The translations under genes and the position numbers were made by a program. From contig NC_081806.1 in the NCBI RefSeq assembly GCF_030704535.1, positions 3,607,001-3,671,000 on the forward strand: a stretch of 64,000 nucleotides of DNA. The letters run 5' to 3'. Positions 1 to 64,000 of this stretch are shown here, piece after piece (the stretch's first letter is position 1; every line of letters starts with the position of its first letter). The notes under the pieces were generated by a model, which was not told where the DNA came from, did no database searches, and was given only the letters and a program-made list of their open reading frames with translations. This DNA is from Vitis vinifera (taxonomy: Eukaryota; Streptophyta; Magnoliopsida; Vitales; Vitaceae).

Positions 1-79
1 ATATCTTAGTTATTTTTTTCAATAAATTTATCTTTTCAAAAATTTTAAAATAAAAACATTAGAAATTAAAAAGCTAAAA

Positions 80-127
<48 letters not shown>

Positions 128-738
128 GAGTGAAGTGATAGTCAATTTTTAAAATATGGTTAATGTAGAAAATATAAAAAATAATTAAAAATAAGAGAAA
201 AATATAAATGAAAGGATAATATAAATTTAAAATAAAAAATGAAAATTAAATTAAAAGATAAATACAAAAAGATAAAAAATATTTGGATGAAAAATTCCAA
301 AATTTTTATCATTGCTTATAATAGGAGCAAAAAGATTCAATATCTTTAAAAAAAAAAAAACATTATTGCTTTTTATTTGACATAAAATAGAAATATAGAT
401 TAGAAAAAAAAAGAAAAAAAAGTTAGAAATGAATAATACTTAATAAGAAATAGAAATGGGAAAAAAAATACAAAAAAATTGAAATTCACACTCATTTGTG
501 TCTATGTAAGGGTTAAGGGTATTTTAAGGATTAATGAAAGATAATATTTTTCATCTTAATTTTCATACTTTGTTTAGGTTTTGCACTTAAATATACATGA
601 TATATGGACCAAATGTTAATTTTTGGACCCAATTGGGTTTAAAACACAATTCTCCCAAAAAAAGAAGTTGGAGGAAGTTGTGGGGAGATGTGCAGAAGAA
701 GGTAATGGGTAAAGCGGTTAATTGGAGAGGGTAAGATG
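1..738. other. AT-rich intergenic DNA, no gene seen
   Basis: Very AT-rich sequence with a (TA)n microsatellite at about 81-124 and several A-runs. No frame codes for anything recognisable. Confidence 0.7.
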
Positions 739-779
739 GGAAGAAAGAGGAGAGAGGAAAATGAGGAAAATTAAAAGAA

Positions 780-824
<45 letters not shown>

Positions 825-1286
825 CAAAATAAATAAATAAATAAATAAATTTTGAAAATTTTTGGTGTTTACAAAATCATTTAAAAAAATAATTATCTCA
901 TCTATGAAAAATTGCATGGACGAAGATAAAACGTTATTTTTCTTGTATAATTTCAAATTGTGAGTAAACTCCTACTTTTCCCAAATTTTGTGTAAGTGGA
1001 ATGAATGGATGAAATTTTTTGAATAGCTAAAGAAAGAGGAGAGAGGAAAATAAGGGAAATTAAAAGAAAAAAGAAGGAAAAGAAAATAATAATAATAATA
1101 AATAAAAATTTTAAAAAAATTTGGGGTTTACATAATCACTTAAAAAATAATTATCCCATCTATGAAAAATTGCATGGACGGAGATAAAACGTTCCTTTTC
1201 ACGTATAATTTCAAATTGTGAGTAAACTCCCACTTTTCCCGGATTATTGCGTACATGGAATGAATGGATGGGAATTCTTGAATAGT
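739..1286. repeat. Tandem duplication of about 260-290 bp in the distal promoter of the first TLP gene
   Basis: Two head-to-tail units, about 739-1028 and 1029-1286, share the same order of landmarks: a purine-rich start (aagaaagaggagagaggaaa), an (AAT)n run, tatgaaaaattgcatggacg, a gataaaacgtt box, and a GGAATGAATGGATG box near the end. Unit 1 has the longer (AAT)n and AAAT runs, which explains the length difference. The GGAATGAATGGATGGGAATTC end recurs near 8060 and 22920 upstream of related promoters, so this is promoter-flank DNA of the TLP family. Confidence 0.75.
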
Positions 1287-1373
1287 TGATTAGTTCGGTC
1301 TTCATCCATTAATCCATCTAGAAACAGTGGGCTTCTAGGTGCTTTCCTAAGCCCATTGGGCCTGACACGACAG

Positions 1374-1589
1374 CCCATATGCCCTGTACAGCCCCAATAG
1401 CTAACTTGCTTACGTGTATGGAAAGAAATGAAGCACGAGGGCACAACCATGATGCCAAGCCTTGGAATTCAATAAAGCAGTTTGATATTTCTCCGCCACC
1501 CCCACCCTATATAAACCTCTACCCATTTCCACATAAACCATCATCACCACCACTACAAAGAGCGTCTTCCTCAAAATGGGCCTCTTTAG
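1374..1589 (+). promoter_or_regulatory. Upstream duplicate of the TLP promoter with its own TATA box and a five-codon ORF
   Basis: This copy of the promoter at 1590-1793 carries the TATA box TATATAAA at 1508-1515, the same 5' leader, and an ATG at 1576 followed by GGC CTC TTT AGC TGA (M-G-L-F-S-stop). After the codons shared with the real gene start it runs straight into the second promoter copy. Transcription from this TATA box would give a leader that contains a tiny upstream ORF. Its TGACG element is altered (ATGATGCC). Confidence 0.75.
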
Positions 1590-1793
1590 CTGACTTGCTT
1601 GCGTCTATGGAATGAAGTCAAGCACGAGGGCACAAAGATATATGACGCACGAGGGCACAAAGATATATGACGCCATTCCTTGGAATTCAATAAAGCAGTT
1701 TGACATTTCTCCGCCACCCCCACCCTATATAAACCTCTACCCATTTCCACATAAACCACCATCACCACCACTACAAAGAGCGTCTTCCTCAAA
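1590..1793 (+). promoter_or_regulatory. Core promoter and 5'UTR of TLP1
   Basis: TATATAAA lies at 1726-1733, 68 bp before the ATG. TGACG (the core of TGA-type bZIP sites) occurs twice, at 1643-1647 and 1668-1672, because a 25-bp segment (from GCACGAGGGCACAAAGATAT on) is tandemly repeated; the related promoters near 8237 and 23116 have one copy. The second TGACG sits 58 bp upstream of the TATA box, nearly the spacing of those promoters. Confidence 0.75.
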
Positions 1794-2471
1794 ATGGGCC
1801 TCTTCAAAAGCCTCTCCATTTCCTCCTTCCTTCTCATCACCCTCTTCTTCACCTCCGCCCATGCAGCCATTTTCAATATCCAAAACCGTTGTTCCTACAC
1901 AGTTTGGGCAGCAGCTGTGCCGGGTGGGGGTAGGCGCCTCGACCCGCGTCAGTCCTGGAGCTTGACTGTGAACCCTGGGACAACTGGAGCCCGTATTTGG
2001 GCCCGGACCGGCTGCAGCTTCAATGGGGCTGGGCGTGGGCGTTGTCAGACCGGGGACTGCGGTGGCGTCCTCCAATGCACAGCCTATGGTGCACCCCCCA
2101 ACACCTTGGCTGAATTCGCACTTAACCAGTTCAACAACCTGGACTTCTTTGATATATCCTTGGTCGATGGGTTTAATGTGCCTATGGCTTTTAACCCTAC
2201 CTCCAATGGGTGCTCCCGTGGAATACGGTGCACGGCCAACATCGTGGGACAGTGCCCCAATCAGCTCCGAGCTCAGGGTGGCTGCAATAACCCATGCACC
2301 GTTTTCAAGACCGATCCGTACTGTTGCAATTCCGGGAGCTGTGGCCCTACAGATTACTCAAGGTATTTCAAGACTAGGTGCCCTGATGCTTACAGCTACC
2401 CTAAGGATGATCAAACCAGCACCTTTACATGCCCTGGTGGTACCAACTATGATGTTATCTTCTGCCCATAA
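1794..2471 (+). CDS. Thaumatin-like / osmotin-like protein (PR-5), TLP1
   Basis: An intact 225-residue single-exon ORF. Residues 1-24 form a signal peptide (hydrophobic core LITLFFT, cleavage after SAHA); the mature part is about 201 residues with the 16 cysteines that form eight disulfides in large TLPs. The thaumatin signature is present ([16 protein letters not shown]), as are the acidic-cleft residues around AEFALNQ and DISLVDGF. There is no C-terminal tail after FCP, so secretion to the apoplast is the likely fate. Family members are pathogen-, osmotic- or ripening-induced antifungal proteins. The start is set by the signal peptide and the conserved ATGGGCCTCTTC context. AATAAA signals at 2549 and 2559 are a local 10-bp duplication. 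It differs from TLP2 (16696) at nine bases by my count. Confidence 0.93.
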
Positions 2472-3740
2472 AGCCTCTATTAACTATAGTATGCATGTAC
2501 TCGCTAGTCCAAACTACTAGGGTGCTTTTGAGTCCAAAAGCCTAGAGGAATAAATTTGAATAAATTTGAGCACATGTATGTGTACTACATGCGATCGTGT
2601 AACAAAATTTCTAAGCTAGTTGAAGAAATGGATGTTTTTACGAGGGATTTTACCGATATTATTAAGAATGTGTTTTATAGCGATTTTATAAAGTGTTTTT
2701 AATTTTTTTTTATATTTGAAAGATAAAAAGTTTTAAATGTTAAAAAAAGTAAAAACATTTTCTAAAATTACTGTCAAATACACTTTAAAAATGGATTTAA
2801 TAATGATTCTAAAAAGTTTTTATAATTAAATATGAAAATTTTGAAGTATTAAAAAAAACTAAAAATATTTTCTAAAATTATTATCAAATATATTCTAAAT
2901 AATGTAGGACCTAATAGAGAAACACTTTTGCATAAGAATTTTAAACAAATAAAAAAATAAAAATCATTCCATCAAAATAATTCTAACTTTCTTTTTGTCT
3001 AATTGGATTCCAAGTAAGCTCGGTTTTTGTCCGCAAGACCAATTGTTAATTTAGTCTTTAGACCACTAGAATGGAGGTTTCAAGGAAAAAGAAAAAAAAA
3101 GGGTTTGACTGTGAGCAGTGCTTTGCTGACTGACCTCACTCCCAAATCAATTTTCCATGTGGTGGAACCGTGGAAGACGCCTTCCTTAATGGGTAGGAGG
3201 CTGTTAATGGAGAGTTTGGACTTTGGGGAGAAATTGATTGTTTCCCCACTCACTTTCAATTATATCCATTTACATGGAAATATATAGGAAAAGAAAAAAA
3301 TTTAAAATTTTTCGTCAAAAGCATCTCCTTCCAATTGTTATATTAAATATTTTATGATTTCAAATCTTTTCTGGTTTAAGTTTTGAATTTACCCTAATGA
3401 GTTTGCCTTTTTTTTTTTCTGTCCCTATTTAATATATATAATTATGTAGATTTTCCATTTTGTCTTTCATAGTACATAATTTTGACAATATTTAATGTCT
3501 TTTGCTTGGTTCCCTGCATAGCATGTGCGTAGGATTATTTTTGGCTTTTAAATCTGCTTGCAGCCTTCATTGAACCGAAGTGGATAGGAAGGGCTTGACT
3601 TATTCGTATACTCAGAGGGCACTCAACTCACTAGCAATGCCCCACCAAAGTCGCGTGCATTGAATTGTAAAATCGATTGACTTTTTACTTTTACCTCTTA
3701 AACAAAAGGACACCTTCTCACTCCTTCCAAATTTTTGAAA
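2472..3740 (+). other. 3' flank of TLP1, no gene
   Basis: 3'UTR followed by AT-rich DNA. Parts (about 3045-3200 and 3660-3735) resemble the flank of the deleted gene at 8605-8710 and 8930-8990, so it is an old shared TLP downstream region. It is repeated at 17374-18640. Confidence 0.6.
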
Positions 3741-5852
3741 AAGATATATATATATATCTAAAAACTGAATTTAATTAGATTATTTATTAGAAAGGTAGGG
3801 TGATCATTCATAACACTTCTCAATACTCATATATGTACTGTTTTTACTAAATGAATGAAAAGAAGTATGATGATTAATTAATTAATCATGAATATTAAGA
3901 TTAAGAAGACAAATCAATATATATAAAAAAATAATCAAATCAAAATAATGCACAAAATAAATGACAAGAAAATTTTACAAAATAATTTATTAAACAAATT
4001 TAAAATATATATATTTCAAAAAATTATTCTTTTAAGAATTTCGAAAAAAAATTATTAAAAACAATTTCGAATAAATAATTTCAATTTATTTTTTATTTTT
4101 AAAAAGTTTCAATTTATTTCCAACAAATGATTTGATTTAATTTTATTTATATTCAATTTATATATTTTTTTTAAATAATTACACTTATTTTATCAAAAGA
4201 TTTTTTTTAAAAAAAAGGAAAATTCAATTCCACAATAAAAATGATTTTTACTTGCTTTTATTAGAAAAAAAAAAAGAATTTTTACAACTTTATTTTCAAA
4301 AATAATTTAATTTTATTTTATTTACAAAGAATTAATTTCTTTACAATAAAATATTTTCAATCCAATTTTATCAAGAAAATTATTTTTACAACTTCAATTT
4401 GCAAAAAAAACTTTCATTTTATTTTTATTAAAATATTATTCAAGACATTTATTTATGAAAATTATTTTTAATGTCATTCTAATTAAGGAAAGATAACTTA
4501 TTTAAATTTTTTGGATAATTTTATTAAAAAAAACCTTTTGGACAATTTCATTTAAAAATCAATTTTTTTGAACAATTTTAATTAAACAAAATAAATTTTA
4601 GACAATTATTAAAAACAATTTTTTAAAATTTTAATTAAAAACAATTTTAGAATTCCTTTAAAAACATTTTTTGAATTTTTTTATTAAGCAAACTTTCTTT
4701 TATTTAAAAGAATCATTTTAGAAATATTATTTTATTAAAAAATATTTATTAAATGGTTCCTCTTATTTAAACAAAAATTTTGGTTTGTTGTGAATATTTA
4801 AACAAAATTTTTGGGTTTGAATCAATACAAATAAAACCAAATAAAAGTGAAAATAAAATGTATATCCAACAAGCCTACAACTCTTTTTTCTTCATGAAAT
4901 TCAACCTTTCATGTGTCTCGAATCCATACTTAGACAGAATACCAATGAGAGTAGTGGAATGGGCCATGAAAAACAAAAATTAGTCCAAAAGTAAGTATTT
5001 GGAAATATGCAAAATCCAAAATAAATATTCAAACCCAAATTCTATAAGCCCAATAGGAAAATTCAAATTGGTCCAATGAATTTCACCAATGAAAATAAAT
5101 CAAATTAACAAGTATAACCCAACAAAAATATCTCATTTGCTATAAGCATTAGTTCAAAATTTTCAAATTAATAACCAAAATCTAATATCCATCAACAAGC
5201 CACAAATCAAAATAATCTCAATTAAGCCTAAGCCCAATTTAATACGCAAACTCAAATTCATAATCAAAATCAAACTCAATTTAATATACATACCTAAATA
5301 ATATCTAAAATATATCACAATATTATCTCATACCCGAATTAAATAATTCATGAGCAAAACCTATATCAAATGTCAATCAATCCAATAAATTTTACCAATA
5401 ATAAAATAGCTTAAATTTCATATTAATTAATAAACTCAGAACGTGATAAATCAAAATAAATTGAATCAAACATAAATTCAATATCTTATAATTTAAGCCT
5501 AATTGAATATTCAAATCCAAAATCCAATAATCACCAAATCCAAATACAACATAAACTAACAAACCCGAATTTATATGAATACAAATCAAAATATAAGGTC
5601 CAAAATGATCCAGATTATCTAAGCTTACAAATAATGTCTAAATGCACACATGAAAATAATAAAAATTAGCCCAAACCAATAATCTCAATAATCAAGAACA
5701 AATTATTGTAGTGATTAAACAGAAATAATAAAAATATAAGGATATAAACTTACCCATGAAGAACCCATTATAGTAATTAAACATAAATAACAAAAATAAA
5801 AGAAAATAAATTTGCCCAAATTTGAAGTATATTGTTGAAGGGTTGATATAGG

Positions 5853-6340
5853 CTAATGAAAATAAAAATAAAAATAAAATGAAAGAAGATAGAGAGGGAA
5901 AGAAAGAGAAAATGGTGAGATGAAAGATAGGTGGAAAGGGAGAACGAAAGAGGAAAGGGGGTCGCCGGCCGGCAGCAGATCACCGATGGAGACGGACCAA
6001 CTGTGTTGTCGATAGTGAGGGTTGAGTGAGTGTGGTGAGGGAAAAATGAAGAAGAAAAATGAAGAGAAGAAAAAAAAAAAAAAGAAAGGTGGGGCATGTT
6101 CTCTGGAAGTGGGCCAAGAGGGGAGAAAAAGCGGGGAAAAAAAGAAGATGAAAGAAAATGAAAGAAAAGAGAGGAAAATGGAAATGGAAGAGAGGAGAGC
6201 GGGGGATATGGGGTCTCTGACGTGGGAGTGGGCAGGAGAGAGAGAGTTGAGGGAGTGGGTGGAGTAGGTGAGAGAAAAAGAAAGAAAAGAAAATAAAAGA
6301 GGGAGGGAAGGAAGGAAATGAGAAAAAAAGAAGAAGTAAA
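5853..6340. repeat. Purine-rich (GA/AAG) low-complexity tract
   Basis: The + strand is almost only A and G apart from a short GC-rich patch with GGTCGCCGGCCGGC near 5960-5976. Long apparent ORFs here encode only S/F/L or K/E runs and are not genes. The second copy lies at about 20730-21210. Confidence 0.7.
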
Positions 6341-6589
6341 ATAAAATTAGATAAAATAATAAAAAATTAAAAATTAACATTTAAAATATATAAATAGGTT
6401 AAAAAAATTCAAACTAAGATTTAAAAAATATAAATGGACCAAAAAATTTAAATTTCGATTTAAAAGGTATATATGAATAAAAAAAAAATCAAATGTAATC
6501 CATTTGAAATATAATAATAAAATTAAACATAAAATTAATGTAAAAAAAAAATAGAAGAAATTTTAAGATTACAAAAAGTATAGGGCATG

Positions 6590-6975
6590 GTACAAATTTA
6601 TTTTTATTATTTAAATAAAAAAAGATTATCTTAAAACATTACTTTATTTTTTAAAATAAGAAATAATTTTTAAGAATTTATTCTTGAAATGAGGAGAGTG
6701 TTTAGAATATTTTTTTCACTTACTTTCTAAAAAAATATTATAAAAATTAAATTAATAAATATGCAGAATAATTAAAAGTAAAATGTTATATACAAAAGTT
6801 ATTTTAAAAAATATATTAACAAAAATCAAATTTCGAAACGGACTTCTTCTATTAAAAAAATATTAAAAATGGTTTGAAGCATATATTCAAAAGTCGTCTT
6901 TTGAGAGTAGATTTCAAAAATATTTCCAAATAGATTTTAACATATCATTTCAAAGTGATTCTAATTAAAATATTT
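6590..6975. repeat. Dispersed repeat of about 390 bp, copy 1
   Basis: Landmarks in order: ATTATTTAAATAA, AATAAGAAAT, TTTAGAATATTTTTTTCACTTA, a TAAAACATTA-like box, GTTTGAAGCATAT, and ATTTCCAAATAGATTTTAACATATCATTTCAAA (split over about 30 bp). The same order recurs at 8995-9405, 21480-21870 and 25000-25370. No coding capacity; a non-autonomous element is likely but the ends are unclear. Confidence 0.55.
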
Positions 6976-7845
6976 TGATTTATACTTTTTTATTCAAAAT
7001 ATTTTGATCAACTTTTAAATATAAAACCAATTCAAAAATATCCTCAACACATATTATTTAATCATAAAAATTCTCATAATTTTTTTATTCTTCAAATACT
7101 TTCCAACAAATAGTCAAAGTCACATGCAAACTCTTCCAACAAATTTCAAATGCAAGCCACATACATATGCAACACTCCTTAACATGATTCGTAAGAATAA
7201 TTTCTCAGTGACACAAATTTCAATTTCTACTAAATATCTATATCAAAATAAATAGAAAAAAAAATTCAAGATATCCAAAGATGATCACACCTATTTCAGT
7301 TCATTGTTCTTCCATTCAATTTATATCCACAAGTAATAAATGAAAACTAAAACTGAAAATAAATCAAAGAATATAATAAAAATAAATAAATAAATAATGA
7401 TATCAGAATTTACGTAGAAAACTTTCAAAAAGATTAATAAAACACGAACTTACCATCAATAAAAAATTCCACTATAAAAAATAAATAATGTGTACAACGA
7501 TTTACCTAACTCAAATCTTTTAATCTTTCGTAGACTTAACCAACACTTTCTCACTTCAATAGCATATCCTCATCTTTCATAATATACTTGGCCTTTTCAT
7601 TATACTTGGCCTTTTCATTATACTTGATCTTAACCTCTTCTTAAAGCTTGTTTAAGAAGAAAAATGGGTTTTTTACCCAAACCCAAATAGATCAAAAATT
7701 GAGAGAATGAATGAATAAATAGATTAACCTTTTTTTTTTCTCAAGAAAATTTATTGAAAGCGACTTTAAAATCAATAAGAAAATGAGATTTTCTTGACCA
7801 CCAAACACCGTAAATTTGGTAAGAAAAAAAAGTACAAGGGCAAAA

Positions 7846-7884
<39 letters not shown>

Positions 7885-7984
7885 TTGTTAGAAAAAAAAT
7901 TTGATATAAAAAGTAGTTTTAGTGCTACAAATATATCTATATATATATATATATATACTCTTAATTGATATCTTCTTCAAAATG

Positions 7985-8312
7985 GTCCCCATACTGTGTT
8001 CTAGCCACGACAGATAATACGATTGAGATTAATGAGACGGCACTTAGATAATTCTTGTGTACGTGGAATGAATGGATGGGAATTCTTGAATACTTAAATA
8101 CTTGACTTGTTCAATGTTGTGGGCTTCAAGGTGCTTTCCTTAGCCCATTGGGCCCTGCCATCTACCCTGTGCAGCCCCATTAGCTGACTTGCTTGCGTCT
8201 ATGGAATGAAGTCATACACGAGGGCACAAAGATATATGACGCCATTCCTTGGAATTTAATAAAAGCTGTTTCCCATTTCTCCGCCGCCCCCACCCTATAT
8301 AAACCCCTACCC
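7985..8312 (+). promoter_or_regulatory. Orphan TLP promoter whose gene has been deleted
   Basis: It matches the TLP3 promoter (22840-23195) with TGACG at 8237-8241, the GCCGCC box at about 8282, and TATATAAA at 8296-8303. Directly after CCCCTACCCATTT it jumps to sequence that in the intact copy lies downstream of TLP3 (24300). It also lacks about 24 bp near 8118. No coding sequence follows. Confidence 0.85.
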
Positions 8313-8994
8313 ATTTTTCCAAAGGTTGAATTCAATTTAAATAACAAATCCATCTTTATAAAGTGAAAAATAAATTTGTTTTTTCAAAAATCAAGTTTAA
8401 TATTAAAATAAAACAGATAAGAGATTAAAAACAAAAGTTACAAAACGGACAAGAGAGAAGAATGGAATGTGGTAAAAAAAAAACACATTTTGTATTTATT
8501 TTTAAATAACAATTTTAGTAATGATTTTATAAGGTGTTTTTAATATTTAAAAAAAAATTAAAAATACTTGTTAAAATAATTGTGAAACGCATTGTTAGAC
8601 TTTTTAGACCATACAGGTTTCAGGGAAAAAACAATAAAAAATAAAATAAAGAAGATTTGATTGTGAGCAAAGCTTTCAATTTTCCATGTAGTGGAAGAAG
8701 CCTTCTATATGGGTATTTTATTTTGTCCTCATAACATGATATTTATCATATTTGGTATTTGCATAGTATATATACAAAATTCTTTTTGATTTTTCTACTC
8801 TTTGCACTTCTTAGTGGTCTTTCTATTACTTTTATACATAATAAAAGTCAATAACTAAATGTAGAGATTTTTTGCGGGCCCAAAAATCACACGGTTAGTT
8901 CATGGAGTTGCTTTCGGAGAGGCCTGAACCACCCACCAAAGTTGAGCTTATCTCTTCGCTTTTACATCTTAAATGACACTAGAAAAAGGTATAT
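8313..8994. other. Downstream flank of the deleted TLP3-type gene
   Basis: Collinear with 24300-25000. AT-rich, no ORF of note. Confidence 0.65.
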
Positions 8995-9405
8995 GGCATA
9001 GTAGAAAACTATTTTTAATTTTTTTTTTATTATTTAAATAATTTTTTTTTACCTGAAAACTTTTATTATTATTTTAAATAAGAAATTGTTTTTTAATTAT
9101 TTATTCTAAAAATGAGAAGAAAGTGTTAAGAATATTTTTTTCACTTATTTTCTGAGAATCATTTAAAAAATTTAATTATATAAATATTGAGAAGAGTTGA
9201 AAATAAAACATTACATATAATTTTTAAAAATATAAAAATTTTATTAAAAATATTTCAAGTTTCTAAACATGCTTCTAGTAAAAAAAAAAATTAAAAATTG
9301 TTTGAAACATATTTTCAAAAATTAATTTTGGACAACAGTTTTAAAAAATATTTCCAAATAGACCATGAAATATCATTTCAAAATGATTTTAATTAAAGTT
9401 GTGCA
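8995..9405. repeat. Dispersed repeat of about 400 bp, copy 2
   Basis: Same landmarks as at 6590-6975, including ATTTCCAAATAGACCATGAA and ATATCATTTCAAAATGATTT near its right end. Diverged from the 6.6-kb copy but near-identical to the one at 25.0 kb. Confidence 0.5.
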
Positions 9406-9439
9406 GAGTATTTTAACAATGATATGGACCTTATCTGGA

Positions 9440-10209
9440 AAATATTTTAAATAAAAAATATATGTTTATTTAAATTTGCGCCATTGTATTTGCTTACAAG
9501 TTTATTTATTGTCATGTTTCAGAAAAAAATATCAGCTTCAGTTGAAAAGTTTTGAAAGATACTTCGTAGTGGACCCACATGGATCACGAATCCATCTAAA
9601 ACCCAACATTTACGGGCTTTCCATGACATTGGGCCCAGTCACGTGTCTTTTAAGTGGAAAGTAAACTTTGGATTTTCTCTTCTCTGGACTGGGTTGCTTC
9701 TCAGTATCTTAAACGATAAATGATGATATTATCGAAAATAGTCCCAGTCTCAGAATAATTGAAGTGGCCAATCATATTGGAATAATTCAACAGGCTGTCT
9801 CATTGAATTTTGAAATAAATTTTTCCAACAACATCCACCGACGTTTTTCTCATTCAGCATTCGGTATTTATGAATTTACATAAAAGTTAGGCAGATTTCT
9901 GAAATTATAAAAAATAAAAATAAAAATGACAATGACGTGGGGCCTCGTCTCTGCAAAATATTTTAAATAAAATTATTTATTTTCTAAAAACAAACCTTTT
10001 TCATTTGAAAAAAAAAATTATTGGCTTTTGATGATAAGGTTTGTGGAAGAAAAAGGCCATCCCGCATTGACTCTTTCTTTCATGCCTACGAGTCACAACG
10101 AAGTCGACCACAAAGATGATGCCATCATTTGGAATTTTTACAAGGCTTTATGCACGCGGTTTTTCCACACTCACACCAACCCAAGCCCTCCTTCACACTA
10201 TACAAACCC
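9440..10209 (+). promoter_or_regulatory. Orphan TLP4-type promoter cut off by a Copia fossil
   Basis: Collinear with the promoter of the gene at 26212 (25450-26150). It holds a G-box CACGTG at 9640-9645, the distal block shared by five TLP promoters (about 9655-9860), a TGACGTGG word near 9930, and the proximal module ending in the TATA-like ACTATACAAACCC. Homology stops at about 10209, and the 3' LTR of a Copia element begins at 10221. No TLP coding sequence is left. Confidence 0.8.
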
Positions 10210-10220
10210 TTTCTTCAAAT

Positions 10221-10525
10221 TGATAAATGATAGTTTTTTTCATTCATACTTTCATTTGTTCATATACAGAGTATATATAGAGGGTAATCATCATTCTAAG
10301 AATGAGAAAGAATAATACAAGGAAAGAATGATATAAGGAAATAACAACTAATATCCTAATATCTCAACTTTCCTAATATTTCAATATTCCTAGTATCTCA
10401 ATATTCATAATATCTCAATATTCATAATATCTCAACATTCCTAATATCTAAACATTCCTAATATCTCAATACTAAATGATATAAGGAAAGAATGATATAA
10501 GGAAAGCATTCCTAATATCTCAACA
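10221..10525 (-). repeat. 3' LTR of Copia element A
   Basis: On the minus strand it begins TGTTGAGATATTAGGAAT and ends ATTTATCA (TG...CA). It is about 305 bp and contains several short repeats of the word TTCCTAATATCTCAA and a TATA-like TCTATATATAC. A polypurine tract (TTGAGGGGGAG on the minus strand, 10526-10536) abuts it. Confidence 0.8.
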
Positions 10526-10532
10526 CTCCCCC

Positions 10533-12330
10533 TCAAGTTGGTGCATAGATGTCACACATACCCAACTTGTCTAAAAATTTTGAGAACACTTGACTTGAGA
10601 CAGCTTTGGTAAGGATATCGGCCAATTGATCTTCTGATCGAATCTTAGGCAATTCCACAATCTTATCATCCAACTTTTCCTTAATGAAGAATCTATCCAC
10701 CTCGACATGCTTTGTATGATCATGTTGTACTGGATTATGAGTAATGTCACATGCGGCTTTATTGTCACAAAACAATCGGATTGGTTGCCTAGATAGGTAA
10801 CTTAAATCCTGTAAGAGGAGTCTTACCCATAATGCCTCACAAAGTCCTAGAGTCATATCTCTAAATTCCGCTTCTGCACTTGAATGAGCGACGACATTCT
10901 GCTTCTTACTTTTCCATGTCACAAGATTACCACGTACAAAGGTAAAGTAACCAGATGTAGATCGCCTATCATCCACTGCACCGGCCCAATCAGCATCAGT
11001 ATATACTTCTATACTCTGATGATCAACATTTTTAGTGAACAAAATTCCCTTCCCAGGAGCATTCTTCAAATACCTCAAAATATGCATGACTGCATTCATA
11101 TGTTGCTCTCCAGGATTATGCATGTAGTGACTCACTACACTCAATGCATAAGCAAGATCTGGTCTTGTATGAGCTAAGTACATTAATCTCCCCACAAGTC
11201 TCTGGTATCTTCCTTTATTGGTTGATACTTGATTAGGCTCAACACACAATTTCAGACCTTCTTCTATTGGTGTATTAACAGGTTGACATCCCGACATTCC
11301 AGTCTCCTGTAAAAGATCTAAGGCATACTTTCTTTGAGACAAAAAAATTCCTTCACTTGATCGAGAAACTTCAATCCTAAGAAAGTATTTCAGAGGACCT
11401 AGATCTTTCATTTCGAATTCTTTAGATAGATAATTTTGCAGAGCTTTTCTTTCTTCAGGATCATTTCCTGTAACTACCATGTCATCCACATATACGATGA
11501 GTGTCGTAATCTTACCATGTTGCTTTTTTAGGAATAAAGTGTGATCTGAATTACTTTGACGATAGCCAAAAGCTCTCATTAACTTTGTGAACCTTCCAAA
11601 CCATGCTCTCGGGGATTGCTTCAACCCATACAATGACTTCTTCAATTTGCACACCTTCTGACATTGCTTTTCTAACACCATGCATCCTGGTGGAAGATCC
11701 ATATATACTTCTTTAGATAACTCGCCATGAAGAAAAGCATTTTTCACATCGAATTGTTGTAATGGCCAATCTAGGTTTGCAGCTAAAGACAATAATACTC
11801 GAATTGTGTTGATCTTAGTTACAGGTGCAAATGTCTCTGTGTAGTCAATTCCATAAGTTTGAGTGTACCCTTTTGCTACCAGTCTTGCTTTAAATCGTTC
11901 AATACTACCATCTGCCTTGTACTTCGCAGTATAGATCCAACGACACCCAACTGGCTTCTTTCCTGGTGGACATTCTACGAGTTCCCATGTTTCATTCTTC
12001 TGCAATGATTTCATCTCTTCATTCATGACTGCTTTCCACCTTGGATCAGCTAAGGCTTCTTGCACACTGTTAGGAATAGATACAGTAGATAATTGATTTA
12101 CAAATGACTTATTTGATTCAGACAAACGATGGGTAGACACATAGTTGCTCATGAGATATTTGACTTTATTAGGCAATTCAGGTTCATATGTGGGTTTAGG
12201 AATACCTCTATTATGACGATGTGGTAACCGTTTCATGAATGGATCAGGTTCCAAATTAAGAACACCCTCAACAGACGACGATTGGTTTGGTATTTCAGTG
12301 AAGATAACTTCGGACCCAAATGTGCAACTA
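10533..12330 (-). mobile_element. Reverse transcriptase and RNase H region of Copia element A
   Basis: A long open Copia pol segment. It shows the reverse-transcriptase boxes FDVKNAFLHGEL and YVDDMVVTG, the KSLYGLKQSPRAW motif, and the RNase H box YTDADWAG with NVVAHSSAEAEF, ending in DILTKA. Family assignment (Ty1/Copia, RE1/Retrofit-like) is by motif only. The boundary with element B is approximate. Confidence 0.85.
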
Positions 12331-15110
12331 GTGCCATGATTATCCTGAAAGAGTCCTTCGTAGAAACTGGAGAGAAGGTCTCTTTGAAGTCAATTCCTTC
12401 TTTTTGAGTAAAGCCTTTAGCTACAAGACGTGCTTTATATCTTTCTACATTACCATTTGAATCCCGCTTGGTTTTAAATATCCATTTACAACCAATGGGC
12501 TTCGTGCCAACTGGTAATGGGACAAGTTCCCAAACTTTATTGTCTTGCATAGATTTGTACTCTTCATTCATGGCTTCAATCCATTTCTGAGAGTTGGAAC
12601 TTTTCATGGCTTGCTGGAAGTTGATTGGATCATCTTCCATCATTCCACTTTCTACCCCACGTTCCTAGAGATATACGATATAATCGTCCGAAATTACATT
12701 TCTCCTCTCTCTAGTGGATCTCCTTAATAGCATATTTTCTTGAGGTTGTTGAGTTTGTTCTTCAAGAGCAATGTCCTCATTTGCAATTAAGGGTTGAACA
12801 ATATTGTCTATTGGTTAAGGATCCAAATTTACTTCTTGATCGATGATAGGTAGTGAAACCTGTACATTATCAAAAGCAATAGTAGATCCCTCTTCCTCCT
12901 CAAAGACAATATTCCTAGCCTGATTTCTCCCCCCAAACTCAACATCCTCAAAAAATGTTGCAGTTCTCGTCTCAAAAATTGACCTAAAAGCAGGATCATA
13001 AAATTTAAAACCCCTTGATCGCTCTGCATAGCCAATAAAGTAGTTGCTAACTGTTTTAGAGTCCAATTTCTTTTCATGAGGCTTATAAGGTCTCGCTTCA
13101 GCTGGACATCCCCAAATATGGAAATGCTTTAAACTGGGCTTTCGACCCGTCCAAAGCTCATAAGGCATTTTAGCAGCCGCTTTAGTTGGCACCCGATTTA
13201 GGATATAAGCTGCCGTTTTAAGTGCTTCACCCCAGAGTTTTTCGGGTAAAGTAGAATGACTAATCATACTCCTTACCATGTCCTTAAGAGTTCGGTTTCG
13301 TCTTTCTGCTACACCATTCATGCTAGGTGATCCTGGCATGGTGTATTAAGGGACGATCCCACATTCCTCTAGGTATTTAGCAAATGGTCCTGGACGTTGT
13401 TCACCTGATCCGTCATATCTACCATAGTATTCACCACCACGGTTAGATCTGACGCTCTTTATTCTTTTGTTGAGTTGTAACTCAACTTCTGCTTTAAATG
13501 TTTTGAACACGTCCAATGATTGTGATTTCTCATGTATAAGAAATAGGTAGCCATATCTTGAATAGTCGTCTATGAATGTTATAAAGTACTGTTGACCATT
13601 CCAAGATATCGTAGGGTATGGTCCACAGATATCTGTATGAATTAATTCTAAGACGTTTGTAGCTCTATTGGCACCTAATTTCTTTGTTTTGGTCTGTTTT
13701 CCTTTAATACACTCAACACAAATATCAAAATCTGAAAAGTTAAGTGAATCCAAAATCCCATCGGACACAAGTCGCTCAACTCTAGATTTAGAGATATGAC
13801 CTAGGCGTTTGTGCCATAATGAGGCCGAATTATCTTTATTCAATTTACGTTTTGTACCTCGTGATTCCACATGCAAGGTTTCATTATAGGACGGAACAGT
13901 TTCCAACAAATATAGATTATCATAAACATTAAGTAAACCGGTTCCTACAACATTTGAAATAATAGATAATGTAAATCTATTGTTTCCAAATGAACAACAA
14001 TAACCTGATTTGTCCAAAACAGAAACTGAAATTAAATTCCGTCTGAAAGACGGTACAACAAAAGTATCTATTGAATCCAAAAAATAACCAGATTTCAATA
14101 ATAATCTAAAGTGCCCTATTGTCTCTACTTCTATCGACTGACCGTCTCCGACATAGATGCATCTTTCAGCATCACTTGGTTTTCGGTAACTCAGGCAACC
14201 CTGCATAGAAACACAAATATGAATAGTAGCACCAGAATCTAACCACCATGTGTTTCTAGATACTGAAGCTAAATTAACTTCAGAACATACCAAAGTAAGA
14301 AATATACCTTTCTTAACACGCCAAGTAGCATACTTGGTACATTCCTTCTTAGTATGTCCAGGCTTATTACAGAAGAAACATGTTACCTCAACTTTCTGTT
14401 TCTTTTGTTCTGGACCATTAGAAGCAACAACCTTATTATTCTTATTCTTTCGTTTGCCCTTATCCTTGGAAGTGCTAGCCAGAAGAGCACTTTCGGTCTT
14501 GTCTTGCTTCAATCTCTCTTCCTCTTGCACACAGAATGAAATGAGCTCATTAAGAGTCCATTTATCCTTTTGATAGTTATAACTGACCTTGAATTAATTA
14601 AATTGTGCAGGAAGAGAGATGAGAACCAAATGCACGAGTAAATCATCAGATAACTCGAGTTTCAAAGCCTTAAGTTTTGAAGCAAGATGAGACATCCCCA
14701 TGATGTACTCCCGAACATTACCCTTGCCTTTATACTTCATTGAAATCAAGCTTGCTAAAAGCGTGCTCGTTTCAGCCTTATCGTTTTTGGCAAAACGTTT
14801 CTGAATTTCCGCAAGGAAGTCACTGGCATTAGTAACCTCATCGGTTACCGCACCCCTGAAAGCTTCTGGAATGCCGCGCTTCATGATCATAAGACTTAGC
14901 CTATTTGAACGTTCCCACTTACCCCAATAAACCTCATGCTCTTGAGTACTTTCCTCATTGAGTTCATCGGGTTTGGGCATTCTCAAGGCTAAGTCTATAT
15001 CCATGCAGCCTAAGAGAATCATCATATTCTCTTTCTAGTCCTTAAAATTAGTCTCATTTAACATAGGGACATTATTGATGTTGGCAGATATAGAAGTAGT
15101 TGATATAAAA
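12330..15110 (-). mobile_element. gag, protease, integrase and partial reverse transcriptase of Copia element B
   Basis: In element order (right to left): a gag domain (about 14.6-15.1 kb), a CCHC zinc knuckle (CFFCNKPGHTKKEC), the aspartic-protease box WWLDSGA, a GAG-pre-integrase HKRLGH motif, integrase core motifs ([33 protein letters not shown]), and the first reverse-transcriptase box (EEYKSMQDNKVWELV...KARLVAKGFTQ). The rest of its pol and its own 3' LTR are absent. The fragment is broken in a few places. Confidence 0.82.
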
Positions 15111-15736
15111 GTTGAATCGAAAACAAAATAAAATAAATCAAATAAACCATCATGCTCACATAAAATAAGCAATTAAACACATAATCTTTAAATTTAAAAG
15201 CAAATTATGACATTTCAAGATACCTAGCACAACATTAATATCAAGTCTTTGGACAGTAATATTAACTATAAGTGGTACTCTTGTTGTAGTGATCAAACAT
15301 TGATGATAAGTTATGTCAAATAATAAATCTATCTTTGGATTGATTTATTATTCACATTAAGTTACCTTTATAATCATCACATATTTATCACCACAGGTAT
15401 GTATGCAATTTGACCAAATATTAACTTTCCTTTGGGCCAGTCAATACCCGCATGAATCACATACACACGAATATCTAACACCCTGAACAGACTAATCTAC
15501 ACGAAAGATGTCACTTTGGTGATTTTCCGCTTTAATTAACCTATTTAAAATGCTAGATCAATAACTTAAATATTAATATCATAAAATGCTATTAAATAAT
15601 AATAATAATAATAATAATAATAGTAAAAAAAAAAACAAATTTATTTAATACAAAAAAAAATAAATTAAAACTTAATATATTATTATAAGAATATGATAAA
15701 TACTGCAGCAGCAAGGGATAAAGGCCTTTTATACTC

Positions 15737-15785
<49 letters not shown>

Positions 15786-16190
15786 AAACTTTAACAGAAT
15801 CATCACCTACTATTCCCAAAGAAATTTCTAAGATATATCATTGGAAATGTAATACTTTTGACTTCAAATACAAATTTTTTTTGCACCTCTTTTCTTAACC
15901 AATGAATGTATCTATGTATACTCTTATATTAATACAATCGATTTCTATTGACTTTATCAAAACGATCCACTGGTTTGTCAAACGATTTATGAAACGATTT
16001 ATTGGTTTATCAAACGATTGTATTTATTCTGCCGATAAATCGCTTGATAAACCAATAGAAACCGATTGCGGAATAAAAAAATAAAAAATATCAACTCAAT
16101 ATTTCATAAATCTTAATCCATTGACATATATACATATATATATATATATATATATTAAAATAATAACTCAAAGAATTAATCAAGGAGTAG
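15111..16190 (-). mobile_element. Untranslated leader of Copia element B
   Basis: Non-coding stretch between the primer-binding site and gag, with two (TA)n runs near 15747-15781 and 16133-16154, an (AAT)n run near 15597-15621, and a short imperfect palindrome around ATTGGTTTATCAAACGAT (about 15998-16065). Confidence 0.65.
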
Positions 16191-16202
16191 GCTCTGATAC
16201 CA
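16191..16202 (-). other. Primer-binding site of Copia element B (initiator Met tRNA)
   Basis: The minus strand reads TGGTATCAGAGC, the complement of the 3' end of plant initiator methionine tRNA and the usual Copia primer site. It lies two bases inside the 5' LTR end. Confidence 0.88.
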
Positions 16203-16204
16203 CT

Positions 16205-16684
16205 TGTTATAATCAAACAAGATGAATACCCTAATTTCATATATACTGGAATCTCCTGATTAAAAAACAATGAGTAGAAAAATAATAGCGGAAGCATACC
16301 TGAATCTATTGAGGGAGAAACCTTATAGGAAGAAAACCCTTTGAGATGGTCTTCCAATTCTAGCCACTAGATTCTGTGTCAATTTCTCTCTGAGAGGATT
16401 TTTCAGAAATTAGAATGCGTAGTCGTAGAATGGGGACCATAACCCTATTTATAAACCGCTAGGGCAGTTTTAATTTTATCACAATTATATTTCTGCCCCT
16501 CATAGAAATAATAATTATCTAATGGTATCTACACAATAATCTCATGACAATTATACCCTTAAGCCAATTAATCAATTATTAATTAGATCACTATATTTAG
16601 GCTTAATTAAATGATAGCACACACATTTTAATTATTTACATGTGTGGTCCAAATTATAGATTAATTACAAAAATTAATCTAACA
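16205..16684 (-). repeat. 5' LTR of Copia element B, abutting the TLP2 leader
   Basis: About 480 bp. On the minus strand it starts TGTTAGATTAATTTTTG and ends GATTATAACA, giving the inverted ends TGTTA/TAACA. A TTTATAAATAGGG TATA-like box lies near its middle (about 16443-16455). Because this box is nearly self-complementary (CTATTTATAAACC on the other strand) it could in principle act toward TLP2 as well. The host sequence TCTTCCTCAAAATGGG starts at 16685. Confidence 0.82.
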
Positions 16685-16695
16685 TCTTCCTCAAA

Positions 16696-17373
16696 ATGGG
16701 CCTCTTCAAAAGCCTCTCCATTTCCTCCTTGCTTCTCATCACCCTCTTCTTCACCTCCGCCCATGCAGCCATTTTCAATATCCAAAACCGTTGTTCCTAC
16801 ACAGTTTGGGCAGCAGCTGTGCCGGGTGGGGGTAGGCGCCTCGACCCGCGTCAGTCCTGGAGCTCGACTGTGAACCCTGGGACAACTGGAGCCCGTATTT
16901 GGGCCCGGACCGGCTGCAGCTTCGATGGGGCTGGGCGTGGGCGTTGTCAGACCGGGGACTGCGGTGGCGTCCTCGAATGCACAGCCTATGGTGCACCCCC
17001 CAACACCTTGGCTGAATTCGCACTTAACCAGTTCAACAACCTGGACTTCTTTGATATATCCTTGGTCGATGGGTTTAATGTGCCTATGGCTTTTAGCCCC
17101 ACCTCCAATGGGTGCTCCCGTGGAATACGGTGCACGGCCAACATCGTGGGACAGTGCCCCAGTCAGCTTCGAGCTCAGGGTGGCTGCAATAACCCATGCA
17201 CCGTTTTCAAGACCGATCAGTACTGTTGCAATTCCGGGAGCTGTGGCCCTACAGATTACTCAAGGTATTTCAAGACTAGGTGCCCTGATGCTTACAGCTA
17301 CCCTAAGGATGATCAAACCAGCACCTTTACATGCCCTGGTGGTACCAACTATGATGTTATCTTCTGCCCATAA
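16696..17373 (+). CDS. Thaumatin-like / osmotin-like protein (PR-5), TLP2, with an LTR in place of its promoter
   Basis: Intact 225-residue ORF, near-identical to TLP1: the same 24-residue signal peptide (one F-to-L change), 16 cysteines, signature [16 protein letters not shown], and no C-terminal tail. Only 11 bp of its leader remain upstream of the ATG; beyond that is the Copia LTR, so the TATA box, TGACG and GC-rich boxes of its relatives are missing. It may be silent or driven by the LTR. Nine base differences from TLP1, seven of them amino-acid changing (F to L, L to S, N to D, Q to E, N to S twice, P to Q). AATAAA lies at 17463. Confidence 0.9.
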
Positions 17374-18640
17374 AGCCTCTATTAACTATAGTATGCATGT
17401 ACTCGCTAGTCTAAACTACTAGGGTGCTTTTGAGTCCATGTTGAGATGCAAAAGCCTAGAGGAATAAATTTGAGCACATGTATGTGTACTACATGTGATC
17501 ATGTAACAAAATTTCTAAGCTAGTTAAAGAAATGGATGTTTTTACGAGGGATTTTATCGATATTATTAAGAATGTGTTTTATAGTGATTTTATGAAATGT
17601 TTTTAATTTTTTTTTATATTTGAAAGATAAAAAGTTTTAAATGTTAAAAAAAACAAAAATATTTTCTAAAATTATTATTAAATACATTCTAAAAGTGGAT
17701 TTAATAATGATTCTAAAAAAATTTTATAATTAAATATGAAAATTTTGAAGTATTAAAAAAAACTAAAAATATTTTCTAAAATTATTATCAAATATATTCT
17801 AAATAATGTAGGACCTAATAGAGAAACACTTTTGCATAAGAATTTTAAACAAATAAAAAAATAAAAATCATTCCATCAAAATAATTCTAACTTTCTTTTT
17901 GTCTAATTGGATTCCAAGTAAGCTCGGTTTTTGTCCGCAAGACCAATTGTTAATTTAGTCTTTAGACCACTAGAATGGAGGTTTCAAGGAAAAAAAAAAA
18001 AAAGGGTTTGACTGTGAGCAGTGCTTTGCTGACTGACCTCACTCCCAAATCAATTTTCCATGTGGTGGAAGACGCCTTCCTTAATGGGTAGGAGGCTGTT
18101 AATGGAGAGTTTGGACTTTGGGGAGAAATTGATTGTTTCCCCACTCACTTTCAATTATATCCATGTACATGTAAAAATATATAGGAAAAGAAAAAAATTT
18201 AAAATTTTTCGTCAAAAGCATCTCCTTCCAATTGTTATATTAAATATTTTATGATTTCAAATCTTTTCTGGTTTAAGTTTTGAATTTACCCTAATAAGTT
18301 TGCCCTTTTTTTTTCTGTCCCTATTTAATATATATAATTATGTAGATTTTCCATTTTGTCTTTCATAGTACATAATTTTGATAATATTTAATGTCTTTTG
18401 CTTGGTTCCCTGCATAGCATGTGCGTAGGATTATTTTTGGCTTTTAAATCTGCTTGCAGCCTTCATTGAACCGAAGTGGATAGGAAGGGCTTGACTTGTT
18501 CGTATACTCAGAGGGCACTCAACTCACTAGCAATGCCCCACCAAAGTCGCGTGCATTGAATTGTAAAATCGATTGACTTTTCACTTTTACCTCTTAAACA
18601 AAAGGACACCTTCTCACTCCTTCCAAATTTTTGAAAAAGA
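17374..18640 (+). other. 3' flank of TLP2, copy of 2472-3740
   Basis: Near-identical to the flank of TLP1 with small indels (for example about 18 bp more around the 3'UTR and a shorter A-run near 17990). No gene. Confidence 0.7.
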
Positions 18641-21600
18641 TATATATATATATATATATATATATCTAAAAACTGAATTTAATTAGATTATTTATTAGAA
18701 AGGTTGGGTCATCATTCATAACACTTCTCAATACTCGTATATGTACTGTTTTTACTAAATGAATGAAAAGAAGTATGATGATTAATTAATTAATCATGAA
18801 TATTAAGATTAAGAAGATAAATCAATATATAAAAAAAAATAATCAAATCAAAATAATGCACAAAATAAATGACAAGAAAATTTTACAAAATAATTTATTA
18901 AACAAATTTAAAATATATATATTTCAAAAAATTATTTTTTTAAGAATTTCAAAAAAAAATTATTAAAAACAATTTCGAATAAATAATTTCAATTTATTTT
19001 TTATTTTTAAAAAATTTCAATTTATTTCCAACAAGTGATTTGATTTAATTTTATTTATATTCAATTTTTATTTTTAAGAAAAATAATTACACTTATTTTA
19101 TCAAATGATTTTTTTAAAAAAAAGGAAAATTCAATTCCACAATAAAAATGATTTTTACATGCTTTTATTAGAAAAAAAAAAAAGAATTTTTACAACTTTA
19201 TTTTCAAAAATATTTTAATTTAATTTTATTTACAAAGAATTAATTTCTTTACAATAAAATATTTTCAATCCAATTTTATCAAGAAAATTATTTTTACAAC
19301 TTCAATTTGCAAAAAAAACTTTCATTTTATTTTTATTAAAATATTATTCAAGACATTTATTTATGAAAATTAGTTTTAATGTCATTCTAATTAAGGAAAG
19401 ATAACTTATTTAAATTTTTTGGATAATTTTATTAAAAAAACCTTTTGGACAATTTCATTTAAAAATCAATTTTTTTGAACAATTTTAATTAAACAAAATA
19501 AATTTTAGACAATTATTAAAAACAATTTTTAAAAATTTTAATTAAAAACAATTTTAGAATTCCTTTAAAAACATTTTTTGAATTTTTTTATTAAGCAAGC
19601 TTTCTTTTATTTAAAAGAATCATTTTAGAACTATTATTTTATTAAAAAATATTTATTAAATGGTTCCTCTTATTTAAACAAAAATTTTGGGTTTGAATCA
19701 ATACAAATAAAATCAGATAAAAGTGAAAATAAAATGTATATCCAACAAGCCTACAACTCTTTTTTCTTCATGAAATTCAACCTTTCATGTGTCGCGAATC
19801 CATACTTAGACAGAATACCAATGCAAGTAGTGGAATGGGCCATGAAAAACGAAAATTAGTCCAAAAGTAAGTATTTGAAAATATGCAAAATCCAAAATAA
19901 ATATTCAAACCCAAATTCTATAAGCCCAATAGGAAAATTCAAATTGGTCCAATGAATTTCACCAATGAAAATAAATCAAATTAACAAGTATAACCCAACA
20001 AAAATATCTCATTTGTTATAAGCATTAGTTCAAAATTTTCAAATTAATAACCAAAATCTAATATCCATCAACAAGCCACAAATCAAAATAATCTCAATTA
20101 AGCCTAAGCCCAATTTAATACGCAAACTCAAATTCATAACCAAAATCAAACCCAATTTAATATACATACCTAAATAATATCTAAAATATATCACAATATT
20201 ATCTCATACCCGAATTAAATAATTCATGAGCAAAACCTATATCAAATGTCAATCAATCCAATAAATTTTACCAATAATAAAATAGCTTAAATTTCATATT
20301 AATTAATAAACTCAGAACATGATAAATCAAAATAAATTGAATCAAACATAAATTCAATATCTTATAATTCAAGCCTAATTGAATATTCAAATCCAAAATC
20401 CAATAATCACCAAATCCAAATACAACATAAACTAACAAACCCGAATTTATATGAATACAAATCAAAATATAAGGTCCAAAATGATCCAGATTATCTAAGC
20501 TTACAAATAATGTCTAAATGCACACATGAAAATAATAAAAATTAGCCCAAACCAATAATCTCAATAATCAAGAACAAATTATTGTAGTGATTAAACAGAA
20601 ATAATAAAAATATAAGGATATAAACTTACCCATGAAGAACCCATTATAGTAATTAAACATAAATAACAAAAATAAAAGAAAATAAATTTGCCCAAATTTG
20701 AAGTATGTTGTTGAAGGGTTGATATAGGCTAATGAAAATAAAAATAAAAATAAAATGAAAGAAGATAGAGAGGGAAAGAAAGAGAAAATGGTGAGATGAA
20801 AGACAGGTGGAAAGGGAGAACGAAAGAGGAAAGGGGGTCGCCGGCCGGCAGCAGATCACCGATGGAGACGGACCAACTGTGTTGTCGATAGTGAGGGTTG
20901 AGTGAGTGTGGTGAGGGAAAAATGAAGAAGAAAAATGAAGAGAAGAAAAAAAAAAAAAGAAGAAAGGTGGGGCATGTTCTCTGGAAGTGGGCCAAGAGGG
21001 GAGAAAAAGCGGGGAAAAAAAGGGAAAAAAAGAAGATGAAAGAAAATGAAAGAAAAGAGAGGAAAATGGAAATGGAAGAGATGAGAGCGGGGGATATGGG
21101 GTCTCTGACGTGGGAATGGGCAGGAGAGAGAGAGTTGAGGGAGTGGGTGGAGTAGGTGAGAGAAAAAGAAAGAAAAGAAAATAAAAGAGGGAGGGAAGGA
21201 AGGAAATGAGAAAAAAAGAAGAAGTAAAATAAAATTAGACAAAATAATAAAAAATAAAAAAATAAAAATTAACATTTAAAATATATAAATAGGTTAAAAA
21301 AAATAAAACTAAGATTTAAAAAATATAAATGGACCAAAAAATTTAAATTTCGATTTAAAAGGTATATATGGATAAAAAAAAAATTCAAATGTAATCCATT
21401 TGAAATATAATAATAAAATTAAACATAAAATTAATGTAAAAAAAAAAATAGAACAAATTTTAAGATTACAAAAAGTATAGGGCATGGTACAAATTTATTT
21501 TTATTATTTAAATAAAAAAAGATTATCTAAAAACATTACTTTATTTTTTAAAATAAGAAATAATTTTTAAGAATTTATTCTTGAAATGAGGAGAGTGTTT

Positions 21601-22830
21601 AGAATATTTTTTTCACTTACTTTCTAAAAAAATATTATAAAAATTAAATTAATAAATATGCAGAATAATTAAAAGTAAAATGTTATATACAAAAGTTATT
21701 TTAAAAAATATATTAACAAAAATCAATTTTCTAAACGGACTTCTTCTATTAAAAAAATATTAAAAATGGTTTGAAGCATATATTCAAAAGTCATCTTTTG
21801 AGAGTAGATTTCAAAAATATTTCCAAATAGATTTTAACATATCATTTCAAAGTGATTCTAATTAAAATATTTTGATTTATACTTTTTTATTCAAAATATT
21901 TTGATCAACTTTTAAATATAAAACCAATTCAAAAATATCCTCAACACATTATTTAATCATAAAAATTCTCATAAATTTTTTATTCTTCAAATACTTTCCA
22001 ACAAATAGTCAAAGTCACATGCAAACTCTTCCAACAAATTTCAAATGCAAGCCACATACATATGCAACACTCCTTAACATGATTCGTAAGAATAATTTCT
22101 CAATGACACAAATTTCAATTTCTACTAAATATCTATATCAAAATAAATAGAAAAAAAAATTCAAGATATCCAAAGATGATCACACCTATTTCAGTTAATT
22201 GTTCTTCCATTCAATTTATATCCACAAGTAATAAATGAAAACTAAAACTGGAAATAAATCAAAGAATATAATAAGAATAAATAAATAAATAATGATATCA
22301 GAATTTACATAAAAAACTTTCAAAAAGATTAAAAAAACACGGACTTACCATCAATAAAAAATTCCACTATAAAAAATAAATAATGTGTACAACGATTTAC
22401 CTAACTCAAATCTTTTAATCTTTCATAGACTTAACCAACACTTTCTCACTTCAATAGCATATCCTCATCTTTCATAATATACTTGGCCTTTTCGTTATAC
22501 TTGATCTTAACCTCTTCTTAAAGCTTGTTTAAGAAGAAAAATAGGTTTTTACCCAAACCCAAATAGATCAAAAATTGAGAGAATGAATGAATAAATAGAT
22601 TAACCTTTTTTTTTTCTCAAGAAAATTTATTGAAAGCGACTTTAAAATCAATAAGAAAATGAGATTTTCTTGACCACCAAACACTGTAAATTTGGTAAGA
22701 AAAAAAAAGTACAAGGGCAAAATAACTATATATATATTTTATTTTGTTAGAAAAAAAATTTGATATAAAAAGTAGTTTTAGTGCTACAAATATATCTCTA
22801 TATATATATATATACTCTTAATTGATATCT
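18640..22830. repeat. Second copy of the 4.2-kb AT-rich block
   Basis: Collinear with 3740-7980 with only scattered substitutions and microsatellite length changes: the (TA)n at 18641-18664 is longer here, and the one near 22728 much shorter than at 7850. It includes the purine-rich tract (20730-21210) and a dispersed-repeat copy (21480-21870). No coding domain recognised. Confidence 0.65.
21480..21870. repeat. Dispersed repeat of about 390 bp, copy 3
   Basis: Block-duplicate of 6590-6975. Confidence 0.5.
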
Positions 22831-22839
22831 TCTTCAAAA

Positions 22840-23239
22840 TGGTCCCCATACTGTGTTCTAGCCACGACAGATAATACGATTGAGATTAACGAGACGGCGC
22901 TTAGATAATTCTTGTGTACGTGGAATGAATGGATGGGAATTCTTGAATACTTAAATACTTGACTAGTTCAATGTTCACATTTATCCATCCAGAAACAGTG
23001 GGCTTCAAGGTGCTTTCCTTAGCCCATTGGGCCCTGCCATCTACCCTGTGCAGCCCCGTTAGCTGACTTGCTTGCGTCTATGGAATGAAGTCAAGCACGA
23101 GGGCACAAAGATATATGACGCCATTCTTTGGAATTTAATAAAAGCTGTTTCCCATTTCTCCGCCGCCCCCACCCTATATAAACCCCTACCCATTTACTCG
23201 TAAACCACCATCACCACTACAAAGCCTGTCTTCCTCAAA
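22840..23239 (+). promoter_or_regulatory. Promoter and 5'UTR of TLP3
   Basis: TGACG at 23116-23120, GCCGCC (an ERF-type GCC-box core) at 23162-23167, and TATATAAA at 23175-23182, 65 bp before the ATG. It is the intact counterpart of the orphan promoter at 7985-8312. Confidence 0.75.
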
Positions 23240-23917
23240 ATGGGCCTTTTCAAAAGCCTCTCCATTTCCTCCTTCCTTCTCGCCACCCTCTTCTTCACCT
23301 CCGCCCATGCAGCCATTTTTAATATCCAAAACCATTGCTCCTACACAGTTTGGGCAGCAGCTGTGCCGGGTGGGGGTAGGCGCCTCGACCGGGGACAGTC
23401 CTGGAGCCTGACTGTGAACCCTGGCACAACTGGAGCCCGTATTTGGGCCCGGACCGGCTGCAGCTTCGATGGGGCTGGGCGTGGGAGGTGCCAGACCGGG
23501 GACTGCGGTGGCGTCCTCCAATGCACAGCCTATGGTGCACCCCCCAACACCTTGGCTGAATTCGCACTTAACCAGTTCAACAACCTGGACTTCTTTGATA
23601 TATCCTTGGTCGATGGGTTTAATGTGCCTATGGCCTTTAACCCTACCTCCAATGGGTGCACCCGTGGGATACGGTGCACGGCCGACATCGTGGGACAGTG
23701 CCCCAGTCAGCTCCGAACTCAGGGTGGCTGCAATAACCCATGCACCGTTTTCAAGACCAATGAGTACTGTTGCAATTCCGGGAGCTGTGGCCCGACAGAT
23801 TACTCAAGGTATTTCAAGACTAGGTGCCCTGATGCTTACAGCTACCCTAAGGATGATCAAACCAGCACCTTTACATGCCCTGGTGGTACCAACTATGATG
23901 TTATCTTCTGCCCATAA
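23240..23917 (+). CDS. Thaumatin-like / osmotin-like protein (PR-5), TLP3
   Basis: Intact 225-residue single-exon ORF: signal peptide 1-24 ([11 protein letters not shown]), 16 cysteines, signature [16 protein letters not shown], acidic-cleft segments AEFALNQ and DISLVDGF, ending at FCP. It is close to TLP1/TLP2 but carries LDRGQSW where those have [15 protein letters not shown] for CTANIVGQ and KTNEYCC. Since its residues often agree with only one of TLP1 and TLP2, it serves as an outgroup showing which changed. AATAAA at 24010. Its counterpart in the first block has been deleted, so this gene is single-copy in the window. Confidence 0.93.
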
Positions 23918-25000
23918 AGCCTCTATTAACTATAGTATGCATGTACTCGCCAGTCTAAACTACTAGGGTGCTTTTGAGTCCATGTTGAGATGCAAAAGTC
24001 TTTGTAAGGAATAAATTTGAGCACATGTATGTGTACTGAATGTGCTCATGCAACAACTTTTCTACGCTAGTAGAATAAATGGATGTTTTTATGAATCTTC
24101 GGGACTTTACACATATTATTAAATCATGTAGGACCTGGTATAGAAGCACTTTGCGTGCAAATATAAGAATTTTTAAAAAATAAAAAATAAAAACCATTCT
24201 ATCAAAATAATTCTAAACTTTTTTTGTCTGGTGGGATTGCACATGAAACATCACTTTGAAAAAGATGGAAAATATTTATAAAAAAAAACTAACTCATTTT
24301 TCCAACGGTTGAATTCAATTTAAATAACAAATCCATCATTATAAAGTAAAAAATAAAATTGTTTTTTCAAAAATCAAGTTTAATATTAAAACAAAACAGA
24401 TAAGAGATTAAAAACAAAAGTTATAAAACCGACAAGAGAGAAGAATGGAATGTGGTAAAAAAAAAACATATTTTGTATTTATTTTTAAATAACAGTTTTT
24501 AATGTTTTAGTAATGGTTTTAAGATGCGTTTTTAATATTTTTTAAAAAATTTAAATATAAAATAATTAAAAATACTTTTTAAAATCGATGTGAAACGCGT
24601 TATTAGACTTTTTAGACCATACAGGTTTTAGGGAAAAAAACAAAATAAAGAAGATTTGATTGTGAGCAAAGCTTTCAATTTTCCATGTAGTGGAAGAAGC
24701 CTTCTATATGGGTATTTTATTTTGTCCTCATAACATGATATTTATCATATTTGGTATCTGCATAGTATATATACAAAATTCTTTTTGATTTTTCTACTCT
24801 TTGCACTTCTTAGTGGTCTGTCTATTACTTTTATATATAATAAAAGTCAATAACTAAATGTAGAGAATTTTTTGCGGGTCCAAACATCACATGGTTAGTT
24901 CATGGAGTTGCTTTCGGAGAGGCCTGAACCACCCACCAGAGTTGAGCTTATCTCTTCGCTTTTACATCTTAAATGACACTAGAAAAAGGTATATGGCATA
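23918..25000. other. 3' flank of TLP3, no gene
   Basis: 3'UTR, then AT-rich DNA. 24300-25000 matches 8320-8994. The first part (23918-24294) is missing from the first block because of the deletion there. Confidence 0.65.
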
Positions 25001-25370
25001 GTAGAAAACTATTTTTAAAAATATTTTTTATTATTTAAATAAATAAAAATTTACCTGAAAATTTTTATTATTATTTTAAATAAGAAAGTGTTTAGAATAT
25101 TTTTTCACTTATTTTCTAAGAATCATTTAAAAAATTTAATTATATAAATATTGAGAAGAGTTGAAAATAAAACATTACATATAATTTTTAAAAATATAAA
25201 AATTTATTAAAAATATTTCAAGTTTCTAAACATGCTTCTAGTAAAAAAAAAAATTAAAAATTGTTTGAAACATATTTTCAAAAATTAATTTTGGACAACA
25301 GTTTTAAAAAATATTTCCAAATAGACCATGAAATATCATTTCAAAATGATTTTAATTAAAGTTGTGCAGA
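25000..25370. repeat. Dispersed repeat, copy 4
   Basis: Block-duplicate of 8995-9405 with a deletion of several dozen bp near 25085. Confidence 0.5.
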
Positions 25371-25439
25371 GTATTTTAACAATGATATGGACCTTATCTG
25401 GAAAATATTTTAAATAAAAAATATATTTTTATTTAAATT

Positions 25440-26211
25440 TGTGCCAGTGTATTTGCTTACAAGTTTATTTATTATCACGTTTCAGAAAAAACATCAGCTT
25501 CAGTTGATAAGTTTTGAAAGATACTTCGTAGTGGACCCACATGGATCACGAATCCATCTAAAACCCAACATTTATGGGCTTTCCATGACATTGGGCCCAG
25601 TCACGTCACGTGTCTTTTAAGTGGAAAATAAACTTTGAAGCGGTTGCTTCTCAGTATTTTAAATGATAAATGATGATATTATCGAAAATAGTCCCAGTCT
25701 CAGAATAATTGAAGCGGCCAATCATATTGGAATAATTCAACAGGCTGTCTCATTGAATTTTGAAATAAATTTTTCCAACGTCATCCACCGACGTTTTTCT
25801 CATTCAGCATTCGGTATTTATGAATTTACATAAAAGTTAAGGCAAATTTCTGAAATTATAAAAAATAAAAATAAAAATGATAATGACGTGGGGCCTCGTC
25901 TCTGCAAAATATTTTAAATAAAATTATTTATTTTCTAAAAACAAACCTTTTTCATTTAAAAAAAAAAAATTATTGGCTTTTGATGATAAGGTTTGAGGAA
26001 AAAAAAGGCCACCCCGCATTGACTCTTTCTTTCATGCCTACGAGCCACAACGAAGTGGACCACAAAGATGATGCCATCATTTGGAATTTTTACAAGCACG
26101 CGGTTTTTCCACATTCACACCAACCCAAGCCCTCCTTCACACTATACAAACCCCTACCCTTTTCCTGGATAGACCACCCTACTCCAACCATCAAGCCTAT
26201 CTTCCTCAACA
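25440..26211 (+). promoter_or_regulatory. Promoter and 5'UTR of TLP4
   Basis: The G-box CACGTG at 25607-25612 follows an extra CACGT copy (TCACGTCACGTG). The distal shared block lies at about 25625-25830 and TGACGTGG near 25886. The proximal TGACG of other promoters reads TGATG here. The TATA position carries TATACAAA (26143-26150), a weaker variant. Confidence 0.7.
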
Positions 26212-26925
26212 ATGGGCCTCTGCAAAATCCTCTCCATTTCCTCATTCCTTCTCACCACCCTATTCTTCACCTCCAGCTATGCAGCAACCTTCAACATCCA
26301 AAACCGTTGCTCCTACACAGTTTGGGCGGCGGCAATCCCAGGCGGGGGCATGCGGCTTGGCTCAGGCCAATCCTGGAGCCTCGATGTGAAGGCCGCCACC
26401 ACCGGAAGCCGTGTTTGGGGCCGTACCGACTGCAGCTTCGATGCGTCAGGGAATGGGAAGTGTGAGACCGGGGACTGTGGTGGCCGCCTCCAATGCAAGG
26501 CCTATGGTACACCCCCTAACACCTTAGCCGAATTCGCACTTAACCAATACAGCAACTTGGACTTCTTTGATATATCTTTGGTTGATGGATTTAATGTGCC
26601 TATAGCCTTTAATCCTACTTCCAATGGGTGCACCCGTGGCATCAGTTGCACCGCCGACATCGTGGGAGAGTGCCCCGCTGCGCTAAAGACTACCGGTGGT
26701 TGCAACAACCCATGCACCGTTTTCAAGACCGATGAATATTGTTGCAATTCTGGGAGCTGTAATGCTACAGATTTCTCAAGGTTTTTCAAGACTAGGTGCC
26801 CTGATGCTTATAGCTACCCTAAGGACGATCAGACAAGCACCTTCACATGCCCTGGCGGTACCAATTATGAAGTTATCTTCTGCCCATCAGCAGTGCCACA
26901 AACATGTGTTTTTATTATAAATTAA
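26212..26925 (+). CDS. Osmotin-like / thaumatin-like protein, TLP4, with a foreign C-terminal extension
   Basis: A 237-residue ORF: signal peptide 1-24 ([11 protein letters not shown]), 16 family cysteines, signature [16 protein letters not shown]. Its relatives TLP7 and TLP8 end at FCP followed by TAA; here the DNA changes right after TTCTGCCCA and the frame runs on for 12 residues ([12 protein letters not shown]), adding a 17th cysteine. The native 3'UTR and polyadenylation region are missing. The downstream DNA is a repeat, so the tail comes from an insertion or replacement, not from a vacuolar propeptide. Whether the odd cysteine hinders folding is unknown. Confidence 0.85.
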
Positions 26926-27261
26926 TTTGTGGTAAAAAAAACATTTTGTGTTACAAGATTTTTTTTCCACAAAAAAATATTTCCGACCAGTTTGTTGCTA
27001 CAAATTCGTAAACAATTATTTTTAATCACAAAATTTAATTTTATAATAAAATAAATAATTTTTTCATAAAATAAATTTTATAACAAAATATCAATATTCA
27101 CCATTAAATAAAATTTATGATAAAATGTCATTTTTCACCGTAAAATAAAATTTGTGACAACACATCGTTTTTCATGAAAATAATTACGATAATATGCGAC
27201 TTTTTTGTTATAAAAAAATTCATGATAAAAAATTACCCTTCTACCAAAAAACATTAATTGT
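26890..27261. repeat. Unnamed repeat replacing the TLP4 3' end
   Basis: About 370 bp with several degenerate units of a TAAAATAAAATTTGTGACAA-like word spaced roughly 40 bp apart. This resembles sub-terminal repeats of a DNA transposon such as a CACTA element, but clear ends and a target-site duplication were not found. Homology with other TLP downstream regions resumes near 27262 (CGGTCCAAACC). Confidence 0.5.
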
Positions 27262-27540
27262 AACGGTCCAAACCACTGGTCTTGACAAGGAAATATGACA
27301 TACAGTCAAGGAGGGTTTGCTTAAAAGTCATTATCCTACTTGGAAACTACCTCCCTTATTGGGGTACATGGCATTTTTTTAATAATATTTGACTCACTTT
27401 TCCGGGAAACCTAGTTGTAGAAGTCCAAACAGGTTGCTTTTCAGGGGAATTCACGGCATAAATAGAAAAGAAAGTTGCCAGAAATGCCCTAACTGATTAA
27501 AATCATTACCTTTAATTGCAGAGAATTATGTCTATCAATT
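27262..27540. repeat. Shared TLP downstream block
   Basis: Homologous to 32290-32760, 36330-36640 and the pieces flanking the fold-back element (39290-39446, 42937-43020). Landmarks: CGGTCCAAA, TTGACAAGGAAATAT, GGATTTG/GGGTTTGC..AAAAGTCA, TTTGACTC, and a TATA-like GGCATAAATAG. No ORF follows it; possibly an old promoter or 3' region. Confidence 0.55.
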
Positions 27541-28324
27541 AAATAAATTATAAATATATGTTTGAATTGATTTTTAAGAAATTGAATGGTTTTTTAAGTT
27601 CAATAAGAATTTTAATATTGATTTAACTAATTTTATTTAAAAAGCTTATGATTTAAAAAATAGTTTTATATGATTTAGATAAGAAATTATTTAATATTTA
27701 ATATAAGTTTTATAATACTAATATTATGTATTAAAAATTATGATTTTGGTTGGACTCTCAACATTTAGTTAAATCTAAAAGTAGAAAACTATTTCAAACA
27801 AAGTCATGTTTTCTATTTCATTATTAATTAATATATATTTTTTTTAATTCGGATGTGAAAAGGTGTTTCAAAGTTTAAGATTGTCTAATATTTTAAATCA
27901 AAATCTCAATACTTAAATTAAAGAAAAATTTAGATCGTATTTATTTGTTTAATTGAATAGAAAAAATTAAAATATTTAATTTTTTTAATTTTAATTAAAA
28001 GTAATCTATTTATATTAATCAATATAACGAAATCGAATATATTGATAATAAATTTACTTTAAATATCTTAATTGATATTAATATATTACTTGAACTGAAA
28101 AAACTAAAAAGCAAAAAATAAACTCCACACTTAAAAAGATTCTGGGCCATGGATACAGAAGCCCAAAAGATTTATTGATGGGGGCAGTGGGCCTGGCCTG
28201 CCGTGTGCAGCTGCATTTGTTTGACTTGTCCTCAAGCCTAGTCAACGTCTCCGTTCAATGAAGCTGATGTATCGAAAAATCCCAAAAAGCCTCATTTTTC
28301 CCGCCAAACGCGTAAACCCCAAAA
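27541..28324 (+). promoter_or_regulatory. Upstream region of the TLP pseudogene
   Basis: Collinear with 43085-43567, the upstream region of TLP9: GGGCCATGG, GAAGCCCAAAAGATTTATTG, CAGCTG, a TTTGACTTG box (W-box core TTGAC), CGTTCAATGAAG. No clear TATA box. AT-rich further upstream. Confidence 0.55.
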
Positions 28325-29000
28325 TGAGTTTCTTCTGCAACTGCAGCAATCTCTCTACTTCCTTCTTCCTCCTCATCTTCATCAATGCAACCATTTTCGA
28401 AATCCGAAACAGCTGCCCCTATACCGTCTGGGCAGCCGCCTTACCCGGCGGCGGAAGGTAACTCGACCAAGGCCAGACCCGGAACCTTTCAGTGAGCTCC
28501 AACACAACCCAAGGCCACATCTGGGGCAGAACCAAGTGCAGTTTCGATGAAGCCGGAAGGGGGAACTGCGAGTCCGGTGGATGTGGAGGCCTCCTTGAAT
28601 GCCAAGAATATGGTTCACCGCCCAACACCATTGCCGAGTACGCCATAAACCAATTCAACAAAACTGATTTCTTCGATATTTCTCTGGTGGTTGGATTCAA
28701 CCTTCCAATGGAGTTTAGCCCAACTTCTGATGGGTGCAAACGTGGGGTCAAGCGTACGTGCGACATTAACGGGCCGTGCCCAAACGAGTTGAGGGACCCG
28801 GGTGGGTGTAACAACCCATGTACCGTTTTCAACAATACTCAGTACTGTTGCAATACCGGGAGCTGTTAGCCTACACCTTCATGTTTTTCAAGGCTAGCTG
28901 CCCAGATGTATACAGTTACCCTTTGGGAGATGATTCAATCGGTACGTTTACCTGCGCCGCATGCACTAACTATCGTATAGTCTTCTCCGAGTTTTGGGGT
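28325..29000 (+). pseudogene. Thaumatin-like pseudogene (paralogue of TLP9)
   Basis: The start [17 protein letters not shown], the mature start [17 protein letters not shown] and most of the family cysteines are readable and closely match TLP9 (43568). The gene is broken: a stop (TAA, 28458-28460) interrupts the GGGRQLDQ region; after SGSC a Gly codon has become TAG, and a 4-bp loss just beyond shifts the frame. The last residues are altered (TTCTCCGAG where TLP9 has TTCTGCCCT). It shares the SGGC variant of the signature with TLP9. A fold-back element begins right at its 3' end. Confidence 0.9.
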
Positions 29001-29008
29001 AGCCCAAA

Positions 29009-30440
29009 GTTTAAACCTTTTTGCAAAACTTACAATCAAACTCGTCCTTTTTATTATCACCTAGAGTCATATTATGTTTTTTTTTTCAAAATTTAAGTTG
29101 AAAATTTTATTTTTGAATTGAAGCCATAATTAATAACCAAGACTTCATTTTGAACGGAAACCTCATTTGATAAGTGAGACTTAGTTTTTTAATTAAAACC
29201 TCATTTTGACAATTAAAACTTCATTTATTAAACTAAAACCTTAATTGTGACTTTAGTTATTTTTTTTACTTTAAAATTTAATTAAAAATATTAAATTTCA
29301 AATTATTATTGAAATTAAAAATATTTACTTTAATAATAAAAAATTATATATTTAAGTTTAAGGATTCAACATTATTCTAATAAAGATAAATTGATAAATA
29401 AAATAAATAAATGAATAATTTTATTTATCAATAAATTAATAATTTTAAAATAATAAAGTTATATAATATATAAATAAAATATAAAATTATATAATTTATT
29501 AATTTAAGTTATATTACAAATACTATATGTTACCGGGCAACTAAAAAGGAAGAAAGTTATGTATAGGTTCTCTCTTTGTAAAGACACGTAAGATTATATA
29601 ATTTTCTTTTTTACTATATGAATATTTAGTAAACAATTTTTGTGACATAGATGAAACTACTAAAACTTATATTTTGTAGTAAACATTTTTTAATTAATTT
29701 TATTAGCTAATTTTAAAATGTATCTTCAAGGCATATATGTTGTGGGTATAAATAATAATTTTTTTTTAATGAAAAATTATAAACATATACTTTAAAATAA
29801 TAATAAAATCTATATATAAAAGCTTAAGAATATACTATTATTTTAATAAAGATAAATTTGTGAAAATACAAATAAATTAATATCTTAAAAATAAAACAAA
29901 TTAAATATCTTAAATTAATAAATTATATAATTTTATATCTTATTATATTTATCAATTTATCTTTAAACCTAAGTCCTAAGTCCAAGGTTTAAATATTTTA
30001 TTATATTTATTAATTTATCTTTATTGAAGTAATACTAGATTTTTAAGTTTAAACATATAATTAATTTATTATTAAAGTATATATTTTTAATTTCAACAAT
30101 AATTTATAATTTAATATTTTAATTAAATTTTAAAGTAAAAAAATAATTAATTGAAGCTTCAATTGAAAATTAAGACTTTAATAAAAAAATGAAGTCTCAA
30201 TTATCAATTGTGAATTCAATTTAAAAATGAGGTATGATTTGACAATTAAGGTTTCAGTTTATAAATGAAACCTTAATTGTCAATTGTGGTTTTAGTTCAA
30301 AAATAAACCCTCAATTGATAATTGAGGTTTTACTTAAATTTTAAAATATATATATATTATGATACGACTCTTATGTGACAATAAAGGACTAGTTTGAACA
30401 TAAATTTTATAAAAATGTTAAATCTTACATTTCTTTTTAT
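29009..30440. mobile_element. Non-autonomous DNA element with long terminal inverted repeats, about 1.4 kb
   Basis: The left arm (about 29009-29230) and right arm (about 30150-30440) are imperfect inverted copies: CAAACTCGTCCTTTTTATTATCAC on the left answers CAAACTAGTCCTTTATTGTCAC on the complement of the right, both followed by AAAATTTAAGT and a series of AACCTCAATT/GAAGTCTTAATT-like words. The interior is very AT-rich with further inverted pieces (AATAAAGATAAATT). No transposase ORF. The exact ends and target-site duplication are unclear. Confidence 0.6.
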
Positions 30441-31086
30441 ACAAGCTTATTTATTTTTGTTTCTTAAAAAAAAAAAAATTATCAGCTTCCCTTGATAAGA
30501 TTTGAGGAAAAACAAAGATGAGGTAGGATTGGCTCTTCCATGCCTCTAAGTCGAGCACCATCTTTTAGATTTTAACAAAGCTTATTGCTAAAATATTTTC
30601 ATTTAGGGTCATTAACTTTAACTTAGGGTTCATCGAGGAACTTTTTCAGAAATAATTCTTAAAAAGTAATTCTCAAGAATAACTTTTAAAAATAATATTT
30701 TAATATTTTTAAAATAAAAAGTTTTGAAGAGCTTAGAATATTGTCAATTTTTTTTTATATTTTTAAATATTTCTTAAAAATAATTCCTATTTATAATACC
30801 TTATTTTAAGACATTCTTCGTGTTTATTCAATAATTCCTAAAAAGTAATTAAAATATAATATATGTAAAAAAAATCACTTTTCATAGTTTTAGTTTTAAA
30901 TTTATAATTAACAATCGAATGTGTTTTTATACTTTTTTTATTCTAAAAACCAAAAAGATAAATCCTTAATAGAAATTTTCAAACATTGTTTTAGTGTCCC
31001 ACCCCAAGTCCACCTTCGCTCTATATAAACTCCTAGCCATTTCCTCACGGACCACCCCAAACCATAAAGCCCATCTTCCTGAAAAA
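30430..31086 (+). promoter_or_regulatory. TLP6 promoter, split by about 390 bp of foreign DNA
   Basis: 30430-30590 matches the proximal module of TLP7/TLP8 (GATAAGATTTGAGGAAAAAC, GGCTCTTCCATGCC, CATCTTTTAGATTTT), though the TGACG word is lost. From about 30590 to 30985 unrelated AT-rich DNA intervenes, then promoter homology resumes at CCCCAAGTCCACCTTCGCTC with TATATAAA at 31022-31029. The distal module is therefore about 390 bp further from the TATA box than in its relatives. Confidence 0.65.
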
Positions 31087-31761
31087 ATGGGCCTCTTCAA
31101 AACCCCTTTAATTTCCTCATTCCTTCTCACCACCCTATTCTTCGCCTCCTGCCACGCAGCCACGCTGATCAACATCCAAAACCATTGCTCCTACACAGTT
31201 TGGGCGGCGGCGGTACCAGGTGGGGGCAGGCAGCTTGGTCCGGGCCAATCCTGGAGCCTCGATGCGAACCCTGGCACAGCCCGTGTGTGGGCACGTACCA
31301 ACTGCACCTTTGATGGGTCAGGGAACGGGACGTGTGAGACCCGAGATTGTGGTGGCCGCCTCCAATGCCAAGCCTATGGTACACCCCCTAACACCTTGGC
31401 CGAATTCGCACTTAACCAATTCAACAACATGGACTTCTTCGATATATCTTTGGTTGATGGATTTAATGTGCCCATGGCTCTTAATTCTACTTCCAATGGG
31501 TGCACCCGTGGCATCCAATGCAGCGCCGACATAGTCGGACAGTGCCCTGATGAGCTCCGAGCTCCCGGTGGTTGCAACAATCCATGCACTGTTTTCAGGA
31601 CCGATGAATATTGTTGTTATTCTGGGAACTGTGGCCCTACAACTTACTCCAAGTTTTTCAAGGATAGGTGTCCGGTGGCTTATAGCAACCCTAATGATGA
31701 TCAAACAAGCACCTTTACATGCCCTGGTGGTACTAACTATGATGTTATCTTCTGCCCATGA
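31087..31761 (+). CDS. Thaumatin-like protein, TLP6 (divergent member)
   Basis: The intact 224-residue protein is read from the ATG at 31087, not from the in-frame upstream ATG at 30994. The chosen start gives [24 protein letters not shown], the family signal peptide, and fits the TATA box 65 bp upstream. All 16 cysteines remain. Odd points: the signature reads CETRDCGG, with Arg in place of the usual Gly/Ala; the C-terminal PDAYSYP box reads PVAYSNP; and there are several new N-glycosylation sequons (NCT, NGT, NST). It may have relaxed constraint or a changed surface. AATAAA at 31821. Confidence 0.9.
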
Positions 31762-32290
31762 TGCCTCTACTAGTCCTGTTAGACGATTTGGTACCATCTT
31801 GGGATCCAAATGTCTAGAAGAATAAATTTGAGCACATGTCCATGTCCATAGTCATGTAATAAGATTTCTACCATCATAGAAATCGAATGATTTTCAGAGG
31901 GGTTAGAAGCTTTGAATAATGTTTAAATGTGCTTTACTTATAAAAGTTTAGAACTAATTCTTCATAAAAATAATTTTGTCCAAGTGTTATTGTTTAAGAG
32001 TTTATTTGATATTGAATTATGAAAGTATTTTGAATTATTTTAACATTTAAAAAATAATTTTTCTTTAAATATTAAAAAATTTAAAAATGCTTCTTATAAT
32101 TATTATCAAATAAACTCTAAATACTATATATTAAAAACATAATTACTAGAATGACCTCTAAATGAATTCATATTTTAAGTACACCGAGAATGATAGAATT
32201 CAGTAATGGTGTTTTAAATTAAATTGGTAAATATTTTGGGATTTTCCATTTGAATAATTTTTAGAAGTGAATAAATTATTTTTCAGCTCT
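31762..32290. other. 3' flank of TLP6, no gene
   Basis: 3'UTR, then AT-rich intergenic DNA; nothing coding seen. Confidence 0.6.
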
Positions 32291-32760
32291 AACATAAACA
32301 AATCCTGTTATTGTGGTGTGGAAAAACCTTTGCTCAAGAGTCAAGAGCGGTGGTGGAGGCTTGAGTTACGTACCCAAGTTGAATTTTTGTAAAAGGATGT
32401 GGAGGAGTAGAGTACAAGGAAAATTGATTTGCGGACAAGACCAGTTAGTTAGTGAAGCTTGATTAAAGTCGAAGTTTTGGTGTTTTCTCCCAAGACTTCC
32501 TTTGTAGTGGTCCAAAAAATTGGTAAGGAAATATGACAGACATCGAAAGAGGATTTGGCTAAAAGTCAATAACTATTTGGAGCTATGTTCCCTTCTCGGG
32601 GCGATGGCGTTTGCTAGTAATCTTTGACTCGCTCTTCCCCGTAGCTTCCATAGCAGTCCAAACCGGTTGCTTGTTCAAGGAAAACACCGTATAAATAAGA
32701 GGGAAGTGGCTAAAAGTCTAACTAATTAAAATCGTAGTCATTTATTGTGTGGAATAGCGG
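32290..32760. repeat. Shared TLP downstream block, second copy
   Basis: Landmarks GAGCGGTGGTGGAGG, TACCCAAGTTGAATTTTTGTAA, ACAAGGAAAATTGAT, GAAGCTTGA, TGGTCCAAAAAATTGGTAAGG and CACCGTATAAATAAG occur in the same order as in 36330-36640 and 27262-27540. Confidence 0.6.
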
Positions 32761-32892
32761 GACACATACGTATTGAAGTTGAACTTGTCCATCAATTAAA
32801 TCTAATACAATTTTCTTTTTCAATCCAACTATTACGTAATAAATTTTAAATTTCAAATATATTTGCTTTTAAAATTTACTCAAACCAATTTA

Positions 32893-32945
32893 ATAACTTA
32901 CAAATAACTAATTCAATAACTTGGACTTCTTTAATATAGTATTGT
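32893..32945 (+). pseudogene. Shard of a TLP coding sequence, about 50 bp
   Basis: CTAATTCAATAACTTGGACT followed by TCTTTAATATAG matches the TLP codons for [12 protein letters not shown] (CCAATTCAGCAACTTGGACT, TCTTTGATATATC) with few differences, but nothing on either side is TLP. It is the remains of a lost array member or a templated insertion. Confidence 0.6.
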
Positions 32946-33271
32946 CCAAGCATATATTTGATATGTCTTTAATTTATTTTTAATTGTGCTTCTAAGCTAC
33001 GTTTGGTTCTCGAAAAATTTGAGAGAAAATTTAAAAGAAAAAAATTACAGATGAAAAAAAATAAAAAATAGTTTAAATATAATAAATTATATTTGATTTG
33101 ATTTTCTATTTTTTTTTATAGTGAAACAAAATATGAGAAAACCATTTTTATTAATATTTTTTTTCTTTAGAACACTTTCCAACATAACTTACCATTTATT
33201 TTTTTGGTCATGCAAAAGTTGATGTAAAAAATATAGTTAGTCTCTCTTATATCATTCATTTGAAATTGAGT

Positions 33272-33562
33272 AGATTAATGGTGTTTGTTTTTTTGGTTTT
33301 TTACTTAAAGCAATTTAGTTTTAGAATTTAGGTTGTTTGTTTTTCTACTTTTTCATGACTTATTATAAACTTTTTACTAAATAGAAAAAGTCAAAATATG
33401 TAGCTTTTTCTAAGTAGGAAAAATAACATATTGATTTTTTTTACTTTTTAATACTTAATAGAAATAAAATACTACAAAAACAAATAACCTAATATTTAAC
33501 ACTATTAAGCATTAAGGTTCTATTTAGAATTAAGTAAAAAAACAAACATCATCTTCACACTA
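33272..33562. mobile_element. MITE-like element, about 290 bp
   Basis: Terminal inverted repeats: left GTGTTTGTTTTTTTGG followed by TTTTTTACTTAA; the right end, complemented, GATGTTTGTTTTTTTACTTAA. Non-coding. hAT-like by look; target-site duplication not resolved. Confidence 0.5.
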
Positions 33563-34496
33563 AGTAATAACCCTATATTAGTCCTAATAAGTAATAAAAT
33601 TCCTCTACTAATACATGGTATGGATAAAATATTTACTAAATTAACAACATGAATGTAAGTAATTTAGATATTAGTAGGATATATTTTTGTCTTAATTATT
33701 TAAAAATATAAACATATTTATATTAGGTTCTTGCTTTTTATAAATATTAATTCAACATTTTTAGTAATTTTTTTTTTAAATTTAATAATTACATAACCAA
33801 AAGTAAAAAAAAAAAAAAATCATTTTATGATGATTTTTTGTCAATTTTCAATGATTTCTTTCTAGTTCTTTGTTTTCAGTAGGTTATTGAGTTAATAAAG
33901 AAATAATGAAATATAATGTGATTGGGTTTTGGGTATTTTTTTTTTTTATAATTTGTTTAAAAAAAATTAGATAATAAAAATATCATATATATATATTTTG
34001 TTATAAAATTTTTAAAAGGAAAAAAATTGTTGCTAAATATGATTTTCAAAAACATTTATCACAATTTTAATTCAAAAAATTGAAAAATAAAAGTGTAATG
34101 GAAGATACTACTAATGTAGTACAAGCAATAAATATTTTTACCCTTAGTTGTGAAAAATATAGAGGAAAGAAATTTTATGATGTCTGTTTCTAGAAGGTTG
34201 TAGGAAACCTGTTTGCCACGCCAGCCTATTAATATTTTCTTCTTCGAAAATTAAGAAATTATGGCATTTTTTTAAAAAAAAATTATGCTTAAAAATAGTT
34301 TTTTATTTAGAATATAAAACTTAAATTTAAAGAAATTGAGAATATATTCTAAAACTGAATTATCTTTTAGAATAAATTTAAGGGTTTTTTTTTATTATGT
34401 TCTATTAAATAATAATTATTAAAAATATGAAAATTATTTTTTTTTAAAAATATATTATATATGTGTATGTCAACTTTAAGAAAAATAAATAAATAA

Positions 34497-34531
<35 letters not shown>

Positions 34532-34575
34532 ATGTCTGAGATTTTAAACAAAATTTTATTTATAAAAATAATTAA
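33563..34575. other. AT-rich intergenic DNA, no gene seen
   Basis: Homopolymer-rich DNA with a (TA)n run at about 34500-34528. No recognisable coding or element ends. Confidence 0.55.
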
Positions 34576-34579
34576 AAAT

Positions 34580-35311
34580 TATGTTTTGCCTAACATGCCT
34601 ATGTTCTAGTCGTCTACGGAGTTGGTTCGGGATGGCAGTGGAAAATATACTTTAGATATTTTCTCTTCTCTATAGTCAGATGCTTCTGCGTATTTTAAAT
34701 GGTAAAGACCAAAACTCAATTATGATATTATCGAAAATAGACCCAGTCCAAAGTGGTCATTCATACTGGCATAGTTCCAGGAAGGTGATCAACATCAGGG
34801 CTGTCTCATTCAAGAAAGGAAATTTGCACCCACGTTTTCTAGATACATTCCTACTGTTCTGATGATTCGGTATGCACGAATTTATGCAAAGGTTAGGCAG
34901 ATTTCTGAAAATAATAAAAATGGTAATGAAGTGGACCCTTCTCTCTGTAAAATATTTTAAATAAAAAATACTTATTTTTCTAAAAATAAGTATTTTCAAT
35001 ATGTAATATATGTTTTAAAAAAAAAAATTAATTTACAAGCTTATTTATTTTTATTTCTTAAAAATATTATCGGCTTTTGTTGATAAGATTTGAGGAAAGA
35101 AAAAGGGCCACCTCACATCGACTCTTCCATGCCCGCAGGCCCCAACGAAGTCGACCACAAAGATGACGCTATCTTTTGGAATTTTTACAGGGAGGTTTTT
35201 TCACATACACACCAACCCAAGCCCACCTTCACCCTATAAAAACCCCCACCCGGTTCCTCACAGATCACCCCACTCCAACCATCAAGCCTATATATCTTCC
35301 GAAACTCAACA
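34580..35311 (+). promoter_or_regulatory. Promoter and 5'UTR of TLP7
   Basis: The distal block shared with four other TLP promoters lies at about 34660-34900 (TATGATATTATCGAAAATAG, CCCAGTCC). The proximal module has TTTGAGGAAAGAAAAAGG, GTCGACC, TGACG at 35164-35168, and the TATA box TATAAAAA at 35235-35242. Confidence 0.7.
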
Positions 35312-35989
35312 ATGGGCCTCTGCAAAATCCTCTCCATTTCCTCATTCCTTCTCACCACCCTATTCTTCACCTCCAGCTATGCAGCTACGTTCAACATCCA
35401 AAACCATTGCTCCTACACGGTTTGGGCTGCGGCAGTCCCAGGCGGGGGCATGCAGCTTGGCTCAGGCCAATCCTGGAGCCTCAATGTGAATGCCGGCACC
35501 ACTGGAGGCCGTGTTTGGGCCCGTACCAACTGCAACTTCGATGCGTCAGGGAATGGGAAGTGTGAGACCGGGGACTGTGGTGGCCTCCTCCAATGCACGG
35601 CCTATGGTACACCCCCTAACACCTTAGCCGAATTCGCACTTAACCAATACAGCAACTTGGACTTCTTTGATATATCTTTGGTTGATGGATTTAATGTTGC
35701 TATGGCCTTTAATCCTACTTCCAATGGGTGCACCCGTGGCATCAGTTGCACCGCCGACATCGTGGGAGAGTGCCCCGCTGCGCTAAAGACTACCGGTGGT
35801 TGCAACAACCCATGCACCGTTTTCAAGACCGATGAATATTGTTGCAATTCTGGGAGCTGTAATGCTACAACTTACTCCGAGTTTTTCAAGACTAGGTGCC
35901 CTGATGCTTATAGCTACCCTAAGGACGATCAGACAAGCACCTTCACATGCCCTTCCGGGACCAATTATGAAGTTATCTTCTGCCCATAA
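35312..35989 (+). CDS. Osmotin-like / thaumatin-like protein, TLP7
   Basis: Intact 225-residue single-exon ORF: signal peptide 1-24, 16 cysteines, signature [16 protein letters not shown], ending at FCP without a tail. It is nearly the same as TLP8 through residue ~180, but a short stretch ([13 protein letters not shown] 35865-35890) follows the TLP9 sequence rather than TLP8/TLP4, and CPSGTN near the end also differs from TLP8 (CTAGTN). This mosaic pattern suggests gene conversion. AATAAA at 36082. Confidence 0.93.
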
Positions 35990-36330
35990 ATCTATTATTT
36001 AAATCATATGCTAGTATGCCTCTACTGGTCTCAACTATTAGGAGGCAATGGTATCCACCTTGGGTTCCAAAAGCCTAGAGGAATAAAGTTGAGCCCATAT
36101 TCGTGGTCATGTATTAAGATTTCTACACTAGTCGAAGCAATGGATGCCTTTTTTTATATAGATATATGCTATCTTCTTCTTCTAATCTCTGTGGTCCCTT
36201 CCAAGTAACATTTCATATAGATATATGAATTTTAATGATTATTCTTCTTCAGAATTCTTTTTTTTTTTTTTTTTGAAAATGAAATTAAGCTTAACATGAA
36301 CAAAATTCTGCTATCATGGTACGGAGAAAT
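35990..36330. other. 3' flank of TLP7
   Basis: 3'UTR and downstream DNA closely matching 39006-39280 after TLP8. No gene. Confidence 0.6.
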
Positions 36331-36640
36331 CTTTGCTTGAGAGCGGTGGTTGAGGATTGAGTCACCTACCCAAGTCAAATTTTTGTAACAATTAGATGTT
36401 CATCTTTAGAGTACTACAAGGAAAATTGATGTGAGGATAAAGACCAGTTAACGAAGCTTGACTGACGTCAAAATTTTATTTTATTTCCTTTTCTCTAATC
36501 CTACCTTGTAGCGGTCCAAATTAATTGTCTTGACAAGGAAATATAACACATAGCCAAGGAGGATTTGCCTAAAAGCCATCATCCTGTTTGAAAACTACCT
36601 CCCTTATTGTGCACATGACACTTTTTCTAAGGGGAATAAT
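36330..36640. repeat. Shared TLP downstream block, third copy
   Basis: Same landmark order as 32290-32760 (GAGCGGTGGTTGAGG, CTACCCAAGTCAAATTTTTG, TAGCGGTCCAAATTAATTG, TTGACAAGGAAATAT). It stops where unrelated DNA starts at about 36640, before the GTATAAATA-like box. Confidence 0.6.
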
Positions 36641-37620
36641 CCAACCATACATTGGACCAATAAAATAAGTATTTTTGGGATTTTATTTTTACCTTCACAA
36701 ATTGAGTGCGTAAAGTGCGGGGGAAAAAAACTCATTCATGCATTTCAATAACACTTGTGAATTTATTCCAAAATTACATTCAAAGTACACCTATCATTTT
36801 TTTTTACATCAACTCTCTCACACCTCCATTTCACCCGCCATGTTCATACGGTTTTTTTATCTCTCACCAACATATTCATAGTCTCATGTATTTTCTTATA
36901 AAACATCTTTAATTTCAATTTTTTTTTCACTCTCTAATCTCTCCATATTTATTGATTTTAATCATTTTTTAGACACATTAAACTTAAAATGATAATATAT
37001 AATAAATAATTAATAATAAAAAATTAAATAAAAACATAATATTTAATGAACAAAAATTAAAATATTATCTCACAAATAATATACTTGATAATTTTAAATA
37101 TTAATTATAATAATGTTTAAGATTTAAATTTAAAAATTATGTTTTTATTATTTAGAGGCTTATGATATAATTTTTTTTATATTAATACTAAATAAAAGAT
37201 TTATTGATTTTGTAAATCTTATCATACGTAAAAGTAAAAAATATCTTTGTAATATTATTTTATTATTTTTATTTTGATATAAAATTTTTCATTTGTAATA
37301 TTATTTTATTATTTTTATTTTGATATAAAATTTTTCATATCAAAATCACAATAAGTGATAGTAGTTTTTTTTTTGTTATGGTTTTAATTGTGGTTTTAAC
37401 TTTTTACTTGGTTAAATTTTTTAATTTTTTATCAAGATAAAATATAAAAGAAAATATGTTTTTTCATAAAAAAAAAATACATTGTTTTAGGGAAATTGAG
37501 ATACTTATCTCTTTTATCATGATGCATATACTCCTTTTGGAATTCTCGGGAAGTGTTTTTAAATTCTCTCCCACCTCGAAAAAGACTTTGAAACTTCAAG
37601 TAAGAAAAATAAATACATCC
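36641..37620. other. Intergenic DNA, no gene seen
   Basis: AT-rich, with a tandem duplication of about 49 bp near 37242-37340 (repeated word TATTTTGATATAAAATTTTT). No coding sequence recognised. Confidence 0.6.
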
Positions 37621-37629
37621 TTTAAGAAA

Positions 37630-38327
37630 AATGGATTTTCTTTGAATTGGTTGCCTCACAATATTTTAAATGATAAAGACTAAAATTCAATTATGATATT
37701 ATCGAAAATAGTCCCAATCTAACGACTAGTCAAGATATTTGAAGTGGCCAATCGTATTGGAAGAATTCCAGGAAGGTGCTCAACAGGGTTGTCTCATTCA
37801 AATAAGGAAATTTGAAATAAATTTTCTCAATACCATGCACCCACGTTTTCTAGATACATTCCTACTGTTCTCAGAATTGAGTGCTCATGAATTTACATAG
37901 AAGTTAGGCAGATTTCTGGAAATAATAAAAATGATAATCACGTAGAACCTTGTCTCTGTAAATTATTTTAAATAAAAAATACTTATTTTTCTAAAAATAA
38001 GTATTTTCAAAATGTAATATATGTTTTTTTTTTTTTTAAATAATAATAATTTACAAGCTTTTTTATTTTTATTTCTTAAAAAAATTATGGGCTTTTGTTG
38101 ATAAGATTTGAGGAAAAACAAAAAGGGCCACACTACATTGACTCTTCCATGCCTACAGGCCACAACGAAGTCGACCACAAAGATGACGCCATCTTTTGGA
38201 ATTTTTACAGGACGGTTTTTCCACATACACACCAACCCAAGCCCACCTTCACCCTATATAAACCCCCACCCATTTCCTCACAGATCACCCCACTCCAACC
38301 ATCAAGCCTATCTTCCGATCCTCAACA
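37630..38327 (+). promoter_or_regulatory. Promoter and 5'UTR of TLP8
   Basis: The distal shared block lies at about 37630-37930, the proximal module has GTCGACC and TGACG at 38184-38188, and TATATAAA is at 38255-38262. The TGACG-to-TATA spacing is 71 bp, as in TLP7. Confidence 0.72.
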
Positions 38328-39005
38328 ATGGGCCTCTGCAAAATCCTCTCCATTTCCTCATTCCTTCTCACCGCCCTATTCTTCACCCCCAGCTATGCAG
38401 CCACCTTCAACATCCAAAACCATTGCTCCTACACGGTTTGGGCTGCGGCAGTCCCAGGCGGGGGCATGCAGCTTGGCTCAGGCCAATCCTGGAGCCTCAA
38501 TGTGAATGCCGGCACCACTGGAGGCCGTGTTTGGGCCCGTACCAACTGCAACTTCGATGCATCAGGGAATGGGAAGTGTGAGACCGGGGACTGTGGTGGC
38601 CTCCTCCAATGCACGGCCTATGGTACACCCCCTAACACCTTAGCCGAATTCGCACTTAACCAATTCAGCAACTTGGACTTCTTTGATATATCTTTGGTTG
38701 ATGGATTTAATGTGCCTATGGCCTTTAATCCTACTTCCAATGGGTGCACCCGTGGCATCAGTTGCACCGCCGACATCGTGGGAGAGTGCCCCGCTGCGCT
38801 AAAGACTACCGGTGGTTGCAACAACCCATGCACCGTTTTCAAGACCGATGAATATTGTTGCAATTCTGGGAGCTGTAGTGCTACAGATTACTCAAGGTTT
38901 TTCAAGACTAGGTGCCCTGATGCTTATAGCTACCCTAAGGACGATCAGACAAGCACCTTCACATGCACTGCCGGTACCAATTATGAAGTTGTCTTCTGCC
39001 CATAA
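38328..39005 (+). CDS. Osmotin-like / thaumatin-like protein, TLP8
   Basis: Intact 225-residue single-exon ORF: signal peptide 1-24 ([11 protein letters not shown]), 16 cysteines, signature [38 protein letters not shown], and no tail after FCP. It is a recent tandem duplicate of the TLP7 unit, with promoter and 3' flank copied along. Likely a secreted PR-5 protein. AATAAA at 39098. Confidence 0.93.
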
Positions 39006-39446
39006 ATCTATTATTTAAATCATATGCTAGTATGCCTCTACTAGTCTCAACTATTAGGAGGCAATGGTTTCCACCTTGGGTTCCAAAAGCCTAGAGGAAT
39101 AAAGTTGGGCACATTTTCGTGGTCATGTAACAAGATTTCTACACTAGTAGAAGTAATGGATGTTTTTTTTTTTTATATATATATATATATATATAGATTT
39201 ATGCGATCTTCTTTCTTTCTAACCTCTATGGTCCCGTCCAAGTAATATTTCATATATATTTTATTCTATATAATATCTGCGGATAAGATCGGTTAATGAA
39301 GCTTGACTAAAGTCAAAATTTTATTTTATTTCATTATCCTACTTGGAAACTACCTTCCTTACTGGGTACATGGCATTTTTTTTTTAATAATATTTGACTC
39401 AGGTTTCCGAGAAAACATTGTAGCAGTCCAAACACGGCGTAAATTG
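39006..39446. other. 3' flank of TLP8 up to the fold-back element
   Basis: 3'UTR, a (TA)n run at about 39174-39195, then the shared downstream block, which is cut by the fold-back element at 39447 and continues after 42946. The left target-site copy GCGTAAATTG is 39437-39446. Confidence 0.7.
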
Positions 39447-41058
39447 GGACTTTTCTCAATAGTAGAGTAATTTAAAAAAGTTATTCTTCAATTACTGTAG
39501 TGGAAGAAGTTATTACAAATATAGGGTAGTTTTTGCCAGATAGGAGAGAGGAGAGAGGAGAGAGGGTGAGAGAGAGGAGAGAGGAAAGAGGAGATAGGAG
39601 AGAGGAGAGAGGAGAGAGGGTGAACGGGTAAAATTTTTTAAAAAAGGGAACTCGTCTCTTGAAGAGACGAGTTCCATGAAAAAAAATATATATATAATTT
39701 TTAAAAAATTCTCAAATTAAAAAAAAAAAAATTGGAACTAAAGGCTTGACACGAGTTCCCATGGGAAAAATATATATTATTTATTTAAAATATATTTTTC
39801 ATTTAAAAAAAATCCCAAAAAAAATAAAAAATAAAATTTCTAAAAGGAACTCGTCTCTTTTTTAAAAAAAATATATTTTTTATTTTAAAATCCCAAATTT
39901 AAAAAAAAAAAACGCAATTCCAAAAGGAACTCGTCTCTTTAAAAATATATATATTTAAAAAAAAAAATTCCTAAAGGGAACTCGTCTCTTGAAGAGACGA
40001 GTTCCCTTTAGGAAAAAAAATATTTTGTTTTTAAAATATATTTTTTATTTTAAAAAATCCCAAATAAAAAAAAATAAAAAATAAAAAACAATTCCAAAGG
40101 GAACTCGTCTCTTCAAGAGACGAGTTCCCATGTAAAAAAAAATATTTTTTTAAAAAATATATATATTTAAAAAAAAAAATTCAGAGTTACTTTAGGAAAA
40201 AAAATATTTTTTTTTTAAAATATATTTTTTATTTTAAAAAATCCCAAATTTAAAAAAAAAAAAACACAATTCCAAAGGGAACTCGTCTCTTCAAGAGACG
40301 AGTTCCCATGTAAAAAAAATATTTTTTTTAAATATATATATTAAAAAAAAAAAAACAATTCCTCAAAATTCCTAAAGGAACTCGTCTCTTGTAAAAAATT
40401 TTTTTTTTAAAAAATATATATATATATTTAAAAAAAAAAAATTAAGAGTTCCCTTTAGGAAAAAAAATAATTTTTAAAAAAAATATATTTTTATTTTAAA
40501 AAATCCCAAAAAAAAAAAAAAAAAAAAAAAACAATTCCAAAGGGAACTCGTCTCTTCAAGAGACGAGTTCCCTTGTAAAAAAAAAATTATTTTTTTTAAA
40601 TATATATATTAAAAAAAAAAAAAAAAAACAATTCCTCAAAATTCCTAAAGGAACTCGTCTCTTGAAGAGACGAGTTCCCATGTAAAAAAATATATATATA
40701 TATATATATATATTTAAAAAAATAAAAATTCAGAGTTCCCTTTAGGAAAAAAAAATAATTTTTTTAAAAAATATATATATATTTTTAAAAAATATATTTT
40801 TTATTAAAAAATATATTTTTTATTTTAAAAAATCCCAAATTAAAAAAAAAATTATTATTTTTAAATATAAAAAAAAAAAAAAAAAAAAACAATTCCTCAA
40901 AATTCCTAAAGGAACTCGTCTCTTGAAGAGACGAGTTCCCATGTAAAAAAAAAAAAAAATTTTAAAAAAATATATATTTAAAAAAATAAAAATTCAGAGT
41001 TCCCTTTAGGAAAAAAAATAATTTTTTTTAAAAAATATATTTTTTATTTTAAAAAATC

Positions 41059-41089
<31 letters not shown>

Positions 41090-41354
41090 CACAATTCCAA
41101 AGGGAACTCGTCTCTTCAAGAGACGAGTTCCCTTGTAAAAAAAATTATTATTTTTAAATATATATATATTAAAAAAAAAAAAAAAAAAAAACAATTCCTC
41201 AAAATTCCTAAAGGAACTCGTCTCTTCAAGAGACGAGTTCCCATATAAAAAAAAAAATTAAAAAAAAATATATATTTAAAAAAATAAAAATTCAGAGTTC
41301 CCTTAGGAAAAATAATAATTTTTTAAAAAAATATATTTTTTATTTTAAAAAATC

Positions 41355-41385
<31 letters not shown>

Positions 41386-42936
41386 CACAATTCCAAAGGG
41401 AACTCGTCTCTTATTTTTTTTTTTTCCATAGGAACTCGTCTCTTCAATAGACGAGTTCCCTTGATGAATTGTTTTTTTTTTTTTTTTTTTTAAATATATT
41501 TTTTTAAAAAAAATTTGTTTTTACGTGGGAACTCATCTTAAAGAGACGAGTTCCCTTGAGGAATTGTTTTTTTATTTTATTTTATATTTTATTTTAATAT
41601 ATATATTTTAAAATAAAAAATATTTTTAAGAGACGAGTTCCTTTGGAATTGTGTTTTTTTTTTTTTTTTTTAATTTGGGATTTTTTAAATTTTTTAAAAA
41701 AATAATTTTTTTTCCTAAAGGGAATTCTGAATTTTTAATTTTTTAAATATATATATTTAAAAATTTTTTTTTTTTTAAAAAACATATATTTTTTTTAATA
41801 TATATATATATTTAAAAATATATATATATTTTTTTACATGGGAACTCGTCTCTTGAAGAGACGAGTTCCCTTTGGAATTGTGTGTGTGTTTTTTTTTTTT
41901 TTTTTTTTTTTAATTTGGGATTTTTTAAAATAAAAAATATATTTTTAAAAAAAATTCTTTTTTTTCCTAAAGGGAACTCTGAATTTTTTTTTTTAATATA
42001 TATATTTAAAAAAAAATATTTTTTTTTTACATGGGAACTCGTCTCTTCAAGAGACGAGTTCCCTTTGGAATTGTGTTTTTTTTTTTTTTTTTTCTTTTTT
42101 TTAATTTGGGATTTTTTAAAATAAAAAATATTTTTTTTTTCCTAAAGGGAACTCTGAATTTTTTTTTTAAATATATATATATTTTTTAAAAAAATATTTT
42201 TAAAAAAAAAATATTTTTTTTTGTTTTTTTTTTTTTAATTTGGGATTTTTTAAAATAAAAAATATATTTTAAAAAAAAAATATTTTTTTTCCTAAAGGGA
42301 ACTCGTCTCTTCAAGAGACGAGTTACCTTTAGGAATTTTTTTTTTAAATATATATATTTTAAAAAAAAAATATTTTTTTTACATGGGAACTCGTCTCTTC
42401 AAAAGACGAGTTCCTTTTGGAATTGTGTTTTTTTTTTTTTTTTTTTTAATTTAGGATTTTTTAAAATAAAAAATATATTTTTAAAAAAAATTATTTTTTT
42501 TCCCAAGGAACTCGTCTCTTGAAGAGACGAGTTCCCTTTAGAAATTTTTTTTTTTTTTTTTTGGATTTTTTTAAATAAAAAATATATTTTAAATAAATAA
42601 TATATTTTTTTTCCCAGGGAACTCGTCTGAAGCCTTTAGTTCCAAATTTTTTTTTTTAATTTGAGAATTTTTTAAAAATTATATATATATATTTTTTCAT
42701 GGAACTCGTCTCTTCAAGAGACGAGTTCCCTTTTTTAAAAAATTTTACCCGTTCATCCTCTCTCCTCTCTCCTATCTCCTCTTTCCTCTCTCCTCTCTCC
42801 TCTCTCTCACCCTCTCTCCTCTCTCCTCTCTCCTCTCTCCTATGTGGCAAAAACTACCCTATATTTGTAATAACTTCTTCCACTACAGTAATTGAAGAAT
42901 AACTTTTTTAAATTACTCTACTATTGAGAAAAGTCC
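39447..42936. mobile_element. Giant fold-back element with palindromic minisatellite, 3.49 kb
   Basis: The left end is GGACTTTTCTCAATAGTAGA and the right end its exact complement; the outer inverted repeat runs at least 90 bp. A 10-bp direct repeat GCGTAAATTG flanks it (39437-39446, 42937-42946). Such a length fits a Mutator-like element. Inside the outer ends lie (GAGAGGA)n on the left and (TCCTCTC)n on the right, then two arms of about 1.7 kb, A-rich on the left and T-rich on the right, meeting near 41.4-41.5 kb. The arms hold about two dozen copies of a palindrome: GGGAACTCGTCTCTT, one centre base (G or C), then its complement. No transposase or other gene. Confidence 0.9.
39645..42732. 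repeat. Array of about 24 palindromic units (full and half)
   Basis: Full or near-full palindromes start near 39645, 39976, 40099, 40278, 40543, 40650, 40912, 41100, 41213, 41433, 41530, 41840, 42035, 42298, 42388, 42508 and 42702. Half units lie near 39845, 39928, 40377, 41398 and 41630, and degraded ones near 39757 and 42620. Between them recur AATTCCAAAGGG, ACAATTCCTCAAAATTCCTA, AATTCAGAGTTCCC and AAAAAATCCCAAAT, so a higher-order unit of several hundred bp is repeated. Positions are read by eye and good to a few bases. Confidence 0.82.
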
Positions 42937-42946
42937 GCGTAAATTG

Positions 42947-43567
42947 TCATAGCCCTTTATTGCAGAGAATAGTGGAAAAGAAAGTTGTTAAAAGTGGCAT
43001 AAGTAATTCAAACCATAACCCTATATTGAGGAGAGTTATGACTTATGACACATAAATATTGAAGTTCCACTTGTCTATCAATTAAATAAATATATGTTTT
43101 AATTTATTTTTGTAAAAAAAATCAATAAGATTTTTAATATTTATTTTACTAATTTTATTTAAAGAACTTATGATTTAAAAACGAGTTTAATATGATTTAG
43201 ATAAGAAATATTTTAATATTTAATATAAATTTTATAATACTAATATTACCTATTAAAAATTAAGATTTTGGTTGCACCATCAACATTTAGTTAAATCTAA
43301 AAATAAAAAACTATTTCAAACAAAGCTTTATTTATTCATCTATCATGCTAATGGAGCCTCAGAAGTTAAAAAGATTAACTGGGCCATGGTTATAGAAGCC
43401 CAAAAGATTTATTGATGGGGCGGAGCAGGTGGGCCTGGCCTGCCATGTGCAGCTGTATTTTTTTGACTTGTCTTCAAGACAACAAGTCAACGCCTCCGTT
43501 CAATGAAGCGGATGTATCGGAAAAACCCAAAAGCTTCATTTTCCCCTCAAAACGCGTAAACCCCAAA
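42947..43567 (+). promoter_or_regulatory. Upstream region of TLP9
   Basis: The continuation of the interrupted downstream block (to about 43020), then sequence collinear with the pseudogene upstream region (27541-28324). A TTTGACTTG W-box core lies near 43462 and another AGTCAAC (the complement of GTTGACT) near 43486. No clear TATA box. Confidence 0.55.
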
Positions 43568-44251
43568 ATGAGCTTCTTCTGCAACTGCAGCAACCTCTCT
43601 ACTTCCTTCTGCCTCCTCATCCTCCCGTTCTTCTTCACCTTCATCCATGCAACCACTTTCGAAATCCAAAACAGCTGCCCCTACACCATCTGGGCAGCCG
43701 CCGTACCCGGCGGCGGAAGGCAACTCGACCAAGGCCAGACCTGGAACCTTTCAGTGAGCTCCAACATAACGGGCCGCATCTGGGGCAGAACCAAGTGCAG
43801 CTTCGATGAAGCCGGAAGGGGGAGCTGCGAGTCCGGTGGATGTGGAGGCCTCCTTGAATGCCAAGAATATGGTTCACCGCCCAACACCATTGCCGAGTAC
43901 ACCCTAAACCAATCCAACAAAACTGATTTATTCGATGTTTCTCTGGTGGATGGATTCAACCTTCCAATGGAGTTTAGCCCAACTTCTGATGGGTGCAGAG
44001 GGGCCAATTGTACAGGCGACATTAACGGGCCGTGCCCAAATGAGTTGAGGGACCCGGGTGGGTGTAACAACCCATGTACCGTTTTCAAAAATTCTCAGTA
44101 CTGTTGCGATTCCGGGAGCTGTGGCCCTACAACTTACTCCGAGTTTTTCAAGGATAGGTGCCCAAATGCATACAGTTACCCTGAGGATGATTCAACCAGT
44201 TTGTTTACGTGCTCCACTGGCTCTAACTATCGTGTAGTCTTCTGCCCTTGA
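43568..44251 (+). CDS. Thaumatin-like protein with variant signature, TLP9
   Basis: Intact 227-residue protein from the ATG at 43568; the longer frame upstream (from 43412) lacks a signal peptide at its start and has no counterpart in relatives. Signal peptide about 1-28 (FFFTFIHA), all 16 mature cysteines. The thaumatin signature reads [16 protein letters not shown]: Ser replaces Thr and Gly replaces the invariant Asp of [11 protein letters not shown] reads PNAYSYP. Four N-glycosylation sequons are visible (NLS, NIT, NKT, NCT). With the pseudogene at 28325 it forms a separate subgroup. AATAAA at 44353. Confidence 0.9.
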
Positions 44252-44671
44252 ATTATGGGTTGCTATTAATTGTTTGAAGTATTTTCTGAATTGCCGTGTA
44301 ATTTTATGCTATGAGGGTATTTCTTCCTAAGTTTTGTTGGATGATCCGTTGAAATAAATACTCGATAACTTCTGTATTATTTTAAAAAGTAATGTATCAA
44401 TATGCCCATTTTTAAAAGCTATAGTGTTATAAATTTCAAACTCTTTAAAATTTTGAGAGATGATACTAAGAACTAGCATACTTTTGTAAAAGAAGTCATA
44501 AAAGGAGAGTCATCTAAAAATTTTAAACTTTTAAAATTTTTCACTAAAACCAATGTCTCTCTCCGCTTGTTGACTCGTCTGGAAGTCAAGTCCAACGACC
44601 CCATAGCCGTCAACCGAAACCGTTCATGAAAAATCTGATCACCTTCCTCGCCAAAATGCCAAAATCCCAAG
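44252..44671 (+). other. 3' flank of TLP9 and upstream region of the next TLP remnant
   Basis: 3'UTR, AT-rich DNA, then a GC-richer stretch from about 44550 leading into the truncated TLP. Confidence 0.55.
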
Positions 44672-44845
44672 ATGACTTTCTTCAGCAGCTGCAACAACCT
44701 CTCCACTTCCTTCTTCCTCCTCATCACCACTCTCTTCTTCACCTTCCTCCACGCTTCCGCGCTTCCACCTTCCACATCCAAAACAACTGCCACTTCACCC
44801 TGTGGGCCGCGCACGGCCGTTCCCCGCGGCGGAACGCAACTCTGA
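44672..44845 (+). pseudogene. Truncated thaumatin-like gene, 5' fragment only
   Basis: The ATG opens [20 protein letters not shown] followed by LFFTFLHAS, a TLP signal peptide close to that of TLP9. A short duplication (GCTTCC/GCGCTTCC) shifts the frame, after which FHIQNNCHFTLWAA can be read in another frame, and a remnant of PRGGTQL follows. Homology ends there; the rest of the gene is gone. Confidence 0.85.
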
Positions 44846-46180
44846 TGGGTGGGCCAAAAAATTCCCAAATTATTGGGAGTGGGCCTTTATAAGTCCCAAA
44901 TTGCTAGGGGTGGGCCAATGGGTAGTGATGATGTCATAGTGCTCTAGCCCAATTTTTTTTTAAAATAAACAAATAAAGGATTGTAATCAGTTTAAAATGT
45001 TGATATACGGACAAAAATTGAACATTCAGACTAATAAAAGTTAATAAATCCCATACCAATTGTTACTAAATTTAAAATCTATTTATCTAATGAAAAAATT
45101 TAGAGAAGTTAAAAAACTTTAACAAAAATAGGTATAATTCCAATAGAGATTATATTTGACAATTTTTCATACTAGTTCATGGACAGATAATGAAAGAAAA
45201 GTTGAATCATATTTTGTTTAATTTACTCTTCTTTTTTTTTAATATTTTTAAAATTATATATATTTTTCATTTCTCCGTATTTTCCCTTTTTTCTCTAAAA
45301 AAATATGTGAATATAACTTTGTTCATTTACAATTAATAATGTCTTTTTCCGCTAGTTTTCTCCAAGTGAACGATAAATGTACTTGCAACAAAGTGTGTTC
45401 AAATTATTTTTTCGGGTATTTTTTTTGAAGCTTAAGTTCATTTTTAGAAGAAATAGATAATAGTTTTATTATAATAGAGTTGTAATGTTTTATGTATTTT
45501 TTTAATACTTTAAACGTCTGTAATTGACCTTGAAAATAACAGTTTTTGAGCTTATAGTAAGACGTTTATACTTGTGGAGGCATCCGATCTAATGATTTGA
45601 AATATTTATTATTTGCGCAGTGAATAAAGACGTTGATAGGATATCCTTTTATCATTTTAATATTTCGACGGAGAGAGGCTTTTATCCAGATGGATGTAGG
45701 ACCCACAGACTTCTCATTAATTTTTGATAATTATTTTATATTTTATTTTATTTTTAAAAAATTGTTTTCAAATGACATCGTCAAATAGGCTGTTCGTAAT
45801 CATCACTTCCAATGCAACATCTTTCGTTGAATGGAAACTCAGAAAATCTAAAGTATCATCGTAAAATTCATGAGGAATATGCCAGAAGATGACCGTTTCA
45901 AACCTTTTATAATATTATTATATTTTCTGTATTTTCTTTCCGCAAATTTTCCTGAACTAAACACGAGTGATAAACTACACCTTGATTTGCGGGGAAAATC
46001 CATTGGCTAGAGATTGACTGAAAGCCAAAACTTAGGCTTCGTTGCAAGACATTTTGGCAGCCAACGACTCAGGCAAACACCGTAAAAGTCTAAAGAGACG
46101 CTGTCCGCCCAAACAATCCACAAATCTCTTATCTTTTTATCATCTAATACTCGGATTCTAGAAAAGTCTACTGTATCTCT
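44846..46180. other. Intergenic DNA, no gene seen
   Basis: Starts with a GGTGGGCCAAAAAATTCCCA / GGGGTGGGCCAATGGG near-duplicate (about 44850-44925), then AT-rich DNA. Moderate-complexity sequence at 45570-46180 has no convincing ORF. Confidence 0.6.
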
Positions 46181-46181
46181 T

Positions 46182-46492
46182 AGGTTATATTTAGTTTCGA
46201 AAAATACAAAAGAAAGAAAAAAAATATTAAAAAAAATAATTTTTTCATATTCGATTGTCTTATAAATTATTTTAAAAAAAATTAAATATGATTAAAATTA
46301 ATTAAAAATTTATGGATTTTAAAATTATTTAATCTTTATATTGATGAGTTAAAATAAATAAAAATAATTTTTCATCTTTTAACTCTATTTTTTATTTTTC
46401 TTCATTTTTTTCTTTTATTTTTTTTCTTTTTTTTCTTTTTCTTTTTTATATATATTTTCCCTTAAATTTTATGAGAACCACATATAATCTTA
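46182..46492. mobile_element. MITE-like element, about 310 bp (reverse orientation)
   Basis: Right end (complement) ATGTGGTTCTCATAAAATTT and left end TATATTTAGTTTCGAAAAAT match the two ends of the element at 52985-53306 in opposite order (TATGTTTGGTTCTCAGAAAA and ATCTTTGGTTACCGAAAAA). The AT-rich interior shares CTCATTAATATAAAGATTAA-type sequence. Non-coding. Confidence 0.6.
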
Positions 46493-47127
46493 AAATTTTA
46501 ATAATTTTAATTTATCATTCTAATCATTCTAGAAAATTTCATCATTAAAAAATGTAAGAAAAAAAAATTAGGGTGAATAAATTATTTTTATATATTATTT
46601 TAAACTTATTTTATTTATTTTAAATTTTAATATAAAAATTGTATGAGCTTGTAATTAAATTTATTTTATTAATTTTTTTTTATAATATAGTCAAACATAT
46701 ATAAAAAAAAATCAATTTTATTAACAATTTTTTTCTTTTCTTCATTGATTTGCTCCTGACGCCATTTCATCTAGAATGGCATAGATAATTTAAAGCAACA
46801 GTCAAAGGTCATCCAAAAAATTGAACATGATAGGTTGTTCAAATGCAAGTTTACCGGTTCCCCGGATTCTTCTAAGTTCTGGCAGCTTGACTTCACTTCC
46901 GCATTCTGCATTGGAGATGTCACAGATGTATGGCCATGATTAATGCCGTTCTCTTCAGTCATTCCTATGTGTGTGGACGCGTGATGAATTGGAATCTAAG
47001 CAGGAAAGATGCACGCTCCATTCAAGTCACGTTTTCTCGTGGGAGGATTGTCTTGATTTTATTATGCGTGTATTCTCCTGACTCTACCATGGCCACTTGG
47101 CTTGCCAAGTCTAGAGTAAAGCCATGA
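46493..47127. other. Intergenic DNA, higher complexity at 46760-47127
   Basis: Apparent ORFs of about 65 codons on both strands do not resemble any family I recognise. Nothing else seen. Confidence 0.5.
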
Positions 47128-47303
47128 GTGGACAATTCCATTTCTTTCTTCATCTTTTTCCACGGAATCAAGTCCAACAAAATGCTGAAATTTCTATTCG
47201 AATTAACCCACTTCTCACGTAATCTCCCAAACCATTGCCACCATTCATCTATAAAAACCCTACCATACATGCATCTCCAAAACATCAATTAACCCAAACC
47301 CAT
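47128..47303 (+). promoter_or_regulatory. Orphan copy of the VVTL1 promoter
   Basis: Near-identical to 48640-48820: CAAGTCCAACAAAATGCTGA, ATTCGAATTAACCCACTTCT, CACGTAATCTCCCAAACCAT, then TATAAAAA at 47250-47257 and the start of the leader. After AACCCAAACCCAT the sequence departs and no TLP coding region follows. Confidence 0.8.
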
Positions 47304-48239
47304 GTTAGTGCTCTGTCTTGGCTTGCCCTGTTTAAGAACATTCTCTTTTATATATATTGTTATACAACTTTCTACGTGATATGTTCTCATTGGTTTAATG
47401 TATTACTAAAAAATGTTCTTCAGGATTTTGGATGAGGTTGTGTTTGCATTAACATGATCACTTTCAAATTATTTTTTGTAGGCATGGTTCGTGCAGCTAT
47501 CAAGTACAAATAGTTTGTGTAACTGGATGTTGATCGTCATCTTCATTGTGGTTACTTTTAATATCACTTTGTCTAAATTATTCTAAGACTAAACATGAAA
47601 GTTCAATATCATTTTGTTTAAAATAGTATAAGAAGGAACATTGAATATGCAAAACATTCATACGAAGGACAATCCGATAGATGCCTTAATAAAATCAATT
47701 AACACTGATAAATTCAATTAGTGCAAATCCTCTTTTGATTTCACAATAACATAAGCAACATATGATAGGGTAAAACTTAGAAATATGATTTCAAGTGAAA
47801 TAATATTAACGTTAAAGTCATCTCACATAAGAAAAAAAAAGAAAAAAAAAAGAGCTTCTTTATGCTATCTGAGGGGCATCCATCCTTGATATTCTTCATC
47901 CTAAAAAAAACTTTTATTTTTTTGCAAGTTTTTATGTTATCTCCTCTAAATCGTAAAAAGAGAGGTTACAATTTTGTATTTATATGATGAATATTTTTTA
48001 GTTTTGTTCTTTGGGTTTCCTTCATAATTAAAAGGGTTTAATATGTAAGTATTTTTAATTATTTTATTTATTCTATTACATTATTATTTTATTATTCTAT
48101 TTTTAAATTATGGGAGCATCATTTCAAAACACTACCTTTAAAAAAATAAATAAAAATATAGTTTTTTATATTTGAGATTTTAAACAAAATTTTATTTATA
48201 AAAATAATTAAAATTACGTTTTGCCTAACATGCGTACGT
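47304..48239. other. Intergenic DNA, no gene seen
   Basis: AT-rich; short ORFs only. Confidence 0.6.
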
Positions 48240-48869
48240 TGTAGTCATCCGCGGAGTTGGTTCGAGAGGACATTGGAAAATCACACAAAGTGATCATGTG
48301 CCTTTAATTGGAAAATAAACAGTGGATTTTCTCTTCTCTAGAATTGGTTGCTTCTCAGATAAAGGTCAAAATTCAATTATGATATTATGGAAAATAGTCC
48401 CAGTCGAACCAATTTTCAAGGCATTTGAAGTGGCCATTCATTCAAGAAAGGAAGTTTGAAATAAATTTTTCCAACGCAACGCGGCACGCACCCGGCCATG
48501 TTTTCAAGATGCCTTCCTACCTGTCCTCAGAATTCAGTATTCATGAATTTCCATAAAAGTTAGACAGGTTTCTGAAAATAATAAAAATGATAATGATGTG
48601 GACCCCTTGAAATAAATTCAGTATTCATGAATGGGCAATTCTGGTTCTTTCATCATCTTTTTATCTGTAATCAATCATCCAATCAAGTCCAACAAAATGC
48701 TGAAATTTCCATTCGAATTAACCCACTTCTCACGTAATCTCCCAAACCATAGCCACCCTTCATCTATAAAAACCCCACCATACATCCATCTCCAAGACAC
48801 CGCATTAGCCCAAACCCATAAGAATTCTAAATACTTCGATTCTGATCATCTGATTCATTCAACATCAAA
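48240..48869 (+). promoter_or_regulatory. Promoter and 5'UTR of VVTL1
   Basis: The distal block shared with other TLP promoters lies at about 48310-48560 (TCTTCTCTAGAATTGGTTGC, CAATTATGATATTATGGAAA, ATAGTCCCAGTC). TATAAAAA at 48765-48772 lies 98 bp before the ATG. A TGACG element in the proximal position is not seen. Confidence 0.7.
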
Positions 48870-49538
48870 ATGCGCTTCACCACCACCCTCCCAATTCTCT
48901 TCCCTCTCCTCCTCAGCCTCCTCTTTACCTCCACCCATGCAGCCACCTTCGACATCCTCAACAAATGCACCTACACCGTCTGGGCAGCCGCCTCCCCCGG
49001 TGGTGGACGGAGACTTGACTCCGGCCAGTCCTGGACAATCACCGTCAACCCCGGCACCACCAATGCTCGCATCTGGGGCCGAACCTCATGCACCTTCGAC
49101 GCCAATGGGCGTGGCAAATGCGAAACTGGTGACTGCAATGGCCTCCTCGAATGCCAGGGCTACGGTTCTCCCCCAAACACCCTCGCTGAATTCGCTCTAA
49201 ACCAGCCCAATAACCTCGACTACATCGACATCTCCCTTGTCGATGGCTTCAACATCCCCATGGACTTCAGCGGCTGCCGCGGCATCCAGTGCTCCGTTGA
49301 CATCAATGGGCAATGCCCCAGTGAGTTGAAGGCCCCCGGTGGATGCAACAACCCGTGTACAGTGTTCAAGACCAATGAGTATTGTTGCACTGATGGACCT
49401 GGAAGCTGTGGTCCGACCACATACTCCAAATTCTTCAAGGACAGGTGCCCAGATGCTTATAGCTACCCTCAGGATGACAAAACCAGCTTGTTCACCTGTC
49501 CTTCTGGTACCAACTACAAGGTCACGTTTTGCCCTTGA
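48870..49538 (+). CDS. VVTL1: Thaumatin-like protein 1 of grape berry (VVTL1)
   Basis: Intact 222-residue single-exon ORF. Signal peptide 1-24 ends STHA; the mature protein starts [20 protein letters not shown] and runs 198 residues with 16 cysteines, ending YKVTFCP. As I remember the published berry protein VVTL1, this is the same sequence apart from perhaps one signal-peptide residue. VVTL1 is an abundant soluble protein of ripe berries that survives winemaking and takes part in protein haze. The acidic-cleft residues ([15 protein letters not shown]) are kept. Compared with the osmotin-like members it lacks the PTS stretch before the sixth cysteine (DFSGCRG) and has an extra DGPG loop after YCC. 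AATAAA at 49626. Confidence 0.93.
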
Positions 49539-51800
49539 AAGTTGGAACTCATTTTCCTTCACTTTCTTGGTGAATGAAAAGAGTACAAGACACCCAGGAA
49601 AGTTTTAGTTTTCAGCGTAGAGAAGAATAAATTTGTGCACGTAATGATAGTATTGTGCGCATGTGATGTGATAATCAGTCTGTAATGTGATTCCAGTGAA
49701 AAATAAATGAAGAAGCCTACTTACTCATTTTCACCTTGGATGAAACTTGTCAACCTATTTAACTTCTTTAACAAAAACATAGTTTTTGGGTTCAACCTCC
49801 ATAATACAAAACCCTTCATTATTTTTTGGCCTCATTCATTTATTTATTTATTTATAAAAATAACTCTTTCTTTTAAAACACACATATAAATACTTGAAAT
49901 AGTTAAGGACATTTATGTTAAAAATTGATTACTCTTCAAACAAAAACATGGAAGAGGTTAAATTCATAAATATGAAGACTATTTCATCCCTTTTAACTAA
50001 TTAATTCTTAAATGAATTACATAATATATTACTTGTTTAATAATTTGATAATATTTGAATTTATATTTTTAATACGATTATTATTTGTATCAGATTTAGA
50101 TTAACTTATATAATAGAAAGCTTAGGCTTTAACACTATACTAATATAACCATCTTACACAAATTGCCACCCCATTTGTTGTTGGGACTGGTTGGAGGAAC
50201 ACACCTAACCCAGCCCACCAAATTTGCAACTGGATGGCTTGAAATTTAGGCCCATGATGTCGGCCCAATTTATATTAATGAGCCCAAACCCATCAGCATA
50301 CACTTTATGAAGGACATGAAATCCAAATAGGCTGATATGAAACGAACCCCTATAAAGAAAAAGCCAGCAAATCCCAAACTGAAATTCAGAATTGAATATG
50401 TGAGAATCTTTCAATTTCCAACAACACCCGACAGCGGCCCATACTGATATAGGCTGTCTTCAAGCAGAATATTTTTTTTTTTACTACTAGATCTGAAACA
50501 AGTAGTGGAAGCCCGAACAGGCCCAATAGATTCCTTCGACACCCGACAATAATCTACGAATCAAACAGGTTTCTAATTTGAGTACAGATCTAATAAACTA
50601 ATTAATAATTCTTTTTTCTTTTCTGTAAAATAAAAAAGGACTTTTGAGCTTGAATTTTTTTTCAGATTAAATCTAAGCGGTCAATAATATTTCAAAGAAA
50701 TGTTTTTTTTAATAATAAAGATTAATTTACTAGTTTAGGGATAGTAAATAAACTATATTTATTGAAGCCCGATCCAAGCTTCAGTGACAAGGGTGATAAA
50801 ACAATACTTTTATAAATCTAGAGAGTAATCATGAATACCTCTAAAATCATAATAAAATCAATTTAAAATTATTATTTAGATTTTATATTTTAAAAAAGAG
50901 TTAAATTTCTTATAAATTAATAAAGCTTAGTTTCAAGGACAAGTGTTAGGAGACCATGTGTGATAAAAATAAAAATAAAAACCCCAAATGGGAATAAGAT
51001 TTTTAATATTTTTTAAATGTTCTCATAAAATTATTATGAAAATCGTAATTATTGGATCTTTGATAGTCGTATTTGAGAGGCTAAATTAAATCTTTTATAA
51101 TATTCAATTATTATTGTTTGAATGATTTATCCATTTTATTTAAAAGTAGTATATTGTTACACCCTAATAATAATTATAAAAATTATTTAATATTTTTAAT
51201 AATTAAGAAATTATTTTCAATTTTATAATAATTTGTGAAGTTTTAATTGAAAAAAAACATTTTTAATTAGATTTATCCGATTTGAAAGTAAATTTTAAGA
51301 GAATTTCTAAATTTTGTATTTGAATCGGAAGTTATTAAACTTCTCACCAATTAACATAAATTTAAAAGTAATTTTTTAACTATCATGTTTTATAAATCTT
51401 TGTGTAAAAGTTTTCCAATCAAACTTTTTGACTTTAGACCTGCGTGGGATTGAAAGATGTCCCACACACACCACGCGGCATCAAACTCCTTGATATTAAT
51501 CTTGATCTTATCCTCGCCAAATAGGAGGCCATGATTCCATATTTCCATTACACTCTGTCACGGACCACGGCCACCTTCCCAAATCCCCAGATCAACAAAA
51601 ACCAGCACTCCATGCCTCGGTACCTGGGCACAAAAAGTCAAAGTAGCCGCCTCCATAAAATAAGTGGGACACTGATCGACACATGGCATCCTGGCCTGGA
51701 CTGCAGAGCAGAGGATCATCCCCAAACTTTTATCCTCACGAGGAGCCGCCTGTACTTTAATGAGAAAAGTAGAGACGTGCCTTTATTTGCACCAAGCCAA
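49539..51800. other. Intergenic DNA between VVTL1 and the osmotin gene, no gene seen
   Basis: 3'UTR of VVTL1, then AT-rich DNA. 50150-50600 is of higher complexity (CAGCCCACCAAATTTGCAAC, CCCGACAGCGGCC) but has no convincing ORF. From about 51430 the sequence becomes GC-richer, likely the distal promoter of the next gene. Confidence 0.6.
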
Positions 51801-51909
51801 AACGCAGCGTTTCCTCTATATAAACCCCCTGGTGTCATTGATGAGGCACAAGCCAAAATACACCACACCTGACATCTATACTCCGATTGTCAGCTCCAAG
51901 CTTCCCAGT
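51430..51909 (+). promoter_or_regulatory. Promoter and 5'UTR of the osmotin gene
   Basis: TATATAAA at 51817-51824, about 93 bp before the ATG. CACACACACCACGCGGC near 51461 and ACACATGGCATCC near 51680 lie upstream. It has no obvious similarity to the other TLP promoters in the window. Confidence 0.6.
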
Positions 51910-52629
51910 ATGAGCGACTTGCGCATCCTCTTTATCTTCTTCCTCTGCTTCATCTCCTCCATCCATGCAGCCACCTTCCAAATCACCAACCAGTGTTCTT
52001 ACACCGTCTGGGCAGCTGCCTCTCCCGGTGGCGGCCGCCGCCTGGACCGCGGCCAAAGCTGGACCCTCAACGTGCCCGCTGGCACCAAAATGGCCCGAAT
52101 CTGGGGTCGAACCAACTGCCACTTCGATGCCAGTGGTCGTGGCCGGTGCGATACCGGTGACTGTGGCGGCGTCCTGAACTGTCAAGGCTGGGGTTCTCCA
52201 CCAAACACACTAGCAGAATACGCCTTGAACCAGTTTGGTAACAAGGATTTTTTCGATATATCTCTCGTTGATGGGTTCAACATCCCTATGGACTTCAGCC
52301 CCACCAGCCGCGGGTGCCGTGGAATCAAGTGCACGGCGAATATCAACGGGCAATGCCCGCAGGCGTTGAAAGCTCCGGGAGGGTGCAATAACCCGTGTAC
52401 CGTGTTCAAGACTCCGCAGTACTGCTGCAACAATATTAAATGTGGACCGACAGATTATTCGAGATTTTTCAAGACCAGGTGCCCAGATGCGTACAGTTAT
52501 CCTCAGGATGATCCCACAAGCACATTTACATGCCCTGGTGGAACCAACTATAGGGTTGTGTTCTGCCCTAGAGGCTCTTCCAACAATATTTTTCCTCTGG
52601 AGATGTATGGAAGTGATAGTGAGGAGTAA
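51910..52629 (+). CDS. Osmotin-like protein with vacuolar-type C-terminal tail, TLP12
   Basis: Intact 239-residue protein from the ATG at 51910, chosen over the in-frame ATG at 51760 because it starts a signal peptide ([20 protein letters not shown], 1-20) and lies downstream of the TATA box. 16 cysteines, signature [30 protein letters not shown]. After FCP it continues for 19 residues containing FPLEMYGSD, which closely resembles the FPLEM-GSD tail of tobacco osmotin, a propeptide that sends osmotin to the vacuole. It is the only member here with such a tail. Osmotins are induced by salt, ABA, ethylene and pathogens and permeabilise fungal membranes. Confidence 0.93.
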
Positions 52630-52980
52630 AGGGTCTTCAAAATCCGAGTGAAATAAGGCATGTATGTGAGCCCTCCTCAATTATCTATCAGTACTAGTAG
52701 GTTGTCCAGCATAATGTTACAGTTCTATGAACTTGTAGCTTTCTTTTCATCTGTAGCTTTCATGATCTCCATGAGATGGAAGGTGAAAAGACAATAACGG
52801 AAAATTAGTCGTACATCCTGTTTAGTGTCGTGTTTGTTTGTCTTGAATGAAAATAGGCGATGTGGGATAACGTTGTTTGACTTAATGATTGCCTGGTTCA
52901 CCTATTTACAGGTGGACCATTCCAGTAAGACGAGTTTGGCTGAATATTGAGGGCCCACAGAAAGAAAATTTGGAAAAATT
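52630..52980 (+). other. 3' flank of the osmotin gene
   Basis: 3'UTR region, fairly rich in C/T; no further ORF. Confidence 0.6.
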
Positions 52981-52984
52981 AAGC

Positions 52985-53306
52985 TATGTTTGGTTCTCAG
53001 AAAATTTGAGGAAAAATATAAGGGAAAGAAAATACAAAGAAAAAATAGAAGAAAAGAAAAAGTGAAAAAAAATAAAAAATGGATTAAAAGTTGATAAGTT
53101 ATTTTTATTTTTTACTTCAAACTCATTTTATTTATTTTAACTCATTAATATAAAGATTAAATAATTTTAAACTATATAGGTTTTTAATTAGTTTTAATTA
53201 TATTTGATTTTATTTTATATTTTTTATAAGATAATCAAACATGAAAAAAAAAAAATTTTATATTTTTTTTCTTTTCTTATTATTTTTCGGTAACCAAAGA
53301 TAAACA
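52985..53306. mobile_element. MITE-like element, about 320 bp
   Basis: Left end TATGTTTGGTTCTCAGAAAA, right end (complement) TATCTTTGGTTACCGAAAAA. Purine-rich left half, T-rich right half. Related to the reversed copy at 46182-46492 and possibly to 33000-33190. Non-coding. Confidence 0.62.
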
Positions 53307-54777
53307 CGTTTACCAAACACATGGATTAATTAATGTTTTCTCAGTGCAACCTTTTGAATTGAAAAAGTCTTCTTATCCATATATCTTTCCTCCACTACTT
53401 TTTTCTCATCGGATTCTGACAGCTCCACTTAGTCGCACAAAAAATCGCAAAATCCCTATTATGAAGCCCCATACTAGGGAATACCGTATACCATTTATTG
53501 CACCTTGTGATGATCATGTAAAACCATGGAATCTAGAACCCTGAACCCTGAACCCTGCCATCTACACCAATATTTCACGAAATCTAATCATCCTATCAAG
53601 GAGTTTAGGACTGCAAATTTGTAACCATGGTGAGATGTGGCCCAGTCCAACTTAATTGAATGGGCCGCATTTGGGTCGCAGTCTCATGCTTGAAGTTAAG
53701 GCCTCCTAGGGCCCAACTTATACATGGTATCAACTAATCCTCCTATCTTTTATTTATTTATTATTTTTTTCTCCCATAAATTTAAAAAAAAAATAGAAAA
53801 TCATGTATGGATACACTTCTTATTTTTCACTTTTAAAATTAGAAAATAATAAAAACTTTTATATAAAATATAATGGCCCTTACATAAAAATATAAACAAA
53901 CCTTGTCACCTTGATTTTTTTTTTTAATATTTTTTAAAATCATTATCTTTATAGGATAAGTCAAGAGCTCTTACATTTTATGTAAGGATTAATATCATTT
54001 TTTATTTTAAAAATAAAAAATAAAAAGTGTATATGATATCAAGTATCACATTTCCTTAATTAAGATGTATTCTTTATAGAGACTTTCTTATTTTATTTAT
54101 ATTTCCTCCTTATATTTCTATATTATGATATGTTTTTTTTTAATTATCATTACTATGTATATGTATGTTTAATAATTAAACAATTGGCTTTTTATATGAA
54201 ATATTGTTATATAATAAAAAAAAATTAATTCTTTCTCATTATTTTCTCTTATTAGAATATTGGATAGATTACGAAATCACTTAATTTTCTTACATTTTTT
54301 TGTCTTCTTTTTATTTGAATTTTTTTATAATTTTTATAAATAAGTGTTTTTCTTACTCCATAGGTTCTATTTACTAATATACAAAACTCCAAGTGTAATC
54401 TATGTCAACTTTATCCGTTGGCATGATGTGTTGACTTTGACTTTTGATTTCTTTTAATGTAATAAAAGTGTTCATAGACTAATCGTCCAATATTATTATT
54501 ATGTGATTGAGGGGTGTCTTCATAATTTTATATTGCAAAGTGGATGAAGCTAAAAGGGAATTATGTAAATATGCATTATTTAAAAAATATAAATAAAAAG
54601 AGAATCGAATAAAAAAATATTTTTTATAAAAAGTACATTTTAAAAAAAATAATTCTTATTTTATGCATTGGGATGATACCTGCCTCACGTTACCTAAACA
54701 TATTTTTACATGTATTTTGGTCCTACATAACATTATTTTAGATTTAAAATACATTTATTAATAAAATAATATATCAT
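53307..54777. other. Intergenic DNA, no gene seen
   Basis: A higher-complexity stretch at 53340-53740 with a three-fold CCCTGAA tandem near 53540, then AT-rich DNA. No gene recognised. Confidence 0.6.
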
Positions 54778-55703
54778 TGTGGACCCCGTATTTCGGCTCA
54801 ATGCGTTTCCCACTCGATGGCGAGCTCGATTTTCATTTTGAAAAATGATTTAATTGGTTAAAAAAAATGACTTGGAGTCGCCACTTATTTTTGTTTTATT
54901 TTTAAAAGGGTAAACAAAATAAGAAAAAAAAAAAAAACCTAAGTGTGACTCCTTATTTAGGGTGGTCTGTGAAAAACCGGATCGAGTTCGGGGGTCAGGT
55001 TACTTATCGAGAAGGTACGGTAGAGACCGTAGTACCCCTCTAAGTCTCTAAAGTCGGGTCTCTACTAATAAAATGAAACAATCATGGCAATTGATTAATC
55101 GAGCATGGATACCAGATAAATATTACTCAAAACAAAATAATTGAATGAATAGAAGAGACAAAGAATGTACCTGAGTGATGAACCGGTTTACTTCAATGAA
55201 AGCGAATGTTAGCAATTAAACACAGAATAATCACATGCATGTCATAGAGTGGAATAAATCAATCACGCGTGACAAACAAATCAATAAATAAATCAATCAA
55301 TCATAAAATCATGTATGTGAGGCCCCCACCAAAGCCCAATCGATCTTGCATGAATTAATCTCACAAATTCCATTATTCTGAAATTATGAAAATGACATTC
55401 ACGCTTATATAAAATCGAGATAAATAGAAGATTATTCGAAACCCGAAAAACATTAAAACTGTTAAAGAGAAAACTGAATTTTTGAAATTTATTTAAAAAT
55501 TGGAGTCTTGGGAATTAAATTTAAGGATTGGATTTTTATGGATTAAATTCGAAAGAAAACATAATTTTGAAAATTATTTGGGAAGTAGAAACCATGAAAG
55601 TTAATTTATAAAAAACAAATTATGAAAATTGGGACTTTGGAAATTAAATTTTGAAAGAAATTAGAATTAAAAATTATTTATCCTTAGGTCGCTGGTTCGC
55701 CAT
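54778..55703. repeat. Repeat starting TGTGGACCCCG, LTR-like copy
   Basis: Begins TGTGGACCCCGTATTTCGGC, then CCCACTCGATGGCGAGCTCG, TTGGAGTCGCCACTTATT, AAAAACCGGATCGAGTTCGG and GGTACGGTAGAGACCGTAGT. About 925 bp later the same start recurs at 55704. The look is that of a plant LTR or a TIR element; no coding part is present, so the family is left open. A fossil fragment. Confidence 0.55.
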
Positions 55704-56257
55704 TTTGTGGACCCCGCATTTCGGCTCATGCATTTCCCACTCGATGGCGAGCTCGATTTTCATTTTGAAAAAAAATGATTTTTATTGATTAAGAAAAATG
55801 ACTTGGAGTCGCCACTTATTTTTGTTTTATTTTTAAAAGGGTAAGCAAAATAAGAAAGAAAAACCCCATGATCACTCCTTATGCTTGTTCGGATTCTCAT
55901 ACGTGCATGATCATTTAAGGTATTCGTAGGTTCATTCATCAATTGCCACGTCGGCTTTTTTATTAGTAGAGACCCGACTTTAGGAACTTAGAGGGGTGCT
56001 ACGGTCTTTACCATACCTTCCTGATAAGTAACCTGACCCCCGAACCCGATCCGGTTTTTCGCAAATCACCTTTTCCAAATTAAGGAGTCACACCTAGGGT
56101 TTTTCTTTCTTATTTTGTTTACCCTTTTAAAAATAAAACAAAAATAAGTGACGACTCTAAGTCATTTTTCTTAATCAATAAAAATCATTTTTTTCAAAAT
56201 GAAAATCGAGCTCGCCATCGAGTGGGAAACGCATGAGCCGAAATACGGGGTCCACAC
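55704..56257. repeat. Fold-back repeat, about 555 bp, ends TGTGGACCCCG ... CGGGGTCCACA
   Basis: The first about 160 bp (TGTGGACCCCGCATTTCGGC through CACTTATTTTTGTTTTATTT) return as inverted complement at about 56100-56257. The middle carries the AAAACCGGATCGGGTTCGGG-type sequence on the complementary strand. It thus behaves as a hairpin built of the start of the neighbouring repeat. Confidence 0.65.
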
Positions 56258-56821
56258 TCATCCTTATGTGAATTATGTTGGTATGAGTGACCATCCTTAT
56301 ACTTATAATTGTTTCGGTAAAATGAAAATTATTATTTTTAAATTCACTTAAAAGATAACTTTTTTGGGTTGTACTTTGATCATATTTTGTAAAGAGAGCA
56401 TGTTTACCTAAATCGCCTTTTGAAGTCGTTGGATTAAAATATTCCTTAGCTTTAGCTCTCAGTCATTATTTTATAATTAGTAGCTATCATTTTCTCATTT
56501 AATATTGATTAATCATGACCTCAGTTTTTCAAAACACGTGCCACGTAACCAAGAATTTATGGAAGCAACCGCGTATGATGGGTCGGCTCATTGAAGCAAC
56601 CGCGTGACCGCGTCCAACGTTTTCGGATTCGGATCCGAACCATAGTCCGGTTCGGTTCAATTCACAGCGGGTTGACTTCCACTTTTTCATACGTGCTATA
56701 AATCTTATGTCATGATCATCTTTCCCACACTTCAAACTTTTTCCAGGAAAACAGATTCGGGGGAAGAAAAGGTTAGAATTTTGGTTTGCATTTGGAATCT
56801 GTTGCAATTCTCAATCAGAAA
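56258..56821 (+). promoter_or_regulatory. Promoter and 5'UTR of the C2-domain gene
   Basis: TATAAA at 56697-56702, 125 bp before the ATG; a GGTTGACTTCC W-box core (TTGAC) lies at about 56672. A near-repeat GAAGCAACCGCGT occurs twice (about 56562 and 56594). Confidence 0.6.
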
Positions 56822-59176
56822 ATGCCTCAAGGAACACTTGAAGTCCTTCTTGTCGGTGCCAAGGGTCTCGAGAACACTGATTTTCTCTGTAAGTTTCTGC
56901 TGAAGTTTCACAGATTTTCTCGTTTTCTTTCTTCTTCTACTGGTTCACGTTGAGATTAATGTCGATGTATGTGAATTTATGTTGGTTTTTGGTCTTATGG
57001 ATGTGGTGCTTTTCATATTGTTGTATGATCTTCTGATCAGGATCTAGGTTTTGACTCTGAGAGAGAGTTTTTGGCACTAGGATTTGATCTGGGTCTCGTA
57101 CACAGAGATTTTAGCTTTTTGAGAACTGTTACTCTTTTATCATTTTTTTGAGGCAGGACCACGTTTGGCTGCTGAGAAAGCAGAGGATGGAAGGGAAAAC
57201 TTTTTTTCAATTAATGAAAAATCCTTTTTTTTTTTTTTAAAGCGTTTCATTCTTGTTCTCCATTTCCCCACCAACCAAATAGATGGTTTTAAGTTCTTTT
57301 TTGTTCTTGTAAGCAGTAAGTCGGATAGAGGTTCCAGAAATCCCATTAATTCTTAGGGTCTTTGCAATTTGATTTGACTTTAATGATCTATCTTCTATAT
57401 CTTCATGGATGGTGGCTATAGTTTTAACAGATCTTGATTTGTGCAATATTTATTTCTCAGCTTAGTATCATTCTTATTGGGATCTAAGTTATAATTTTTT
57501 TTTTTTCAGTTTAAATTCTGCTTCACACACTTCTTGTTGAATTGGTGGTTTTTGATCTTCTTCACAGAGACGCTGGATTAATAGTTCACAGTTAAGGTTA
57601 ATTTAGTAGGATCAATTTGGTTGGGTTTAGGTCATACAATTTTTGTTTTCAATCATATCTATCAAGAGAATTATTAATTAAGGAAAAAGAAGTTTATTAT
57701 CTCCTCGGAAATTTATTATCATCTCTGTTTGTATTCTTGTCTTGCTTAGATTTCTTTAAGTTAAATAAGCTACATTCATACTTAAAATATGAGATTTCCT
57801 TTGGATAGTTGAGAATTGACAAAGGCAAGTGTGTTTTTCTGATATAGAAAGTGGATTTTGGTAATATTTGTTTCTGTTTTCATCCTGTCCATTCATTTGA
57901 ATCAGTCTTATCTGTCGAGTATGAAATTTTGGACTTATACTGAAGCAAATTGTTTCAATTAATTGCTCATGTGTTCTTTAGGCCATGATCTCCATCGCTA
58001 TTGTGTATCTCTGTGTTTCCTGATTGATGGTATTTAATTCTTTTGGGCAGGTAACATGGATCCTTATGTTGTTCTCACTTGCCGCACTCAGGAGCAGAAA
58101 AGCAGTGTTGCATCAGGTGTGCTCTCTAATCCATTTGATTTGTAAGCAGAAAATATGCATAACAAAACATAACAGATCTGTACCAGTTCTATATTCACAT
58201 TGGAAACTGTGGATGCAGGAAAAGGATCTGACCCAGAATGGAATGAACATTTCGTATTCACCATATCTGAAGGCATCTCAGAACTCACCATTAAAATAAT
58301 GGACAGTGATAGTGGTAGTGGTGATGATTTTGTGGGAGAAGCAACGTGAGTACTAGTTCCTACCTATGAATATTTCCAGCCAGCAAAGTTCAATGTCCTA
58401 TTTTTCATTTTGATAATGCTAAACTAAGGATTTACACAGTCAGTTTCTGCCTTGTCTAGTACCACCAATTCTAATTCAGTGCTACTTCTGTTAACCAAAC
58501 ATGGTTAGTGAAAATATGTATTTTGAAGATTCAGTTCTAGCTTCTAGGCATTGACCAAAAACTTGTACAAATACTGCTAAGAGAAATCAGGATGGCTTAT
58601 TTTAATTCTCATGTAAAACACAATGGGACTGGTGAACCTGGTAAGTATTTATTTGTAGGTAGTGCCAAGGAAGGTTAATTTGATGCTTGCTTTGTTACCC
58701 TTGCAGCATTCCACTAGAGGCACTCTTCACGGAAGGAAGCCTGGAGCCAGCACCGTACAATGTTGTTAAAGACCAGGAATATTGTGGAGAGATTAGAGTT
58801 GGCCTCACTTTCACTCAGAAGGTGATTTTCTATCTTTGTTAATTTGCATGAATTCATATGCATTAGCAGAGAAAAAGAAATGTGAAACCCTCCTAAAAAC
58901 TTGCCCTTCATGACAAGGTAGCAGCAGCTCAATGAGTTGCCCTTGATTTGACAAAGCAGGCATCATTTCTAAATCTCACTGTGACATTCATAATCTCCAC
59001 TATGATATATGGGATGAGGCTTCTTCCTTTTTTCCCCCTTTGATAGAGTTGAGAAGGCACTACAAAAGTGCTGCTGAACTGACAATTTTTTACTTTCCTT
59101 GCCATAGGGAGAATGTGATGGGGAGTCCTGTGCGCAGGAGGAAAACTATGGCGGATGGAAAGAGTCTTCTTATTGA
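56822..59176 (+). CDS. Small C2-domain protein, ERG3 (elicitor-responsive protein 3) like, five exons
   Basis: Exons by GT-AG reading: 56822-56888, 58051-58116, 58219-58345, 58707-58821, 59108-59176, joining in frame to 147 residues. The protein starts MPQGTLEVLLVGAKGLENTD, continues NMDPYVVLTCRTQEQKSSVA, DPEWNEHFVF, IMDSDSGSGDDFVGEA, and ends GGWKESSY. This is a single C2 domain with the calcium-loop aspartates (NTD, MDPY, DSDSGSGDD) largely kept. It closely resembles rice ERG3, a fungal-elicitor-induced protein thought to bind phospholipid in a calcium-dependent way. Intron 1 (about 1.16 kb) is large. AATAAA near 59659. Convergent with the P450 gene. Confidence 0.88.
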
Positions 59177-60590
59177 GTATGAGGCAGTGCTTCTGAACTT
59201 GTGGTATTATGTGGTCTGAGGATGGAAATAATTAGACCATTTGGTTCAATATATTTCTGATGTTGAGACATGTGGTTGAGGAATTTCAGTTTGATGTTAG
59301 TGTGTTGACTCATGAAATGTTCATCTAGTTTCATCTGTTACAATCAAGTGTTCTCCCATACTAGAAATTTTGAATTAAATGGTAGTGTTAACAACAACAT
59401 AGTTTTGATGGATAATCAAATGGTGGTGATCAGCTGTTTGCTGACAAGTGTGCCTAGCAGTAAAGAACTTGGTTATATTACTGATTGGAATAATGGAAAG
59501 TACTGGCTTTGCTCAAAATCAAAGCCTGAGTGGAGAAGTGGAAGATTGAGGCTGAAACCAGCTTATTTAGTCAAGTCTGTGGTAGTGGTAGGTTGTACAC
59601 AGCTTGGGTCTTTGGGGCATGAGTGCTGAGCAACAGCTCCTAACCCAACACTTCCACCAAATAAAACATAAGTTCATACCTACGGCTTTGTTTGGAATGG
59701 GGGAAAAAATAGGAATTTTTTTTTAAAAAAAAATAGATTTCTTTAATTTTAAAATATATGACTTTCCAATTGATTTTAATTATATTAATTTTTAAAGATT
59801 AATTGGTTGATGGGAGTCTCAATTGGTAGAGGTACCAATCAACAACCAAAGACCTACTCCTTACCATGGTCACTTCTAGTGGTCGATTGTGTGGTTTGCC
59901 TAACGCTTACTTTAACTTGGAATAAGCTTTTGGAATTCTTTATAATGTGGTTAATCATTCAAATCTTTTGAAAAGGAACTTTTATTCAATTGACTGAGTG
60001 CATTCACACCTAAATTTGCATAATCTATTTTAGTGCCCATTCAAATCAGCTATTCTGTGAATTATACTCTGGTTTAAGTTAGAGGTTGTATTCTTGAGAG
60101 ACTACATTCTTATACTTTGAGAGAAAGGGGATTGATTTAGTGTGAAAGGATGCTTAGATGCTTGTAAAGATTTTTTGAAACTTTGAATTCAAGTATACAA
60201 AGATTGAATGGATTTAGTTGAAAAACCTTTGTGAAATAAACATAGGCAATTCTTGAACCATAAAAAAATCGGCCAATACCCCATGCACCTCTAGAATTGT
60301 ATTAGCCTAGACTTTCATATTAGATTTAGGCCTCTTATTTAAGACTTTCTCCTTTCTGGTAAGTGTAATTAGAAAAACAAAAGGAAAAGGCAAGTAATTT
60401 GTTAACTTTCAACCCTTGGAGAGAGGACCACTGGAGGCTCAATATCAGCATCAATGACTGTTTCCAAAATTATCTCTCTTTCCCTTCTCTCTATTCTTCA
60501 AATGTCTCTCTGTTATTTGATACAACAGTACATAATATGCTGAAAGGTTATACAGACTGTAAAATCTAAGCAGCAAATGCAGTACATGAA
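59177..60590. other. 3' region of the C2 gene and convergent intergenic DNA
   Basis: The C2 3'UTR probably reaches about 59680. No other gene; a 105-codon ORF at 59312 lies in this UTR and looks like nothing known. From 60380 the sequence is the 3' flank of the P450. Confidence 0.6.
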
Positions 60591-62398
60591 TTAGGCACAA
60601 ACTTGTGGCCATTTTCTAACTTTAGGAATGAGAAGTAGAGGATGTTCCTTCTGTATATTGGCACCAAACTTTTCCCTCATGTCTATCTCTTTAGGATCAC
60701 CCCAATTCGGAAGAGACCAATCAAAGAAATGAATCCAGGAAACCAGAACCGGGGGAATCAGCTTTACAGCCATGGGAAGTCCAGGGCAGATTCTCCTTCC
60801 TGCGCCGAAGGGTATGAATTCAAAATTAGTCCCTTGAAAATCCACAATTGAGTTCAGGAAGCGCTCTGGTTTGAATACTAAAGGGTCTTCCCAACTCATG
60901 GGGTCTCTTCCAATGGCCCAGGCGTTTACCAGTACTTGAGCATCTTTTGGAATCGTATAGTTCATCACTTTGCATGATTCAAGTGCACGGTGAGGAAGGA
61001 GAAATGGTCCAGGTGGATGCAGCCTCAGGGTTTCCTTGAGGCAAGCTTGAAGGTACGGTAGCTTCCGTAGATCGGAATCTTTCAGTGTGCTTTTGTTGAT
61101 CTCTGTGGTGAGTTCTTCACGGATTTTCTTCATGGAGTCTGGACTTCTTATCAACTCTGCCATTGCCCACTCAGTGGTTACACTAGTAGATTCTGTACCA
61201 GCAATAAGTAGCTCCTGCCAAACATCATCTGATCTGAGCTTGAATAGAAAATCGGAACCAATTGGGCGACAATTCCTTTTCAAGTTAAGCAACGATTAAG
61301 TACAAAATGAAATGATGTTATAATGATTCAATTAATTTAATTTCTTTGCCAAAATCAAATAACCACGATCATAGTCTCTTTACTTATGAAGTGTTCCCAC
61401 CACATGAATAACATAATTAACCTCTTACAGAAGATTTATTATGGCAGTTCAATTATATCTATAAGTGCAAGAGTGGAGAGAGTCAGAGAGAGAGAGAGAG
61501 ATCAAACCCCAAGTAAAAAGTTAATCCGATCATCTGTAAAACCATCGTTGATTAGAGCATCGAGAAAATCATGTTGCCTAGTAGCATGGCTCCCTTTTCT
61601 TTCTCTTCTTTCTTTAACGATAGGCTGCCACAGACTAAACAACTCCACAAAGGAATCCCTGGATTTCTTCTGTAACCTCTGAAGATCCAACCCACGTAGA
61701 ATTGGATAATAATCAGCTAAATTTGGAGTAGACATCACGTCCACGGTTTTCTTGACACATCCTAGCATCCTCGCAACTGCAGTCTCATCCTCCAAACTGA
61801 CTAGATCTTTTGATAATAGAGCATTACTTATCATATTCAGTGCAGTAACAAAGGCTAGTTCTTTAAGTTTCACCACCCTACCCTCCATTGAGCTCAAGAA
61901 TCCAACCACCTCCATCAGTTTTTTCTCTCGTAAACATGCTTGTGACTCGATGGCTTTGCCCGAGAAAAGTTGAGTTCGGCACATTGTACGCAAGTACTTC
62001 CATCTGTCATCACACTCAAGCGACCATACTATTGAGTTATTATAGAATTCTGAGCTCTTTTCTGGCATCACTCCCGGAACATATCGGGCACAGAAAATAC
62101 GGTCATAAGAGCTGAGAATTTCTTTGGCGGCGGCCGCCGATGATCCCACGATCAGAGTTTGAGTTCCGAGTCGTAGTGAGAAGAGCGGACCATAGGATCG
62201 TGCAAAGTCGGCCATAGCTATATGACGCTGTTTCCCTATCTGGTGAACGTTGCCTATGATTGGCCATGGATATGGACCCGGTGGAAGTGATATTGGAGAC
62301 TTTGATTTGAGATGCTTGAGGATGAGAAAGATGAGAGGCAGGAGAAGAAGGATCAAAGGAAAGAGATTGGTTCCTTCAGTTAAAGCTGCTTCATCCAT
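60591..62398 (-). CDS. Cytochrome P450, CYP71 clan (CYP76/CYP80-like), two exons
   Basis: Exon 1 is 62398-61508 and exon 2 61214-60591, with a phase-0 GT-AG intron of 293 bp; together about 504 residues. The N-terminal membrane anchor (LFPLILLLLPLIFLILKHL) is followed by the proline hinge PPGPYPWPIIGN. The I-helix oxygen-binding motif is AGTEST, the K-helix is KETLR (ExxR), then KPERF, and the haem loop FGAGRRICPG holds the cysteine ligand. All catalytic motifs are intact. The start at 62398 is preferred over 62434 because a TATAAG on the minus strand (62457-62462) puts transcription start close to 62430. The resemblance to grape proteins labelled N-methylcoclaurine 3'-hydroxylase is by memory; the substrate is unknown. 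Confidence 0.88.
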
Positions 62399-64000
62399 TA
62401 ATTTGATGAAACAAAGCTGGTTTTTGCCGTGCAAAAATTGTTTGTGCAGGAGCCTTCTTATAATGGAAGATGGAGTTAAAGGAGAATTCAGCCATTTACA
62501 ATCCTATAATAGATTATAGATCTGTCGAATTCAACTGGTCCACCCACTTTGAATTGTAGTTGCGGATATTGCTGATAAAAATCCTTGTAATGAAAGAGGG
62601 GCTAATAAAGAATCAATCATCCAGATCTCCTGTCAATGACGGTGTCATTTGAAAAGGCCCCTCTTTGATTTTTAGTGCTTGAATGGATTGAAAATCAATG
62701 CCATTCGTTAACGTTTTGAAATTATTGCATTTCTATTATACCTCAAAATGATAGTAAGAAGATTTTTATGCAATGATAGGGATGACAACTATAATAAAAA
62801 CCTCTCCTTCCTTCACTCAAGTAGTCTCTTCAATCCTATTGACTCTTAAGACTCACCAATTACTTTAAAATTTGGAGTAGGTTTTTTCAAAATAAATTTA
62901 CGAAAATGTCCACTAAAAATATAAAAATCGAGTTCTACACTGATCAGCATTCAGATATCCTATAATTTCGAGATAGGTCGACATTTAAATTTCACTTATA
63001 ATTTTTGGTTTTTAATTTTCTGATATTTCTATATATCATAGCCATAACTGAAGTGTTGGATTCAATGCAATGATAGAACAGAAGAACCAACCTAATCTAA
63101 TACATAAACAAATGGATTTAAAGGCGAGGAACCATTTTATCTACTTTGAAACTGATAATTCTTTAGTGCATTGTATAATAGGATTGTCTGTATTTGATTG
63201 TATATGAAATTGCAACTGGTTAATAGAGTATTGCTACTGTTGGTCCTGCTTTCCTGCTATAAGGCCTTGATAGTATTTTATCCCTCGTTTTCTCCCTGGG
63301 ATATTTGGCTGCTTCATAAGGAGACCAATCACACACCAGGAAAAAAAAAAGGTCATATATTGGTGGGTAATGTGGGATGAATTATACTTAGGGGAATGTC
63401 TTGATTTCCATTTCTCCAAAGAGCGATCTCTTAGCTAGGTAGTAAAAACCGATTAATCGATAATATGGGATTGTTGTTTGTTGCCTTGTCTGCTATGAAG
63501 ACTGCATATTGAACAATTAATCATGGACAGGAACTGTTGGAAGAAGTAAGTTGGTTAAGCTTGGATTTATTAGTCTTACATCAGTGGGTGTCTAGGAAAT
63601 TTGAGTACGGCCGGGAAATAGTACTGGAAAGCCTCCTTTACTGTAGTTTTACCGTACAACAATGGAGTGTATTCATTCTTATACAACAATTTTATATTCC
63701 TTCATTGCTATAGATATCTATAACTCTCCAATATCAATAGGTGTGGAGAATGCAGAAATCAGTTTCCATCTGTCCCTTTCTTGACTCCATGCTGTAGGTT
63801 TGGGCAGAGAATGTTGTGTTTTAGAAATGATTCTCCCAATTCTTTTCCAACAGATTTCTGGGAAAAACATATCAATGATGTTGCTTGAAAAACATAGGCA
63901 TGGTGTGCAATTTGCTCTCTCTCCTGAAAAAGCAAATCAATAGTGTAGTATAAGAAAATATAGTATCACCAAGTTGGCCTTTGCTTTTGATGATTATTTT
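62399..64000. other. Upstream region of the P450 and intergenic DNA
   Basis: TATAAG at 62457-62462 (minus strand) is the likely P450 TATA box. Beyond about 62600 I see only short ORFs and no recognisable gene or element up to the window end. Confidence 0.6.

Follow-up and report, generated by a model that had tools for sequence, protein, structure and literature searches.

The locus described here raises the question of what kind of element separates two thaumatin-like genes in the grape genome, and how it came by its present form. In the window, by which we mean the whole stretch of 64,000 nucleotides analyzed (G000:C2:3607001-3671000, in a genome of 496 Mb), positions 39447-42936 are taken up by an insertion of 3,490 bp, whose two arms consist of palindromic minisatellite. 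The explanation that best covers the findings in full, and one that we consider very probable, is that this insertion derives from a MuDR-type family of Mutator-like elements (MULEs), of which it would be a non-autonomous foldback form.

Structure and insertion site of the element

The initial annotation described an element with exact inverted ends and a 10-bp target-site duplication (TSD), and both are confirmed. The coordinates and the length of 3,490 bp are exact, the 91-bp ends are 100% identical in inverted orientation, and the sequence GCGTAAATTG flanks the element on both sides. Read as 10 bp, the duplication has no mismatch; read as 8, 9, or 11 bp, it has 6, 6, and 7, respectively (Table 1). 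The proposed GAGAGGA tracts inside each end are detected by TRF, which also finds repeats of about 80-210 bp, in agreement with the higher-order repeat that had been suggested.

When the outermost 1,200 bp of the two sides are compared, 88% of that length can be aligned, at an identity of 95.6%; the long hairpin that the arms were thought to form is therefore real but imperfect. Small hairpins are likewise present, but the estimate of about two dozen was somewhat high: exact 13-bp arms are found in 13 palindromes, and 7 of these palindromes are perfect 31-mers. Exact half-sites number 35 in the element, compared to a mean of 0.0 in 200 shuffles. The folding energy of one 31-mer in single-stranded DNA is -15.3 kcal/mol, compared to a mean of -3.6 for shuffled sequences; for 51 nt that include the 31-mer it is -25.3 kcal/mol, compared to -5.2. 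As in other foldback elements, inverted repeats span nearly the whole element and tandem subrepeats lie inside.

The palindrome units are directional, with CCAAA on one side and ATGTAAA on the other. In the left halves of 21 foldback copies (see below) 88 units are forward, 34 reverse, and 19 unclear, and in the right halves 82 are reverse, 28 forward, and 17 unclear; the orientation of units by half is a tendency and no strict rule.

Table 1. Features of the element and its surroundings (window positions).
Feature	Position	Strand	Remark
Left TSD, GCGTAAATTG	39437..39446	+	0 mismatches at 10 bp
Left terminal inverted repeat, 91 bp	39447..39537	+	100% identical to right end
Left purine microsatellite AGAGAGG, 12 copies	39538..39619	+	TRF, period 7, 12.0 copies
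Left arm: directional units, 31-bp palindromes in A/T spacers	39646..41190	+	Limit is the element midpoint
Right arm: inverted counterpart of left arm, 95.6% identical (aligned part, outer 1,200 bp)	41191..42730	-	
Right purine microsatellite, 12.6 copies, read on the opposite strand	42756..42841	-	TRF, period 7
Right terminal inverted repeat, 91 bp	42846..42936	-	Identity to left end
Right TSD, GCGTAAATTG	42937..42946	+	
Paralogous empty site, older duplicate of the gene cluster	27328..27803	+	383/499 aligned columns identical

The element starts 441 bp past a thaumatin-like ORF (38262-39005) and ends about 630 bp upstream of the likely start codon of a second one (43379-44251; ATG read from the ORF), so that the flanking ORFs bear out its position between two thaumatin-like genes. 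A copy this close to a likely thaumatin-like start codon makes its presence or absence among varieties of interest. When joined, the flanks align across the insertion point to a paralogue in the thaumatin-like cluster that is without the element. This paralogous site in the window is uninterrupted, but it has diverged and its 10 target letters are not conserved. In the genome, the joined flanks match only the two flanks themselves and, partially, a third place. An artefact from a single assembly join does not account for the element, as copies with target duplications of their own are present on many contigs. Judged from these alignments, the element is a real insertion.

Copies in the genome and coding relatives

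A search with the ends and the palindrome, as the initial annotation had advised, gave 251 genome occurrences of the terminal 24 bp (at most 3 mismatches) and 499 perfect copies of the 31-mer with a G/C centre, with 0 for both reversed controls. Among the places listed, at least 9 of the 13 palindrome clusters on C1 and C2 lie within about 5 kb of an end. The palindrome is absent (0) from the collections of phage/viral and prokaryote contigs, which do not extend to other plants.

In the 23 copies read with both ends, the TSD is a perfect 10 bp in 14, has one mismatch in 3, and is 9 bp long in 1. The perfect duplications include that of copy L010, which lies inside a TA repeat. MULEs have TSDs of 9-11 bp, a range that contains the 10 bp of the window copy. 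The single TSD of 9 bp, together with 5 of the 23 copies that have none, are observations that count against the main explanation. Three copies (L011, L014, and L016) each contain a run of 2,500 N, a gap or a withheld stretch; the arm comparison counted N-N pairs as matches, and the mutual values of these three were left unused.

The same ends are found on much longer copies that carry genes. The coding copy on C7 measures 14,090 bp, has the ends of the window element and a perfect TSD, and consists in order of a terminal inverted repeat (TIR), a palindrome array, a plant-mobile-domain (PMD) gene (+), an array, a transposase gene (-), a short array, and a TIR. This plan is shared by a copy on C3 (13,640 bp, one TSD mismatch) and by two copies on C9, in each of which one end was read. 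The 860-aa transposase ORF of the first C9 copy matches the profiles MULE (3.2e-18), DBD_Tnp_Mut (4.1e-11), and SWIM (5.8e-9), with Transposase_mut also above its cut-off, and the PMD pieces of the coding relatives exceed the PMD cut-off in profile matches. At least 58 transposase matches are listed for the genome, from a search in which 53 of 1,190 candidates were scored; two near-identical full-length ones (C9 and C7) are without an internal stop.

A MULE-domain transposase thus occurs in elements with the same ends, and the window copy itself is without one. Only 2 of the 23 copies, those on C3 and C7, are matched by the PMD segment, and the matches of the transposase segment in the 21 foldbacks (best four per copy) all fall in its first 135 bp, a part made up of array sequence. 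When the coding segments of the relatives were compared to the window copy, no match and no captured gene was found. Because matches to the coding segments, the array part excepted, are missing from the foldbacks, the window copy is a gene-less foldback MULE. It has the ends and the palindrome arrays of its coding relatives of ~14 kb and retains nothing else of them.

The earlier suggestion of mobilization by a Mutator-type transposase is well supported, by the 10-bp TSDs in many copies and by the MULE transposase genes of relatives whose ends and arrays are the same. The statement that the interior belongs to no named family is weakened: palindrome arrays are present in coding MULEs of the same genome as well, and therefore the window element derives from a MuDR-type family, which may already have been catalogued. 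Given the shared ends, the transposase of the relatives would recognize them and move gene-less copies in trans, with 10-bp duplications as the result.

Comparison with known elements

Comparisons with published systems refer here to the accessible parts of the papers cited. For grape, 18 Mutavine families have been described, with only 9-nt duplications (Benjak et al., 2008; PMC2528002); among them, Mutavine-1 is 17.7 kb long, with a TIR of 70 bp and 43 copies with transposase (PMC2528002). Mutavine-1 to -18, the grape MuDR-like elements (MUDRAVI1 and others in Repbase), share with the present family a MuDR-type transposase, long elements, and non-autonomous relatives. They differ in the TSD, which is 9 bp only in PMC2528002 and mainly 10 bp here, where coding copies are about 14 kb; the term "palindrom" is absent from the main text of that paper. 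Our best guess is that the family is Mutavine-1 (MUDRAVI1), compared by description, with an agreement in size and TIR length that is only rough. The difference between 17.7 kb and about 14 kb speaks against MUDRAVI1, as does the listing of the MUDRAVI subgroup without PMD in the accessible parts of PMC6446971.

In that survey, the MUDR clade (group 50) has a TSD of 9-10 bp, a SWIM domain, and a PMD that is mostly antisense, as in the present family (Dupeyron et al., 2019; PMC6446971). In contrast to our copies, its MUDRAVI subgroup is listed without PMD, and palindrome arrays are unmentioned in the accessible sections.

The foldback MULEs FARE (Arabidopsis) and Tm1 (root-knot nematode) resemble the present family in their long composite TIRs, in tandem subrepeats of varying number, and in having both gene-less and transposase-bearing members (PMC3169594). 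Tm1 differs in its direct subrepeats of 13-15 bp and its 9-bp TSD (PMC3169594), whereas each unit here contains a 31-bp palindrome. MULEs with duplicated TIRs are also on record (PMC3310237). Foldback MULEs are thus known; subrepeats that are themselves palindromic, and common to coding and gene-less members, are unusual. By title or abstract, no paper on palindromic arrays in a grape MULE was found, and GGAACTCGTCTCTT and AAGAGACGAGTTCC do not occur in the literature searched, a search that left most subscription journals (and, for the former, Repbase) outside. In the papers searched, the centre-base turnover and the split in PMD orientation described below seem to be unreported.

Origin of the foldback form

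The foldback form probably arose by loss of the gene-bearing middle, after which it would have propagated as a foldback. The left arm of the window copy is closest to the left arm of L011 (98%) and its right arm to the left arm of L010 (98%), and the 95.6% identity between the two window arms is below these values. In a tree of the ends (support values not read, 126 N ignored), the left end of the window copy groups with the right ends of L009, L010, and L012 and with both ends of L011, and its right end with the left ends of L009, L010, and L012. Since each arm is nearer to arms of other foldbacks and the ends split into two groups in the tree, the foldback form was probably transmitted as such. 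In the other subfamily, the C7 left end (PMD side) and the C9 left end (transposase side) stand among different foldback ends. This placement fits a loss of the middle and is suggestive, the support values of the tree not having been read.

It is very unlikely that each foldback arose separately, when a single end of a coding element was duplicated in inverted orientation, which would make the two arms of a copy sisters. The arms within one copy are indeed alike in register, with 95.6% identity in the window copy and 92-98% in most others. However, the window arms are each nearer to arms of L011 and L010 than to each other, and its two ends group with opposite ends of L009, L010, and L012 in the same tree, which argues for transmission of a foldback already formed.

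Turnover of the centre base

At the centre of 525 palindromes from 25 elements, C (263) and G (258) predominate over A and T (2 each), and among perfect 31-mers genome-wide only 7 have an A/T centre, against the 499 with G or C. Units were paired when their arms were at least 95% identical and their 80-bp flanks identical, with L011, L014, and L016 dropped. The centre differs in 14 of the 94 identical-flank pairs, in each case between G and C, compared to 13 differences at 2,444 arm sites. In 30 groups of aligned units (97 units, 12 elements) the centre is polymorphic in 10, against 7 group-column changes on 26 arm columns (p = 7e-11), and with looser flanks (95%) it differs in 18 of 32 groups, against 24 group-column changes in the arms. 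Without the flank rule, the centre differs in 188/529, 36/99, and 5/46 pairs at arm identities of 95-97, 97-98.5, and >98.5%, and the 5-bp right junction in 18, 13, and 2% of pairs, respectively; these pairwise counts share arms, and those of the 30 groups are the sounder figure. Junction differences are low in the identical-flank set (1/94 right, 0 left) because identical flanks are its selection rule.

Between different units of one arm, the identical-flank rule is reached in only 0.26% of 1,941 comparisons, and therefore misregister alone does not explain the centre changes. From these alignments, the change at the centre is best read as an inversion of the hairpin core. The palindromes would be subrepeats that multiply along with the tandem units, while the single centre base turns over between G and C, with template switching or inversion at the tip of the hairpin as the likeliest cause. 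In yeast, template switching is reported to invert the spacers of short inverted repeats and to leave the arms mostly unchanged (PMC8604942). In this yeast system, flips of the spacer between perfect inverted repeats are reversible and recur, as is proposed here; it differs in that ten events are described, with 2-5 changed bases in coding genes, whereas the grape palindromes have one centre base in hundreds of copies.

It is possible, if on the unlikely side, that the centre base is shuffled among palindromes by short gene conversion or unequal exchange and is not inverted in place. The palindrome arms are near-uniform, and the centre is the one place where a conversion tract confined to the 31 bp would show. 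Moreover, the junction differs in 23 of 124 centre-discordant pairs against 27 of 283 concordant ones, and the centre base is associated with the type of right junction (p = 3e-4) and shows no association on the left (p = 0.44). The junction data point to some exchange or misalignment of units. Conversion is at odds, however, with the centre differences in pairs whose 80-bp flanks are identical, with the rarity of such flank identity between units of one arm, and with the near 50:50 ratio of G to C, which is the equilibrium of inversion.

Inversion confined to the core, the reading we prefer, can be compared to changes of larger extent. The homogenization of arms expected from whole-arm template switching is absent: positions 3-15 have 4 double changes, where 4.4 were expected. 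A hairpin that is selected or self-corrected, with symmetric substitutions in the arms, is not supported by the same count. When all positions are included, double changes are symmetric in 7 cases and non-symmetric in 19, compared to an expectation of 75; the shortfall comes from position 1, at which the unit lacks symmetry. A flip of the complete palindrome is not supported either, as none of 76 aligned pairs in which both palindromes are imperfect shows mirrored variants. Seven centre-discordant pairs, from few shared units, keep a distal arm variant in place. Centre flips are seen in 7 of 63 cases for imperfect palindromes, nearly all of them with one outermost variant, against 78 of 238 for the others, in pairs that are non-independent, and we base no conclusion on this difference.

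With 499 perfect copies and a changing one-base centre, the family offers a natural assay of the rate of short-hairpin inversion in a plant nuclear genome.

Orientation of the PMD gene

The orientation of the PMD gene differs between groups of coding copies. Where the transposase is at least 89% identical to that of the C9 copy, PMD is convergent in 10 of 12 cases, at a distance of 2.7-3.8 kb, and in the other 2 none lies within 6 kb. Where identity is below 89%, PMD is co-directional and downstream in 28 of 37, 12 of these at 124-157 bp; the remaining copies are 1 convergent case, which overlaps a partial match, and 8 without PMD within 6 kb. These figures cover 49 of the 58 transposase matches (second pieces of split copies omitted) and 63 of 133 PMD matches (those omitted being mostly below 57% identity). 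Because PMD matches were omitted, the copies truly without PMD within 6 kb may be fewer than counted here.

All four convergent copies read have a palindrome array between PMD and transposase, and in the distant sister L045 (transposase 64%) repeat searches of 9 kb found no such arrays. The pattern fits an inversion of PMD through recombination between inverted arrays; the inverted arrays that flank PMD could have provided the route to a PMD inversion that marks the family. In the MUDR clade, an antisense PMD has already been reported for the majority of members (PMC6446971). That PMD is convergent in one group of copies and co-directional in the other suggests that the arrays may rearrange the transposon's own genes.

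Possible roles of the arrays

VANDAL MULEs with VANC anti-silencing proteins share with the present family an accessory gene and, outside the coding sequence, tandem arrays of motifs that change fast (PMC5735166, PMC10398659). They differ in their 9-bp motif of uniform orientation, in DUF1985, and in degenerate TIRs, where the grape family has a palindrome, PMD, and exact 91-bp TIRs. By analogy, the palindrome arrays might be recognition arrays for the PMD protein or the transposase of the family, which we consider rather doubtful. The coding copies read have arrays in each of their three non-coding stretches, and VANC proteins (DUF1985) bind short motifs in non-coding tandem repeats (PMC5735166). 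In addition, positions 2-30 except the centre keep their main base in 94-100% of 414 oriented palindromes, the CpG positions 8 and 24 being among the less conserved (96.9 and 97.6%). This conservation could, however, be explained by recent origin alone. The flanks of the units look less conserved than the palindrome, in a comparison made unfair by one-base shifts and A/T runs. A DUF1985 accessory protein as in VANDAL was not found in the profile comparison, in which PMD exceeds its own cut-off, but one PMD piece scores 17.5 bits for DUF1985 against a curated cut-off of 35.1. The DOWN motif CATGCAGTTT of MAIN/MAIL1, the sole motif proposed for plant PMD proteins in the accessible parts of PMC9899485, was compared to the palindrome and rejected as a match, its sequence being unrelated.

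A broader proposal, of similarly low probability, is that the 31-bp palindrome is a self-encoded signal bound by the PMD protein or the transposase, that gene-less foldbacks spread as dense carriers of it, and that its hairpins invert in vivo, often at the centre base and once around PMD (from co-directional to convergent). If this were true, hundreds of palindromes in the genome would serve as natural flip-flop recorders of hairpin extrusion.

The inverted arms could also act in silencing. If the element were transcribed by read-through, the RNA could form one long duplex that contributes to silencing of the family, and the window copy might then be a source of siRNA comparable to Mu killer of maize, a long inverted structure that has MULE terminal sequence (PMC3440606). 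A role like that of Mu killer is unlikely. Mu killer includes part of the transposase gene mudrA, and a role for its RNA has been proposed (PMC3440606), whereas the inverted duplication in the window copy is without transposase sequence. Its two inverted arms do have ends common to the coding copies, and long TIRs of MULEs often give rise to siRNA (PMC10398659).

Structural variation in the family

Among the genome end matches listed, the ..TACGGTAA variant of the family end sequence forms some close pairs at 1.3-1.5 kb spacing, and such pairs probably represent a shorter non-autonomous subfamily. Three family copies (L011, L014, and L016) each contain a 2,500-N run within the element, either a gap or sequence that was withheld, so their apparent lengths are not real. 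The copy at L038 6121-8936 carries a perfect target duplication of 9 bp (CAAAAACTT) in place of 10 bp.

At G000:C8:18419232-18421270, a partial transposase match abuts an opposite-strand match to the plant-mobile-domain (PMD) gene, with an overlap of about a dozen bases; the join may record a deletion within a copy of the convergent form. Peptide repeats of the RTRGGG(V/M) type, arranged in tandem and varying in number from copy to copy, are encoded in a frame that overlaps the PMD coding region at its end. A passage of PMC5735166 likewise describes repeats in variable regions of the VANC proteins of Arabidopsis.

Gene context

Six ORFs lie in tandem on one strand at window 30973-52629; their putative names were assigned by inspecting the translations.

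Coordinates of end pairs, repeat frames, and ORFs
Feature	Position	Strand	Remark
Close end pair, ..TACGGTAA	G000:C1:3252344-3253681		
Close end pair, ..TACGGTAA	G000:C5:1989965-1991444		
Close end pair, ..TACGGTAA	G000:C6:22850154-22851697		
RTRGGG(V/M)-type repeat frame	L034 652-1716		overlaps PMD end
RTRGGG(V/M)-type repeat frame	L019 5316-6164		overlaps PMD end
Putative thaumatin-like/osmotin-like ORF	window 30973-31761	+	ORF translation
Putative thaumatin-like/osmotin-like ORF	window 35240-35989	+	ORF translation
Putative thaumatin-like/osmotin-like ORF	window 38262-39005	+	ORF translation
Putative thaumatin-like/osmotin-like ORF	window 43379-44251	+	ORF translation
Putative thaumatin-like/osmotin-like ORF	window 48846-49538	+	ORF translation
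Putative thaumatin-like/osmotin-like ORF	window 51676-52629	+	ORF translation
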